Assembly: GCA_903871775.1 (NCBI GenBank)
Contig: CAIQIA010000011.1
Location: 248,001-312,000 of the forward strand
Direction: 5' to 3'
Source: an uncultured cyanobacterium
GTDB taxonomy: Bacteria; Cyanobacteriota; Cyanobacteriia; PCC-6307; Cyanobiaceae
DNA: 64,000 nt
Positions 1 to 64,000 of the stretch are shown here, one piece after another. Below the pieces are notes generated by a model. It saw nothing but the letters and a program-made list of their open reading frames with translations. It was not told where the DNA came from and did no database searches. Position 1 is the first letter of the stretch; the number at the start of each line of letters is the position of its first letter. The translations under genes were made by a program, and so were the position numbers.

Positions 1-8
1 CGCCGGCC

Positions 9-272
9 TCAGTCTTCCCAGGCTTCTTCCTGGGTGTCGTCCTGGGCGGCGTAGTCTTCCTTTTCGCCCATGAGTGCCGACAGCTCCTCTTCTTCGACCG
101 TCGAGAGGTCGGCGCTGGCGGTTTCTTCATCCGCCACCAGGCGACCGCTGGCTTCAAGCCAGCTCAGCAGATCAGGCTCCTCCCGCAGGGGCAGCACCGG
201 GGCCGGTTCGCTGCGGTGGTAGCGCGTCAGTGACGGGTTGAAACTGTCCTGGGTGTTCGCAAGGCTGCTCAT
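9..272 (-). CDS. DUF3134-like small acidic cyanobacterial protein
   Basis: This 87-residue, strongly acidic protein has no membrane segment. Residues 20-45 carry a PVLPLREEPDLLSWLEASGR-like stretch, and the C-terminus is rich in Asp and Glu. That pattern resembles the cyanobacterial DUF3134 family, whose function is unknown to me. The ATG at 272 was chosen because the longer frame upstream runs into the start region of the divergent gene at 315 and its sequence looks like non-coding shadow. It is divergent from the small membrane protein at 315, with 42 bp between the starts. The family call is from memory of the motif, not from a search. Confidence 0.6.
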   Translation of the reverse strand: MSSLANTQDSFNPSLTRYHRSEPAPVLPLREEPDLLSWLEASGRLVADEETASADLSTVEEEELSALMGEKEDYAAQDDTQEEAWED

Positions 273-314
273 CTCGAAAACCCCGCTTCGCGCCACAATC
301 CAACACCCTAGGCC

Positions 315-527
315 ATGCCCCCCAAAACCGTGCAACTGCTGATCGCCTGGGGTGGTGCCCTGCTGGGGGCCGCCCTGCTGCGCTGGGCCGGTCGCCACGA
401 CCTGATGCCGTCACGCCATCCGGCGGTGGTGCTCTCGTTCGTGCTGGTGCCGGTTCTGATCACGGGCGTGGCGGTTCTGGTGCGCACCGCCGCCCGTCCC
501 GCGGCATCGGACAATCCTCAGGACTGA
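315..527 (+). CDS. Small two-helix membrane protein (DUF3188-like)
   Basis: This 70-residue protein has two hydrophobic stretches, at roughly residues 5-24 and 36-58. An arginine/histidine-containing loop joins them, and the tail is short and polar. It is therefore probably a small inner- or thylakoid-membrane protein with two helices. It lies just upstream of argG (16 bp gap) in the same direction and may share its transcript. The size and topology fit DUF3188-type cyanobacterial proteins, but no enzymatic motif is visible and the function is unknown. Confidence 0.6.
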
Positions 528-543
528 ATCGGTATCAAGGCGC

Positions 544-1755
544 ATGGCTCGGGCGAAGAAGGTGGTGCTGGCCTACTCAGGGGGTGTCGACACCAGCGTC
601 TGCATTCCGTACCTGATCAACGAGTGGGGCGTCGAGGAGGTGATCACCTTCGCGGCCGATCTGGGGCAGGGCGACGAACTCGAGCCCATCCGCCTCAAGG
701 CCCTCGCCGCCGGTGCCAGCCAGTCGCTGGTGGGCGACCTTGTGGAACCGTTCATCGAAGGATTCGCCTTCCCGGCCATCCGTGCCAACGCCCTCTATCA
801 GGGGCGCTATCCCCTCTCCACGGCCCTGGCCCGGCCGCTGATTGCCGAACGGCTGGTGGCGATCGCCCGCGAAGTCGGTGCCGACGGGGTGGCCCACGGC
901 TGCACCGGCAAGGGCAACGACCAGGTGCGTTTCGATGTCGCCATCGGCGCCCTGGCCCCCGACCTGACGGTGCTCACCCCCGCCCGTGAATGGGGCATGA
1001 GCCGCGAGGAGACGATCGCCTACGGCGAATGCCACGGCATCCCCTCGCCGGTGAGCAAGGGTTCTCCGTATTCCATCGACCTCAACCTGCTGGGGCGGTC
1101 GATCGAGGCCGGTCCCCTCGAGGATCCCGATGTCGAGCCGCCGGAAGAGGTCTATGCCCTCACCGTGGCGGTGGACCAGGCCCCGGATGCGCCCGAGACC
1201 GTGACCATCGGTTTCGAGCGGGGCAATCCGGTGAGCCTCGATGGGGAACGCCTCGATCCGGTGAGCCTGGTGCGCCGCGCCAATGCCCTGGCGGGCCGCC
1301 ACGGCTTCGGTCGGCTCGACATGGTCGAGGACCGGGTGGTGGGCATCAAGAGCCGGGAGATCTACGAGACCCCCGGGCTGCTGCTGCTCATCCGTGCCCA
1401 TCAGGAGCTCGAGAGCCTCACCGTCTCTGCCGACGTGCTGCGCACCAAGCGCCAGCTCGAGATGCAGTGGGCCGATCTGGTGTACCAGGGCCTGTGGTTC
1501 GGCGCCCTCAAGGACGCCATCGATGGGTTCATGGACCGCAGCCAGCAGACCGTCAATGGCAGCGTGCGCATGAAGCTGCACAAGGGCAACGCCACGGCGG
1601 TGGGCCGCAGCAGCGCCACTGACAGCCTCTACGTGCCCGACATGGCGACCTACGGCGCCGAGGATCGCTTCGATCACCGGGCTGCCGAGGGTTTCATCTA
1701 CGTCTGGGGCCTTCCCACGCGGCTATCGGCGGCGGTGCGTCGCCGAGGGGGCTGA
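544..1755 (+). CDS. argG: Argininosuccinate synthase
   Basis: This 403-residue cytosolic enzyme ligates citrulline and aspartate using ATP in arginine biosynthesis. The N-terminal P-loop of the N-type ATP pyrophosphatase family is clear ([10 protein letters not shown], residues 9-18). Also visible are the conserved [13 protein letters not shown] segment (about 120-132) and the citrulline/aspartate-binding [13 protein letters not shown] region (about 175-187). The length matches the family (about 400). The start at 544 directly precedes the conserved N-terminus. Its 3' end overlaps the convergent gene at 1694-2071 by 62 bp. Confidence 0.97.
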
Positions 1756-2071
1756 TGCCAGCCTGGGGCGACTGGCCACGGCCGCCGCGCAGCAACCGCA
1801 GCGGCGGTGGCACGGCCGGCCCCAGCAGCCGTGCCCGCAGCCATTCGTTCTCTTCCCGCAGCAGGTGTTCGCGTTCGATCAGCGGTTCGAGCCGCTGGCG
1901 AAACTTCCGCTCGAACAGGGCGGGCAGCTCCTGCAGCAGCCGCTCCATCTCGGCCAGCCGCTCCAGGCACTGGGCGTGTTCGGCCTCCAGACGGCTGTTG
2001 GTGGCCTGGGCTTCCACCTCTTCGAGCCAGTGGGGTAGGGGCTCCTGCTCCTCCATCCACTCCGCCTGCAT
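1694..2071 (-). CDS. Coiled-coil protein of unknown function
   Basis: This 125-residue frame starts with an acidic segment ([20 protein letters not shown]). It then forms a long amphipathic helix rich in Glu, Arg and Leu (about residues 18-83) that should form a coiled coil. The last 40 residues are Pro/Gly/Arg-rich and are encoded opposite the end of argG, so the tail may be poorly constrained. The heptad-rich core and the separate position between rpsF and argG favour a real gene. No family is recognised. Confidence 0.6.
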
Positions 2072-2088
2072 GACCGTTGCTCCCTTCT

Positions 2089-2116
2089 GGCGGGACCCTA
2101 TCGGTCGGATCCCGCC
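2089..2116 (-). terminator. Hairpin downstream of rpsF
   Basis: A perfect 7-bp inverted repeat (GGCGGGA at 2089-2095, TCCCGCC at 2110-2116) encloses a 14-nt loop. It begins 16 nt past the rpsF stop codon in the minus direction. No run of T follows on the minus strand, so it could be a weak terminator, an mRNA-stabilising stem, or a site in the leader of the next gene. Confidence 0.35.
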
Positions 2117-2132
2117 CCAGCAAGGGTGAGCC

Positions 2133-2549
2133 TCAGTCGTCGTCGCCGCTGGGGACCGAAGCGGCCACCGGTTCCCGCGGTTCCCGTTCGGTGCGGCTCG
2201 TGCTGGTCTCGGTGCTGGCCACGGGGGTGGTGCTGCGGCCCAGGGAGGTGTGCTGGCCGTCGTACTTGACCGTGAGGTAGCGGATCACGTCTTCGCTCAG
2301 ACGCATGGCCCGCTCGAGGGGCGACACCTGCTGGCCGTCGCCGCTGTAGTTCAGCTGCACGTAGATCCCTTCGCGGTGCTTGCCGATGGTGTAAGCCAGG
2401 CGGCGCTTGCCCCGCAACTGGCTGTCGATCACCTGGCCGCCCGACTCGATCACCAGATCGCGGTACTTGTTGGCGTGGCTCTCGACTTCCTCCTCGGCAA
2501 TGTCCGGCCGGAGGATGTACATCGTTTCGTAGTTCGGGGCTGCGCTCAT
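2133..2549 (-). CDS. rpsF: 30S ribosomal protein S6
   Basis: This is S6 of the small ribosomal subunit, which pairs with S18 on the platform. The N-terminal beta-strand [11 protein letters not shown], the [21 protein letters not shown] segment (about 48-68) and the [10 protein letters not shown] strand (about 89-98) are characteristic. It is 138 residues long. The last 35 residues are a Ser/Thr/Arg/Glu-rich tail beyond the folded core, as is common in cyanobacterial S6. No clear Shine-Dalgarno precedes the ATG at 2549. A strong hairpin sits 18 nt upstream instead. Confidence 0.97.
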
Positions 2550-2566
2550 GGGCCTGTGGGGTGAAC

Positions 2567-2584
2567 CCGGACCCTGCGGTCCGG
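2567..2584 (-). promoter_or_regulatory. Hairpin in the rpsF leader
   Basis: A perfect stem (CCGGACC at 2567-2573, GGTCCGG at 2578-2584) with a four-base loop lies between the Tic20-like gene and rpsF. It ends 18 nt before the rpsF start on the minus strand. Leaders of rpsF in many bacteria bind S6:S18 for feedback. Whether this stem is such an element or a terminator of the upstream gene cannot be decided by eye. Confidence 0.35.
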
Positions 2585-2634
2585 AGGCGTGACGGCCTGG
2601 GGCCGATCCACCACCCTACCCTCAGGCCCGCCGC

Positions 2635-3090
2635 TCAGAGCTGCATGCGCACCGCCTGGGAGATGCCCGGCAGGTCGCCCTCGCGGCCCCTCACGGCTTC
2701 GATCACGCCGTAGAGCACCGCCAGCAGCGCCGCCAGAAAGACCGTGTTCGCCAGGGTGCGCACCACCACCGAGTCCCCGAGGGGCCGCAGCAGCACCTGG
2801 AATGCCAGGCCGATCACGATCAGCAGGATGTCGAGCAGGATCGCCTGCAGCACGTGGAAGCGCACCAGCTGCGGCACCCGGGCGTTGCGCACGACCGCCA
2901 GAAAGAGCACCAGGAACAGGATGAACCCGCCGAAGGGCACTCCCTTCTCGATCAGCACCACCGGCAGGGTCGGCAGCGCCAGCCACTGCAGCGAGGGGAT
3001 CACCCGGAACAGCGCTGCGCCGAAGCCCACCGCATCGGCCCAGGGCAGCAGGTAGGCAAGGGCGGCCAGGGGCCGCAGCCACGGAGACAT
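2635..3090 (-). CDS. Tic20-family membrane protein
   Basis: This 151-residue integral membrane protein has about four hydrophobic helices and the Tic20-type motif RFHVLQAILLDILL (about residues 77-90). The Trp/Asp-containing first loop (YLLPWADAV) also fits the family. Cyanobacterial homologues of the chloroplast translocon component Tic20 are small four-helix membrane proteins with an uncertain bacterial role. It lies between aroE and rpsF on the same strand with short gaps, so cotranscription is possible. Confidence 0.85.
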   Translation of the reverse strand: MSPWLRPLAALAYLLPWADAVGFGAALFRVIPSLQWLALPTLPVVLIEKGVPFGGFILFLVLFLAVVRNARVPQLVRFHVLQAILLDILLIVIGLAFQVLLRPLGDSVVVRTLANTVFLAALLAVLYGVIEAVRGREGDLPGISQAVRMQL

Positions 3091-3114
3091 CGCAGGTGCT
3101 CGACGGCGCCCAGG

Positions 3115-4017
3115 CTAGGTCGGGCCGTTCAGGGCCTGCTCCACCGCCTGGCGCATCACCGCCACCGGCACATCCGGGCGGCCCGTCCAGAGCCGCAGGG
3201 CGGCGGCCCCCTGCTGCACGAGCATCTCGAGCCCGTCAAGGGTGGCCAGCCCCAGGGCCGCGGCCTCCCGCAGCAGCCGGGTGGGCCGGGGGGTGTAGAT
3301 GAGGTCGGCCACCAGGGCCCCGGCGGGCAGCAGCGCCAGCTCGGCGGGCTCCAGCGGCATCGCAGCGCTCTGGTGGCCCATGCCCACCGGCGTCACGTTC
3401 ACCACCAGGGCGATGCCGGGCAGCACCGCGTCGAGGGGCGTGTCCCAGCCGATCGCCCGCAGGCGCGGTGCCCAGGGGGTCGCCGCTGCGATCAGCGCCT
3501 GCAGCCGCTCTGGATCCCGGCCGCGCACCACCACCTCCCCCAGCCCGAGGGCGGCGGCGGCCCGCAGCACCGCCCGGCCGCTGCCGCCGCTGCCCAGCAT
3601 CAGGGCCTGCCGACCCGCCAGGGGCCGCTGCCGCAGGGGCTCGAGAAAGCCCTCCCAGTCGGTGTTGGTGCCGATCCAGCCGCCGGCCCCATCGGGCAGC
3701 ACCGTGTTCACGGCCCCCAGCTGCCGGGCCACCGGTTCCAGCCGCGTCAGCAGCGGCGCGATCCGTTCCTTGTGGGGGATGGTGACGTTGAAGCCGGCGC
3801 AGCCCAGGGCGGCCAGCCCCTGCACCGCCTCGGCCAGGCGGTCGGCGTCCACCGGCAGGGCCAGGTAGCGGGCATCGAGGCCCAGGGCCTCCAGGGCGGC
3901 GTTGTGCATCACCGGCGAGAGGCTGTGGCGCACGGGGTCCCCCAGCACCGCCAGCAGGCGGGTGTTGCCGCCGATCAGCCGGGCGGTGCCGGCGCTGCTG
4001 CTGGGGATCGGGTCCAT
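3115..4017 (-). CDS. aroE: Shikimate dehydrogenase
   Basis: This 300-residue NADPH-dependent enzyme reduces 3-dehydroshikimate in the shikimate pathway. The substrate-binding signature [20 protein letters not shown] lies near the N-terminus, followed by FNVTIPHKE with the catalytic Lys. The nucleotide-binding glycine loop [11 protein letters not shown] and the C-terminal [15 protein letters not shown] block are also present. The ATG at 4017 leaves a short family-typical N-terminus. The longer frame upstream would run into the dnaK leader. It is divergent from dnaK with a 107-bp interval. Confidence 0.95.
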
Positions 4018-4124
4018 GGGCCGGCGGGGGCGGGTGGGGGTGGGGTTCGGGAACCACCCCTGGCTTGGACGGGCCCCTGCTGCCGAGGATGCAACAAGTT
4101 CAAGGGGTCCCACAAGGAGTTCGC

Positions 4125-6015
<1,891 letters not shown>

Positions 6016-6032
<17 letters not shown>

Positions 6033-7149
6033 CCGACTGGCTGATGCGCTCCTGCGCCCAGGCGGCGCAGGCCGGCGCCAGCAGCACCCCGTTGCGGTAG
6101 ACCCCCCCCAGCAGCAGCAATCCCGGCTCCGGTTCGCTCAGAACCGGGGCCGGTTGTTGTGTGGGGCGGCTGCGCAGCCCCTGCCACTGGCGCAGCACCG
6201 TCGCCTCGGCCAGCCAGGGCGGTGCGGCACCCCCCAGCCGGCGCAGATCGGCGAGGGCCGCGGCGGCGGCCGCCGCGCCCGGCTCAAGGGTGGCCCCCAG
6301 CCAGAGGCGCCCGCCGGCCCGGGGCACCAGGTTGATGCCCTGCCAGTTGAGGCTGCCGGGCCAGCCCTCCGCCGAGAGGCCTGCGGGTAGCTGCAGCTCG
6401 AGGGCCTGGCCCAGCACCGGCTCCTGGGCCAGGCCGGCTGCCCACGGCTCTGGCAGCAGGGGGCCGCTGCCGAGCCCTGCCGCCAGCAGCACCCAGGGGC
6501 CGCGCCGTTCGCCATCGCCAGCCAGCCGCAGCCGCCAGCGGTCGGGCCCGGCGGCGGCCTCAAGGGCCACCGCCCGGTCGGTCAGCCAGGTGCCGCCGGC
6601 GGCCAGAAAGGCCTGCCGCAGGCGTTCGAGCACCAGCGGCGGGTCGATCTGGCCGTCGGCGGCCGACTGCAGGGCGCCCCAGATGCCGCCCCCGGGCACC
6701 GTCGGGGCGAGGGCCGCCAGCTGCTCGGGTGACCAGCGGCTGAGGGGCAGCCCCAGGTTCTGACGTTCGCTGAGCAGGGCCTGCTGGCGGTCGGCCTCGG
6801 CGGCCGAGGCGGCCAGCAGCAGCAGCCCCGGCCGCCAGGGGAGCGCCAGCTCCTGGCGCCAGCTCTGCCAGAGGGCCAGCGACTGCTGCCGAAGCTGCCA
6901 GGAACGACCGCGGGCCCGATGGAACACCTGGGCCATGAGCAGCCCCAGGGCAGCGCTGCTGCCGCAGCCCTGGTCCTGGGGCCCGCCGGAACGGGGATCG
7001 ATCACCGTTACGGCATGGCCGTGGCGCTGCAGGTGCCAGGCCGTGGCCAGACCGATGACGCCCGCCCCCACCACGAGGATGGGAACGGGCGCCGAGGACG
7101 GTGGTGGTGGATCAGCCGGCGGCAGGGGCCTCGATCGGCAGCGATTCAC
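6016..7149 (-). CDS. FAD-dependent amino-acid oxidase (ThiO/DadA-like)
   Basis: This 377-residue flavoprotein is of the DAO family. An N-terminal Rossmann dinucleotide fold ([20 protein letters not shown], about residues 23-42) precedes an acidic strand end. The C-terminal [36 protein letters not shown] block matches glycine oxidase/ThiO-type proteins. A likely role is imine production for the thiazole of thiamine, but D-amino-acid dehydrogenation cannot be excluded. It overlaps the 3' end of dnaK by 17 bp (convergent) and the end of psbQ by 38 bp (same strand). Confidence 0.75.
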
Positions 7150-7708
7150 CTTCGGCGATGGGCACCAGACCGCTGGGGCCTTCGGCCGCGGCGGCCAGGT
7201 TGGCCTCGGCGGCGCTCAGGGCTTCGGCCGGGATCACCTCGAGGTAGGTGCCGAAGGCGCTGGCCACGGCGATGTAGTCCTTGCGCAGGCGGTCGCCGTC
7301 TTGGAGGCGGGCGGCCTCATCGAGCTCGGCGAAGGCGTCCTTGAGGCGGTTGGCGCGGGCGTTGGCCTCGGCCCGGTCCGCCGGCAGCAGCCGCTGGTTG
7401 ATGTACAGCATCTCGCGGCCCACTTCCTGCAGGGGGCCATGGATCAGGTTGCGGGCGAACACCCAGTTGCGGTCGTTCACCAGGGCCGCCAGGTCGCCCA
7501 GGCGGGCCTTGGCGGTCAGCAGTCCCTCGGTCTGGCGTTCGATCACGGCCATCGCTTCGGGGTCGATCACCGGCGGTGCCTTGGCCGAGCCGCCGTCGCA
7601 GGCCACCAGGCCCAGGGACAGAACGGCGGCGAGCACCGCCAGGGCCAGGCGGCGCAGGGTCTGCTGCCAGGGGGCGAGGGAGGGGGACGACATCGGCGCG
7701 ATCGACAT
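7112..7708 (-). CDS. psbQ: Photosystem II lipoprotein PsbQ (CyanoQ)
   Basis: This 198-residue lumenal lipoprotein is of the CyanoQ type, an extrinsic component of photosystem II. The signal peptide ends in a lipobox (LGLVAC, about residues 33-38). It is followed by a four-helix region with NDRNWVFARNLIHGPLQEV (about 78-96), a typical PsbQ feature. The family is 150-200 residues long. The Met at residue 6 is an alternative start. It is followed by the oxidase gene in an overlapping arrangement and is divergent from the GMC oxidoreductase (94 bp). Confidence 0.9.
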   Translation of the reverse strand: MSIAPMSSPSLAPWQQTLRRLALAVLAAVLSLGLVACDGGSAKAPPVIDPEAMAVIERQTEGLLTAKARLGDLAALVNDRNWVFARNLIHGPLQEVGREMLYINQRLLPADRAEANARANRLKDAFAELDEAARLQDGDRLRKDYIAVASAFGTYLEVIPAEALSAAEANLAAAAEGPSGLVPIAEGESLPIEAPAAG

Positions 7709-7802
7709 CGGACGGACGGCCTCGGGGCCAGCGGGGGAACCGCGAGTGTACCGGCGCCGGCTGCGCCCTCAGACAGATTGGGATGCACCGTTGCCTGCCG
7801 CC

Positions 7803-9398
7803 GTGAGCCGGTCGTTTGACCCCCGCCGCACCTACGACGCCGTGGTGGTGGGGAGCGGTGCCACCGGTGCCGTCGCGGCCCAGACCCTGGCCGGCTGCGG
7901 TCTGCAGGTGCTGGTGCTCGAGGCCGGCCCTGACCGGCCCGCGGCCGCCGCCGTGGGCGGGGAACCGGGCAACAGCCTGCGGCGCCTGGCCCACCTCAGC
8001 GCCGGTCGCCATCCGCGGCAGAGCCAGCACCCGGGCTACTGGAAGAACAACCCCGACCTCTACGTCGACGAGGGGCGTCACCCGTACAGCACCCCCGCCG
8101 GCCAGCCGTTCCTGTGGACCCGCGGCCGCCAGGTGGGTGGGCGCAGCCTCAGCTGGGGTGGCATCACCCTGCGGTTGTCGGATCGCGAGTTCGCCGCCGG
8201 CTGGCCCCTGCGCCACGCCGACCTCGACCCCCACTACAGCGCCCTCGAGCGGCAGCTGGGGGTGTGGGGCCGCCGGGATGGCCTGCCGTTGCTGCCCGAT
8301 GGGGTCTATGCCCCGCCGGCACCGTTCACCCCCGGCGAGCGGCTGCTCGAACGGGCCTGCCGCCGCGACCTCGACCTGCCCTTCATCCCGTCGCGGGGTT
8401 TTGCCCGCCATCGTCCGGCCAGCGACGGGCCCTGGCCGCGGTTCAGCGCCCAGGGCGGCGCCCTCGGGCGGGCCCTGGCCAGTGGTCGCGTCAGCGTGCG
8501 CAGCGGTGCCGTGGCCTGCCGGGTGCTGCTGGCCCCCGCTGGCGACCGGGCCGAGGGTGTGCTGTTCGTCGATGCCGCCAGCGGTGCCCTCGAGCGGGCC
8601 CGGGCCCGGCTGGTGGTGCTCTGCGCCTCCACCATCGAGAGCCTGCGGCTGCTGCTGCTCTCGCGGGATGACCGCCAGGCCGGTGGTCTGGTGGATCCCC
8701 AGGGGCTGATCGGCCTGGGTCTGATGGACCATGTGTCGATCGCCCGCTTCGTGGCCCTGCCTGATCCGGGGCCGGCGCCGGCGGGCACTGGCCTGTCGGG
8801 GGCCGAGAGCACGTTCATTCCCAACACCGGCGAGGGCTACGGCCTCTGGTGCGCCGTGCAGCGCTTCGATCCGCCGGCCGCTTTGCGGCGCCTGCCGGAG
8901 GCGGCCCTGGGCTTTCTGATCGGCCACGGCGAGGTGGGCCGCGATCCCGCCAACCGCGTCAGCCTGGACCCTGCCCTCTGCGACGCCTGGGGGGTGCCGG
9001 CCCCCCACATCGCCCTGCGCTGGGGGCCGTCCGAGCAGCGGCTGGTGGCGGCGATGCTGGACCGCATCGCGACGGTGGCGGCGGCGGCCGGGGGTCAGGT
9101 GCGTCCCCTCGAAGATCTGGTGGCGATGCCGCTGGTCGAACCGTGGGTGCGGGCCAGTGCCGCCGGTTCCCCGGCGCCGGGGCCGCCGGGCTACTACATC
9201 CACGAACTGGGCGGCGCCCCGATGGGCGATGACCCCGCCACGTCGGTGCTCGACCGCTGGAACCGCTGCCACACCTGCCCCAACCTGCTGGTGACCGATG
9301 GCGCCAGCTGGCCGGGGTCGGGCTGGCAGAGCCCCACCCTCACCTCGATGGCCCTCACCCGCCGGGCCTGCCTGGCGGCGGTGGCTCCAGGGCCCTGA
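7803..9398 (+). CDS. GMC-family FAD oxidoreductase
   Basis: This 531-residue flavoprotein has the N-terminal FAD Rossmann motif VVVGSGATGAVAAQTLAG (about residues 15-32). It has the GMC signature GGRSLSWGGITLR (about 116-128) and the C-terminal DGASWPGSGWQSPTLTSMALTRRA segment where catalytic His/Asn residues reside in the family. A conserved HELGGAPMGDDP precedes it. The GTG at 7803 was chosen because it directly precedes the folded domain and lies between the psbQ start and the FAD motif. The substrate is unknown: sugar, choline-like or other alcohol. Confidence 0.88.
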   Translation: MSRSFDPRRTYDAVVVGSGATGAVAAQTLAGCGLQVLVLEAGPDRPAAAAVGGEPGNSLRRLAHLSAGRHPRQSQHPGYWKNNPDLYVDEGRHPYSTPAGQPFLWTRGRQVGGRSLSWGGITLRLSDREFAAGWPLRHADLDPHYSALERQLGVWGRRDGLPLLPDGVYAPPAPFTPGERLLERACRRDLDLPFIPSRGFARHRPASDGPWPRFSAQGGALGRALASGRVSVRSGAVACRVLLAPAGDRAEGVLFVDAASGALERARARLVVLCASTIESLRLLLLSRDDRQAGGLVDPQGLIGLGLMDHVSIARFVALPDPGPAPAGTGLSGAESTFIPNTGEGYGLWCAVQRFDPPAALRRLPEAALGFLIGHGEVGRDPANRVSLDPALCDAWGVPAPHIALRWGPSEQRLVAAMLDRIATVAAAAGGQVRPLEDLVAMPLVEPWVRASAAGSPAPGPPGYYIHELGGAPMGDDPATSVLDRWNRCHTCPNLLVTDGASWPGSGWQSPTLTSMALTRRACLAAVAPGP

Positions 9399-10428
9399 GC
9401 TGCCGCAGGATCTCGCCTTCTTCATCGGCAGGCACGACCTCGAGCCGGGCCGGCCCGGCCGGAGCCAGGCCCAGCCCCTGCAGCCGCTGCCGCAGCCAGT
9501 CGCGCAGCACCGCATCGTGTTCGCCGATGCCGCCGGTGAGGGCCAGCACATCGAAGCCGCCGAGCAGGGCGATGCCGGCGCCGATGGCCTTGAGCAGCTG
9601 GTGCTGGAACACGTCGATGGCCAGCCGGGCGGGGCCGTCGCCGGCCTGGGCCCGTTGCCGCAGCAGGCGCATGTCGCCGGTGTGGTCCGACAGCCCCAGC
9701 AGGCCGCTGCGTTGGTGCAGGCCCTCCCGCAGGTCGGCGGTGCTGACGCCCTGCTCGAGCAGTTCGAGCAGCAGGCCGGGGTCGAGGGAGCCGCTGCGGG
9801 TGCCCATCACCAGCCCGTCGAGGGGGGTGAAGCCCATGGTGGTGTCGCGGCAGCGGCCGTCGTTGATCACCGCCAGGGAGCAGCCGCCCCCCAGGTGGGC
9901 GCTGATCAGCCGGGCGGAGGGGAAGCGGCGGGCGACGGCCCCATGGCTGAGGCCATGGAAGCCGAACCGGTGCAGGCCCCGGGCCCGCCAGTCGGCGGGC
10001 AGGGCATAGGTGGCGGCCTCCGGCGGCAGGCTGCGGTGAAAGGCGGTGTCGAAGGCGGCGGCGTGCCAGGCCCCCGGCAGCAGCGGGCGCAGCACCGCCA
10101 GGGTGTCGAGGGCGGGGCCGTTGTGCAGCGGCGCCAGCCGCCGCAGGGCCTCGAGGGCTTCGGTGACGCCGGCGTCGAGAACGACGGCGCTGCGGAAGCG
10201 GTCGCCCCCATGGACGATGCGGTGCCCCACCGCGGTGATCGGCCCGGCCACGCCGCCGGCTTCGGCCAGCAGCGGGGTCAGGGCCTCGGCCAGCTGTGCC
10301 TGGCTCTGGGCCAGGGCCCCACCCCGGTCGCTCCAGTCGATGGCGCCACCCCAGCGGCGGCTGCCCCCGTCGTCGAACAGCACCAGCTTGTGGCTGCTGC
10401 TGCCGGCGTTCACCACCAGGGTGGCCAC
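9355..10428 (-). CDS. ackA: Acetate kinase
   Basis: This 357-residue enzyme interconverts acetyl phosphate + ADP and acetate + ATP. The N-terminal NAGSSSHKLVLF motif, VGHRIVHGGDRF, FDTAFHRSLPPEA, RFGFHGLSHG and the GGIGEHD nucleotide motif are all present. It is shorter than the usual 390-400 residues, mainly through compact loops. It follows the phosphoketolase gene with an 8-nt gap, so the pair probably forms an operon turning sugar phosphates into acetate and ATP. The 3' end overlaps the convergent GMC gene by 44 bp. Confidence 0.95.
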   Translation of the reverse strand: MATLVVNAGSSSHKLVLFDDGGSRRWGGAIDWSDRGGALAQSQAQLAEALTPLLAEAGGVAGPITAVGHRIVHGGDRFRSAVVLDAGVTEALEALRRLAPLHNGPALDTLAVLRPLLPGAWHAAAFDTAFHRSLPPEAATYALPADWRARGLHRFGFHGLSHGAVARRFPSARLISAHLGGGCSLAVINDGRCRDTTMGFTPLDGLVMGTRSGSLDPGLLLELLEQGVSTADLREGLHQRSGLLGLSDHTGDMRLLRQRAQAGDGPARLAIDVFQHQLLKAIGAGIALLGGFDVLALTGGIGEHDAVLRDWLRQRLQGLGLAPAGPARLEVVPADEEGEILRQLRALEPPPPGRPGG

Positions 10429-10436
10429 CCGCGGCC

Positions 10437-12863
10437 TCAGATCGCGAAGCAGGATCCCCGGTCGTGGGGCCAGGTCCAGTCGCTCACGGCCGGATCGTCC
10501 ATGCCGTGTTCGTAGGCGTAGGCGCGGTTGCGCTGGATCTCGTCCTGCATGCGCTGCTTGAGGTGGGCGGCGCGGGAGCCGAGGGCGGGCACCCGGTCGA
10601 TCACGTCGATGACGAGGTTGAAGCGATCGATCTGGTTGATCATCGCCAGCTCCAGCGGTGTGTTGATGTTGCCGTTTTCTTTGTATCCGCGCACATGGAA
10701 GTTGTTGTGGTTGCGGCGGCGGTAGGTGAGCCGGTGGATGAGCCAGGGATAGCCGTGGAAGTTGAAGATCACCGGCCGATCAACGGTGAAGAGGTCGTCA
10801 AAGTCGCGATCACTGAGGCCGTGGGGATGTTCGCCTGCAGGGGTGAGGCTGAAGAGCTTGACCACGTTGATGAAGCGGATCTTGAGCGCCGGCAGCTCCT
10901 GCCGCAGGATGGCGATCGCCGCCAGGGCCTCCTTGGTGGGAATGTCGCCAGCCGATGCCATGACCACGTCGGGCTCATCCATCGAGGCGCTGCAGTCGTC
11001 ATTGCTGGCCCAGGGCCAGATGCTGATGCCGCGGGCCACGTGGCGGCGGGCTTCGTCGAGGCTGAGGTACTGCAGATGCTTCTGCTTGTCGGAGACGATC
11101 AGATTGGCGACATCGGTTTCGCGCAGGGCCACTTCGGCCACCGCCAGCAGGCTGTTGGCATCGGCGGGCAGATAGACGCGGGTGACGCTTCCCTTCTTGT
11201 TGCCGGCAAGGTCGATGAAGCCCGGGTCCTGGTGGGTGAAGCCGTTGTGGTCCTGCCGCCAGACTGTTGATGAGATCAGGCAGTTCCAGGAGCCGATCGG
11301 TGCCCGCCAGGGCACCTCATCGCACACATCCAGCCATTTGCAGTGCTGGTTGAACATCGAGCTGATCACATGGGCGAAGGCTTCGTAGGTGTGGAAGAAG
11401 CCGTAGCGCCCGGTGAGCAGATAACCCTCCATCATCCCCACCAGGGTGTGTTCGGAGAGCATCTCGACCACGTGGCCGTCGCTGCTCAGTTCGCTGCCAT
11501 CGAGATCTTCCGGCAGGAAGGCGGCCATCCACACCTTCTTGGTGGTCTCGTAGACGGCCTGCAGGCGGTTGGAATGGGTTTCGTCGGGTCCGAAGAGCCG
11601 GTAGCGGCCGCGGTTGAGCTGGATCAGGTCACGGATCAGCTGGCCCAGGGGGTAAGTGTTCTCGGCCAGGGTCTGGCCCGGCACCGGCACCGGCACCGCC
11701 AGGGCATCGACGTCGGGCCAGCGCAGATCAGAGCGCAGCAGGCCGCCGTTGGCGTGCGGGTTGGAGCCCATGCGCCGCCGGCCCTGGGGCGACAGCTGCC
11801 GCAGGTCGTCGCGCAGCCGGCCCTCGGCATCGAACAGGGCCTCGGGGTTGTAGCTGCGCAGCCAGCCCTCCAGCAGCCGCAGTTCTTCAGGGTCGTGGCG
11901 CGGGTTGCTGAGGGGCACCTGGTGGGCGCGCCAGAACCCTTCGAGCCGATGGCCGTGCACCTCGGTGGGGCCGGTCCAGCCCTTGGGGGTGCGCATGACG
12001 ATCATCGGCCAGTGGGGCCGGCTCGCCTCGCCGCTGCTGCGGGCGTGCTGCTGGATCGCCCGGATGGTGGTCACCGCCTGGTCCATGGCCGCCGCCATGG
12101 TGTGGTGCAGCACGCGGGGGTCACTGCCTTCGACCAGGATCGGCTCCCAGCCGTAGCCCCGCAGCAGGCTGGTGAGTTCGTCGACCGGGATCCGCGCCAG
12201 GATCGTGGGGTTGGCGATCTTGTAGCCGTTGAGGTGCAGCACCGGCAGCACCGCCCCGTCGCGGATGGGGTTGAGGAACTTGTTGATGTGCCAGGCCGTC
12301 GCCAGGGGACCGGTCTCGGCCTCGCCATCGCCGACGCAGGCCAGGGCGATCAGGTCGGGGTTGTCGAACACCGCACCGCAGGCGTGCGAGAGCACGTAGC
12401 CGAGTTCGCCGCCCTCATGGATCGAGCCGGGGGTCTCGGGGGTGCAGTGGCTGCCGATGTGGCCGGGGAACGAGAACTGCTTGAAGAAGCGCTGCAGCCC
12501 CGCCACGTCTTCGCTTTTGTCGGGGTAGACCTCGCTGTAGGAGCCGTCGAGGTACACCGGGCCGAGCATGCCCGGGGCGCCATGGCCTGGCCCCGACAGA
12601 TAGATCATGTCGAGGTCGTGCTGCCGGATCACCCGGTTGGCATGGGTCCAGAGAAAGCTCTGGCCCGGGCTTGAGCCCCAGTGGCCCAGCAGCCGGTTCT
12701 TGATGTGTTCGGGCCGCAGGGGTTCCCGCAGCAGCGGGTTGTCCTGCAGGTAGATCATCCCCACCGCCAGGTAGTTGGCGGCCTGCCACCAGGCCTGCAG
12801 CTGCTCGACCTCGTGGTCGCTGAGCGGGGTGCTGGCGGTGGCCGCCATGGGTGCGGAGGTCAT
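10437..12863 (-). CDS. xfp: Xylulose-5-phosphate/fructose-6-phosphate phosphoketolase
   Basis: This 808-residue thiamine-diphosphate enzyme cleaves Xu5P or F6P to acetyl phosphate. Family landmarks include GHGAPGMLGPVYLDGSYSEVYP (about residues 93-114), HEGGELGYVLSHACG, the TPP motif beginning GDGEAETGP and YKIANPTILAR. The full family length of about 800 residues is present. It is paired with ackA, giving a phosphoketolase-acetate route that can bypass lower glycolysis in the dark, under low oxygen or in photomixotrophy. The downstream gene starts within 10 nt. Confidence 0.96.
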   Translation of the reverse strand: MTSAPMAATASTPLSDHEVEQLQAWWQAANYLAVGMIYLQDNPLLREPLRPEHIKNRLLGHWGSSPGQSFLWTHANRVIRQHDLDMIYLSGPGHGAPGMLGPVYLDGSYSEVYPDKSEDVAGLQRFFKQFSFPGHIGSHCTPETPGSIHEGGELGYVLSHACGAVFDNPDLIALACVGDGEAETGPLATAWHINKFLNPIRDGAVLPVLHLNGYKIANPTILARIPVDELTSLLRGYGWEPILVEGSDPRVLHHTMAAAMDQAVTTIRAIQQHARSSGEASRPHWPMIVMRTPKGWTGPTEVHGHRLEGFWRAHQVPLSNPRHDPEELRLLEGWLRSYNPEALFDAEGRLRDDLRQLSPQGRRRMGSNPHANGGLLRSDLRWPDVDALAVPVPVPGQTLAENTYPLGQLIRDLIQLNRGRYRLFGPDETHSNRLQAVYETTKKVWMAAFLPEDLDGSELSSDGHVVEMLSEHTLVGMMEGYLLTGRYGFFHTYEAFAHVISSMFNQHCKWLDVCDEVPWRAPIGSWNCLISSTVWRQDHNGFTHQDPGFIDLAGNKKGSVTRVYLPADANSLLAVAEVALRETDVANLIVSDKQKHLQYLSLDEARRHVARGISIWPWASNDDCSASMDEPDVVMASAGDIPTKEALAAIAILRQELPALKIRFINVVKLFSLTPAGEHPHGLSDRDFDDLFTVDRPVIFNFHGYPWLIHRLTYRRRNHNNFHVRGYKENGNINTPLELAMINQIDRFNLVIDVIDRVPALGSRAAHLKQRMQDEIQRNRAYAYEHGMDDPAVSDWTWPHDRGSCFAI

Positions 12864-12927
12864 GGGGATGCGCTGGGGCTCTGGTCTTGGATGTAGCGGC
12901 TGCAGGTTGTATCCGGGTGAAAACAGG

Positions 12928-14973
12928 TCAGATCACACCGGAGCCGCGGGTCGTGCCGCTGGTGGTGGGATCGAAGGCCGCGGCGATCACCCGCACCAGC
13001 CATCGGCCCCTGTCGCAGACCTTCAGGCCGTTGGCGCCCAGTTCCAGCAGACCCTCGTTCGCCAGGGCCTGCAGCTGGGGCCAGGCGTCGGCGAACACCC
13101 TCGGCCCATCCACCCCGAGGCTGTCGAAGTCGACCGCGAAGCGGCACATCAGCTCCTGGATCACCCGGCGCCGGAGCTGCAGCAGCGGATCGTCGACCCG
13201 AACGCCCCGGTCCACCGCCGGTCGTCCTGCCTCGATCGACCGGCGCCAGGCCCCCAGGGAACGGCTGTTCTGGGTGTAGAGCCGCGGGAAGAGGCTGATC
13301 GCCGACACGCCCACCCCCAGCAGGTCCAGGCTCGGCCGGGTGCTGTAGCCCTGAAAGTTCCGGTGCAGCTGGCCGTGGCGGGCTGCCCTGGCGAGGGGGT
13401 CGTCGGCCAGGGCGAAGTGGTCCATGCCGATCGCCTCGTAGCCCTCCCCCCGCAGCCGTCGATGGGCCCCTTCCAGCATCGTCAGCCGTTGCTCCCGGGA
13501 GGGCAGATCCTCGTGGCGCAGCCGCCGTTGCAGGGGCAGCTGCCGGGGCAGGTAGGCGAAGCTGAACAACGAGATGCGATCGGGCCGCAGCCCTGCCACC
13601 TCGCTGATGGTGGCGGCGAACCGCTCGGGTGTCTGCAGGGGCAGACCGCAGATGACGTCGACGTTGACGCTTTCGAACGCGGCCTCCCGCATCCAGGCCA
13701 TGGCCCGCCGCAGCTGCTCCACGGGCACCACCCGGTTCACCGCGGCCTGCACGGCCGGATCCACGTCCTGCAGACCGAAGCTGATGCGGTTGAAGCCCAG
13801 CTGCCGCAACTGCTGCACGGCATCGCGATCGAGCCGCTCTGGATTGACCTCGATCGAGGCCTCCAGGTCGGGGCTGAACCGGAACCGACGGGCGATGGCC
13901 TGCCACAGCCGCTGCCGCTCGGCCTGGTTGAGGTAGTTGGGGGTGCCGCCGCCCCAGTGCAGCTGCGCGATGGGCCGGGGGGCGGGCATGGCGTTGACCA
14001 GCAGGTCGAGCTCCTGCTCGAGGGTGTCGAGGTAGGGCACCACGGCCTTCGAGCCGGCCTGGGTGGTGATGCGGTTGCAGCCGCAGAACCAGCAGGCGTC
14101 GTGGCAGAAAGGCAGGTGCACGTAGAGCGACAGCGGCGCGTCGCTGGGCCTGGCCAGCTCGATCAGCAGGTCATCGCCGGTGACACCCGCGTGGAAGGAC
14201 TGGGCCGTGGGGTAGCTGGTGTAGCGGGGCACGGGCCGGTCGAGGCGCTGCATCAGCTCCAGGGGCAGGGCCGCCGGGGCCTCGAGGTCGGCCAGGGCCC
14301 GCAGCAGGCGTTGGTTCAGCCGGAAGCCGGCGAGGGCCTCATCGAGGAAGGCCGCCTCGGCGTCGGCATCGAGGGGCAACTGCTCGATGCCGTCGTGGAA
14401 GCGTTGCTTGAGTTCGTCGATGGGACGGGGGAAGGCCCAGAACTGTGCATCCGGCAGCCCCGCGTTCCGCAGCACCTGCCCCACCCGGACCGCCAGCTGC
14501 TGGCCACCGGACAGGTCGCCGCCGTAGCGCACGAAGACATGGGCCAGGAAGCGCTCGGGCGCTTCGCTGGCCAGGCGGGCCAGGTCGCGGAGAATGGCGT
14601 CCACGAGCCGGTCGATGGCCTCGAGGGCCGGGTCCCCGGCCAGCAGTGCGCCGAGGGAGGCCTCGTCCTGCAGCAGGGCCTGGCGCCGGGCCAGGTCGGC
14701 CCAGGGGATGCCCGCCTCCCGCAGGCCCGGCGGCAGGGCGGCGCCGTGGCTTTCGAGGGCGGTGTAGATGGGCAGCAGCGCCCGCAGCAGGGCGGCGATC
14801 TGGCGGGGGCTGGCCTGGCCCTCCAGCAGGGCCCGGGCGAAGGGCAGGCCTTCGGCGTCGCGGTGGGCCGGGCCGATGACCCGGTGCAGGCGTCGCAGGC
14901 GGGGGCCCAGGCGGGGGCTGGCGGCGGGGTGGATCGAGAGCGCGGGGGAAGGGAAGGGATGGGCAGGAGCCAT
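12928..14973 (-). CDS. Heme oxygenase-HemN fusion (oxygen-independent coproporphyrinogen III oxidase)
   Basis: This 681-residue fusion joins two tetrapyrrole enzymes. Residues about 20-230 form a biliverdin-producing heme oxygenase: the proximal His is in GPAHRDAEG (H37) and the distal helix is RYGGDLSGGQ (149-158). After a short linker, residues about 248-660 form HemN, a radical SAM coproporphyrinogen III dehydrogenase. Its cluster motif is HLPFCHDACWFCGCN (C290, C294, C297 plus C299), followed by GGGTPNYL and ASIEVNPERL. The ATG at 14973 was preferred over 15051 because the longer form would cover the divergent promoter. In other cyanobacteria ho2 and hemN are separate neighbours induced at low oxygen; here they are fused. 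Confidence 0.92.
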   Translation of the reverse strand: MAPAHPFPSPALSIHPAASPRLGPRLRRLHRVIGPAHRDAEGLPFARALLEGQASPRQIAALLRALLPIYTALESHGAALPPGLREAGIPWADLARRQALLQDEASLGALLAGDPALEAIDRLVDAILRDLARLASEAPERFLAHVFVRYGGDLSGGQQLAVRVGQVLRNAGLPDAQFWAFPRPIDELKQRFHDGIEQLPLDADAEAAFLDEALAGFRLNQRLLRALADLEAPAALPLELMQRLDRPVPRYTSYPTAQSFHAGVTGDDLLIELARPSDAPLSLYVHLPFCHDACWFCGCNRITTQAGSKAVVPYLDTLEQELDLLVNAMPAPRPIAQLHWGGGTPNYLNQAERQRLWQAIARRFRFSPDLEASIEVNPERLDRDAVQQLRQLGFNRISFGLQDVDPAVQAAVNRVVPVEQLRRAMAWMREAAFESVNVDVICGLPLQTPERFAATISEVAGLRPDRISLFSFAYLPRQLPLQRRLRHEDLPSREQRLTMLEGAHRRLRGEGYEAIGMDHFALADDPLARAARHGQLHRNFQGYSTRPSLDLLGVGVSAISLFPRLYTQNSRSLGAWRRSIEAGRPAVDRGVRVDDPLLQLRRRVIQELMCRFAVDFDSLGVDGPRVFADAWPQLQALANEGLLELGANGLKVCDRGRWLVRVIAAAFDPTTSGTTRGSGVI

Positions 14974-15011
14974 GGCGTCGGCGGGCGGCGGGCCAGATGG
15001 TGAGTTAATGG

Positions 15012-15029
15012 TATAACGAAAACGTTGTT
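15012..15029. promoter_or_regulatory. Shared operator between HO-hemN and the ycf54-like gene
   Basis: The 18-bp element TATAACGAAAACGTTGTT contains the perfect inverted repeat AACG-AAAA-CGTT (15015-15026). It matches, at the same orientation, the palindrome in front of acsF at 16402-16419 (TATAACG shared, then GTT at the same offset). Ten bases downstream lies CAGGATCTGCC (15039-15049), also present near acsF. It is positioned to control both divergent genes. Confidence 0.7.
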
Positions 15030-15049
15030 TTGTGATTGCAGGATCTGCC

Positions 15050-15421
15050 ATGGATGCTTCGACTCGGGTGTCATTGCTGCTGGCCCCGGCCGGCAGCCTG
15101 AGCGGTGATGGTCAGCTGCGGGAGGTCTTTGATGAGCGGCGGCGCCGGGGCGGCCCCACCGATCTCTGGTTTCTGGCCGAGGTGCCAGGCGTCCAGGGGC
15201 CGCCGCAGGAGGCCGTGGCCAGCGCTGTACCCCACCTGCTGGTGTGGCTGCAGGTGCGCTTCGGGGGCGAGCTGCAGCATGGGGTGGAGCTGCCGGAGGG
15301 GCTGCGACAACCGTTGTCGCCGCAGTTGCCGCCGGCCGCGGCGGCCCCCCTCATCGGCTCGCTTCCATCGGTTGCAGCGCCAGCGCCAGGGCCTGGACAG
15401 CCAGCGTCAGCCGCAGCCTGA
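15050..15421 (+). CDS. Divergent Ycf54-like protein, possible partner of the AcsF paralogue
   Basis: This 123-residue protein has an N-terminal beta-strand (VSLLLAPAGSL), a charged helix (LREVFDERRRR) and the pair DLWFL (38-42) and LLVWLQVRFGGEL (63-75). That order and spacing recalls Ycf54, the assembly factor/subunit of the aerobic Mg-protoporphyrin cyclase (DFWLV followed by ITWLKLRLE). The Pro-Ala-rich strand between these motifs in true Ycf54 is shortened. The last 24 residues are encoded opposite the end of acsF and may be unconstrained. The homology is remote and judged by eye. The position beside an acsF paralogue supports it. Confidence 0.55.
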   Translation: MDASTRVSLLLAPAGSLSGDGQLREVFDERRRRGGPTDLWFLAEVPGVQGPPQEAVASAVPHLLVWLQVRFGGELQHGVELPEGLRQPLSPQLPPAAAAPLIGSLPSVAAPAPGPGQPASAAA

Positions 15422-16388
15422 GGCGGTCCAGGGGGCGCCAGGCCGTGGCCGGTCCGGCGCCCGCAGCCGCCAGCTGGCGGAATGCCGTCACCACCCGGTC
15501 CCGCTGGGCCAGGAAGCGGCCGTCGTCGAGGCGGAACACCATCGGGAAGGCCTGACGCGCGCTGCGGTTGGTGGCGGTGATCACGGCGTCATCGAAGCGG
15601 CTGGCGTCGATGCCCAGCAGGCCGTAGAAGTCATCGCGCTCGGCCACCGTGAGGCTGTGGGTGAGGAACACCGACCAGAGAAAGAGACGGCTGAGCCAGC
15701 GACCGCGCAGACCCTGGGTCAGGGTCGGCCAGCTTTGCAGCAGCACGTTGAAGATGTCGCCGTGGCGGTTTTCGTCCTGACACCAGGCATCAAACCAGTC
15801 GAACAGCGGCGCGAAGCCGTGTTCGGGATGTTGCTCGAGGTGGCGCTTGATGAGGATGTAGCGCCAGTAGCCGATCTTTTCGGAGAGAAAGACGCTGTAC
15901 AGCACCCAGCTGAGGGGAAACCAGGTGATCGGGCGCCGGCCGCTGAGCCTGGGCAGGTCGAGTTCGATGCCTTCGCTCAGGAGGGCTCGGTTGAGAAAGC
16001 CGGCGTGGCGGGCCTCGTCGCGGGCCATGAGCTGGAACAGGCGGCTCAGTTCGGGTCGCTGCGCCTGCTGGAGCCGCCGCGACAGCTCCTTGAACAGCAG
16101 AAACCCCGAGAATTCGGACACGCACGAGCGCACCAGATAGCTCTCGTAGGCGGCCTTCTCGCGGGGACCGAGGCTGCGCTGCCGCTCAAGGGGGGCCCGG
16201 CGGTCGAAGTGGTCGCGGTTGTGGTCGGTCTCCATTTCGGCGAGCAGGGCCTCGAAGCGCTCGCGGGTGCCTTCGAGGCAGGTGGCGGCGGCCTTGTCGA
16301 TTTCGGTGGTGTAGAAGCGCGGAGTGAGCAGGTCTTCGCGCAGGTGGGCAGCGGTCATGCCAGACGCGGTCATGCCAGTTGGAGGCAT
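15351..16388 (-). CDS. acsF: Mg-protoporphyrin IX monomethyl ester (oxidative) cyclase, AcsF paralogue
   Basis: This diiron enzyme forms ring E of chlorophyll using O2. Family landmarks are TPRFYTTEI near the N-terminus, the carboxylate ligands in SEFSG (E92), DEARH (124-128) and DENRH (205-209), and WFPLSWVLYSVFLSEKIGYWRY. It is 345 residues with the start at 16388; ATGs at 16373 and 16358 are equally possible and would leave a longer leader below the operator. Its company (heme oxygenase-HemN, Ycf54-like) suggests it is the low-oxygen isoform (ChlA-II type) rather than the housekeeping copy. Confidence 0.9.
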   Translation of the reverse strand: MPPTGMTASGMTAAHLREDLLTPRFYTTEIDKAAATCLEGTRERFEALLAEMETDHNRDHFDRRAPLERQRSLGPREKAAYESYLVRSCVSEFSGFLLFKELSRRLQQAQRPELSRLFQLMARDEARHAGFLNRALLSEGIELDLPRLSGRRPITWFPLSWVLYSVFLSEKIGYWRYILIKRHLEQHPEHGFAPLFDWFDAWCQDENRHGDIFNVLLQSWPTLTQGLRGRWLSRLFLWSVFLTHSLTVAERDDFYGLLGIDASRFDDAVITATNRSARQAFPMVFRLDDGRFLAQRDRVVTAFRQLAAAGAGPATAWRPLDRLRLRLTLAVQALALALQPMEASR

Positions 16389-16401
16389 CGGCTCAGGTGC
16401 G

Positions 16402-16419
16402 TATAACGGAACTGTTATA
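16402..16419. promoter_or_regulatory. Palindromic operator upstream of acsF
   Basis: The sequence TATAACGGAACTGTTATA is a perfect 6-6-6 inverted repeat (TATAAC, six-base spacer, GTTATA). It lies 13 bp upstream of the farthest acsF start. Read on the minus strand, CGTTATAC could serve as the -10 region. The same string, and the same CAGGATCTGCC block (16428-16438), occur at the HO-hemN promoter, with only one base difference in spacing. Confidence 0.75.
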
Positions 16420-16439
16420 GCGCGGAACAGGATCTGCCT

Positions 16440-16454
16440 GATAGCGGGAACTGT
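16440..16454. promoter_or_regulatory. Possible degenerate operator copy upstream of arsR
   Basis: The stretch GATAGCGGGAACTGT repeats the core of the acsF operator; GGAACTGT is identical at 16408-16415 and 16447-16454. It lies 52 bp before the regulator start at 16506 and could mediate autoregulation. The second half-site is not preserved, so the assignment is tentative. Confidence 0.35.
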
Positions 16455-16505
16455 GGAATCGTGATACCGTCGTCTTAAGTTCTTCTCCCCGGCCCCTGCC
16501 CAGCC

Positions 16506-16838
16506 ATGGACCCTCGCCTGGAAGCCCTGGCCGAGCACTTCAAGGTCTTCAGCGAGCCCAACCGTCTGGCTGTGCTGGAGGCCCTGCGTTCAGGTCCCCG
16601 CAACGTCACCGCCGTGGTCGAGGCCACGGGCCTCAGCCAGGCCCTCGTGTCGAAGCACCTCAAGCTGCTCACCATCGCCGGTGTGGTGCTGCGACGGCCG
16701 GAGGGCAGCCTCGTCTTTTATGAGGTGGCCGACCCGGAGGTCTTTCCGCTGCTGGCTGCCGTCGAGCGACAGCTGCACCATGCCCGCCGCCGGCAGCTGG
16801 AGGCCCTGCGGCTCGAGCCCTTTGTGGGCGCTCCCTGA
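16506..16838 (+). CDS. ArsR-family winged-helix regulator without cysteines
   Basis: This 110-residue protein has the ArsR fold. The first helix contains VFSEPNRLAVLEALRSGPRNV (about 14-34), the recognition helix is TGLSQALVSKHLKLL (41-55) and the wing is RRPEGSLVFYEV. No cysteine is present, so neither the ELCVCDL-type metal site nor a Cys-ligated Fe-S cluster can be built by the monomer. A His pair (H91, H92) near the C-terminus is the only obvious candidate ligand. It is divergent from acsF and 3 bp upstream of the pentapeptide-repeat gene. It probably regulates the tetrapyrrole cluster through the shared operator (inference). Confidence 0.85.
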   Translation: MDPRLEALAEHFKVFSEPNRLAVLEALRSGPRNVTAVVEATGLSQALVSKHLKLLTIAGVVLRRPEGSLVFYEVADPEVFPLLAAVERQLHHARRRQLEALRLEPFVGAP

Positions 16839-16841
16839 GCC

Positions 16842-17480
16842 ATGGATGGCCCCGCTGTCGAAGCCCTGGTGCGGGAGCATGCGGCCGGTCTCCGTCACTT
16901 CCCCTGCCGCGATCTGGCCGAGCAGGACCTGACCGGTGTCGACCTCACGGCGGCCGATCTGAGCGGCAGCTGCCTGCGGGCGGCCCGGCTCGGCCATGCC
17001 CGTCTCGCGGGCAGCGTGCTGCGGCGGGCTCTGCTGATGCAGGCCCTGCTCTGGGGGGCTGACCTGTCGGGCTGCCGGGCCGAAGACGCTTCCTGGCATG
17101 AGGCTGACCTGTCGGGTGCCCGCTTGCAGGGGGCTGTCTTCGCCAGGGGCCGGCTGCATCGCGCGGCCCTGCAGGGGGTGATCGCCCCAGCCAGCGACTG
17201 GCGCGCCGCCAGGCTGGTGGAGGCCGATTTCCGGTCGGGCCTCGATCAGCTCACCGACCTGGGCCGGGCCGATTTCCGCGGCGCTGATCTCAGCTTCGCC
17301 CTCTGCGGCGGGGTGCTGCTGCCCAGGGCCGACCTGCGCGGGGCCTGCCTGTACCAGACCGTGTTCCGCGGCGCCGACCTGCGGGAGGCCGATCTGCGCG
17401 GCTGCGACCTGCGGGATGCCGACCTGCGCGATGCCCAGCTCGCCGGTGCCCGCCTCGAAGGGGCCCGCCTGCCCGCCTAG
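16842..17480 (+). CDS. Pentapeptide-repeat protein
   Basis: This 212-residue protein is dominated by A(D/N)Lxx pentapeptide repeats, such as GADLREADLRGCDLRDADLRD near the C-terminus. These are expected to fold as a right-handed quadrilateral beta-helix. There is no signal peptide, so it is presumably cytosolic or lumen-independent. It follows the ArsR gene by 3 bp and is surely cotranscribed with it. Its stop codon shares the tetranucleotide CTAG with the stop of the convergent AAA/ferredoxin gene. Roles of such proteins in cyanobacteria are mostly unknown. Confidence 0.85.
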   Translation: MDGPAVEALVREHAAGLRHFPCRDLAEQDLTGVDLTAADLSGSCLRAARLGHARLAGSVLRRALLMQALLWGADLSGCRAEDASWHEADLSGARLQGAVFARGRLHRAALQGVIAPASDWRAARLVEADFRSGLDQLTDLGRADFRGADLSFALCGGVLLPRADLRGACLYQTVFRGADLREADLRGCDLRDADLRDAQLAGARLEGARLPA

Positions 17481-19450
17481 ACCAGCCGCCGGCCCGCTGC
17501 CGCCAGCAGCACCGTCACCAGGGCCGCCAGCCAGTGCAGGCCCCCCTCCTGGCGCAGCATCCGCCGCAGCAGCACCACACTGGCCAGGGCCCCGGCCGCC
17601 ACCGCCAGGGTCTGGCAGAAACCGATCACGTGGGCATCGGCGCTCCAGCCGGGCCAGCCCGGGCCGAAGCTCACCGGCAGCAGCAGCCCGGCCTCGCTCA
17701 GCCCCAGGGGCAGGTGGCGGGCCAGCAGCACCCCCCAGAGCAGCGGCAGCAGCCCGTAGAGGCCGTCGCGCCAGCGCTGGGCGCCCAGCAGCGGCCGCAG
17801 GGGCAACAGGGCCAGGGCCGGCGCCGCCAGGGCCAGACAGGCCAGGCTGAAGCGGGGCAGGGCCGCCAGGCCCGTGAGGAACGGGGTGAGGTGGTGCAGG
17901 CTGACGCCGCCCGCCAGCACAAGCATCAGGCCTGGTTCTCCCCGGGGCACGGTCATCGTGCGCTGCAGATCGGCGGCGGGGGGCCGCAGCCGCAGCTGCA
18001 CCGACCGGTGGGGGCAGGCCTGGGCACAGGTGAGGCAGAGCACGCAGTTGCGGTTGTCGCTGAGGTGGGCCGGATGGGTGCCGAGGGGGCAGCCGGCCGT
18101 GGCCAGGCCTTCGCCGTCGGCCGGCCCTCCCTTGAAGCAGGCGTAGCTGCTGCAGCTGCCGCTGCAGGTGCCGGCCTCGGCCCGCAGCTCAAGGATCGAG
18201 AGCTTGGCGAACAGGCCGTTCATGCCCCCCACCGGGCAGAGGTAGCGGCACCAGAAGCGCTTCTCGACCAGCAGCGACCCCACCACCGCCCCGGCGGTGA
18301 TCAGCAGCAGCAGGGCACTGCTGCGGCGGGCGTGGGTCTCGAGGCCGCCCAGCTCCTCCCACAGCAGGATCGCCGCAAAGCCCGCCGCCAGCAGCGGTGA
18401 GGCCCAGTCGTCGCTGCTGCCCCGGGGCCAGCGCGGCAGGGTCCTGCCCAGGGCGATGGCCAGCCGCTGGGCGATCTCGCCCCAGACCATGAACGGGCAG
18501 AACGAGCACCAGAGCCGCCCCACCAGGGGAAAGCCGAGCAGGATCAACGGCCACCACCAGGCCCAGAAGAGGTTGAGGGCACCGTTGTGGGCCCGGTCCT
18601 GGGGGCCCAGCCACAGCCACAGGTTCACCAGCACGAACAGCCAGCTCACCAGCCCGAAGAGCAGCCCGTTCCAGAGCTGCGGTGCCCGCAGGGTCGTGCG
18701 CAGCCAGGGCCGCCAGCGCCAGAGCTCGAACCGCAGGGGCTGATCGCGGCCTTCGGTCCAGAACACATCCTCCGGCAGCAGCCGTGGCCGTTCGCCCCCC
18801 CGCTGGTCGCGGGCCTGGCGCAGGGCCCGGGCCACCAGACCGTCGAGTTCGCGCAGGTTGTTGGGAAAGTCGTGGCGCTGCAGCCGCTCGACCACCCCCG
18901 GCGCCACCGCCGGCGGCTGCGCCCAGCCCTGGCGGCGGCTCTGCTGCCGCACGTCGTAACGCAACCAGTCGCCCAGGTCCTGGCGCCGCACCCGCAGGGG
19001 AGGCACCCGGATCTGGCGGCAGATCCCTTCAAAGGCCGGCAGGGCCTTCTCGCTGGTGAAGATCCAGCGGGCGGGGCCCCCCTGGTCGAGCTGGCGCAGC
19101 AGCAGGGCCTGCAGGGCCGGATCGGCCAGGTCGACCTTGTCGATCAGCACCGTGCCCCGACCCAGGTGCGGCAGCAGCGCGAACAGCTCGCCGCCGTCGG
19201 GCCGCAGCAGGGCGGCATCGAGGCGGATCATCGGCTGGCGCCGGTCCGGCGAGCCGTAATGGATCAGGGCCGCCAGGTTGTCTTTTTCCAGGCCCGGTTC
19301 GCCGTGGATCAGCACCGGCCGCCGGTCGGGATCGCGGGCGGCCTCGCGCACGGCCTCCCGCAGGGCGACGGCATAGCGGCTGCCGCCGACGACCCCCCGG
19401 CGGGCCCGCCCCACCAGATGCGGTGCCAGCTGCTGGTCGATCGCGGCCAT
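17477..19450 (-). CDS. NtrC-type AAA+ domain fused to a NapH-like membrane polyferredoxin
   Basis: This 657-residue fusion starts with an AAA+ domain (residues 1-210) of sigma-54-activator ancestry. The P-loop is degenerate (GEPGLEKDN, 50-58), the Walker B is altered (VLIDKVD, 101-107) and the GAFTGA loop is lost. The diagnostic FPNNLRELDGLV is kept (195-206). Then come several membrane helices with NapH/NosR/CcoG-type CSFCPF and CRYLCPVGG motifs and a CVLCLTCAQACP 4Fe-4S ferredoxin motif. Further helices follow at the C-terminus. The start ATG at 19450 excludes a long shadow extension. It may couple redox state to the AAA module; the actual partner is unknown. Confidence 0.8.
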   Translation of the reverse strand: MAAIDQQLAPHLVGRARRGVVGGSRYAVALREAVREAARDPDRRPVLIHGEPGLEKDNLAALIHYGSPDRRQPMIRLDAALLRPDGGELFALLPHLGRGTVLIDKVDLADPALQALLLRQLDQGGPARWIFTSEKALPAFEGICRQIRVPPLRVRRQDLGDWLRYDVRQQSRRQGWAQPPAVAPGVVERLQRHDFPNNLRELDGLVARALRQARDQRGGERPRLLPEDVFWTEGRDQPLRFELWRWRPWLRTTLRAPQLWNGLLFGLVSWLFVLVNLWLWLGPQDRAHNGALNLFWAWWWPLILLGFPLVGRLWCSFCPFMVWGEIAQRLAIALGRTLPRWPRGSSDDWASPLLAAGFAAILLWEELGGLETHARRSSALLLLITAGAVVGSLLVEKRFWCRYLCPVGGMNGLFAKLSILELRAEAGTCSGSCSSYACFKGGPADGEGLATAGCPLGTHPAHLSDNRNCVLCLTCAQACPHRSVQLRLRPPAADLQRTMTVPRGEPGLMLVLAGGVSLHHLTPFLTGLAALPRFSLACLALAAPALALLPLRPLLGAQRWRDGLYGLLPLLWGVLLARHLPLGLSEAGLLLPVSFGPGWPGWSADAHVIGFCQTLAVAAGALASVVLLRRMLRQEGGLHWLAALVTVLLAAAGRRLV

Positions 19451-19522
19451 GGTGCAGCGACGGCGGGGTGCCATCCAGTCTGCGCGGCCCCCACCATGGA
19501 GGGGGCACCATCCCCTGGGTCC

Positions 19523-20377
19523 ATGGCCGCCGCGACGGCGATTCTGCAACTGATCTGCCCCGACCGGCCGGGGCTCGTCAGTGAGCTGTCCGGCTGGGTG
19601 GCGGCCAACGGCGGCAACATCCGCCATGCCGACCACCACACCGACAGTGGCGCCGGCCTGTTTCTCAGCCGCCTGGAATGGGACCTCGAGCGCTTCGGTC
19701 TGCCCCGCGACGCCCTGCCGGCCGCCGCCCGGGCCCTGGCCGAACGGCTCGGCGGCGACGGCCAGCTGCACTTTTCAGACCGGCCCGCCCGGGTGGCGCT
19801 GTTCGTGAGCCGCCAGGACCACTGCCTGCTCGATCTGCTCTGGCGCACCCGCGCCGGCGAGCTGCCGATGACGGTGCCGCTGGTGATCGCCAATCACCCG
19901 GATCTGCGCCCCATCGCCGAAGACTTCGGCGCCCGCTTCGAACTGGTGCCGGTGACCGCCGCCGGCAAGGCCGAAGCCGAGGCGCGGCAGCTGCAGCTGC
20001 TGGCCGAGGAGCGCATCGACCTGGCGGTGCTCGCCAAGTACATGCAGGTGCTGAGCGGCGATTTTCTCGCCCGCTTCAGCCGGGTGATCAACATCCACCA
20101 TTCGTTCCTGCCGGCCTTCAAGGGGGCGCAGCCCTACCAGCGGGCCTGGGAGCGGGGCGTGAAGCTGATCGGCGCCACGGCCCACTACGTGACCGAAGAG
20201 CTCGACGACGGCCCGATCATCGAGCAGGCCACCGTGCGGGTGAGCCACCGCGATGAGGTCGACGACCTGATCCGCAAGGGTCGCGACATGGAACGCCTGG
20301 CCCTGGCCCGGGCCCTGCGCCTGCATCTGCGCCATCAGGTGATGGTCTACCGCGGGCGGACAGCGGTGTTTGACTGA
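19523..20377 (+). CDS. purU: Formyltetrahydrofolate deformylase
   Basis: This 284-residue enzyme hydrolyses 10-formyl-THF to formate and THF, balancing one-carbon pools. An N-terminal ACT domain (LQLICPDRPGLVSELSGWVA) precedes the formyltransferase-like catalytic domain. That domain carries LAKYMQVLSGDFL, NIHHSFLPAFKGAQPYQRAWERGVK with the catalytic His, and ATAHYVTEELDDGPIIEQ with the catalytic Asp. The length matches the family (about 285). The ATG at 19523 gives a standard N-terminus. It is divergent from the AAA/ferredoxin gene (72 bp). Confidence 0.96.
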   Translation: MAAATAILQLICPDRPGLVSELSGWVAANGGNIRHADHHTDSGAGLFLSRLEWDLERFGLPRDALPAAARALAERLGGDGQLHFSDRPARVALFVSRQDHCLLDLLWRTRAGELPMTVPLVIANHPDLRPIAEDFGARFELVPVTAAGKAEAEARQLQLLAEERIDLAVLAKYMQVLSGDFLARFSRVINIHHSFLPAFKGAQPYQRAWERGVKLIGATAHYVTEELDDGPIIEQATVRVSHRDEVDDLIRKGRDMERLALARALRLHLRHQVMVYRGRTAVFD

Positions 20378-20398
20378 CCGTTTCCGCTCGGCGGACGG

Positions 20399-21676
20399 AT
20401 GCAGGCAGGGGCGAGGCGCGTGCTGCGGTGGCTGCGCCAGGGGCGACCCGCGGAGGCCACCCCGTCGGGCTGGATCGGCTTCCAGCTCGGGGTGCTGCTG
20501 CTGGCCTCCAGCCTGTTGTTCGCGGTGCCGCCCCTGTTCTGGGCGCTGCTGCAGGGCAGCCGCCATCGCCGCCGCCCCTGGCTTGAGGACCCCTGCAACC
20601 GGCTGCTGCTGGTGGTCGGTGGGCTGATGGTGCTGGGCTCCCTGCGGGCCTACAGCGGCTGGCTGGCCTGGGTGGGGCTGATGAACTGGCTGCCCTTCTT
20701 CTGGGGCTTCTGGGGCTTTCAGCCCTACATGGCCAGCCCCCTGGCCCGCCGCCGCATCGGGCTGCTGTTCGTCGCCGGCACCGTGCCGGTGGTGGTGAGC
20801 GGCCTGGGGCAGCTGCTGCTGGGCTGGAGCGGCCCCTGGCAGGCCCTCGGGGGTCTGGTGATCTGGCACATGGCGCCGGGCGGCAACCCGGTGGGGCGCC
20901 TCTCGGGCCTCTTCGATTACGCCAACATCACCGCCGCCTGGCTGGCCCTCAGCTGGCCGCTGCTGCTGGGCCTGGCCATCGAGCCCGGGCAGCGGGGCTG
21001 GCGGCGGCCGGTGCTGCTGCTGCTGGTGCTGGCCCAGCTGGCGGCCCTCTGGCTCACCGATTCGCGCAACGGCTGGGGGGCCGCCGTGCTGGCGGTGCCC
21101 TGGGTGCTGGGGCCCGCCCGCTGGCTGTGGCTGCTGCCGCTGCTGCTGCTGGCGTTGCTGCCGGTGGGCCTGGCGGTGCTGCCCGGAGTGCCGGCCCTGC
21201 TGCAGGATCCGGCCCGGGCCCTCGTGCCGGCCGCCGTCTGGGAACGCCTGAGCGACCTGGCCTTCAGCCAGCGGCCCCTGGCCTCGACCCGCCTGGGCCA
21301 GTGGGCCATCGCCGTGGCGCTGGTGGCCGAACGGCCGTGGCTGGGCTGGGGGGCGGCGGCCTTCAGCCTGGTGTACCCGCAGCGGGCGGGGGTCTGGCAT
21401 GGCCATCCCCACAACCTGCCCCTCGACCTGGCCATCAGCCATGGCCTGCCGGTGGCTCTGCTGCTGGTGGGGCTGGTGCTGGGGCTGCTGCTGGCGGCCG
21501 CCCGCCGGGGCATGGCTGCGGCGGCGGCCCCCACCAGCGAACGGGCCTGGTGGACCGCCGTGCTGCTGCTGGTGGTGCTGCATGCCACCGACCTGCCGTT
21601 CTATGACGGTCGCCTGAATGTCGCCGGCTGGCTGCTGCTGGCGGGGTTGCGGGCCAGCCTCAGGCGACCGGGTTGA
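20399..21676 (+). CDS. O-antigen ligase-like polytopic membrane protein
   Basis: This 425-residue hydrophobic protein has about ten membrane helices. A central Wzy_C-type domain carries DYANITAAWLALSWP, LTDSRNGWGAAVLAVPW and the periplasmic loop motif WHGHPHNLPLDLAISHG with the conserved His-Asn. Relatives ligate or polymerise surface polysaccharides; cyanobacterial IctB-type proteins share the fold. It begins 21 bp after purU. It overlaps the convergent radical SAM gene by 17 bp. Confidence 0.8.
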   Translation: MQAGARRVLRWLRQGRPAEATPSGWIGFQLGVLLLASSLLFAVPPLFWALLQGSRHRRRPWLEDPCNRLLLVVGGLMVLGSLRAYSGWLAWVGLMNWLPFFWGFWGFQPYMASPLARRRIGLLFVAGTVPVVVSGLGQLLLGWSGPWQALGGLVIWHMAPGGNPVGRLSGLFDYANITAAWLALSWPLLLGLAIEPGQRGWRRPVLLLLVLAQLAALWLTDSRNGWGAAVLAVPWVLGPARWLWLLPLLLLALLPVGLAVLPGVPALLQDPARALVPAAVWERLSDLAFSQRPLASTRLGQWAIAVALVAERPWLGWGAAAFSLVYPQRAGVWHGHPHNLPLDLAISHGLPVALLLVGLVLGLLLAAARRGMAAAAAPTSERAWWTAVLLLVVLHATDLPFYDGRLNVAGWLLLAGLRASLRRPG

Positions 21677-23240
21677 GGCTGGCCTGGCGGTGGGCGATGA
21701 GGGTGGCTTCGGGCAGGGGGCCGTGCAGATGGCTCCAGGGCAGCACCTGTCCCGGCGTCCAGGGAGCGTGCACGATCGCGTCCCAGCTGGGGGGCGGCTC
21801 TGCCGCCGGAGGCTCCTCCCGCAATCGGCGCAGGCCCTGCTTCCAGGCGCCGAGGCTGTTCTGCCGCCCCCTGATGGCCACGATCAGCGGCGCCAGGCGC
21901 CGGTCACCCCGCGACAGCAGGGCCTGCACCAGGCTCCAGCCGTAGCTTTCGGGCCGCAGCTCGATGCCCTTGGGCTTCAGCCGTTTGCCCAGCCGCTGCA
22001 GCCGTGCTTCGGCTTCGGGTCGCACGCCGTCCCACTGGAAGGGCGTGTGGGCCTTGGGCACGAAGGTGCTCACCCCGAGGCTCAGCCGCAGGCCGGGCGT
22101 GCGACGCCTGAGGTCGAGCAGCAGCGCCGCCGTGGCTTCGACGTCGTCGTCGGTTTCGGTGGGCAGGCCCACCATTCCGTAGAGCTTGAGGCCGCTGAGG
22201 CCGCCGGCGCGGGCCTGGGCGGCAGCCTCGACGATGGCCTCGCCGCTCAGCTTCTTGTTCACCACTTGCCGCAGCCGTTCGCTGCCGCTTTCGATGGCGA
22301 TGGTGAGCGAGCGGCTGCCGCGGCGGGCCAGGATGCGCGTCAGCTCGGCGGTGACCGTTGCCGCCCGCACCGAACTGACGCTCAGGCGCACGCCGTCGCC
22401 GGCCGGACCATCGAGCCACTGCAGCAGCTCGTCGAACTGGGGATGCTGGGTCACCGAGGCCCCCAGCAGCCCGAGGCGATCGGTGACCGCCAGGCCCCGC
22501 TGCACCGCCGGGATCAGGCTGTCGGCGAGGGTCGGGGTGCGGAAGGGCAGCGTCAGGTAACTGGCCAGGCAGAAGCGGCACAGCTCGGGGCAGCTGCGCA
22601 CCACCTCGACCATGTGAATCGAAGGCCAGGCCGCCTCGGGGGTGACCACCGCCGACTGAGTGAGGCTGTTGCCGCGCCAGGTGCGTTTGCGCACCGTGGC
22701 CGGCACCTCGCCGTCGATCGGGTCGATGGCGCTGAGCACGCCCCCAGCGTCGTAGGTGGGGCTGTAGAGGGCGGGCACGTAGACGCCCTCAATGCGGGCC
22801 AGCTGGCGCAGGCGCTGGGGCCGTGGCTGGCCGCGGCTGGCCACCACCGCATCGAGGAATTCGGGCAGCAGCTCTTCGCCGTCACCCAGCAGCACCACAT
22901 CGAAGAACGGCGCCAGCGGTTCGGGATTGGCGGTGAGCACCGGGCCGCCGCCGAACACCAGCGGATCGTCGTCGCTGCGTTCGTGGCTCCAGAGGGGAAT
23001 GCGCTGACCCTCCAGCAGATCGAGCAGCACCGGCCCGTCGAGCTCCCAGCTGAGCGACAGGCCGAACAGCTCGATGCTGCGATGGGGCGGATCGGCCTGA
23101 TCGGTGAACAGGCGGCGCACATCGATGTCGGGGCGCAGGGCCAGCGTCGCCCAGACCATCTGGAACCCCAGGCTGGTGATGCCGATGCTGTAGGTGCTCG
23201 GAAAGGCCAGCACCGCCCGCAGGGCGCCGGGGGCCGGCAC
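21660..23240 (-). CDS. B12-binding-type radical SAM protein
   Basis: This protein of about 526 residues has a radical SAM core with the CxxxCxxC motif in VRSCPELCRFCLASY. An N-terminal region (FAFPSTY-like start, GITSLGFQ, FGGGPVLTANPEPLAPFFD) resembles the cobalamin-binding half of the B12 radical SAM class. Further core features are IESGSERLRQVVNK and YGMVGLPTETDDD. The GTG at 23240 gives the shown length. The frame is open for about 23 further codons upstream but holds no ATG, so the true start may be a nearby non-ATG codon. The substrate is unknown. Confidence 0.8.
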   Translation of the reverse strand: MPAPGALRAVLAFPSTYSIGITSLGFQMVWATLALRPDIDVRRLFTDQADPPHRSIELFGLSLSWELDGPVLLDLLEGQRIPLWSHERSDDDPLVFGGGPVLTANPEPLAPFFDVVLLGDGEELLPEFLDAVVASRGQPRPQRLRQLARIEGVYVPALYSPTYDAGGVLSAIDPIDGEVPATVRKRTWRGNSLTQSAVVTPEAAWPSIHMVEVVRSCPELCRFCLASYLTLPFRTPTLADSLIPAVQRGLAVTDRLGLLGASVTQHPQFDELLQWLDGPAGDGVRLSVSSVRAATVTAELTRILARRGSRSLTIAIESGSERLRQVVNKKLSGEAIVEAAAQARAGGLSGLKLYGMVGLPTETDDDVEATAALLLDLRRRTPGLRLSLGVSTFVPKAHTPFQWDGVRPEAEARLQRLGKRLKPKGIELRPESYGWSLVQALLSRGDRRLAPLIVAIRGRQNSLGAWKQGLRRLREEPPAAEPPPSWDAIVHAPWTPGQVLPWSHLHGPLPEATLIAHRQASLNPVA

Positions 23241-23329
23241 CGCCGGTTCAAACAGCAGGGTCTCCTGGTTCAGGGCTGGGGATGGCCGGGCGGAATCTCA
23301 CCGTATTCAGTCACCCGGTTCAGGCGCCG

Positions 23330-23350
23330 GGATCTGTGCTACTCAGATCC
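23330..23350. promoter_or_regulatory. Inverted repeat upstream of the antitoxin gene
   Basis: GGATCTG (23330-23336) and CAGATCC (23344-23350) form a perfect 7-bp inverted repeat with a 7-base spacer. It ends 16 bp before the start of the antitoxin. Ribbon-helix-helix antitoxins bind such repeats to autoregulate, so this is a plausible operator. Confidence 0.45.
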
Positions 23351-23366
23351 TGTGTGGTCTTGCCCG

Positions 23367-23597
23367 ATGGCCAACCTCACCCTGGTGATCGATGACGAGC
23401 TGCTGCAGCGGGCCAGGCAGGAGGCGCTGCGCTCGAAAACCTCAGTCAATGCACTGGTGCGCGACTTTCTGCGGCAGTACGTGGATGCCCGCAGCCGTCG
23501 CCTGGCGGCGCTGGAGCGTTTCGAGGCGGTGGCCAGCGGCTCCGAGAGCTTCAGCCTTGAACCCTGGACACGGGAGTCGTTGCATGAGCGCGGTTGA
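23367..23597 (+). CDS. Antitoxin of a VapBC-type system (ribbon-helix-helix-like)
   Basis: This 76-residue protein has an N-terminal strand and helix (NLTLVIDDELLQRARQEALR, then KTSVNALVRDFLRQYV) typical of MetJ/CopG-like antitoxins. The C-terminal half is charged (SLEPWTRESLHERG) and would wrap the toxin. Its stop overlaps the ATG of the adjacent PIN-domain remnant (ATGA), as in intact vapBC pairs. Because the toxin gene is gutted, the antitoxin is now an orphan. Confidence 0.75.
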   Translation: MANLTLVIDDELLQRARQEALRSKTSVNALVRDFLRQYVDARSRRLAALERFEAVASGSESFSLEPWTRESLHERG

Positions 23598-23734
23598 TGC
23601 GGGTGTTCATTGACACCAACCTCTGGGTCTATCGCCTGGATCGGCGCGACCCTGACAAGGCCTTAAGGGTGATGGATGCCCATGGGCTGGCCCAGCGGCA
23701 CCACCTGCAGGTGATCAACCCGCTGACGGCCTGA
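23597..23734 (+). pseudogene. PIN-domain toxin remnant with internal deletion
   Basis: Only 45 codons remain. The N-terminus MRVFIDTNLWVYRLDRRDPD carries the first catalytic Asp of the PIN fold. It is joined directly to a C-terminal piece (GLAQRHHLQVINPLTA) typical of VapC ends. About 80-90 residues with the other acidic residues are missing, so no nuclease is possible. The deletion kept the reading frame. The ATG overlaps the antitoxin stop. Confidence 0.75.
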
Positions 23735-23791
23735 GGGGATGGCCGGGTCATCCCAGGAACTGGCTGGGTGACCCGGCCCGGGGTCAGGGCA

Positions 23792-24373
23792 TCACTGACC
23801 GACGAGGCCCTTGAGGGGGCCCATCAGGCCGGTGATGGCCGAGGTGGCGGCGGCGGCATCGGGCTTGGCGCCGTTGCCGAAGGTGCTGATCACGGTCTTG
23901 GCGGCGGTGTCGATGGTGCCCCACTTGTCACCGGCGAGGGGCTGAATCACCGGACCGGCCTTCTCCCAGAGGCCCTGGAAGCCACCCATCGCGGCGGCGG
24001 CGCCGGCCAGGTTGCCGGCCTTGACATCGGCCTCGCCTTTCTTGAGCAGGTCGAGCACGGGATTCACGGCCGGGGCGAGGGCAGCCTGGCCGGTGGCGGT
24101 GGCAGCGTTCTTGGCGGTGTCGGCGACGGTGCCGGCGGCGTCCTTGGTGGCATTACCCACCGTGCCAGCGGCGTCCTTGGCGGTATCGGCCACCGCACCA
24201 GCGGCGTTCTTGGTGGTGTCAACGACAGTGCCAGCGGCATTCTTGGTGGCATCACCCACCGTGCCGGCGGCGTCCTTGGCGGTGTCGGTGGCCGAGCTGC
24301 AGGCCGAGAGGGCCAGCACACCGGCGCTGGCCAGGGCCCAGGCACTGCGCTGCAGCCAGGGGGAACGGGTCAT
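23792..24373 (-). CDS. Lipoprotein with eleven-residue repeats
   Basis: This 193-residue protein has a lipoprotein signal peptide (lipobox ALSAC, Cys25). Six tandem 11-residue repeats follow, at residues 30-95, of the type DTAKDAAGTVG. The repeats recall LEA group 3 or apolipoprotein-like amphipathic helices. The C-terminal half is an Ala/Gly-rich helical domain. The ATG at 24373 overlaps the stop of the upstream TOPRIM gene (ATGA), so translational coupling is possible. The function is unknown; an envelope-associated stress protein is conceivable. Confidence 0.8.
   Translation of the reverse strand: MTRSPWLQRSAWALASAGVLALSACSSATDTAKDAAGTVGDATKNAAGTVVDTTKNAAGAVADTAKDAAGTVGNATKDAAGTVADTAKNAATATGQAALAPAVNPVLDLLKKGEADVKAGNLAGAAAAMGGFQGLWEKAGPVIQPLAGDKWGTIDTAAKTVISTFGNGAKPDAAAATSAITGLMGPLKGLVGQ
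24089..24286 (-). repeat. Six 33-bp coding repeats
   Basis: Six in-frame units of 33 bp encode the 11-residue repeats of the lipoprotein. The codons are similar between units (for example gcgtccttggcggtatcggc against gcgtccttggcggtgtcggt on the plus strand). Length variation by slippage would keep the frame. Confidence 0.8.
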
Positions 24374-24996
24374 GGAGGGGCAGGGACAGACCCCCGGAGG
24401 ATGGCCATGGGCTGGTGAAGGGCGGGTGAAGGCGACATGGTTCGTAGCGCTTGAAACCATTGGCAGGCTCGGTTGAGATCCATCGCCGGCAGCAGATCAA
24501 GGCTGATGTCCATCGGATCGCCGAGCACCACAACGCCCGCCTGTTCTAAGGCGGTGCGCAGCCACTGCTTGTAAACAAGGCGGCCACTGCGGCTCGGTGC
24601 CGGCGGCACGGCGACGCTGAACTGGCTTTGAAAGGCCGCCGGATCAGCGGCACACCACACCTCAACGTGGGGATCAGTGCAGCCAATCAAAACCTGGGGA
24701 TACAGCGAGGAATCAATCGCTGCACGAACATCCCGATCCATCGCCCGCCAGCCTTTGCTGTTGGCATCGATCACGACCAGCTGCGCATCGCCACGCACAA
24801 GGGACCCACTGCGCAAGCCGCGCTGCCAGGCTTTCAATTCGCTGATCGCCTTGCCATGACCGCCGCGAGCTGAAATCGGTTTGACCAGGGGCTCCGTCAC
24901 TGCGAGCAATCGAGCGATGACGCGCACAAGATTGGTGATGAAGACTTCATGGCCGCTGTCTTCGCAGAACAGATCCAGCACGAGGCGCTCAGCCAT
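24370..24996 (-). CDS. DUF4276-like TOPRIM protein of an ATPase-nuclease pair
   Basis: This 208-residue protein begins LVLDLFCEDSGHEVFI, where Glu sits at the TOPRIM acidic position. It continues with AQLVVIDANSKGW and GCTDPHVEVWCAADPAAF, the latter matching the D/P-H-x-E-x-W signature of DUF4276. It is paired with the upstream ABC-type ATPase (8-bp overlap). ATPase + TOPRIM pairs such as OLD and PARIS act in phage defence, with the TOPRIM partner as nuclease. The same role is inferred here. The last 25 residues look unlike a folded domain. Confidence 0.65.
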   Translation of the reverse strand: MAERLVLDLFCEDSGHEVFITNLVRVIARLLAVTEPLVKPISARGGHGKAISELKAWQRGLRSGSLVRGDAQLVVIDANSKGWRAMDRDVRAAIDSSLYPQVLIGCTDPHVEVWCAADPAAFQSQFSVAVPPAPSRSGRLVYKQWLRTALEQAGVVVLGDPMDISLDLLPAMDLNRACQWFQALRTMSPSPALHQPMAILRGSVPAPP

Positions 24997-26281
24997 CGAG
25001 CCACCCCCTCACGAGCATCGCCTGCAGGATCTGCTGGTCGTTGCTGCCGGAGAGCGCTTGGTTGATCTCCGTATCAGTGAACAAGGGGCCCTGGGGTTGG
25101 AACGGGATGTATGCGGAGCCCTCGGGGGTGCTGATGCAACGCACCAGCCGCACCTGATCGGTGTTCAGTTCACCGTGTTGGATCAGCTGCAGAATCTCTT
25201 CGACAACAAGCGGCGAGTGCGTGGTGACGATCACCTGCTGCCGCTTGGACGCATTGGCGAGCAGCCGGGTAACCACATGAATACGACGGGGATGAACGCC
25301 GTTTTCCGGTTCTTCAAACGCCACCAGTCCCCGGTTGAAAGGGTTGGCCGCCACGGCACAGAGGGCCAGCAGCCGCAGCGTGCCCTCAGACACCACCCGC
25401 GCCGGCAACCAAGTGTCGTTGAGGAGCAGGCTGAGTTCCAGTTCACCGCGCTTTTCGTTGAGCTCCGTGCGCAGATCGGTGATGCCGCTCACGGCAGTGG
25501 CGATCACCCGCCGGATGGCCGCAAAGGCCTGCGGATGCTGATGGCTGAGGCGGTGCAGATAGGGCACCAGCCATTCACAACGGCTGCCGATGTCGTCAAC
25601 ATCGCGGGGCGGCTGGGGCAGACGCATCGCCTGCAGAGGATCGAGATAGAGAATCCGCCAAGCACCGATCTCCCGATGCAGCTGATCAAACAGAGGGAAG
25701 CGCTCGGAGCCGGTGTACTGGCGATTGGAGACGACCGTATGAGGCAAGCCAATCGGCTCTTCGAAGGGATGGCTCTGGGAACCACGCTTGCGGATCGCCA
25801 GCACGTCGTTGGCTTGGCCATCTCTGTCGCGACTGACCTTTTCAAGGCAGGGATTCTTGCTGCGCGGTTTGCGATTGCGGTGCCAGTCCTCCAGGCATTC
25901 ATCCAGCACGGAGAGCCGGCCGGACTGCGGCTCGATGCCAACCTCCACCTGATAGGAAAGGATGCCAGGTTTTCTGGTGCTGCAAGGTGGTGCAGGCTCC
26001 CACATCTCAGCCTCGAGGCGAATCCGAGCCTGTGGCTGCCGCAGCAGGGCTTCCATGCCTCCCGGGGGCAGGCTGAAGGCCTCCAGCGGATAGCCCCGGA
26101 TGCCTTCCGCGAAGGCTTCGCTGAGCGTGCGCTCCCCCACCAGGCGGGCCAGCAACAGCAATGCCTCCAACAGGTTGCTCTTGCCAGCGGCATTGGGTCC
26201 GAACACCACCGTCAGCGGCGCCAGCTCCACCGTGGTGTCGCGCAGCGACTTGAATCCTTGAATGTGGAGGCGTTCAAGCAT
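24989..26281 (-). CDS. ABC-type AAA ATPase of a putative defence pair
   Basis: This 430-residue SMC/RecF-like ATPase starts MLERLHIQGFKSLRDTTVEL. It has Walker A VFGPNAAGKSNLLEAL (about residues 26-41), an ABC signature region VVSEGTLRLLALCAV, Walker B LVAFEEPENGVHP and the switch His in VIVTTHSPLVVEE. The start at 26281 was chosen because longer versions run into the hsdS-tail remnant. Only 2 bp separate it from that remnant's stop. With the TOPRIM gene it forms a two-gene operon of OLD/PARIS-like design. Confidence 0.8.
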   Translation of the reverse strand: MLERLHIQGFKSLRDTTVELAPLTVVFGPNAAGKSNLLEALLLLARLVGERTLSEAFAEGIRGYPLEAFSLPPGGMEALLRQPQARIRLEAEMWEPAPPCSTRKPGILSYQVEVGIEPQSGRLSVLDECLEDWHRNRKPRSKNPCLEKVSRDRDGQANDVLAIRKRGSQSHPFEEPIGLPHTVVSNRQYTGSERFPLFDQLHREIGAWRILYLDPLQAMRLPQPPRDVDDIGSRCEWLVPYLHRLSHQHPQAFAAIRRVIATAVSGITDLRTELNEKRGELELSLLLNDTWLPARVVSEGTLRLLALCAVAANPFNRGLVAFEEPENGVHPRRIHVVTRLLANASKRQQVIVTTHSPLVVEEILQLIQHGELNTDQVRLVRCISTPEGSAYIPFQPQGPLFTDTEINQALSGSNDQQILQAMLVRGWLDG

Positions 26282-26283
26282 GG

Positions 26284-26469
26284 TCAGGCCCTTCCCACGA
26301 GCGCCAAGTCTGCCTGCGGATCCACCAACTTCACCTGCAACACGGCCTCCAGCAGCTCCCGGCGCCTCTGCTCGGCCTGGGGGAACTGCTGCAGTTGATC
26401 GCCGAGGGCCCAGTTCGATGCCTTGATGCACTGAAAGCTGCCGTTGCGTGGTTCAGGCCAGATCGCCAT
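26284..26469 (-). pseudogene. Degenerate hsdS 3'-end copy (tail D)
   Basis: The end of this 61-codon frame, QAEQRRRELLEAVLQVKL, matches the C-terminal helix of the intact HsdS (QAEQSRRGLLEAVLREAL). The preceding GDQLQQF also matches CDQLEQQL. No target-recognition domain is present. DNA similarity to the other tails is clear but diverged (about 26316-26411). It immediately precedes the ATPase gene. Confidence 0.65.
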
Positions 26470-26920
26470 ATTCCTCTAGCAAGGCGATCAGGTTGGCGAT
26501 GGACCGGGTGTTGGCGGGGGTGGGGGCGAGGAGGTACCGAAACTGAAGCAGATTGCATCGAGCCTGGCGTTGAGCTCGGCGTAGCGCGCGTTCTCTTTCC
26601 TCAGCTGCTCGGTTTCGTTCTCGATCTGCTCGCAGTCCTTCTCGATCTGCTCGGTTTCGCTCCTCAGCTCGAAGAGCAGCTTCTCGCGCTCGATCGCTCT
26701 GATCTCGAGATCGACGACGGGTCGCCAGTTGAGCATCGCCAACCAACGTCGCCAGCGAGGCAAGGAGGAGAGGTACTCCGATCTGCTGATCGATCGATAC
26801 GGTTCCGAAGACGGGGAGATCGACATAGGGATAAGAAGTGAACAGCGTGATCAGCGCAATCAACAGGCCGGCGACAACCGTGATCCAGCCCTGAAGGCCT
26901 AATCCAGTCACGATAGCCAC
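26453..26920 (-). CDS. Membrane protein with long coiled coil, unknown function
   Basis: This 155-residue frame begins with two hydrophobic helices (about residues 9-30 and 44-62) separated by a short loop. A highly charged Arg/Glu helix follows (about 66-118; AREAALRAEERNRADREGLR and so on). The C-terminus reads ANTRSIANLIALLEEYGDLA. The architecture, a membrane anchor plus coiled coil, is common among defence effectors and tethering proteins, but no family is recognised. It sits between two hsdS-tail copies in the defence island. An alternative inner start near 26826 in another frame is less convincing. Confidence 0.5.
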   Translation of the reverse strand: MAIVTGLGLQGWITVVAGLLIALITLFTSYPYVDLPVFGTVSIDQQIGVPLLLASLATLVGDAQLATRRRSRDQSDRAREAALRAEERNRADREGLRADRERNRAAEERERALRRAQRQARCNLLQFRYLLAPTPANTRSIANLIALLEEYGDLA

Positions 26921-26950
26921 GACTGCAGGCCATGGACCAGTATAGACGTA

Positions 26951-27112
26951 CTATTGGCTTGGTGTTGCCTCTGCGATTTCGCCCTCCAGCGCCTCCCGCA
27001 ACACCGCCTCCAGCAGCCCCCGGCGGCTCTGCTCGGCCTGGCTGAGCTGCTGCTCCAGCTGATCGCAAAGGGCCATCAGTTCGTCGACCTTGGCGACCTC
27101 AGGATGTCTCAC
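26951..27112 (-). pseudogene. hsdS 3'-end copy (tail B), possibly a 53-residue peptide
   Basis: A frame of 53 codons, starting at a GTG that overlaps the ptuB stop (GTGA), reads VRHPEVAKVDELMALCDQLE and then the complete HsdS distal helix including QAEQSRRGLLEAVLREALEG. It corresponds to the last conserved helical region of the HsdS encoded at 29195-30913, without any recognition domain. It may be a recombination scar, or a translated mini-HsdS. Confidence 0.65.
26990..27097. repeat. 108-bp direct repeat, copy 2 (hsdS tail)
   Basis: This block matches 29249-29356 at all but about five of 108 positions by eye, in the same orientation, with equal length. The two copies flank the ptuA-ptuB cassette almost exactly. 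Its distal part (ctgatcgcaaagggccatca onward) matches the internal hsdS repeat at 30178-30222 better than copy 1, suggesting a chimeric origin. Confidence 0.85.
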
Positions 27113-27843
27113 GCCTTGCCTCCATGGGGCAGATGGTCTGGATTCGGGGCAGGTTGAATCGGCTCGAAAGTCTGGGGATCGAAGCAGCCACTCTCGCGAG
27201 TGCCGGGAAAGGCATCGATCAGACGGCGACGCATCTCCGGCTCAGCTTGAAACACCTCCATCCAGATGCTGAAGAAGCCTGTGTATTGGGCGAGGCGAAG
27301 CACGAGTGCAGCCATCGCAGCATTACCTGGCTGTTCAGCGAGCTTCTGCCTTGCATCCACCGCTGTCATCCAAGCCTCCATCCGCTGTTTGACACGGTCG
27401 AGAGCAATCAAGCGGCCGTTGGCATCAACGATCGTTTGGCCTCGGCGGTCCAGACCCACCAGAGCAAGAGTGGCCTTGGCCAGCTGCTGGGCATGAGCAT
27501 TGAGCTGGGAGGAGACCTGAATCTCGCCACCTGCACTGTAAAGATAGGCGGCGAGAGTGTTGTCACGGTCGGGCAGCAGAACATCAGATAGAGAGACCGG
27601 TTTGTCTTTCTTGGTGGAATTGCAATTCACGCAAGCCAGCAGGAAATTCTCCCAGCGACCTTGCAAAGGCTGGTAGGCAGGAAGCCCCTTGGGTTGGATG
27701 TGTTCAACTGCAAGCTGGGTAGCGACGTAGCGCTCGCAGTAGCTGCAGTACATGCCCAGTCTGCTCACCAAATCAGGGAGAGCATCACGGTAGTTGCTGA
27801 AGTCACCCTGACGGGGTGAGGCATTGCGTCGAATCGGCCTCAC
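27109..27843 (-). CDS. ptuB: HNH endonuclease, Septu-like PtuB
   Basis: This 244-residue nuclease has the HNH/zinc motif CSYCERYVATQLAVEHIQPKG, followed by WENFLLACVNCNSTKKDK. This is the arrangement in PtuB of Septu and retron-associated HNH proteins (TIGR02646-like). The GTG start at 27843 overlaps the ptuA stop (GTGA), so the two are translationally coupled. In Septu, PtuA ATPase complexes hold PtuB and release or activate its nuclease upon phage infection. That role is inferred from family knowledge. Confidence 0.8.
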   Translation of the reverse strand: MRPIRRNASPRQGDFSNYRDALPDLVSRLGMYCSYCERYVATQLAVEHIQPKGLPAYQPLQGRWENFLLACVNCNSTKKDKPVSLSDVLLPDRDNTLAAYLYSAGGEIQVSSQLNAHAQQLAKATLALVGLDRRGQTIVDANGRLIALDRVKQRMEAWMTAVDARQKLAEQPGNAAMAALVLRLAQYTGFFSIWMEVFQAEPEMRRRLIDAFPGTRESGCFDPQTFEPIQPAPNPDHLPHGGKA

Positions 27844-29198
27844 GACTCGGAACCCATCCTGGCAACGAGCTCCAGCTCCAGGAGCGCCTGAAAGGCAGGG
27901 TTGTCGGCAAATGGCGCAGATGCTTCAGCCAGTTTCTCCTTGAATGCAGCCAGCTTGTCTGCCGATGTGTCGCTGACCTGTTGCAGCTCCTCCAGAAAAG
28001 ACTTGGCCGTGTCTTTCATCTCGGCATAGCGAGCGCTCACGCTGGTATCAGGCACCCCTTGAATCCCTTCGGCAATGGCTGCGATCGACAGATCGCCGAG
28101 CTTCGCCGTGGGCTGACCCTCAAGCATCAGCAGTTCCTCTCCTGAGCGCAGGGATTGGATGAGGAAGGGCGAATGGCTGGTGCAGATGAACTGGAGGCCG
28201 GGGAAGGTGGTCCGCAAATCCTCAATCACGTGGCGTTGCCAGGTGGGATGGAGGTGCAGATCGAGTTCATCGATCAACACCACACCTTCCGTTTTTTGAA
28301 GCACTTCAGCGCCGAGGTGTGGGTTGAGGGTGGCTGCCTTTTGCGCCAGGTCGCCCACGAGAGCCAGCATCGAGCGCTGACCATCGCTGAGGTTCATGAA
28401 TGGCTGCTGATCACCATTGGCGAACCGGATCACCACTTCGCCAAGCTTGGCGTCGAACGTCAACGCCTCAGCACCGGGAATGGAGCACGTCAGCGCCTGG
28501 CGCACCGCTTGAAAGATGGGGCTTTCGTGGCCGCCCTGCTGAAACGTGAGCCAGGCTTGGCGGGCGATCCACTGGGTCAGCGCGCTGACCGAAAGACGTG
28601 GATCGACGCTGGTCTTGTAGCCATCGAGGCGCGACAGTTCCTTGGTCAGCAATCCGGTTGGCGGCTCCTTCACCTGCCCCTGCTCCCTCGGGGTATTCCA
28701 GAGACGTCCCGTGCCGTAATACGACACCAGGGGCAGCGATACCGGCTCACCAGCACGGACGCTGCGGGTTGCTCGTTCGGCAACGGTTTTGATGTTGACG
28801 GCAGCGGTGCGGGTTGTACGTCCACCGGGGCGGTTGAGGCTGCGCTGCCAGGTGAGAGGTTGATGCATGATGGAACCGCTGGCCTGAATCACACAGGGAA
28901 ATTGGCCTTCCCAGTTGGTGCCGGCATCTGATGAGAATGCCTGCAGCCGCACTTCTTCAGGCCGGATATGGCGCGTTTCCACACCTGAGACGCCCAGAAA
29001 CCAACTGCCGATGGCCACCGCCAGCGCATCGAGCAGGGAGGTTTTACCAGTTGCGTTTTCACCCACGATCAAATTGAACTGCGGATGAAACAGCAGTTCT
29101 CGGCGCTTGAAGCCCTTGAAGTTTTCCAGCAGCAGGCTGTCGATCCGCATGCTGCAATCGGCCGTGGGGCTTGGTACCAGGATAGGAGCGTCGGTCAT
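27840..29198 (-). CDS. ptuA: ABC-type ATPase, Septu-like PtuA
   Basis: This 452-residue RecF/SMC-like ATPase begins with MRIDSLLLENFKGF at residue 17. Walker A is IVGENATGKTSLLDAL, the ABC signature NLSDGQRSMLALVGDLA, Walker B GVVLIDELDLHLHPTWQ and the switch region FICTSHSPFLIQSL. The start at 29198 overlaps the hsdS stop (ATGA), arguing for coupling to the restriction operon. The Met at 29150 is an alternative. With the HNH partner directly downstream the pair matches Septu type I. Confidence 0.8.
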   Translation of the reverse strand: MTDAPILVPSPTADCSMRIDSLLLENFKGFKRRELLFHPQFNLIVGENATGKTSLLDALAVAIGSWFLGVSGVETRHIRPEEVRLQAFSSDAGTNWEGQFPCVIQASGSIMHQPLTWQRSLNRPGGRTTRTAAVNIKTVAERATRSVRAGEPVSLPLVSYYGTGRLWNTPREQGQVKEPPTGLLTKELSRLDGYKTSVDPRLSVSALTQWIARQAWLTFQQGGHESPIFQAVRQALTCSIPGAEALTFDAKLGEVVIRFANGDQQPFMNLSDGQRSMLALVGDLAQKAATLNPHLGAEVLQKTEGVVLIDELDLHLHPTWQRHVIEDLRTTFPGLQFICTSHSPFLIQSLRSGEELLMLEGQPTAKLGDLSIAAIAEGIQGVPDTSVSARYAEMKDTAKSFLEELQQVSDTSADKLAAFKEKLAEASAPFADNPAFQALLELELVARMGSES

Positions 29199-30913
29199 GC
29201 TGCGGAAGCCCCGGCTGCTGAAGTGAGCATTCTTTCCGGTTCCACCAACGCCTCCCGTAATACCGCCTCCAGCAGCCCCCGGCGGCTCTGCTCGGCCTGG
29301 CTGAGCTGCTGCTCCAGCTGATCGCAGAGGGCCATCAGTGCATCGACCTTGGCGACGATGCGGTGTTGTTCGGCGAGGGGTGGGAGTGGGATTGGAGCAA
29401 CTTCAATGAGACTGATATTCAGAGTTGGTTGCGCCAGTGTCCTTGTGGAATCTTTGAAGAACCCCTGAATCATTTCCGACTGAAGCGCCAGAAGCATGTA
29501 AGTGGCAGACACCTCAGGGATCAATTTAAGGCGAGCTACTGCACGTGCAATATTCGCTCCAGACCAGTGCTCAGGTGCAATCCCAATCTTCCCAATGCTT
29601 CCAACGACACAGATTAGGATTTCTCCTCCCGTTAATCGTGTGCGACCGTATTTACTGTCGATCTCTTGGGCGATCTTTTTCCCGGGCAATGCTGGATGAT
29701 CCTTCAGCATGAGATCCTGTGCTCTAACGAACGGTATTCCGTCGGGCACGTCGTCACCTGGGACCAGAACTCCATAGCTTAAAGGCGATGCGGGATCGAC
29801 GAGTTCCGCCAGGTTGAAAAGATGCCATCCGGTTGGTAGTTCTTGATTTTCGTTTTCCGTAGGAGGAGTCCAGGATGCCTTTCTCCTACTTTTCTTCCGT
29901 GGCGTATCTGCTGCTGCCAGCAATGCCCCGGTGATCGTGATAATTGCCGGCTCATCCTCCGGATCCTGCTCCACCAGCTTCCCCCGCACCGCCAGGTTCA
30001 GGATCGTCTGGCGAAGCTGCTTGATCTGGGCCGGGGTGGTGGTGAGGCCGGGCAGCACCTGCAGGGCAAAGCGGGCATCACTGCGGAAGGTGTCGGGCTC
30101 GTCGCTGGGTTGGTTGAGGCGCTGCAGGCTGGCGGCCACCAGGCGCTCGCGGCACTGCTCGCGCTGCATGCGGGCGGCCTCCAGCTGATCGCAAAGGGCC
30201 ATCAGTTCGTCGACCTTGGCGACGATGCGGTGTTGTTCGGCGAGGGGTGGGAGGGGGATGAAGCATGTTTTGAGCTTTCCGGCGCTGATACCCCAGTTCC
30301 CGACAGTGGTCGCACATTTAGATTCGATCTCAGACCGCAGAAAGTCAGATGCGGATATCCATCGGAGGAAGGCGGGATCCGCGAGCTCCTGAGCCAAGCG
30401 AATTCGAATGAGTTTGTCAGGGTAAATGAATCGTCGCCCTAGATAGCCCGTAAAAAGCGAGAGCCTTCCAACGTAGGATTTGTTCCCATTAAATCGGCAC
30501 GCCAGCAAGTCACCTGGGATGAGCTCGTATTGATCCATCAGGCTTTCGTCAATGCCGCTAATCAGCTTGAACTCCTCTTCTGCTACCAGTCCATCCATCC
30601 TCGCTGTTCCGGCGCTGATGCGGAGTATTGGCGTGCCATCCTCGGCGTCATCTGGCTTCCGCGAATAACCATTGCGAGAAGACTCTCTGAGTAGAGAAGC
30701 CAAAGGGACATACAGCCAGGTCTCCGGCATCCATTCGCAAGCACTCGAAAAAGTGATAAGGCTTCGATAAGAGGATTCTGATAGTTCCTCCGGATCCTGC
30801 TCCACCAGCTTCCCCCGCACCGCCAGGTCGAGGATGAAGCGGCGCAGCCTGGGGATCGCGTCCGGGGCTTCGCTGATTTCCTCGAACAATGCCAGCAGGC
30901 GATCGGCGTTCAT
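29195..30913 (-). CDS. hsdS: Type I restriction-modification specificity subunit
   Basis: This 572-residue HsdS has two target-recognition domains, each preceded by a LAVRGKLVEQDPE helix and followed by LPPLAEQHRIVAKVD(E/A)LMALCDQ. The conserved spacer regions duplicate each other, as expected for the pseudo-symmetric subunit. The ATG at 30913 was chosen; the frame upstream encodes an Arg-Leu repeat from a hexamer tract and is unlikely to be protein. It determines the DNA target of the HsdM/HsdR complex. Base composition is less GC-rich in the recognition domains, typical of exchanged segments. Confidence 0.95.
   Translation of the reverse strand: MNADRLLALFEEISEAPDAIPRLRRFILDLAVRGKLVEQDPEELSESSYRSLITFSSACEWMPETWLYVPLASLLRESSRNGYSRKPDDAEDGTPILRISAGTARMDGLVAEEEFKLISGIDESLMDQYELIPGDLLACRFNGNKSYVGRLSLFTGYLGRRFIYPDKLIRIRLAQELADPAFLRWISASDFLRSEIESKCATTVGNWGISAGKLKTCFIPLPPLAEQHRIVAKVDELMALCDQLEAARMQREQCRERLVAASLQRLNQPSDEPDTFRSDARFALQVLPGLTTTPAQIKQLRQTILNLAVRGKLVEQDPEDEPAIITITGALLAAADTPRKKSRRKASWTPPTENENQELPTGWHLFNLAELVDPASPLSYGVLVPGDDVPDGIPFVRAQDLMLKDHPALPGKKIAQEIDSKYGRTRLTGGEILICVVGSIGKIGIAPEHWSGANIARAVARLKLIPEVSATYMLLALQSEMIQGFFKDSTRTLAQPTLNISLIEVAPIPLPPLAEQHRIVAKVDALMALCDQLEQQLSQAEQSRRGLLEAVLREALVEPERMLTSAAGASAA
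29249..29356. repeat. 108-bp direct repeat, copy 1 (inside hsdS 3' end)
   Basis: This is the native hsdS tail, encoding the distal conserved helix. Its near-identical copy lies at 26990-27097 beyond ptuB, so the Septu cassette is bracketed by direct repeats. Confidence 0.85.
29955..29997. repeat. 43-bp internal hsdS repeat, copy 1
   Basis: Identical over 43 bp to 30785-30827, in the same orientation. It encodes the RGKLVEQDPE region preceding each recognition domain. Recombination between the copies would delete or swap a recognition domain. Confidence 0.9.
30785..30827. repeat. 43-bp internal hsdS repeat, copy 2
   Basis: Partner of 29955-29997, located before the first recognition domain. 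Confidence 0.9.
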
Positions 30914-30923
30914 CGGGCTTGGC

Positions 30924-31274
30924 TCAACCTTCCACAACCGCAACCGCAACCGCAACCGCGGGCTGCACATGCAGTTGCAGGCCCAGCGCCCGGATCACCT
31001 TGAGCACCGTGGCCAGGCTCGGATTGCCATCAGCACTCAGCGCCCGGTAGAGACTCTCACGGCTGAGGCCGGCCTCCCTGGCCACCTGCGTCATCCCTCT
31101 GGCCCGCGCAATGTCCCCCAGGGCACGGGCGATGCCGGCCACGTCATCCGGCGCCTCCTCCAGCCAGGCATCGAGATAGGCCGCCATCTCCTCGGGCGTT
31201 CTCAGGTGCTCGGCGACGTCATAGGGGGAGAGGCTGTCGGCATAGGGCTGACGGGTGGCTTGTGTGTTGGTCAT
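30924..31274 (-). CDS. HigA-like helix-turn-helix antidote protein inside the hsd operon
   Basis: This 116-residue protein is of the addiction-module antidote type. YDVAEHLRTPEEMAAYLDAW is followed by GIARALGDIARARGMTQVAREAGLSRESLYRALSADGNPSLATVLKVI, a Cro-like helix-turn-helix. The cognate RelE/HigB-like toxin normally encoded next door is absent. It overlaps the hsdM stop (ATGA) and precedes hsdS by 10 nt. It may have been recruited as controller of the restriction operon. The C-terminus ends in an AVAVAVAV run encoded by a hexamer tract. Confidence 0.85.
   Translation of the reverse strand: MTNTQATRQPYADSLSPYDVAEHLRTPEEMAAYLDAWLEEAPDDVAGIARALGDIARARGMTQVAREAGLSRESLYRALSADGNPSLATVLKVIRALGLQLHVQPAVAVAVAVVEG
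30936..30959. repeat. Hexanucleotide tract (AACCGC)4
   Basis: Four perfect copies of AACCGC lie at the 3' end of the antidote gene, 22 bp before the hsdS start codon. A change in copy number adds or removes two residues without a frameshift, but would change the spacing between the antidote domain and hsdS. Confidence 0.9.
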
Positions 31275-32734
31275 CGCAGCAACGCCTCCGCCAGGATCGC
31301 CTTGAGCTGATCCCGCAGCGCGGCAGCCGTCTGCTCGGCGGTCTGCAGCTCTGCCAGCAGCTTCTCGGGGTCGCCGTGGTCGGCGGCGGCCACGTGGGGG
31401 TTCTTGATGTCGAGGTTGTAGTTGCGCTCCTGGATCTGGGCGATCGGCACGCGCCAGGCCTGCTCGGTTTCCACCCTGCCCTCCCGGTTGGGGCCACCCC
31501 ACCAGGCCACGCAATCGGCGAAATGCTCGGCGCGGATCGGGCGCGTCATCGAATAGGCCTTCTGGCCTTCGGGCACAGGCTGCTCGTAGTACCAGATCTC
31601 TTCGGTGGGCGTTCCCTTCTCGAAGAACAGCAGGTTGGTGCCGATGCTGGCGTAGGGCCTGAACACCGAATTGGGCAGCCGCACGACCGTGTGCAGGTTG
31701 CACTCAGTCAGCAGCTGCTGCTTCAGCCGCGTCTTCACCCCCTCGCCGAACAACGTGCCATCGGGCAACACCACGCCCGCACGGCCGCCGGGCTTGAGCA
31801 GGCGGATGAACAACGCCAGGAACAGATCGGCGGTTTCACGCGTGCGGAACTCAGCCGGGAAGTTGTCCTGGATGCCGTCTTCTTCCACACCACCAAACGG
31901 TGGATTGGTGATGATCACGTTCACCTGATCGGCTACACCCCACTCGCGGTAGGGCTTGGCCAAGGTGTTGTCGCGCCTCACGAAGCTGGGATCTTCGATG
32001 CCGTGCAGCAGCATGTTGGTAACGCAAAGCATGAACGGCAGCGGCTTTTTCTCGATCAGCCGTAGTGCCGCCTGCATCGCCTGTTCATCGGCCAGTGTTT
32101 TCACATAACGTTCCCGCATGTGGCGGATCGAGCAGGTGATGAACCCTCCGGTGCCGCCCGAGGTGTCGAGCAGCGTTTCGCCTGGCCTGGGATCGATGCG
32201 ATCCACCATGAAGCTGGTCACGCCCCTGGGCGTGTAGTACTCGCCTGCATTGCCGGCGCTCTGCAGATCATTCAGCAGCTGCTCATACACATCGCCAAAA
32301 TGTTTGCGGTCGGCCAGGTTGTTGAAGTCAATGCCGTGCACCTTGTTGATCACCTGCCGCAGCAACTGGCCCGACTTCATGTAGTTGAAGGCATCGGCGA
32401 ACACCTCGCGCACCACCTGGCCTCGCTGGGGGTGCGAGCCCCGCAGCGGCATTTCCTTGAGGTAAGGGAACAGCTCCTGGTTGATGAACTCCAGCAGTGC
32501 GTCGCCGGTGATGCCCTGCGGATCGGCCGCCCAGCTGCGCCATTGCAGATGCTCAGGCAGCGGTGAGCGGTAGTCATCTTCTGTGAGTTCCAGGGCTTTG
32601 TCCTGGTCGTCGATGATCTTGAGAAAGAACAACCAGCACAGCTGCGACAGGCGCTGCGCATCGCCGTCGACGCCCACGTCCTTGCGCATGATGTCCTGGA
32701 TTGCCTTGACGGCCGTTCGCGCTGATGTCGCCAT
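31271..32734 (-). CDS. hsdM: Type I restriction-modification DNA methyltransferase
   Basis: This 487-residue N6-adenine methyltransferase has an N-terminal helical domain (LSQLCWLFFLKIIDDQDKAL), the GEYYTPRGVTSFMVD signature, AdoMet motif I TLLDTSGGTGGF and catalytic motif IV NPPFGG. In motif I the usual Asp-Pro is Asp-Thr. It is followed by an overlapping antidote gene and preceded by hsdR with a 2-bp gap. It methylates host DNA together with HsdS. Confidence 0.96.
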   Translation of the reverse strand: MATSARTAVKAIQDIMRKDVGVDGDAQRLSQLCWLFFLKIIDDQDKALELTEDDYRSPLPEHLQWRSWAADPQGITGDALLEFINQELFPYLKEMPLRGSHPQRGQVVREVFADAFNYMKSGQLLRQVINKVHGIDFNNLADRKHFGDVYEQLLNDLQSAGNAGEYYTPRGVTSFMVDRIDPRPGETLLDTSGGTGGFITCSIRHMRERYVKTLADEQAMQAALRLIEKKPLPFMLCVTNMLLHGIEDPSFVRRDNTLAKPYREWGVADQVNVIITNPPFGGVEEDGIQDNFPAEFRTRETADLFLALFIRLLKPGGRAGVVLPDGTLFGEGVKTRLKQQLLTECNLHTVVRLPNSVFRPYASIGTNLLFFEKGTPTEEIWYYEQPVPEGQKAYSMTRPIRAEHFADCVAWWGGPNREGRVETEQAWRVPIAQIQERNYNLDIKNPHVAAADHGDPEKLLAELQTAEQTAAALRDQLKAILAEALLR

Positions 32735-32736
32735 GG

Positions 32737-35193
32737 TCAGGCGGCCTCCCGGTAGAGCTCGGCCTGCAGGTCGTGCACGGCCCGCTCGAAGCCTGCCTTG
32801 CCGCCGAACCCATCCACCAGTTCGACCACGGTGCCCATCTGGCTGAACGGCGGGATCCGCAGGATCTTCACATTATCGAGATCGTCCACCACGCCCTCCG
32901 TTGCGTACTTCTCCAGCAGCGCCTCCAGCACCGCCCGTGCCTGCGGACCGTAGCGGCTGAACACATCCCGGCGCATCCGGGCCGCCCGCTGGGCACGGCT
33001 GAGCGGTGGCTGGTCGTAGGCGATGTGGCAGATCAGATCGAAGGGGTCGATCTCGAGGCCCACCTCGTCCTGGAGCGCCTCCAGCAGCAGCCCCTCCTCC
33101 GCCAGCTCCTGCAGGATCACCTGCTTGCGTTCTTCCCCCCGCCAACGGCGCAGGAAGCCCTCAAGATCGGTGTACTGCTGGCGCACCAGACGGCGGCTGT
33201 AGTCGCGTAGCGACTCGGTGACCAGCTTCCCCTGTTCATCGAGGTATTCCACCCGTTCGGTGAGCACCTGCACCGGCCGGCCTTTGATGTAGTACTTGCG
33301 CCGCGTCTCCCCAGGCGGTTCAAACCCCAGCTGAGGATCATCTGGATCGGCCATGAGCACGGTTTCCTCACCCCCGTCTTCAGGGTCAAGCTCATCTGGG
33401 TCGGGCGTCTGGAGGCCGTTGTCGACATCTGGAGGGATCGGCGGATCGTTCTCGCCCGGCTCATAGATCTGCACCGGCTCGCCATCAAAGTCGGGATCGG
33501 CGAAATGGTTGGTGGCCTGGCGAAAGTCGACCAGGGTGAAGTAGTACTTCTCGCTCTCCGCATGCAGGCGGGTGCCGCGGCCCACGATCTGCTTGAACTC
33601 GGTCATTGAACCCACCTCACGATCGAGCACGATCAAGCGGCAGGTCTGCACATCCACGCCGGTCGACAGCAGCCGTGAGGTTGTGACGATCACCGGCATC
33701 GGCTCCATCGGATCGATGAAGTTGTCGAGCTGCAACATGCCCTCTTTGTCGTTGCCCGTGATGCGCACCACGTAGTTGGGGTGCTGCTGCACCAGATCCT
33801 GGTTCTCGTTGATCAGGGCCTGGCGCATCAGCAGCGCATGCTCGGTGTCCACGCAGAAGACAATGGTGTGCTGAAAGCGGTCGCCGCTGGCCTTGAGGTA
33901 GTCGCTGATCCAGCGGGCCACCCGTTTGGTGCGCTCATCAATCACCAGCACACGATCAAAATCCTTCTGGTTGTACTCGCGATCTTCGATCTCTCTACCG
34001 TACTGATCCACCTCATCACGTCTGGGGCGGTAGCCCTTCACATCCACGTCGAGATGGACGCGGATCACCTTGTAGGGCGCCAGGAAGCCATCACGGATCC
34101 CCTGGCGCAGGGAGTAGCTATAGATCGGTTCGCCGAAGTACTCGATGTTTGACACGTACTTCGTTTCCTTCGGCGTGGCCGTCAGGCCCAGCTGCGCGGC
34201 ACTGCTGAAATATTCGAGAATCTCGCGCCAGGCCGAATCTTCTGCCGCGCTGCCGCGATGGCACTCGTCCACCACGATCAGATCGAAGAAATCTGGCGTG
34301 AACTCGCGAAACAGCTTTTGACGCTCTTCCGGGCCCGTGAGCGCCTGGTACAGGCCCAGATAGATCTCGTACGACGGATCGACGCGTCGTTGCTGATCAA
34401 GGGCGATGGTCAGCTCTTCCAGGGACCCATCCGCCTTTTCGATCGTGTTGGAGCGTGTGCTCAGCTTGGCCATCGCCCCGCCGAACGGCCGGAAGTCGTT
34501 GGTCATCGTCTGGTTCACCAGCACATTGCGATCGGCCAGGAACAGCACCCGCCTGGCCCGCTTTGCCTTCCACAGGCGCCAGATGATCTGAAACGCCACG
34601 AAGGTCTTGCCGGTGCCGGTCGCCATCACCAGCAGCAGCCGTTTCTGCCCCTTGGCGATCGCCTCCACCACCTCCTGGATGGCATTGCGCTGGTAATAGC
34701 GCGGTTGCTTGCGGTTGCCGCCGTCGTAGTAGGGCTGCAGGGCCACCCGTTGCTCGTCGTCCGAGAGCCCCTTCCAGCGGCAGTAGCGGCGCCAGAGCTC
34801 CTCCGGCCCTGGGAAGGCCTCCAGGCCGAGTTGGCGCTCCTGCTCCTCGCTCAGGCCGGTGCGGTCGTGGAACAGGACGGCGTCGCCGTTGCTGGCGAAC
34901 ACGAAGGGGGTGTGCAGGGCGTCGGCGTAGGCCAGGGCCTGCTGCATGCCATCGCCCACGGCATGGCTGTTGTCCTTTGCCTCGATCACCGCCACCGCCA
35001 CCTGGCCCACCAGCAGCACGTAGTCGGCCCGTCGCGGCTTGCCGCGGGCCACCAGGCGGCCACGCACCGTGATCCCCCCGGCCGTGAAGCTGTGCTCCCG
35101 CAGGATCTGCTCGCGCAACCACCCCGCCTGGAGCAGCGCCGGTGTGATGAACCGGTCGCAGATGTCGGTTTCGCTGAGGCGCTGGCGGGGCAT
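32737..35193 (-). CDS. hsdR: Type I restriction endonuclease subunit R
   Basis: This 818-residue protein has an N-terminal PD-(D/E)xK nuclease: RADYVLLV followed by VAVIEAKDNS (about residues 55-73). A superfamily 2 translocase follows with Walker A VMATGTGKTF and DECH box IVVDECHRG. Helicase motif VI appears near QIVGRGTRLH. It carries an acidic linker between the motor and the C-terminal helical region. It is the first gene of the minus-strand hsd operon. It restricts unmodified DNA with HsdM and HsdS. Confidence 0.96.
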   Translation of the reverse strand: MPRQRLSETDICDRFITPALLQAGWLREQILREHSFTAGGITVRGRLVARGKPRRADYVLLVGQVAVAVIEAKDNSHAVGDGMQQALAYADALHTPFVFASNGDAVLFHDRTGLSEEQERQLGLEAFPGPEELWRRYCRWKGLSDDEQRVALQPYYDGGNRKQPRYYQRNAIQEVVEAIAKGQKRLLLVMATGTGKTFVAFQIIWRLWKAKRARRVLFLADRNVLVNQTMTNDFRPFGGAMAKLSTRSNTIEKADGSLEELTIALDQQRRVDPSYEIYLGLYQALTGPEERQKLFREFTPDFFDLIVVDECHRGSAAEDSAWREILEYFSSAAQLGLTATPKETKYVSNIEYFGEPIYSYSLRQGIRDGFLAPYKVIRVHLDVDVKGYRPRRDEVDQYGREIEDREYNQKDFDRVLVIDERTKRVARWISDYLKASGDRFQHTIVFCVDTEHALLMRQALINENQDLVQQHPNYVVRITGNDKEGMLQLDNFIDPMEPMPVIVTTSRLLSTGVDVQTCRLIVLDREVGSMTEFKQIVGRGTRLHAESEKYYFTLVDFRQATNHFADPDFDGEPVQIYEPGENDPPIPPDVDNGLQTPDPDELDPEDGGEETVLMADPDDPQLGFEPPGETRRKYYIKGRPVQVLTERVEYLDEQGKLVTESLRDYSRRLVRQQYTDLEGFLRRWRGEERKQVILQELAEEGLLLEALQDEVGLEIDPFDLICHIAYDQPPLSRAQRAARMRRDVFSRYGPQARAVLEALLEKYATEGVVDDLDNVKILRIPPFSQMGTVVELVDGFGGKAGFERAVHDLQAELYREAA

Positions 35194-35314
35194 CAGGCCG
35201 CAGAGCGGCGGCTCACCTCATTCTGAACGCCTTCGCCCCAGGCGACCTGCGATCAGTTCTTCGGTCCCGACCAATGGGTGAAGGTCGTGAATGGTGCTTG
35301 CCTTATCGCGACAC

Positions 35315-35821
35315 CTACTCACTGCCGGGTTGTTGCCATGCGGTCACCGATGACGGATCGCGATGCAGCAGACCCGCGGTTTTCAGACTGCGATAGCGTT
35401 TGTGAAACTCACTCCACAGGCCCGGCGCCAGCTGAACACTGGCGATGAAGATGCCATCGCAGACGATCCTGCCTGCGAAGGGGCAGAGACCGGTTTCCAC
35501 CAGATAGCCCCGTCCGCCAATGATTGCACTGGGCTGCTGGGTCAGACCTGCGGTGCTGTAGGCCTCTGTTCCTTCGAGGTTGAGAAACACGGCGCCGCTT
35601 CTGAGGTCTTTCAGGTGAACCCATTCGGCCAGATGCATCTGGCCCAGGGCTTCGACCACCTCGTGATCCACAGGGGTGTCTTGCAGCTGTTCGCGGGCGC
35701 GCGCCAGGCAAACCTTCGGATCGGCGGGCACGTCGACACCGCCGACATTCAAGACGGCGAGGGCCACCCGCTCGTAGGTGACCATGAACCGTCTTGCATC
35801 TTCTGCTGACAGCAGCATCAA
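35315..35821 (-). CDS. Hypothetical protein at the edge of the defence island
   Basis: This 168-residue soluble protein begins MMLLSAEDARRFMVTYERVALAVL and continues with HEVVEALGQMHLAEWVHLKDLRSG and CDGIFIASVQLAPGLWSEFHKRY. No family is recognised. It is transcribed toward hsdR but separated by 121 bp that hold no gene. Codon usage is less extreme than in acnB, hinting that it belongs to the accessory island. Confidence 0.6.
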   Translation of the reverse strand: MMLLSAEDARRFMVTYERVALAVLNVGGVDVPADPKVCLARAREQLQDTPVDHEVVEALGQMHLAEWVHLKDLRSGAVFLNLEGTEAYSTAGLTQQPSAIIGGRGYLVETGLCPFAGRIVCDGIFIASVQLAPGLWSEFHKRYRSLKTAGLLHRDPSSVTAWQQPGSE

Positions 35822-35843
35822 TGAGCGCTTGTGCGGATTGCCC

Positions 35844-38474
35844 TCACACTGCCGCCAGCACCTGCGCCTCTTCGTCGGCGCTCACCACCCGGCCGCTGTC
35901 TTCGAAGCCGCTGATCTGATCGAAGTTGAGGTAGCGGTAGAGCTCGGCGCCGTAGGGGTCGATCTTGGCGGCGGCGATCGCCAGGTACTCATCCTTGCTG
36001 GGGATGCGGCCCAGCTGGGCGCAGACGGCGGCCAGTTCGGCGCTGCCCAGGTACACCTGGGCACCGTTGCCGAGGCGGTTGTTGAAGTTGCGGGTGCTGG
36101 TCGAGAACACGGTGGTGTTGTCGTCGACCCGGGCCTGGTTGCCCATGCACAGCGAACAGCCCGGCATCTCCATGCGTGAACCCGCGGCCTCGAAGATGGC
36201 GTAATAGCCCTCCTGCTTCAGCTGCTCTTCGTCCATGCGTGTGGGCGGACACACCCACAGCTTCGCCGCGTTCGGGCCCTGGTCCTTGAGCACGTTGGCG
36301 GCGGCGCGGTAATGGCCGATGTTGGTCATGCACGAGCCGATGAACACCTCATCGATCGGCTTGCCGGCTTCGTCGCTGAGCAGCCTGACGTTGTCGGGAT
36401 CGTTGGGGCAGGCCAGGATCGGTTCGCTGATCTGGTCGAGATCAATCTCGATGACGGCGGCGTATTCGGCGTCGGCATCGGCCTCGAGCAGCTGCGGGTC
36501 GGCCAGCCAGGCCTCCATCGCCCGGATGCGCCGGGCCAGGGTGCGGGCATCGCCATAGCCGCGGGCGATCATGTTCCTGAGCAGCGCCACATTGCTGCGC
36601 AGGTATTCGCCCACCGTCTCGACACTGAGCTTGATGGTGCTGCCGGCGCAGCTGCGTTCGGCGGTGGCGTCGGTGAGTTCGAAGGCCTGCTCGAGCTTGA
36701 GGTCTGGCAGGCCTTCAATTTCCATGATCCGGCCGTTGAAAACGTTTTTCTTGCCTTCTTTGGCCACCGTCAGCAGCCCCTGCTGGATCGCCACATAGGG
36801 GATGGCGTTGACCACATCCCGCAGGGTCACCCCCGGCTGCAGCGTGCCCCTGAACTTCACCAGCACCGATTCGGGCATGTCGAGGGGCATGGCGCCGATG
36901 GCGGCGGCGAAGGCCACCAGCCCCGAACCGGCGGGGAACGAGATGCCCAGCGGGAAGCGGGTGTGGCTGTCGCCGCCGGTGCCCACCGTGTCGGGCAGCA
37001 GCATGCGGTTGAGCCAGCTGTGGATGATGCCGTCGCCTGGCCGCAGGGCGACGCCGCCGCGGCTGGCCATGAAGTCGGGCAGTTCGGCGTGGGTCTTCAG
37101 GTCCACCGGCTTGGGATAGGCGGCGGTGTGGCAGAAGCTCTGCATCACCAGGTCGGCGCTGAAGCCCAGGCAGGCCAGTTCCTTCATCTCATCGCGGGTC
37201 ATCGGCCCCGTGGTGTCCTGGCTGCCGACGGTGGTCATGCGCGGTTCGCAGCTGGTGCCCGGCCGCACCCCCGGCAGGCCGCAGGCACGGCCGACCATCT
37301 TCTGGGCCAGCGTGTAGCCCCGGCCGCTGTCGGCCGGAGCCACCGGCCGGATGAACAGATCACTGGGGGCCAGGCCCAGGTGCGCCCGCACCTTGTCGGT
37401 GAGCGACCGGCCGATCAGCAGCGGGATGCGGCCGCCGGCCCGCACCTCATCGGCGATGGTGCTGGGCCGCAGCTCGAAGCGGGCGACGACCGTGCCGGCG
37501 TCGGGTTCCCCTGCCGCCCGTTCGATCGTGCCGGCATGGGGGCGGATCGTGATCACGTCACCGGTGCTGAGCCCCGACACATCGCATTCGATCGGCAGGG
37601 CGCCCGAGTCTTCGGCGGTGTTGAAGAAGATCGGCGCGATCTTGCCCCCCAGGATCACCCCGCCGCCGCGCTTGTTGGGCACATGGGGAATGTCGTTGCC
37701 GGTGTGCCACAGCACCGAGTTGATCGCCGACTTGCGCGAACTGCCCGTGCCGACCACATCGCCGACGTAGGCCACCGGGTGCCCCTTGGCCTTGAGGGCG
37801 CCGATCGTGGCGAGGCCGCCGGGCAGTCGCGTCTCGAGCATCGCCGTGGCGTGCAGCGGGATGTCGGGGCGGGTGGTGGCGTGGGTGGCGGGCGAGAGGT
37901 CGTCGGTGTTGGTCTCGCCTTCGACCTTGAAAACGGTGACGGTGATCTCTGCCGGCAGTTCGGGACGGCTGGTGAACCATTCCGCTGCGGCCCAGCTGTC
38001 GACCACCTGCTGCGCCAGGGGATTGGTGGCCGCCAGCTCGATCACATCGTGGTAAGCGTCGTAGACCAGCACCGTGCGGCTGAGACCCTCGGCGGCGGCG
38101 CCCGCCACCAGTGGGTCGCTGCTGCCGAGCAGCTCGATGAGGGCGCCGACGTTGTAGCCGCCGATCATCGTGGCCAGCAGCCGCGTGGCCTCCAGCGGGC
38201 TCACCAGCGGGCTGCTGGCCTCGCCACGGGCCACCGCCGTCAGCCAGCTGGCCTTCACGTAGGCGGCCTCGTCGACCCCCGGCGGGATGCGCTCGCTGAG
38301 CAGCTCGAGCAGCACGGCCTCCTCGCCGGCCGGCGGCTGGGCCAGCAGTTCGGTCAGGGCCTGGGTCTGGGCGGCACTGAGGGGCAGGGCCGGAATCCCC
38401 AGGGCTTCGCGCCCGGCGGCAGCGCTGCGGTAGCCGCTCAGCAGATCGGCGGCGGGGATGGCGGCATCGGGCAT
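35844..38474 (-). CDS. acnB: Aconitate hydratase B
   Basis: This 876-residue enzyme of the AcnB class converts citrate to isocitrate. The N-terminal HEAT-like domain is followed by the swivel domain ([18 protein letters not shown] and so on). The Fe-S core includes [47 protein letters not shown] and [12 protein letters not shown], with the cluster cysteines in the last two. The start at 38474 fits family length; an ATG at 38537 is also possible. It is divergent from the DAHP synthase gene. Confidence 0.96.
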
Positions 38475-38613
38475 GGGCCGGCGGGTCGGTCGCTGGGACT
38501 CATTGTCGACATCGATGGGATCCCGCTTGGTGGGCATTGCTGCAGAACCGGCGGCGGCCGACCTGCCGCCGGCTTCTAGGCTGGCCTTTGCCATCCCCCT
38601 CGCGGCGCGGGCC

Positions 38614-39696
38614 ATGATTCCCACCTCCGATCTGCACGTGGTGGAGACGCGACCGCTGGTGGCGCCGGCGGTGCTGCACACCGACCTGCCCCTGGCGGAG
38701 GGGGCGGCCGAGACCGTGCGGGCCGCCCGCCAGCGGATCCAGCACATCCTGCGGGGCGACGATCCGCGGCTGCTGGTGGTGGTGGGCCCCTGCTCGGTGC
38801 ACGATGTGGCCGCCGCCCAGGAGTACGCCGACCGGCTGCTGCCGATCCGCCGGCGCCTGGCGGACCGGCTGGAGGTGGTGATGCGGGTGTACTTCGAGAA
38901 GCCGCGCACCACCGTGGGCTGGAAGGGGATGATCAACGACCCCCACCTCGACGGCAGCTACGACATCAACACCGGCCTGCGCCGGGCCCGGGCCCTGCTG
39001 CTGCACCTGGCCGACGCCGGCCTGCCGGCCGCCACCGAACTGCTCGATCCGGTGGTGCCCCAGTACATCGCCGATCTGATCAGCTGGACCGCCATCGGTG
39101 CCCGCACCACCGAAAGCCAGACCCACCGCGAGATGGCCTCGGGGCTGTCGATGCCGATCGGCTTCAAGAACGGCACCGACGGCGGCGTCGCCGTCGCCAT
39201 CAATGCCATGGAGGCCGCCGCGCGTCCCCATCATTTTCTGGGCATCAACCGCCAGGGCCATGCGTCGATCGTCTCGACCACCGGCAATCCCCATGGCCAC
39301 CTGGTGCTGCGGGGCGGCGGCAGCGGCACCAACTTCCACCCTGAGGCGGTGGCGGCGGCGGCCCGGCAGCTGCAGGCCGCCGATCTGCCCCACCGGGTGA
39401 TGGTCGACTGCAGCCACGGCAATTCGAACAAGGACTACCGCCGCCAGGGCGAGGCCCTCGAGGCCGTGGCCGAACAGGTGCGGGGCGGTTCGGCTGATGT
39501 GCTGGGCGTGATGATCGAGAGCCACCTGGTGGCCGGCAACCAGAAGCTGGGGCCCGACCCCGCCTTGCTCACCTACGGCCAGAGCATCACCGATGCCTGC
39601 ATCGACTTCGACAGCACCGAAACCCTGCTCGAGACCCTGGCGGCCGCCGTCGCGGCGGGGCGACCGACCCCGGTAGCTGCCGCTACGACACTTTGA
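38614..39696 (+). CDS. 3-deoxy-7-phosphoheptulonate synthase (class I)
   Basis: This 360-residue enzyme condenses phosphoenolpyruvate and erythrose 4-phosphate, the first step of the shikimate pathway. Class I signatures are [53 protein letters not shown] and [13 protein letters not shown] with the metal-binding Cys/His. The length matches AroF/AroG/AroH types. Which isoform is feedback-relevant cannot be told from sequence by eye. The ATG at 38614 gives the standard N-terminus. Confidence 0.95.
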
Positions 39697-39735
39697 TCTG
39701 GCGGGCGTAATTTCGCGCCAACCGCGGTCGGTGTG

Positions 39736-40065
39736 ATGCCGTTGCTGCTCCAGTTCTTCGGCATCAGTGACCCCCTGCGGTTGTTCGAGCTCGAGCTGCA
39801 CAGCGACGGCGGGCCGGCTTTCGCCGGCTTCCGGCCGCTGCAGCTCGATGACCTGCTGGGCTGGGGGCACGAGTCGGCCCAGTCGCGGGGCTGGGATCTG
39901 GAGCAGGTGCAGCGCACCCTCGTCAACGGCTGGATCGAGCGGGCCGAGGCGATCCTGCAGTGGCAGCGGCAGCTGCGCGACGAACCGGCCGATCGGCGCC
40001 TGGTGGCCGGCCTGGGCACCCCCCGCGACTGGCAGCACCGCTGCGAACGGCTCTTCAGGGTCTGA
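39736..40065 (+). CDS. Conserved-looking hypothetical protein
   Basis: This 109-residue soluble protein (MPLLLQFFGISDPLRLFELE to TPRDWQHRCERLFRV) has a Leu-rich N-terminus and two Trp-containing helices. It has no membrane segment and no recognisable catalytic motif. Regular codon usage matching its neighbours supports a real gene. It follows DAHP synthase by 39 bp. A GTG three bases upstream is an alternative start. Confidence 0.65.
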   Translation: MPLLLQFFGISDPLRLFELELHSDGGPAFAGFRPLQLDDLLGWGHESAQSRGWDLEQVQRTLVNGWIERAEAILQWQRQLRDEPADRRLVAGLGTPRDWQHRCERLFRV

Positions 40066-40096
40066 ACCTGTTGACGGGAGGGTGTGGCAATCAGGA

Positions 40097-40723
40097 TCAG
40101 CCCAGCTGGCCCGCCAGCCAGGCGGTCGCCAGCGGCACCGTGAGGTTGTCGAGCCCACCCCACGAGATCTGCTCGAGGGCCGTGGCGGCCAGGGCCGTGG
40201 CCAGCAGCGGCGGCCAGGCCAGGCCGGGCAGGGAGAGCCGCAGCACCAGCATCGCCAGCACCGCCATGGTGAGGGTGCCCAGCAGCGATTTGGTCTGCCC
40301 CCAGAGCTGCCAGCGGGGCGACGGCAGCAGCGGGCCGACCAGGCCGGCCATGCCGTCGCCGAGGGCCATCACCAGCACCCCCGCCACCACCAGCTCGGGG
40401 TGCTGCCGCCAGAACAGCAGCAGCAGCAGGCTGATCGAGGCGCCGTAGGCGACGGTGCCGAGGCTGCGGCGGCCCACATCCTCGACCGCCGGGATGAGGC
40501 GCAGGCGATGGTTGATCGCCGTGAGAACGGTCACCACCAGGGCGGTCGGCAGGGCCTGGGCCAGGGGGACGTGGAGGGCGGCGGCCAGGGGCACCAGACC
40601 ACCGGCGCCGATGTGCACGAGCTTGCGGCTCGCCTCCCGCTGCTGGGGCCAGCGACGGCGCACCAGCACCGCCAGGGCGAGCACCAGGGCCAGCCAGAGG
40701 ATCAACAGCAGTGGAGCGGGCAC
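40097..40723 (-). CDS. Phytol/dolichol kinase-type membrane protein
   Basis: This 208-residue polytopic protein has the SEC59/VTE5-type motifs RKLVHIGAGGLVPL (about residues 32-45), MALGDGMAGLVG and TKSLLGTLTMA. In cyanobacteria such CTP-dependent kinases salvage phytol for tocopherol and chlorophyll. Phytol is the likely substrate but farnesol or dolichol kinases share these motifs. It lies 7 bp downstream of the sigma factor gene on the same strand. Confidence 0.8.
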   Translation of the reverse strand: MPAPLLLILWLALVLALAVLVRRRWPQQREASRKLVHIGAGGLVPLAAALHVPLAQALPTALVVTVLTAINHRLRLIPAVEDVGRRSLGTVAYGASISLLLLLFWRQHPELVVAGVLVMALGDGMAGLVGPLLPSPRWQLWGQTKSLLGTLTMAVLAMLVLRLSLPGLAWPPLLATALAATALEQISWGGLDNLTVPLATAWLAGQLG

Positions 40724-40730
40724 CGGCGGC

Positions 40731-41702
40731 TCAGGCCGCGTGGTGCTGGCTGGTGATCAGGCGCAGCTTGAGGATTGCCTTGGCCTCCAGCTGCCGCACC
40801 CGCTCGCGGGAGACGTTGATCTGCCGGCCGATCTCGGCCAGGGTCAGGGGTTCGGTGCCGTCGAGGCCGAAGCGCAGCCGCAGGATCTTCTGCTCCCGCT
40901 CGTTCAGCTGGGTGATCCAGGTGCCCAGGTGTTCCTTCTGGATCGAGCGGTCCATGCCGTTCATCGGCTCGAGGCTGGCCGGGTCGGGGATCAGCTCACC
41001 GAGGGTGCTGCGGTCTTCGTCGCCGCGGGCATGGGCGTCGAGGGAGGCGCAGGGGGCGCTCTGGCTGAGCAGATCCTCGAGCTCGTCGGGCTCGATGCCC
41101 ATGGCATGGGCCAGCTCGAGGCGGTTGGGCTGGCGACCGAAGCGGTGCGACAGCTCGCGGGTGATGCGGCGCAGCTTGGCCAGCTTCTCGCTGATGTGGA
41201 TCGGCAGGCGGATGGTGCGGGCGGTGTTGTCGATCGCCCGGGTCATCCCCTGGCGGATCCACCAGTAGGCGTAGGTCGAGAACTTGTACCCCATCGCCGG
41301 GTCGAACTTGTCGACCGCCCGTTCGAGGCCGATGGTGCCCTCCTGGATCAGGTCGAGCAGTTCGAGGCCCTGGTTCTGATACTTCTTGGCGACGCTGACC
41401 ACCAGCCGCAGGTTGGCGGCCATCATCCGGTCGCGGGCGCGGCAGCCCATGCGGATCTGCTGGCGCTCGCGGGGGCTGCGGTCGTCGGCGGGGATGGTGA
41501 TCAGCTGCTTCATCTGCTGGACCTGGTGGGCCAGCTCGATCTCTTCGGCCGGTGTGAGCAGTGGCACACGACCGATCATCGACAGGTACCAGCCGATCGA
41601 GTCGCTGCTGAGCCTGCCGCCGGTGCGGCCCGCCGGCCGGGGCGTGGCCTGACCGGAAGGCCGGCCATCGCTCCCGGGGCTGGATTCCTGGGGCGCTGCC
41701 AT
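40731..41702 (-). CDS. RpoD-like group-2 sigma factor
   Basis: This sigma-70 protein of about 323 residues has regions 1.2 (DSIGWYLSMIGRVPLLTPAEE), 2 (NLRLVVSVAKKYQNQGLELL, LIQEGTIGLERAVDKFDP, YKFSTYAYWWIRQGMTRAI), 3 and 4 (TLAEIGRQINVSRERVRQLE). It lacks the long N-terminus of the primary SigA, so it is a group-2 alternative factor, common in cyanobacteria for stress and dark responses. The ATG at 41702 was preferred; 41726 is possible. A 172-bp AT-richer region precedes it. Confidence 0.93.
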   Translation of the reverse strand: MAAPQESSPGSDGRPSGQATPRPAGRTGGRLSSDSIGWYLSMIGRVPLLTPAEEIELAHQVQQMKQLITIPADDRSPRERQQIRMGCRARDRMMAANLRLVVSVAKKYQNQGLELLDLIQEGTIGLERAVDKFDPAMGYKFSTYAYWWIRQGMTRAIDNTARTIRLPIHISEKLAKLRRITRELSHRFGRQPNRLELAHAMGIEPDELEDLLSQSAPCASLDAHARGDEDRSTLGELIPDPASLEPMNGMDRSIQKEHLGTWITQLNEREQKILRLRFGLDGTEPLTLAEIGRQINVSRERVRQLEAKAILKLRLITSQHHAA

Positions 41703-41874
41703 GACCCGCCGTCTCCGCGTTAACAATGCCGCGAAGATAGCACTTGGGCGGCTGCCAAATCGGTGCTAATCCGGAAACTTCGACGAAAAAAACCTGAAAC
41801 GGTTAAAACGCGGCACCGCTGCAACTTTTTTGCAGTTTCTGCAACCGTTCTGGCGGCCCCCAAGGGCCTCCTGC
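41703..41874 (-). promoter_or_regulatory. AT-rich promoter region of the sigma factor with TGCAG repeats
   Basis: This 172-bp gap is conspicuously AT-richer than its surroundings. It contains CTGCA, a T-run, TGCAG, TTT and CTGCA in succession (about 41818-41843), so two alternative small stems can form. A GGCCC/GGGCC stem (41855-41868) just after the ppk stop may end the convergent-side transcript. No clear sigma-70 boxes were assigned. Confidence 0.35.
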
Positions 41875-45258
<3,384 letters not shown>

Positions 45259-45350
45259 GGCGGCGGGCCGGGGGCCCTGAACCTATCCCTCGCCGTCGGC
45301 GGTGCCGTTCCGGCGGGCCGTGGCATGCTCGCGGTGGAACGCGGTGTGCC

Positions 45351-47129
45351 ATGGCCGATGGTCAGCTGACCCACCTCGATGCCGCCGGCCGGGTGCGGAT
45401 GGTGGAGGTGGGCGACCGGCCCCTCACCGCCCGGGAGGCGGTGGCCGAAGGCTGGCTGCGGCTGCCTCCGGCCCTGCTGCAGCAGCTGCTGGCCGGCGCC
45501 GTGTCCAAGGGCGACGTGCTGGCGGTGGCGCGGGTGGCGGCGATCCAGGGGGCCAAGCGCACCGCCGAGCTCATCCCCCTCTGCCATCCCCTGCCCCTGA
45601 GCGGTGTCGACGTGGCGATCGAGCCGGCGGAACCCGAGCCCGGCGCCACCGCCCTGCGGGTGACCGTGAGCGCCCGCACCACCGCCGCCACCGGCGTCGA
45701 GATGGAGGCGCTCACCGCCGTGCAGGTGGCGCTGCTCACCCTGTACGACATGCTCAAGGCCGTTGAGCCGGCCCTGACCCTCGGCCCGGTGCAGCTGCTG
45801 CGCAAGACCGGCGGCCGCCACGGGGACTGGCAGCGGACCCCGTCGCCGACCTCAACCTCAACCGCAACCCCGTCGCCGGAGCCGTTTCCCGCCGAGGGGC
45901 TGCCCCTGGCCGAAGCCCGCCGCCGGCTGCTCGAATCCCTGGCGCCACCCGGCGATGGCGATCACGAGCTGGTGCCCCTCGCCGGGGCCGGCGGCCGGGT
46001 CACCGCCGCGACGGTGCTGGCGCCGGAGATGGTGCCGGGCTTTGCCGCCGCGATTCTCGATGGCTATGCCGTGGCCGACCGGGAACCGCCGGCCGCCGGA
46101 GACGGCTGGACCCTGGTGGGCCGCGCCGCCCCCGGCGCCCCCCATCCCACACCCCTGGGTCCTGGCGAGGCGGTGCGCATCCTCACCGGGGCGCCGTTGC
46201 CCGCCGGGGCATGGCGGGTGCTGGCCCAGGAGCGGGTGAGCGCCACCGGCGACCGGGTGGAACTGCGCGAGGCCATGGGGGCCGACCGCTGGGTGCGGGC
46301 CGCCGATGAAGAGGTGGCCGCCGGCGCCGAGCTGGTGGCGGCGGGGGTGCGGCTGGGGCCGGCGCGGCTGGCGCGGCTGGCGGGCTGCGGCATCGCTGCA
46401 GTGCCGGTGCGGCCGCGGCTGCGGCTGGGGCTGCTGATCACCGGCGATGAACTGGTGCCCCCCGGCCAGCCCCGCGGGGCCGGCCAGATCTGGGAGAGCA
46501 ACGGCACCCTGCTCGAGCAGCTGCTGCGGGCCCTGGGCCAGGCGCCGGCAGAGCGGCGGCTGGTGGGCGACGATCCGGCGGCCCTGCGCCGGGCCCTGCA
46601 GGAGCTGGCGGCAGCCTGTGACGTGGTGGTGAGCACCGGCGGCGTGTCGGCGGGCGACAGCGACTGGATCCGGCCGCTGCTGGCCGAACTGGGCAGCATC
46701 GACTTCTGGAAGCTGCATCTGCGGCCCGGACGGCCCTTTGCCTACGGGCAGCTGCGGTCGTCGACGGGCGTTGCGCGGCCGTTCTTCGGGCTGCCGGGCA
46801 ATCCGGTGGCGGCGGCGATCACCGCCGTGCAGCTGCTGCTGCCGGCCCTCGACCGCCTCGAAGGCACCGAACCGCGGGTCTGGCCGCGGCTGCGGCTGCC
46901 CCTGGCGGCGCCGCTGCGGCGGCGGCCCGGCCGGCCCGAACTGGCCCGGGCGGTGCTGGTGTGCGACGGCGACGGCGGGCCCCTGGCCCGGGTCACCGGG
47001 GCCCAGGCCTCGTCGCGGCTGGGCTCCCTCGAAGACGCCGACCTGCTGCTGGAGGTGCCCGCTGAGGCCGCCGACCTGCCGGCGGGCACGCGCCTGTGGG
47101 CCCAGCTGCTGCGACCGGCCCTGTTCTGA
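45351..47129 (+). CDS. MoaC-MoeA fusion protein of molybdenum cofactor synthesis
   Basis: This 592-residue fusion joins two enzymes. Residues 1-158 are MoaC (cyclic pyranopterin monophosphate synthase), with [31 protein letters not shown] and [21 protein letters not shown] Ser/Thr/Pro linker follows (about 162-180). The rest is MoeA (molybdopterin molybdotransferase), with [44 protein letters not shown] and [10 protein letters not shown]. MoaC acts at the first step and MoeA inserts molybdate at the last. The ATG at 45351 fits MoaC N-termini. hrpB follows by 9 bp. Confidence 0.93.
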
Positions 47130-47138
47130 GGCGGGGCG

Positions 47139-49637
47139 GTGCTGCCGATCGAGCCGCTGCTGCCCGAGTTGCTCACCACCCTGCGGCAGCACGGGCGGCT
47201 GGTGCTGCAGGCGCCGCCGGGGGCGGGCAAGACCACCCGCGTGCCCCTGGCCCTGGCGGCCGAACCCCCCTGGAATGCCGGCACCGTGCTGGTGCTCGAG
47301 CCGCGGCGGCTGGCGGCGAAGCTGGCGGCCCGCCAGATGGCCCGCAGCCTCGGTGAAGCCGTCGGTGAGACCGTGGGCTACCGGGTGCGGCTCGACAGTT
47401 GCGTCGGCCCGCGCACCCGGGTCGAGCTGCTCACCGATGGCCTGTTTCTGAGGCGGCTGCAGGACGATCCGGCCCTCAGCGGCGTCACGGCGGTGCTGTT
47501 CGATGAGGTGCACGAACGGGGGGTGGGCAGCGACCTGGCCCTGGCGCTCACCTGGCAGGCCCGCCAGCTGCTGGTGCCCGACCTGGCGCTGGTGCTGATG
47601 TCGGCCACCCTCGATGCGGCACCACTGGCGCGGCTGCTCGACGACGCCCCGGTGCTGAGCAGCGACGGCCGCGCCCATCCGGTGCGCACCCATTACGCCG
47701 AACGGCCGGCCCCCGACCGGCCGACGGTGGCGGCCATCGCCGACCAGGTGCGGCCGGCCCTGCGGCGGGTGCTGGCCGATGACGACGGCAGCGTGCTCGT
47801 GTTTCTGCCCGGCCAGGCCGAGATCCGCCGGCTGGTGGAGCAGCTCGACGACCTGCCCGCCGATGTCGACCTGCTGCCCCTCTACGGCGACCTCGATGCC
47901 GCGGGCCAGGAGGCGGCCGTGGCCCCGCCGGCCCCGGGGCGGCGCAAGCTGGTGCTGGCCACGGCCCTGGCCGAGAGCAGCCTCACCCTCGACGGCATTC
48001 GCGTGGTGGTCGATGCCGGCTGGAGCCGGGTGGCGCGGTTCGATCCGGTGAGCGGCCTGCAGCGGCTCGAGACCGAGAAGGCCTCCCAGGCCCAGGCCGA
48101 CCAGCGCCGCGGCCGTGCCGGCCGCCAGGGGCCGGGGGTGTGCCATCGCCTCTGGACCTCCCTCGACCAGCAGCGGCGGCCGGCCCAGCCGACCCCCGAG
48201 ATGCTCAGCACCGACCCGGCACCCCTGGCCCTCGAACTGGCCCTGTGGGGCGCCGGCGATGGGGAGGGGCTGGCGTTTCTCGACCCGCCGCCGGCGGCGG
48301 CCCTGGCCCAGGCCCGGCAGCTGCTGCACGACCTGGGCGCCCTGGACGGCGGCGGCCGCCCCACGGCCCGCGGGCGGCAGCTGGGGCCCCTGGGCCTGCA
48401 TCCGCGGCTGGGGACGATGGTGCTGGCCGCCGCCGGGCTGCCGCCGCCGCCGCCCTCCCTGGGCCTGCCCCCCTGGGATGCCGCCCGCCGCACGGCCCTG
48501 GCCTGCCTGCTGGCGGCGCTGCTGGGGGAACGGGACCCCCTGCGGGGCGACGGCGCCGGGGCTGACATCGCCCTGCGCCTCGAGCGGCTGCAGGGTCGGG
48601 GTGGGGCCGGGCTGGCGGTGGTGCGTCAGCTGGCGCAGCAGCTGCGGCGCCAGCGGCGCCTGCCGATGGCGGTGCCGCTGCTGCCCGATGGCTGGCCCGC
48701 CTGGACCGGCGTGCTGCTGGCCCTGGCCTACCCCGACCGGCTGGCCATGCCCCGGGATGGCGAGCGGCCGGGGGTGGTGCTGCTGGCCAGCGGTCGCGGG
48801 GCCGCCCTCGATCCCGACGATCCGCTGGTGGCCGCCGAAGCCCTGGTGGCGGCCCACCTCGACGGTGACCGCCGCCAGGCCCGCATCCGCCTGGCGGCAC
48901 CGCTGCCGCGGGAGGCCCTGGCCTGGCTGCAGCCCGAGCGGGTGCAGCAGCGCGACACCCTGGTGTGGGACGACGGCCGCGGCCAGCTGCTGGCCCGTCG
49001 CCAGCGGCGGCTGGGGGCGCTGCTGCTCGAGGATCGGCCCCTGGCCCGGCCCGAGCCGGCCCTGCTGCGGGAGGGTCTGCTGGCCCAGCTGCGCCGCGGC
49101 GGCCTCGCCCAGCTGGGCTGGTCGGCGGAGGCGCGGCAGCTGCGGGGTCGGCTGGGGTTTCTGCACGGCCTCGATCCCGACGGCTGGCCGGCGGTCGACG
49201 AGGCCACCCTGCTGGAGCAGCTGGACCCGTGGCTGGGGCCGCGGCTCGAGGGTCTGGCCAGCCTGGCGGAGCTGCAGCGGCTCGATCTGGAGGCGGCGCT
49301 GCTGGACCGGCTCGACTGGCGCCAGCGCAGCCAGCTCGACCTGCTGGCACCCCTGCGCTGGCCCCTGCCCGGCGGCCGTGGTGGCCGCATCGACTACACC
49401 GGCGACGAGCCGGTGCTCAGCAGCCGGCTGCAGGACTTCTTCGGGTTGACCGAGGGCCCGCGGCTGGCCGGCGGCCGCCATGCCCTGCTGCTGCATCTGC
49501 TGTCGCCGGCGGGGCGGCCGGCGGCCGTGACCCGTGACCTGGCCAGCTTCTGGCGCCAGGGGTACCCGCTGGTGCGAAAAGACCTGCGCGGCCGCTACCC
49601 GAAGCACCGCTGGCCCGAGGATCCGCTGGCTGGCTGA
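47139..49637 (+). CDS. hrpB: ATP-dependent helicase HrpB
   Basis: This 832-residue DEAH-box helicase has Walker A VLQAPPGAGKTTRVPLALA near residue 25, VLEPRRLAAKLAARQMA, LFDEVHERGVGSDLALAL with the DEVH box, VLMSATLDAAPLARLL, FLPGQAEIRRL and QRRGRAGRQGPGVCHRLW (motif VI). The C-terminal HrpB-specific domain ends SFWRQGYPLVRKDLRGRYPKHRWPEDPLAG. Its substrate in bacteria is unsettled. The start is a GTG at 47139, 9 bp after the fusion gene. Confidence 0.95.
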   Translation: MLPIEPLLPELLTTLRQHGRLVLQAPPGAGKTTRVPLALAAEPPWNAGTVLVLEPRRLAAKLAARQMARSLGEAVGETVGYRVRLDSCVGPRTRVELLTDGLFLRRLQDDPALSGVTAVLFDEVHERGVGSDLALALTWQARQLLVPDLALVLMSATLDAAPLARLLDDAPVLSSDGRAHPVRTHYAERPAPDRPTVAAIADQVRPALRRVLADDDGSVLVFLPGQAEIRRLVEQLDDLPADVDLLPLYGDLDAAGQEAAVAPPAPGRRKLVLATALAESSLTLDGIRVVVDAGWSRVARFDPVSGLQRLETEKASQAQADQRRGRAGRQGPGVCHRLWTSLDQQRRPAQPTPEMLSTDPAPLALELALWGAGDGEGLAFLDPPPAAALAQARQLLHDLGALDGGGRPTARGRQLGPLGLHPRLGTMVLAAAGLPPPPPSLGLPPWDAARRTALACLLAALLGERDPLRGDGAGADIALRLERLQGRGGAGLAVVRQLAQQLRRQRRLPMAVPLLPDGWPAWTGVLLALAYPDRLAMPRDGERPGVVLLASGRGAALDPDDPLVAAEALVAAHLDGDRRQARIRLAAPLPREALAWLQPERVQQRDTLVWDDGRGQLLARRQRRLGALLLEDRPLARPEPALLREGLLAQLRRGGLAQLGWSAEARQLRGRLGFLHGLDPDGWPAVDEATLLEQLDPWLGPRLEGLASLAELQRLDLEAALLDRLDWRQRSQLDLLAPLRWPLPGGRGGRIDYTGDEPVLSSRLQDFFGLTEGPRLAGGRHALLLHLLSPAGRPAAVTRDLASFWRQGYPLVRKDLRGRYPKHRWPEDPLAG

Positions 49638-49713
49638 TCCCCTGGTTGCGTCGGCCGGCCCGACGCTGCGGCAGGCTGTTGCAGTGGTGACGGTGCACCG
49701 GGGGGGGAGCGCC

Positions 49714-51618
49714 ATGTCGTTCCTGGTCAGGCTCACGGACGCGATCCGCAGTCGTGATTCGCTGCTGGTGGTGGGGCTCGACCCCAACCCCGAACTGCTC
49801 GACAGCTGGCGCCGCGATCATCCGCGCCACAGTTCGCTGCTGTCGGCGGCGCGGCAGTGGATCCGCAGCGTCATCCGTGACACGTCTGACCACGTCTGCG
49901 CCTACAAGCCCAGCCTGGGCTTCTACCAGGCCCTCGGGCCCATCGGCCTCGATCTGCTGCGGGAGGTGCGGGAGCTGATCCCCCCCGACCTGCCGCTGCT
50001 GGTGGATGCCAAGCACGGTGATCTGAACAGCGCGTCGGTGCTGGCCCACTGGCTGTTCCGCGATCTGGGGGCCGATGCGGTGAGCGTCACCCCCTGGGCC
50101 GGCCAGGACGTGGCGGCACCGTTTCTGCTGCATGCCGACCGGGGCGTGGTGGTGGTGGTGCACAGCTCGAGCCCGGCGGCCCGGCGGGTGCAGCACCATC
50201 CCGACAGCGACCGCCCGTTGTTTCTGCAGCTGGTGCGCGACTGCCAGCGCTGGGCCACCGCCGACCAGCTGCTGCTGGAGGTGGGCACCGACGACCCCGA
50301 CCTGCTGGCGCGGGTGCGGGCCGAGGCGCCGGGGCGGTTTCTGCTGCTGCGCAGCCTCTGGTCTGATGCCGTGCCGCTCGAGCAGCTGCTGGCCGCCGGC
50401 CTCGGCCCCGCCGGCGACGACCTGCTGCTGCCCCTGCCCCAGGACCGGCTGGTGGCGCCCGACCTGGCCGCCGCCACCCGCGCCCTGCGGGACCGCATCA
50501 ATGCCGAACGCCAGCGGCTGGCCGACCGGCCCGACCGGGTGCCGTCGGATCGCTGCCCCCTGTGGCTGCCGGCGCCCGCCCCGGGCGACACCGAGGCGCT
50601 GATCCTGGCGCTCTTTGACCAGGGCTGCCTGCTGTTCGGCGATTACGTGCAGGCGTCTGGTGAGGTGTTCCCCTATTACCTCGACCTGCGCACGGTGATC
50701 TCGAACCCGGGGCTGTTCCAGCGGTTGCTGCACGCCTACGCCCAGGCGATGGAGGGGTTGCCCTTTGACCGCCTCGCCGGCATTCCCTACGGCTCGCTGC
50801 CCACCGCCACGGGCCTGAGCCTGCAGCTGCACAAGCCGTTGATCTATCCGCGCAAGGAGACCAAGGCCCACGGCACCCGCCGGCTGATCGAAGGCGACTT
50901 CGAGCCCGGCGACCGGGTGCTGGTGGTGGATGACGTGCTGATCTCGGGCGGCAGCATGCTCGACGGTGTCGACAAGCTGCGCCGGTCAGACCTGATGGTC
51001 AACGACGTGGTGGTGCTGGTGGACCACGGCAGCGGTGGCCGCCGCCGGCTCGAGGAGCAGGGATTGCGCTGCCATGCGGTGCTCACCTTCGCCGGCATCC
51101 GCGAGGTGCTGCAGGGGGCCGGCCGCCTGAGCGGCGAACAGCTGCAGCGGTTGCGCCATGGTGCGGCGGCGGCGCTGCTGGCGGGGGTGGCCCTGGCGGG
51201 CCTGCCGCTGCTGGCGGCGCCCGTGCCCCTGCGGCTGGCCCCCGTGCTGCAGCGCGACACCCACGAACGCCGCTGCCCCACGGCCGCCGCCGTGATCGAA
51301 ACGCTCCAGCCCCAGCGCGAAGCCAGCTACGGCACCGACGGCCAGGCCGACCTGGGGGCCATCGCCAGCGGCTGGCGCCTCGACCGCCGCGATGCCTTCA
51401 GCGCCAGCTGGACCGCCCGGGTGCAGCCCGCTTTCGCCAGCTGCCGCGCCGGGGCCGCCAGCGAGGCGGGCCATGTGCAGCTGCGCCTCTGGGACGGCAG
51501 CGCCCGCCTCACCCTCGAGATGATCGTGCTGCGGGATCCGAACGGCTACATGCCCCAGATCACCCGCGCCGCCGTGGGCGGTGGTGTGCCGGTGTGGAGC
51601 TGGGCCGGGTCTGACTGA
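49714..51618 (+). CDS. OMP decarboxylase-orotate phosphoribosyltransferase with a membrane/exported extension
   Basis: This 634-residue frame has three parts. Residues 1-280 are PyrF of the type 2 class (CAYKPSLGFYQALG, DAKHGDLNSASVLAHWLF). Residues 290-478 are PyrE (RKETKAHGTRRLIEGDF and VLVVDDVLISGGSMLDG). From residue 483 a 24-residue hydrophobic stretch (GAAAALLAGVALAGLPLLAA) leads to a 128-residue tail with two cysteines (RRCP, SCRAG) that looks exported. The PyrF/PyrE fusion catalyses the last two steps of UMP synthesis. The tail could instead be a separate secreted protein starting at the TTG at 51151. No stop separates them. Confidence 0.85.
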   Translation: MSFLVRLTDAIRSRDSLLVVGLDPNPELLDSWRRDHPRHSSLLSAARQWIRSVIRDTSDHVCAYKPSLGFYQALGPIGLDLLREVRELIPPDLPLLVDAKHGDLNSASVLAHWLFRDLGADAVSVTPWAGQDVAAPFLLHADRGVVVVVHSSSPAARRVQHHPDSDRPLFLQLVRDCQRWATADQLLLEVGTDDPDLLARVRAEAPGRFLLLRSLWSDAVPLEQLLAAGLGPAGDDLLLPLPQDRLVAPDLAAATRALRDRINAERQRLADRPDRVPSDRCPLWLPAPAPGDTEALILALFDQGCLLFGDYVQASGEVFPYYLDLRTVISNPGLFQRLLHAYAQAMEGLPFDRLAGIPYGSLPTATGLSLQLHKPLIYPRKETKAHGTRRLIEGDFEPGDRVLVVDDVLISGGSMLDGVDKLRRSDLMVNDVVVLVDHGSGGRRRLEEQGLRCHAVLTFAGIREVLQGAGRLSGEQLQRLRHGAAAALLAGVALAGLPLLAAPVPLRLAPVLQRDTHERRCPTAAAVIETLQPQREASYGTDGQADLGAIASGWRLDRRDAFSASWTARVQPAFASCRAGAASEAGHVQLRLWDGSARLTLEMIVLRDPNGYMPQITRAAVGGGVPVWSWAGSD

Positions 51619-51628
51619 CGGATGGCCG

Positions 51629-52078
51629 TCAGCCTGCTGTGAGGGGTGTGTTGCCCTCCACCCAGGTGCCGACGCCGCTGCTCCATTCGCGTTTCCAGAA
51701 GGGGGCGTCGTGCTTGAGGGCCTCGAGCAGCTCGTGGCAGCAGCGCTGGGCGGGCCCCCGCCGGTCGGCCAGCACCGCCACCACCACGATGGCGTCACCG
51801 CTGAGCACCAGCCCCACCCGGTGCCGCACCATCACCGCCGCCACCCCATGGCGGCGGGCGCTGGCCGTCGCCAGCCGCTGCAGTTGCGCTTCGGTCATGC
51901 CCGGGTAGTGCTCGAGCTCGAGGGCATCGAGGGGCTGGCCGTCGCTGGCGGTGCCCCGCACCCGGCCGATGAACAGGCTGGTGGCGGCGGCCGGGTCGCC
52001 CCCCAGCTGCTGCTGCCACTGCTCAACCTGCAGGAACGGCCCGAACGGGTCGGGGTGCAGGCTGACGCTCACGCTCAT
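51629..52078 (-). CDS. moaE: Molybdopterin synthase catalytic subunit
   Basis: This 149-residue MoaE has GDPAAATSLFIGRVRG near residue 28, LELEHYPGMTEAQL, the basic HRVGLVLSGDAIVVVAVLADRRG and KHDAPFWKREW with the catalytic Lys. It acts with MoaD to add the dithiolene sulfurs to cyclic pyranopterin. The start ATG at 52078 lies 13 bp after the moaD stop. It is convergent with the PyrF-PyrE gene (10 bp between stops). Confidence 0.93.
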   Translation of the reverse strand: MSVSVSLHPDPFGPFLQVEQWQQQLGGDPAAATSLFIGRVRGTASDGQPLDALELEHYPGMTEAQLQRLATASARRHGVAAVMVRHRVGLVLSGDAIVVVAVLADRRGPAQRCCHELLEALKHDAPFWKREWSSGVGTWVEGNTPLTAG

Positions 52079-52091
52079 GCTCACGGAGGGA

Positions 52092-52358
52092 TCAGCCACC
52101 ACTGATCGGCGGCAGAAAGGCCAGTTCGTCGCCATCGGCCAGGGGCGTGGCGGGGTCGGCGAACTGCTGGTTGATCGCCACCCGCACCGTCGCCGGCAGG
52201 GCCTCGCCGTCGGGCGGGTCGAGCTGGGGCCACAGGCTTGCGGGGGTGGTGCCGGCGGCGGTGGTGAGTCGCTGTTCGGCCCAGCCCATCGCTTCGCGCA
52301 GGCTTGCGAACAGCCGCACCCGCACGGTCAGCCCGGGCGGCGGATCTGATGCGGCCAT
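52092..52358 (-). CDS. moaD: Molybdopterin synthase sulfur carrier subunit
   Basis: This 88-residue ubiquitin-like protein begins its beta-grasp with TVRVRLFASLREAMGW. It contains VRVAINQQFADPATPLADGDELAFLPPISGG and ends in the required Gly-Gly tail that is adenylated and thiocarboxylated. It pairs with MoaE directly downstream. It is divergent from moaB (53 bp). Confidence 0.92.
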   Translation of the reverse strand: MAASDPPPGLTVRVRLFASLREAMGWAEQRLTTAAGTTPASLWPQLDPPDGEALPATVRVAINQQFADPATPLADGDELAFLPPISGG

Positions 52359-52411
52359 GGCGCAGCAGCTGCAGATGGCGGCAGTCTGACGGCATCGGAC
52401 GGCCCCCGCCC

Positions 52412-52930
52412 ATGAGCCTTGCCATTGCCCTGCTGACGGTGTCAGACAGCCGCACCCTCGCCGATGACCATTCCGGTGATGCGCTGCAGCAGCGGCTGCT
52501 GGCCGCCGGCCATCGGCTCGAGGCCCGCGCCATCGTTCCCGACGACCGCTACCGCATCCGCGCCGAGGTGAGCCGCTGGATCGCCGATCCGACGGTGCAG
52601 GTGGTGATCAGCAGCGGCGGCACCGGCCTTGCCGGCCGCGACGGCACCCCCGAGGCCGTGGCGCCCCTGCTCGACAAGACGATCGACGGCTTCGGCGAAC
52701 TGTTCCGGGTGCTGTCGTTCGAGACCATCGGCACCAGCAGCCTCCAGAGCCGTTGTCTGGCCGGGGTCGCCAACGGCACGCTGATCTTCGTGCTGCCGGG
52801 GTCGCTGGATGCGGTCGAGACCGCGTGGGATCGGCTGATCGGCGCCCAGCTCGACGGCACCACCCGCCCCTGCAACCTGGTGCAGCTGCTGCCGCGGCTA
52901 CGCGAATCCCCCGACCGTCCGGTGGGCTGA
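52412..52930 (+). CDS. moaB: MoaB/MogA-type molybdopterin adenylyltransferase
   Basis: This 172-residue protein has LLTVSDSRTLADDHSGDAL near the N-terminus, the signature VVISSGGTGLAGRDGTPEAV (about 67-86), LSFETIGTSSLQSRC and LIFVLPGSLDAVETAWD. It adenylates molybdopterin or is an accessory in that step. The ATG at 52412 begins the conserved strand. Its 3' end overlaps the convergent hydrolase gene by 33 bp. Confidence 0.92.
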   Translation: MSLAIALLTVSDSRTLADDHSGDALQQRLLAAGHRLEARAIVPDDRYRIRAEVSRWIADPTVQVVISSGGTGLAGRDGTPEAVAPLLDKTIDGFGELFRVLSFETIGTSSLQSRCLAGVANGTLIFVLPGSLDAVETAWDRLIGAQLDGTTRPCNLVQLLPRLRESPDRPVG

Positions 52931-54358
52931 CAGCCCCGTGACCCGCTGCAGGGCCGCCAGGGTGTCGGGGCCGGCGAGGCCATCGACCGCGAGCCCCTGC
53001 TCGCGCTGGAAGGCCATCACCGCCGCGTCGGTGCGGGGGCCGAAGTGGCCGTCGGCCGGCAGCTCCTGGGGGCTGAGCCTGAGGGCCTGGCCCAGCAGCC
53101 CCTGCAGCTGCCCCACCTCGACGCCGAGCATGCCGCGCCGCAGGATGACCGGCCGGCCGAAACCTTCGGCGGGGGAGCGGTCGACGGCGGCGGCGGTGGC
53201 CGGACCCCAGAGTCCGTCGACGGCGAGGGGTGCCTCGGGATGGTGCAGGTTCCACAGCTCCTGAAACGCCTGCACCTGCAGGGCCCCCAGGTCGTCGCCG
53301 CCGCCGGTGTAGTCGAAGTGCATCGGATCAAAGGCCCCCAGCCAGCGCCAGCCGTGGCGTTCGAGCACCGGTCGCCAGGCTTCGGCGTCGTCGACGTCGA
53401 TCGCCAGGCCGCTGTTGTGGTTGCTGTGGGGCGGTGGCGCGGCGGCCATCACCCCGCAGAGATGGCGCAGGTACTGCTGATGCAGCAGGTGTTGCTGCAT
53501 GGGGGTGCGCAGGGCGCTGTTGATGCGCAGCGGCTGGCCCTGTTCGTCGACGGCCCGCACCAGGGCCTCGGCCGCCCGCCGCTGCAGCCAGGGGTTGTTG
53601 TGGCGGCCGCCGACGTGGATGAGCGGATGGTCGAGGCGGGTCAGCACGTCGGGCCGCTGCTGCTGCAGCCGTTCGAGCACCTGCTGCGACAACCCCTGGA
53701 TCAGGCCCGTGTCGCAGGCGCTGACCAGCCCGCCCACCTGCTGGCCCCGGGGCGCAGCCGCCTGCGCTGGCGTGCGCAGCAGCGCCTCGCCGGCCCGCCA
53801 GGTGCTGGCGAAGGCCTCGAGGCCATGGCTGCCGCCGTTGACGGCCCGGCGGGCGGCGGCCAGGTCGTCGACGGCGAGGGCGGCGCGGATGCGGGCTTCG
53901 TGGGCCTGCAGAAAGGCCGCCAGCAGCCGCGCGGCGGTGCGGGGGTCATTGGCCCGCTCGGGATCGGCCAGCAGATCGACCCCCAGCCGGTTGCCGTAGC
54001 GCCGGTAGTTGTCGCGGCCGGTGAGCTGCACGAAGCCGCGGCCGCGGTAGGCGGCGCCATCGCCGGGGCCGCGGTTGCCGAGGTCGTCGCGGTGGTCGTA
54101 GAGGGCGTAGGGGGGGCCGTCGGGCGGGGTGTTCCAGGCCGAAACCGCCTCATCGATCGGCACGAAGCCGCCGGTTTCGGCCCGGATCGTCGCCAGGGCC
54201 ATCAGCACCATCAGCGGATCGTCGAGGCCTTCGTTGGCGAGGGCGTCGAGCACCAGGGGCAGGTGGGCTTCGATCGCCTCGGGCCGGGCCCCCGGGAACA
54301 GGGCGGCCACCCGTTCGGGGGTGAACGCCGCCGTGGCGTTGCTGGTGACGGCGCCCAT
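52898..54358 (-). CDS. Multidomain peptidoglycan hydrolase (GH19-like, M15 peptidase-like, two PG-binding domains)
   Basis: This 486-residue protein has four modules. Residues 10-190 resemble GH19 lysozyme/chitinase (RAETGGFVPIDEAVS with E61, then GRGFVQLTGRDNYRRYG and VNGGSHGLEAF). The middle matches M15/VanY-type peptidases (HSNHNSGLAIDVDDA, FDPMHFDYTG). The C-terminus has two PG_binding_1 repeats (VDGLWGPATAAAV and GHFGPRTDAAVMAFQ). No signal peptide is visible. It may be an autolysin exported by another route, or an endolysin-like protein of prophage origin. Confidence 0.78.
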   Translation of the reverse strand: MGAVTSNATAAFTPERVAALFPGARPEAIEAHLPLVLDALANEGLDDPLMVLMALATIRAETGGFVPIDEAVSAWNTPPDGPPYALYDHRDDLGNRGPGDGAAYRGRGFVQLTGRDNYRRYGNRLGVDLLADPERANDPRTAARLLAAFLQAHEARIRAALAVDDLAAARRAVNGGSHGLEAFASTWRAGEALLRTPAQAAAPRGQQVGGLVSACDTGLIQGLSQQVLERLQQQRPDVLTRLDHPLIHVGGRHNNPWLQRRAAEALVRAVDEQGQPLRINSALRTPMQQHLLHQQYLRHLCGVMAAAPPPHSNHNSGLAIDVDDAEAWRPVLERHGWRWLGAFDPMHFDYTGGGDDLGALQVQAFQELWNLHHPEAPLAVDGLWGPATAAAVDRSPAEGFGRPVILRRGMLGVEVGQLQGLLGQALRLSPQELPADGHFGPRTDAAVMAFQREQGLAVDGLAGPDTLAALQRVTGLSAHRTVGGFA

Positions 54359-54447
54359 GGCGTGGGGGAGGGGTCCTCCAGGGGTAGCAACCACGGGCCC
54401 GTTGCCGCTGCGGCAGGCTTGTGCGGCGGGCCGCGGCTGCAGGCGCC

Positions 54448-56718
54448 ATGACCTTGTCCACCGACGATCCCACCGATAACCCCACCGACGCCCCCCCCGA
54501 AGACCAACGCAGTGGCGGCGGCTGGCCCCTGATCGACGGCTGGGCCCGGGCCACGGTGTCGCCCGAAGGGCCGCGGCTGTGGCAGACCCTCATCCACCGC
54601 AGCGCCTGCCTCTCGTGCGCCTGGGGCACCGGCGGCCAGAACGGCGGCTTTCGCGATGAGCTGGGGGAACCGCTGCAGCGCTGCCTCAAGAGCGTCGAGG
54701 CCATCGCCGCCGAACTGCAGCCCGCCGTTGATCCCGGGGTGTTCGCCGGCCGCAGCCTGGCCGAGCTGCAGCAGCTCGATCCGGCGGCCTGCGACCGCCT
54801 CGGCCGCCTCGACCGGCCGCTGATCCGGCGGCAGGGCAGTGACCATTACGTGCCCCTCGGCTGGGATGAGGCGATGGCGCTGCTGGCCGACGCCTGCCGG
54901 CGGCCGGCCCCCGAACGGGTGGCGTCGTACAGCTCGGGTCGGTCGTCGAACGAGGCCGCCTGGCTGCTGCAGCTGCTGCTGCGGGCCCTGGGGTCGAACA
55001 ACCTGGCCGACTGCTCCGACCTCTGCCATGCCCCCTCGACGGTGGGGCTGAACCGTGTCTTCGGCAGCGGCACCTCGATGGTCAACCTCGAGGGTCTGCG
55101 CCAGGCCGATGGGGTGGTGCTGCTGGGGTCGAACGCCCCCGCCAACCATCCGCGGCTGATGAACGAACTGATCCGCCTGCGGGAACGGGGCGGCACGGTG
55201 ATCGTGATCAACCCGGTGCTCGAGGCCGGTCTGCTGCGGTTCGGCTCGCCGGCGTTTCCGATCCGGGGGTTGCTGGGGGGCGGCAGCCCCGTCGCCACGT
55301 TGTTTCTGCAGCCGATCCCGGGGTCGGATGTGGCGGTGCTGCTGGGGATCCAGAAGGCCTTGCGCGAGGCCGATGCCATCGCCTGGGACGTGGTGCGTGA
55401 CCACAGCGACGGCTGGGAGGCGCTGATCGCCCAGATCGATGCCACCCCCTGGGCGGCGATCACCGCCTGCTGCGGCCTCAGCCGCGAGGAGCTCGAGCAC
55501 ACCGCCGGCCGCCTGGCCGCCTGCCGGGCGGTGGTGTTCGCCTGGGCGATGGGCATCACCCACCACGCCAACGGCACGGCCAACGTGCAGGCGATCGCCA
55601 ACACCGCCGTGCTCAGCGGCCATGTGGGCCGGCCGGGGGCGGGCACGATGCCGATCCGCGGCCATTCGAACGTGCAGGGCTTCGGCTCGATGGGGGTGAC
55701 GGTGCGCCTGCGGGAGCCGATGCGGCTGGCCCTCGAGCAGCTGCTGGGCCGGCCCCTCAGCCGGGTGCAGGGCTACGACACCCGCGCCCTGATCGATGCC
55801 GCCGACAGCGGTGCCATCGACAGCCTGCTCTGCCTGGGCGGCAACCTCTACGGCGCCAACCCCGACAGCGGCCAGGCCCGCCGGGCCCTCGGCCAGATCG
55901 ACACGGTGGTGTACCTGGCGACCAAGCCCAACACCGGCCATTTCCATGGGCTGGGGGCCCGCCAGACGCTGCTGCTGCCGGTGTTCAACCGCTTCGAGAC
56001 CCCCCACCGCACCACCGTCGAATCGGGCAACAACTGGGTGCGGCTCAACGAACCCGGCCAGACGCACCTGCGCAGCGGCCAGTTGCGCAGCGAGGTGACG
56101 CTGCTGGCCGACCTGGCCCATCGTCTCTTCGGCGATGATCCGATCGAGTGGCAACGGCTCCAGGAACCGGAGTATGTGCGCCAGCTGATCGCCCGCACCG
56201 TGCCGGGCTACGGGCCCATCGCCGATATCGACGCCACCCGCCGCGAATTCGAAGTGGAGGGCCGGGTGTTCGCCGCACCGCGCTTCGCCACCGCCAGTGG
56301 CCGCGCCCGGCTGGCGGTGACGCCGCTGCCGCAGCTGACCCTGCCCGCTGCCGACCATTTCGGCGGCCTGGCGCCGGGGGAACGGGGCCTGGTGCTGAGC
56401 CTGATCACCGCCCGCAGCTACGGCCAGCACAACACCGTCGTCTATAAGCCCGGCGACAGCTACCGCGGCATGGCCCACCGCCAGACGATTCTGATGAATC
56501 CCGGTGACCTGGCCGCCAGCGGCCTGCGGGCCCACCAGCGGGTGACGGTGCAGGGGGAGGCCGGCCGCCTCGACGGCATCGAGATCATCCCCGGCTCGAT
56601 CCGCACCGGCGCCGCGCTGATGTTCTATCCCGAGGCCAACGTGCTGATGCGACCGCTCAAGGACCCCGAGAGCGGCACGCCGGCCTTCAAGCGGGTGCCG
56701 GTGCTGGTGCGGGGCTGA
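54448..56718 (+). CDS. FdhF/YdeP-like molybdopterin oxidoreductase
   Basis: This 756-residue enzyme of the formate-dehydrogenase-alpha-like family (TIGR01701/YdeP type) has SACLSCAWGTGGQNGGF near residue 52. It continues with SSGRSSNEAAWLLQLLLRAL, NLADCSDLCHAPSTVGL with the probable Mo-ligand Cys, GTANVQAIANTAVLSGHVGR and NTVVYKPGDSYRG for the guanylate part. The classical N-terminal CxxCxxxC Fe-S motif is reduced. The true substrate is unknown. It lies among Mo-cofactor genes and is a likely cofactor user. Confidence 0.85.
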   Translation: MTLSTDDPTDNPTDAPPEDQRSGGGWPLIDGWARATVSPEGPRLWQTLIHRSACLSCAWGTGGQNGGFRDELGEPLQRCLKSVEAIAAELQPAVDPGVFAGRSLAELQQLDPAACDRLGRLDRPLIRRQGSDHYVPLGWDEAMALLADACRRPAPERVASYSSGRSSNEAAWLLQLLLRALGSNNLADCSDLCHAPSTVGLNRVFGSGTSMVNLEGLRQADGVVLLGSNAPANHPRLMNELIRLRERGGTVIVINPVLEAGLLRFGSPAFPIRGLLGGGSPVATLFLQPIPGSDVAVLLGIQKALREADAIAWDVVRDHSDGWEALIAQIDATPWAAITACCGLSREELEHTAGRLAACRAVVFAWAMGITHHANGTANVQAIANTAVLSGHVGRPGAGTMPIRGHSNVQGFGSMGVTVRLREPMRLALEQLLGRPLSRVQGYDTRALIDAADSGAIDSLLCLGGNLYGANPDSGQARRALGQIDTVVYLATKPNTGHFHGLGARQTLLLPVFNRFETPHRTTVESGNNWVRLNEPGQTHLRSGQLRSEVTLLADLAHRLFGDDPIEWQRLQEPEYVRQLIARTVPGYGPIADIDATRREFEVEGRVFAAPRFATASGRARLAVTPLPQLTLPAADHFGGLAPGERGLVLSLITARSYGQHNTVVYKPGDSYRGMAHRQTILMNPGDLAASGLRAHQRVTVQGEAGRLDGIEIIPGSIRTGAALMFYPEANVLMRPLKDPESGTPAFKRVPVLVRG

Positions 56719-56727
56719 GGGCTGGGT

Positions 56728-57381
56728 TCAGGCCGCCTGCAGTTCGGGCTCCCGGTAGGGGATGAAGTTGGCTTTGCGGGTGCCGCAGATCGGACACACC
56801 CAGCTGTCGGGGATCGCCTCGAAGGGGGTGCCGGCGGCGATGCCCGATTCGGGATCACCCACAGCCGGGTCGTAGATAATCGAACACACCCTGCAGATCC
56901 ACTTGCCGACGACCGGTGTGGCCGCCTCGCCGGCCGTGCCTTGGCCCTGCAAAGCCTCCAGCGCCACGCCGTAACGCTCGGCGTGGTGCCGTTCGATCGG
57001 TTCCAGAAAGCCGAAGTTGCTGGCGGCGCGGCGGAAGACAGCGGCATGGTCGCGGGACTCGGCCGCCTGGCCGTCGAATTCAGCGGCGGCGGCGCCGTCG
57101 CGGTCGGCCCGGGCCTGGGCGGCGAAGTCGGGATACATCGTGGTGTACTCGTAGGTTTCGCCTTCGATCGCCAGCTCCAGGCAGCGGGCCAGGATCGTGT
57201 GCTTCTGCTCGTCGCTCAGCGCTGCCGGATCGCCCACCACCAGCTCTGGATGCAGCAGTCGGAAGTGGGCGAAAGCGTGCTCGGTTTCCTGGTTGGCCGT
57301 GTCGCGGAACAGGCGGGCCAGATCGGCATTGCCCAGCTGCTTGGCCACCTCGGCGAAGAACAGGTATTTGCGGTTGGCCAT
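56728..57381 (-). CDS. Rubrerythrin
   Basis: This 217-residue diiron-plus-rubredoxin protein scavenges peroxide with low oxygen tolerance. The ferritin-like domain has [17 protein letters not shown] and [16 protein letters not shown] with metal-binding Glu and His. The C-terminal rubredoxin has the pairs CRVC and CPICGTRK. The ATG at 57381 follows a GGGGAGAGC ribosome site and begins [12 protein letters not shown]. The GTG at 57408 is weaker. It is transcribed behind mobA-moaA with a 23-bp gap. Confidence 0.93.
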
Positions 57382-57404
57382 GCTCTCCCCGCCGATGTCG
57401 AGGT

Positions 57405-59087
57405 TCACCCCCCCAGATAGGCCATCTCGGCGTGGGCCGGTGCCGCTGCAGACGACTCTGGGTTGCCGTCGGCCCAGGCCTGCTGGCGTTCTTCGCTCCA
57501 GCGGTCGCGGCGCTGGCGCCAGTGGCCGGCGATCGCCGTGCGCAGGGCCTCGGCCGGGGTGTCGGGCTGCAGCCAGGGGCGCAGGTCAAGGCCGCTGCCG
57601 GGGGTGGCGAACAGGCAGGTGTAGGCGATGCCGTCGGCGGTGACCCGCAGGCGGTTGCAGTCGCCGCAGAACGGTGCGCTCACCGAGGCCACCACCGCCA
57701 GCCGGCCGCCGCCGTCGGTGTAGCGCCAGCGCGCCGCCGTGCCGTGGGGGCTGCGGCCCAGGGGCTGCAGCGGCCACTGCCGCCCGATGCGGTCGACCAT
57801 CTCGGCGGCGCTGAGCACCGCTGCGGGGTGCCAGCCGTTGCGGTTGCCCACGTCCATGAATTCGATCAGCCGCAGCTCGATGCCCCGTTCGCGGGCCAGG
57901 GCCGCCAGGGGCAGCAGCTGGTCGTCGTTGCGATCCCGCTGGATCACGGCATTGAGCTTGAGCGCCCCCCGGGCCGGATCGAAGCCGGCGGCCCGGGCAT
58001 GGTCGAGCGCCGCCAGCACCCGCTGCAGCAGCGCTTCGCCCGCCGGCGGGCCGCCCGTCAGCCCCGCCATGGCTGCCACGCTGGCGCCGCTGGTGCCGTC
58101 GAGGCTGAGGGTGAGGCGGTCGAGGCCGGCGGCCCGCAGGCTCCGGGCCCGGTCGATCGTGAGCAGGGCGCCGTTGCTGGTGAGGGCCACCTCCTGCAGG
58201 CCAGCGGGGGATCGCAGGTCGGCGACGGCGGCGATCAGATCTTCGACACCGCTGTGCAGCAGCGGTTCGCCGCCGGTGAGCCGCAGGCTGCCCACCCCCA
58301 GGGCCACCGCCGCCGCCACCACCTGCCGCCGTTGCGCCAGGCTGAGCAGCCCCGGCGGTTCGTGGCCATCGGGCAGGCAGTAGGGGCAGGCCAGGTTGCA
58401 GCGGGCCGTGAGCGACAGGCGCAGCACCCCCAGCGGCCGGTCGAGGCGGTCGCGGGGGGGCGGTGGGTCGAGCTCGTCGGGGTGGTTGATGTTGCGCAGG
58501 GCCGGGGCCGGCAGCACCAGCGGTTGCCAGCGTTCACCCGCCAGCCAGCGTTGCAGGCTGCGGTCGCCGCCCGCCAGATGCGCCGCCAGCCGCCGGGCGC
58601 GGTCGGCGCTGGCCGGGTAGAGGCCCAGCAGCGGCTGCAGCCGTTCGCCGTCGTGGGCCAGGTGGATCGTGTCGGGGTCGAGGTCGGGCTCGGGGTCGCC
58701 CTCGGCGATGGCCACCAGGGCCCGCAGGCTGGCGTCGTCGAGGTGGGGCATGTCGACGGGGCAGAGCAGCAGCCGCTCGCCCGGATGCAGGGCCATCAGC
58801 CGCGCCAGCGCCCGCAGCGGACCCTCGTGGGGCGGCGGTTCGGCCCATGGCGTCACGGCAGGGCCGTAGGCCGCCGCCCGCCGCAGATGGTCGGGGTGGC
58901 CGCTGCACAACGTCACCGGCGCGCCGAGGCTGACCAGCCGCCGCAGGCTGTGGTCGAGCCAGGTGCCGCCGTCGGGGTGGGGCAGCAGGGCCTTGTCGCG
59001 GCCCATGCGCCGGCTGGCACCACCGCTGAGCAGGCAGGCGCGCAGGGGCCTGGGGTCGGTGCTGCCGTCGGGCTCAGGGAGGGCCAA
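57405..59087 (-). CDS. MobA-MoaA fusion protein of molybdenum cofactor synthesis
   Basis: This 560-residue fusion has residues 1-215 resembling MobA, the guanylyltransferase ([27 protein letters not shown]). Residues 225-560 are the radical SAM MoaA ([15 protein letters not shown] for the SAM cluster, [18 protein letters not shown] for the second cluster, C-terminal Gly-Gly). MoaA starts Moco synthesis from GTP and MobA finishes it. The start is a TTG at 59087, supported by a GGAGG ribosome site 6 nt upstream. It overlaps the HAD gene by 14 bp. Confidence 0.92.
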
Positions 59088-60288
59088 ACAGCACCTCCCA
59101 GTCGCGGGCCATGTCGACCACCAGCCAGCCCTGCTGCGGAGCCTGGCGAAGAGCCTCCTCCAGCCGCCCGCTGCTGGTCGAGTGGGCGTCGTAGGCGTAT
59201 TCGCGGGTGCCGTCGGTGTGGTGCACGATCAGGCCCAGCGCCGGCCGCCCGGCGTTCATGGTGGTGTACTGCAGCATGGCCAGGTCACCGTCGGAATTGC
59301 CGAAGGCCGCCAGCGGGCGCCGGCCGATGAAGGCATGGATCCCGGCGGGTTTGCCGGCACCGTCGTTGACCCGCAGCTGCTCGAGGGTCTTGACCAGCAC
59401 CGGCCGGCCATCCCGCAGCTCGAAGCGCGTCACGGTCGTGGTGCCCACCACCTGCTGGGGCGGGATGCCGTAGACCCGCTCGCTCCACACCCGCAGAAAG
59501 TCGGCACCACCGCCCGAGACGATCCAGGTGCTGAAGCCATGGCGTCGCAGCAGGTCGAGCAGTTCGAGCATCGGCCGGTAGGCCAGCTGGTCGTAGGGGC
59601 GGTCGTAGCGGGGATGGCGGGCGGTGGCCAGCCAGCGCTGCACTGCCGCGTTGAAGTCGGTGGTGGTCATGCCGGCATGGGTGCGGGCCAGCAGCTGCTG
59701 CAGGTTGTCGCGATCGCGGCCCGCCTGCAGCAGCCGGCGCCGCTCGGGTGCCGGCAGCTGATCCAGGGCAAAGGCCAGCTGGAACGGCAGTGGATGTTCA
59801 GGCCAGAGGGTGCCGTCGTTGTCGAAGACGGCGATGCGATCGGCCTCTGGCACCCAGTCGGGCGAGGCCGGATCGGTGACCCGCTGCAACCAGCTCAGCA
59901 GCGCCTGGCGCACGGGCCCTTCGCGCCACGACGGCAGCGGTTCGGCGGCCTGGGGCCGGTCGGGCCGCAGGGGCAGAAAGATGCGGTTGCCATTGCCGGT
60001 GTGGGTGAGCACCCGGTTGCCCTGGGGGAAGAGTTCGAGGCGCCACAGGCCCCCCCGCCGGTCGCGGTACAGGGCATCGGCCTGGCCCTCCAACCCGGGC
60101 AGGCGGGTGTAGGTCATCGCCTGGCCGTCGCGCCATTCCACCTGCAGCGCCTCACCCCGGTGCATCTCGCGGCAGGCGATCGGTCGGTCGTTGAAGGCGC
60201 AGGGCTTCCAGGGTTCCCCCGTCAGCTGGGCCGTGAGCAGCAACGCAGCGCCGGTGGCGGCAGCACTGGCGAGGGTGGCGAAGCCCAT
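59074..60288 (-). CDS. Exported HAD-family phosphatase
   Basis: This 404-residue protein has an N-terminal hydrophobic segment (about residues 4-22), so it is probably exported or anchored. The HAD core has motif I VFDNDGTLWPEHP, motif II WIVSGGGADF and motif III FGNSDGDLAML. The N-terminal 130 residues are an extra domain with FNDRPIACREMHRGEALQVE and [18 protein letters not shown]. Part of that segment is duplicated in decayed form at 61770-61970. The substrate is unknown. Confidence 0.82.
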   Translation of the reverse strand: MGFATLASAAATGAALLLTAQLTGEPWKPCAFNDRPIACREMHRGEALQVEWRDGQAMTYTRLPGLEGQADALYRDRRGGLWRLELFPQGNRVLTHTGNGNRIFLPLRPDRPQAAEPLPSWREGPVRQALLSWLQRVTDPASPDWVPEADRIAVFDNDGTLWPEHPLPFQLAFALDQLPAPERRRLLQAGRDRDNLQQLLARTHAGMTTTDFNAAVQRWLATARHPRYDRPYDQLAYRPMLELLDLLRRHGFSTWIVSGGGADFLRVWSERVYGIPPQQVVGTTTVTRFELRDGRPVLVKTLEQLRVNDGAGKPAGIHAFIGRRPLAAFGNSDGDLAMLQYTTMNAGRPALGLIVHHTDGTREYAYDAHSTSSGRLEEALRQAPQQGWLVVDMARDWEVLFGPP

Positions 60289-60363
60289 GGGGCCCGGGTC
60301 GGCTTGATCGGATTGTGGCCCTACCCCGCCGTGGCCGGTGCCCCCCGATGGGAGCCCCGTCCC

Positions 60364-60480
60364 ATGCCCTCTGATTCACCCAGCTCCGCCCTTTCCACCT
60401 CCGAGTTGCCGATCCAGGAGGCCACCCTGGATCTGATCCGTTGGTTCATCCCGATCTTGCACCGCCCGCCCCGCCCAGGC
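60364..60480 (+). pseudogene. Avd-like four-helix-bundle N-terminal fragment
   Basis: About 39 codons (SELPIQEATLDLIRWFIPIL and flanks) match the first helix of four-helix-bundle proteins of the Avd/S23 type, which read like LPI...YDLI-WY-P-L-R-PR. The match breaks after HRPPRPGSHG, and what follows is unlike the family. It lies in a 368-bp stretch without an intact gene (60289-60656), the rest of which holds nothing I can recognise. Confidence 0.5.
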
Positions 60481-60656
60481 AGCCACGGTGGTGGATTGAA
60501 GGGAGAAACGAACGATGTTGTTTGCTGTTACGGGTTTGCTCTTGCCGAGCAGGCTTCAGTCACCCTCCTCATCCCCCGTCGAAACCATTTCAGCCCCCTG
60601 AGCGGCACCGGGCGGGCGCTGGAAGTGGTGTCACCCATCCACGCACCGTGGTGGAA

Positions 60657-61091
60657 TCAGGGCAGGGCCAGCCGCTCCAGCGCGGCAAACCGCTCGAAAT
60701 CACGATCGAAACTCACCAGACGCCAGCCATTGGCCATGGCCAGGGCGGCCAGATGAGCATCTGTGCACAGTCGCACCGGTAGTTCACCCTGGCGCAGCAG
60801 CTGGTGGAACACCTCCCAGCCGTCGTGCTCGGGGTGGGCCAGCGCCACGCCGGGCTGTTGGCACAGCGCATCCAGAAGGGCAGATGCTTCCGCCGTGGTG
60901 CGCACGGCCTTGCCCATCAGCTTCGGCTGGCACACCAGGCGCACCAGCCCCAGGGCCGTCGTCGTGCAGAACAGCACCTGTTCCGCCGCCTGCTGCTCCC
61001 ACCAGCGAACAGCGTGCTGATGGTGGATGTGGGCAGGCCAGGTCAATGCCAGCCAGACATTCAGATCCGGCAGGTCGGCCGTGGGACTCAT
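60657..61091 (-). CDS. vapC: VapC-type PIN-domain toxin
   Basis: This 144-residue PIN ribonuclease has DLNVWLAL with the first catalytic Asp at the N-terminus. TTALGLVRLV follows in the middle and LCTDAHLAALAMANGWRLVSFDRDF, with paired Asp, near the C-terminus. The start overlaps the antitoxin stop by 4 bp (translational coupling). It degrades specific RNA when the antitoxin is lost. Intact, unlike the PIN remnant at 23597. Confidence 0.88.
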   Translation of the reverse strand: MSPTADLPDLNVWLALTWPAHIHHQHAVRWWEQQAAEQVLFCTTTALGLVRLVCQPKLMGKAVRTTAEASALLDALCQQPGVALAHPEHDGWEVFHQLLRQGELPVRLCTDAHLAALAMANGWRLVSFDRDFERFAALERLALP

Positions 61092-61327
61092 GGCTCGAGC
61101 AGCTCAAACAGGGCGGCATTGCTGAGCTGGTGGCTCTCGATGGCCAGCGCTCCGTCCAGTTGAGGCAGCGTGGCTGCCGAACGCTTCTGCTCGGCGCGGG
61201 TGGGCGCGGCGCTGAGGCCCTGTTCCACGTAGCTGCGCAGCAGCTGCTTGAGGGTGACCCGTTCACTGACCGCGCGGGCTTTCAACCTTGCGAACAGGGA
61301 ATCCGGCAACTCCAGGGTGGTGCGCAT
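61088..61327 (-). CDS. vapB: VapB-type antitoxin
   Basis: This 79-residue ribbon-helix-helix antitoxin begins MRTTLELPDSLFARLKARAV and continues SERVTLKQLLRSYVEQGL, then a charged toxin-binding tail. The start at 61327 sits 5 bp below a 44-bp near-palindrome that is the probable operator. It is the first gene of the vapBC operon. Confidence 0.88.
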   Translation of the reverse strand: MRTTLELPDSLFARLKARAVSERVTLKQLLRSYVEQGLSAAPTRAEQKRSAATLPQLDGALAIESHQLSNAALFELLEP

Positions 61328-61332
61328 GCCTT

Positions 61333-61376
61333 GGACCAGCCAATGTGCGCATCTTAGTGCGCATATTGACTGGTCC
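61333..61376. promoter_or_regulatory. 44-bp near-palindromic operator of vapBC
   Basis: The ends GGACCAG (61333-61339) and CTGGTCC (61370-61376) are perfect inverted repeats. Inside, CAAT and ATTG pair, and two TGCGCA palindromes lie 12 bp apart (61346-61351 and 61358-61363). Only a few central positions break symmetry. The site is immediately upstream of vapB, as expected for autorepression. Confidence 0.75.
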
Positions 61377-61502
61377 CTGGCTCGAGCCGATATCGCCCTC
61401 CATCTGCGCCACGACCGCCGCCGCCGGCAGAGCCTGCATCTGATCGGCAGCTGAGGGTGGCGTCTCCTGACGTCACCCAATGGGCGGGCTCCCGCTGGAT
61501 GC

Positions 61503-61716
61503 CGCCTGAACCAACGCACGGGCCGTTTTTACACCCTGCCCAGCGAAGCCCAGTGGGACTACGCCAGCCAAGCGGGCACGACCACGCCGGTGGGCATGTT
61601 TCCCGCGAATGCCTGGGGTCTGCACAACATGCATGGCAATGTGTGGGGATGGTGTCTTGATCATTGGCACGAGAGCTATGAGAGAGCCCCCATCGATGGC
61701 AGTGCCTGGCAGAAGC
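61503..61716 (+). pseudogene. Formylglycine-generating-enzyme (SUMF1-type) fragment
   Basis: In frame from 61503 the sequence reads [20 protein letters not shown], then directly [20 protein letters not shown] and [17 protein letters not shown]. These match two separate blocks of FGE-sulfatase domains. The segment between them, the N-terminal half and the C-terminal end are missing. The usual GNVWEWC reads GNVWGWC. It is part of a 735-bp stretch (61377-62111) with no intact gene, which otherwise holds the HAD-gene remnant and the cynS promoter region. Confidence 0.7.
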
Positions 61717-61769
61717 CCAACGCCAGTGGTGAAGCGCGAAGGCTGCTGCCCGCCGCTGAGAAGGCAGGA

Positions 61770-61970
61770 CCGCAGGGGAAGAAAGCTGCCGTTGCCGGTG
61801 TGGGTGAGCCCGATTGCCCTGGGGAAACAGCTCAAGGCGCCAGAGGCCCCCCAGCCCGTCGCGCCACTCCACCTGCAGTTGATCGCCCCGATGCCGCTCT
61901 CGGCAGTCGATGGTGGTGTCGTTGAAGGCGCAGGGCTTCCAGGGTTCGCCCGTCAGTTGGGCCGTGAGCA
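61770..61970 (-). pseudogene. Decayed duplicate of the N-terminal part of the HAD phosphatase gene
   Basis: The block matches 59965-60239 closely in the same orientation, with near-identical runs such as aaggcgcagggcttccaggg. Roughly 70 bp are lost overall, mainly the part coding for YTRLPGLEGQADALYRDRR. The minus-strand frame starts [19 protein letters not shown] and is soon broken. It shows a past tandem duplication with the vapBC and FGE region between the copies. Confidence 0.8.
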
Positions 61971-62111
61971 CCGGGGCGGCGGCGAGGGCGGCCCTCAGGC
62001 TGTCGCCCCATCGGACAGCAGGTCGTGCCGGTGCGCTCGCAGGATCGGTAGCGATGCTGACCTTCTGCGCCCCCCGGGCTCCATAAGGTCGCCGCTGCTG
62101 TTTTGTCCCCC

Positions 62112-62555
62112 ATGGCCTTGTCTTCGCTGGCCTCCACCCTGCTGGCCGCCAAGCAGCGGCTGGGTTTCAGCTTTGCTGATCTTGGGGAACGGCTCGGCCG
62201 TGATGAGGTGTGGGTGGCGGCCCTGATCTACGGCCAGGCCACGGCCACCGGCGAGCAGGCCATGACCCTGCTGCAGACCCTGGAGCTCGACCCTGCCCTG
62301 GCCACGGGGCTCACCACCTACCCGGTCAAGGGGGCCCTGGATCCGGTCATTCCCACCGATCCGCTGCTCTATCGCTTCTACGAGATCCTGCAGGTGTACG
62401 GTCTGCCGCTCAAGGATGTGATCCAGGAAAAATTCGGCGATGGCATCATGTCAGCCATCGACTTCACCCTGCACGTCGACAAGGTCGAAGACCCGAAAGG
62501 TGACCGCGTCAAGGTGACGATGAACGGCAAGTTTCTGCCCTACAAGGCTTGGTGA
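62112..62555 (+). CDS. cynS: Cyanate hydratase (cyanase)
   Basis: This 147-residue enzyme decomposes cyanate with bicarbonate to ammonia and CO2. The N-terminal helix-turn-helix-like dimer domain is followed by [20 protein letters not shown] and [20 protein letters not shown], which hold the catalytic Arg, Glu and Ser. The length equals the family. The ATG at 62112 was chosen. It provides nitrogen from cyanate. No cyanate transporter is visible nearby. The end overlaps the convergent gene by 47 bp. Confidence 0.97.
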
Positions 62556-63282
62556 TGAACTGGTTGTAGAACTCATTCTTCAGCTGCCAGGCCAGTTCGG
62601 CCTGCTCGATGGCGCATCGCAGGCCGATTTCATCGCTGATCAGGCTCGCTATGTGGCGGGCCAGTTCCTGGGCATGGGTAAGGCCCCCCAAGATGTGCTC
62701 CTGTCCGATGTCGCACTGGCGCCGATCGTGGATCATGTGGTAGTAATAAAACTCTGAGCGCGGCTTCTTTTCGGCGCTTTCTTGTCCGATTTTTTCTGAT
62801 AGCCTTGGCCACAGACATTCATACTCCACAGACACCAGAACTTCAGCCCAGAAGCGCAAGAAACTGATCAATGCAAGATCACTGTGGACGAGGCCAAGGC
62901 ACAGCGTCATCTGTTCCATGCTCTGACGTCGGATCTTCTCCGTCGCTGTAGATTCGCTGGTCAGCAGAATCTGTTCACGGCTGGCTCCAAGATGCTGCAG
63001 GTCGCGAAACAGCAGTTCCCGGTGAGATGCCAGCGGTTGGCCTCGGCTGTTGCGAGGGTATTCTTCATGAAGTATCCGCCTCACCGTGTCTTTGATGGAG
63101 TGATCCTGAAGGGCATCAATTGCGTGTTCGTAGATATTGATGATCGACAGCGAAAGAAACCGCCTTTGGATTAGAATTGTTAACAAATCATCCCAGGGCA
63201 GGGTGGTGAGGCTGCTTATCAGTGGGTGCGCCCTGAAGCTGCTGACAAGAGCGCGTTCTTTGGCATTGAGTTGATCAAGCAT
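62509..63282 (-). CDS. Heme-oxygenase-fold (HDO/DUF3865-like) putative diiron oxidase
   Basis: This 257-residue all-helical protein contains [42 protein letters not shown] and [21 protein letters not shown]. The spacing of Glu and His residues recalls HDO enzymes (heme-oxygenase-like diiron proteins such as CADD or DUF3865 members). The ATG at 63282 was chosen. It follows the partial gene upstream by 5 bp, so they form an operon. The base composition is visibly less GC-rich than in cynS, suggesting transfer. Confidence 0.65.
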
Positions 63283-63287
63283 GCTCG

Positions 63288-64000
63288 TCAGTCCGTGAAC
63301 AGAATTCTCAGGTTGTTGCGCCAGTTCGCCTCGGGGTCGGGGACGAACGGTCGAGCAACAGTCCACATCAATTCAAAATCCTGGAGCAGGGTGCCAGCAA
63401 CCAGTGCATTGCTCGCTTGCAGATCCAGTTCAAGTTGAAAGGTGTGAATGGCCAGCGCCCCATGCAGAAATGGAGCAGCCAGCAGCGTGTGACCTGCCTG
63501 GTAGAGCGCGAGGGAGGGCAAGGTGTCATAGAGCCTGATCTGAAGGTTTGCAGCGTGTTGATGGCCGCGGATCGTGGCTTCCAGGGTCTCTAGGTTGGCG
63601 ATCACGCTGCCCTGGATGCCAAAGTCGTCTGCCATGTGCTCGGACGCATACCGCTTGAGCACAGCTTCCCTCAGGCCCGCGGCCTGTGAGTAGGGCCAGG
63701 CCAGGAGAATGCGGATCCGTGCGCCTCGCTGCAGGCAGCGGATCAGCTGCGACTTGTATCGCTCCAGATTGGGGGCGAAGGTCTGCAGGATGGACACGTT
63801 CTTGTCGCCATCATCATCTGTGGCAATCAGCTCCTCAAGGGCTGAGGTAAAGCGATCATCGGGAAAGGCTGGGTGGATTTCCCGAAGACCCAGCGCAACG
63901 AAGCGCTGCTCACTCTGCAGAAAGCGCTGATGCAGGCACCGATGCAGCTGAGGCAGCTTGTGGCCTCGCCCAGTGATCCTGAATTTTCGGTAGATGGTTC
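63288..64000 (-). CDS. Unrecognised protein, 5' part beyond the right edge
   Basis: The frame is open from the right edge (TIYRKFRITGRGHKLPQLHR and so on) to the stop at 63288, so at least 236 residues are present and the start is missing. The C-terminal half reads LQRGARIRILLAWPYSQAAG, QIRLYDTLPSLALYQAGHTL and WRNNLRILFTD. This alternation of strands and helices resembles C-terminal sensor/effector domains of the DUF5919 or phospholipase-D-like type, without a firm match. A GTG at 63797 is an internal candidate start but the frame is coding above it. Confidence 0.6.
   Translation of the reverse strand, partial: TIYRKFRITGRGHKLPQLHRCLHQRFLQSEQRFVALGLREIHPAFPDDRFTSALEELIATDDDGDKNVSILQTFAPNLERYKSQLIRCLQRGARIRILLAWPYSQAAGLREAVLKRYASEHMADDFGIQGSVIANLETLEATIRGHQHAANLQIRLYDTLPSLALYQAGHTLLAAPFLHGALAIHTFQLELDLQASNALVAGTLLQDFELMWTVARPFVPDPEANWRNNLRILFTD

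Follow-up and report, generated by a model that had tools for sequence, protein, structure and literature searches.

An In-Frame Junction of pyrFE with a Small Exported-Protein Domain in One Cyanobacterial Genome

How does the gene of a bifunctional UMP-synthesis enzyme come to continue, without a stop codon, into an exported-type domain? This question is raised by a locus from an uncultured cyanobacterium of the Cyanobiaceae, which lies within a window (the whole stretch of DNA analyzed) of 64,000 nucleotides. The forward-strand frame at 49714-51618 comprises 634 codons and runs continuously from the ATG at 49714 to the TGA at 51616-51618. The initial annotation described a PyrF-PyrE protein that continues without a stop into a 24-residue hydrophobic segment and a 128-residue tail with two cysteines, and this description proved exact. 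The features of the locus, with the evidence for each, are as follows.

49714-51150, plus strand: PyrFE part (residues 1-479), an OMP decarboxylase (OMPDC) domain followed by an orotate phosphoribosyltransferase (OPRT) domain (NF004034 match, motifs, dN/dS)
51151-51153, plus strand: TTG codon (residue 480), the end of the conserved PyrFE core and the likely ancestral start of the tail gene (ends of relatives, tail alignments)
51160-51231, plus strand: hydrophobic segment of 24 residues (483-506), a former signal peptide that is now internal (Kyte-Doolittle hydropathy, alignment with the N-terminal signal peptides of relatives)
51232-51615, plus strand: exported-type domain of 128 residues with Cys521, Cys577, and the C-terminal WSWAGSD (identity to stand-alone relatives, AlphaFold)
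51616-51618, plus strand: stop codon of the merged frame (open-frame reading)
51619-51648, no strand assigned: edge of the similarity to the sister species, whose contig L072 begins to match the window only at 51648

The segment at residues 483-506 is the strongest hydrophobic stretch of the protein, with a 19-residue Kyte-Doolittle mean of 2.15 at residue 484 compared with a maximum of 1.25 in the PyrFE part. The tail, counted as 155 residues from the TTG at 51151, is 47% identical to a stand-alone protein from another species of the same family (G062, E = 8e-32), and its third-position GC of 0.92 equals that of the enzyme part (0.91). Both observations set the frame apart from one left open by chance in GC-rich DNA.

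As for the enzyme part, residues 1-482 match positions 1-476 of the 478 positions of the NCBIfam model for bifunctional PyrF/PyrE (NF004034, E = 2e-185) in the OMPDC-OPRT order, which is known from some cyanobacteria (PMC2705460). The OMPDC motif DAKHGD (consensus DAKHxD) and the PRPP-binding motif VLVVDDVLISGGS (consensus VDDxLIxGxS) are both present and align with those of seven relatives. The PyrFE part resembles the cyanobacterial bifunctional PyrF-PyrE (NF004034, PRK05500) in its full-length match, domain order, catalytic motifs, and an identity of about 55-65% to relatives within the family. The merged protein differs from it by 154 additional residues, which carry the hydrophobic segment and the exported-type domain, and by a score of 616.7 bits for the whole frame and 616 bits for residues 1-480 alone, which does not reach the curated NF004034 cut-off of 656 bits. 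All six PyrFE relatives that were tested against the model exceeded this cut-off with 664-694 bits. By the score criterion, the PyrFE part is a diverged relative and not a certified member, and it is also the most diverged of the compared set. In a comparison with the sister species that covers 335 codons, dN/dS is 0.084, which shows that the PyrFE part nevertheless evolves under constraint.

Where does the enzyme end? In the 28 complete PyrFE loci fetched from the family's other species, the proteins comprise 484-523 residues, terminate at various stop codons, and contain no hydrophobic segment. Their stops lie between 5 and about 27 residues past a GRLSxxQ motif. In the merged frame this motif occupies residues 470-476 and the hydrophobic segment begins at residue 483, so that the enzyme is complete and the extra part starts where the relatives stop. 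The best solved relative of the enzyme part is the kinetoplastid UMP synthase (PDB 3qw4, E = 3e-67), which shares the OMPDC-OPRT order and owes its glycosomal location to an SKL signal at the C-terminus (PMC5803862). The likeness to a UMP synthase localized by its C-terminus is one of principle only; the kinetoplastid signal consists of three residues for glycosome import, whereas the cyanobacterial frame adds a membrane segment and an exported domain.

The tail belongs, judging from its sequence and not from its gene organization, to an unnamed family of small exported cyanobacterial proteins. Stand-alone relatives with significant matches were found in four species of the same family and in 14 more distant cyanobacteria; two weak matches (L034 and L055), partial or broken, were left out. 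Besides G062, the same-family species are represented by G607/L049, G647/L050, and G642/L051, each present in two collections, and the tail is 45-49% identical to the proteins of L049, L050, and L051. The match covers the whole tail, including both cysteines and the WxWxGSD end, and in the same-family copies the similarity starts at tail residues 2-6. Cys521 and Cys577 are kept in all aligned relatives, and the tail shares with the family (L033, L049-L051, L035-L048) both cysteines, the W-x-W-x-G-[ST]-D end, and the signal peptide. It differs in being the most divergent member, in lacking a separate gene, and in two gaps of nine residues each relative to the G062 protein, one behind the hydrophobic segment and the other behind the second cysteine. 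The window tail retains 23 of 32 conserved positions, the fewest of all, the next lowest relative having 27 of 30, and from these counts it may be slowly decaying. Every intact relative fetched (4 + 14) is the product of a separate gene and starts with a signal peptide. In the window, the upstream frame continues into the tail, so that a signal peptide is present but internal.

The family is patchy in the phylum (L033, L035-L054), occurring in 17 of 386 genomes, two of them with weak matches, and it is found on Nostoc and Microcoleus plasmids as well. The tail has no match in Pfam, NCBIfam, PHROGs, or the PDB sequences. An AlphaFold model built from four sequences (mean pLDDT of 73, one of five models good) is beta-rich and consists mostly of β-strands. 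Its best structural neighbors are PilQ B2 domains, with a Z-score of only 6.2 over 89 residues, and the best Foldseek E-value was 0.12. We did not use the structural neighbors as evidence of function.

The stand-alone genes of the same-family species have a usual slot. In all four same-family species, the tail gene adjoins a magnesium-chelatase-type gene (chlD), and the opposite neighbor, where it was read (L033, L050, and L051), is a gene with an MlaD domain. Within the DNA fetched, no stand-alone copy has pyrFE as a neighbor. The window's genome contains a single copy of the tail, located only behind pyrFE; its slot between chlD and the MlaD-domain gene holds a gene for a hexapeptide-type transferase (PglD_N; L075:2794-3552, minus strand, G000:C18). 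The pyrFE contig of the sister species breaks off at PyrFE residue 335, and its assembly, 76% complete, yielded no copy of the tail. Another contig of the sister species (G032:C247) carries a gene for a 774-residue protein facing moaE (L072:1175-3499, minus strand). This protein has no Pfam match, and neither the window's genome nor any of the four other family genomes searched contains it. The presence of this different gene on the moaE contig of the sister species shows that members of the genus differ in what lies 3' of pyrFE.

The junction appears in one genome. Among the 400 genomes of the family that were searched, the 240 bases around it occur whole only here, and a conserved fused family was rejected on this ground. 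The initial annotation had considered an anchoring of UMP synthase at a membrane, and it had named, as one finding that would overturn its interpretation, homologues in which the tail is always a gene of its own. This is the case in every intact relative fetched, so that a membrane-anchored UMP synthase does not hold as a conserved arrangement, the merger being seen in one genome only. The interpretation is nevertheless supported in part: the tail is of the export type with its own signal peptide, as suspected, and the TTG at 51151 is the expected start of such a protein.

The best explanation, in our view slightly more likely than not, is that in this lineage alone pyrFE merged in frame with the gene of a secreted protein that had changed its place; the locus has the look of a single such event and not of a new system. 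The evidence for this merger comes from one genome only. In related picocyanobacteria, the gene of this small exported protein with two cysteines occupies the slot between chlD and the MlaD-domain gene on its own; here it would have moved directly to the 3' end of pyrFE, and the stop codon of pyrFE would have been lost, whereby the two frames join without a linker. As the open frame contains no stop, ribosomes on pyrFE must go on into the tail. The predicted product is a tethered PyrFE with the tail on the far side: the former signal peptide would serve as an internal signal anchor in the N-in/C-out orientation, keeping PyrFE on the cytoplasmic side and placing the disulfide-capable tail in the periplasm or the thylakoid lumen. 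Should signal peptidase still cleave behind LPLLA, it would free the tail and leave PyrFE with only a hydrophobic stub. The nine residues missing after the hydrophobic segment are located where the cleavage sites of the relatives likely lie, which leans slightly toward an uncut anchor. That the captured signal peptide truly holds UMP synthase at the cytoplasmic or thylakoid membrane, while the exported domain is folded on the opposite side, we regard as possible yet doubtful; such tethering would bring the two final steps of UMP synthesis to the membrane.

Two other explanations have to be weighed against the merger. The tail may still be made and exported alone from the TTG at 51151, as a gene nested in frame inside pyrFE, with the read-through fusion as a by-product. 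This TTG coincides with the start of the stand-alone relatives, the first residues MRHGAAAALLAG form a plausible signal peptide, and all intact relatives are independent secreted proteins. However, no ribosome-binding site is evident by reading upstream of 51151, which is a weak test in cyanobacteria, the sole nearby ATG (51158) is out of frame, and the fusion would be made regardless because the stop codon is absent. On balance, we find the nested gene rather improbable. An error of assembly or base calling, in which a short missing stretch or a miscall (e.g., TTG for TAG at 51151) erased the stop codon of pyrFE and the true start of the tail, seems to us more improbable still. In its favor, the two parts meet exactly, without any linker, in DNA that is GC-rich and repetitive (GCGGCGGCGGCG), no second genome confirms the join, and the out-of-frame ATG at 51158 would, with one frame change, yield a good signal peptide (MVRRRR...).

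Against such an error stands the geometry of the reading frames. Similarity fixes the frame of PyrFE as far as about residue 480 and that of the tail from the signal peptide on, so that about 25 bases are left for a hidden frame change. The next stops of the other two frames lie at 51293 and 51612; consequently, an error of one or two bases would leave PyrFE with a nonsense extension and not with a clean end. A frameshift between residues 470 and 485, which the initial annotation had named as another finding that would overturn its interpretation, is thus not supported: inserting or deleting one base at the junction neither restores a near stop nor yields two clean genes, and we rejected a junction frameshift as the simple cause. 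The contig is also long, at 384 kb.

The locus shows a known enzyme in a new fused form, seen in a single genome, and not a conserved membrane-bound UMP synthase; it points to no new conserved system. If real, the merger would be a clean case of a cytosolic enzyme that captured a downstream signal-peptide gene and thereby gained, in a single step, both an anchor in the membrane and an exported domain. It also highlights a small exported cyanobacterial family that matches no Pfam, NCBIfam, or PHROGs model. The merger may have been tolerated because separate pyrF and pyrE-like genes exist. The same genome that encodes PyrFE carries a stand-alone PyrE-like gene (G000:C7:89603-90115) and a stand-alone PyrF gene for a second OMP decarboxylase (G000:C2:193246-193914). 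Such stand-alone genes accompany PyrFE in relatives too, and some genomes of the family contain only the stand-alone ones.
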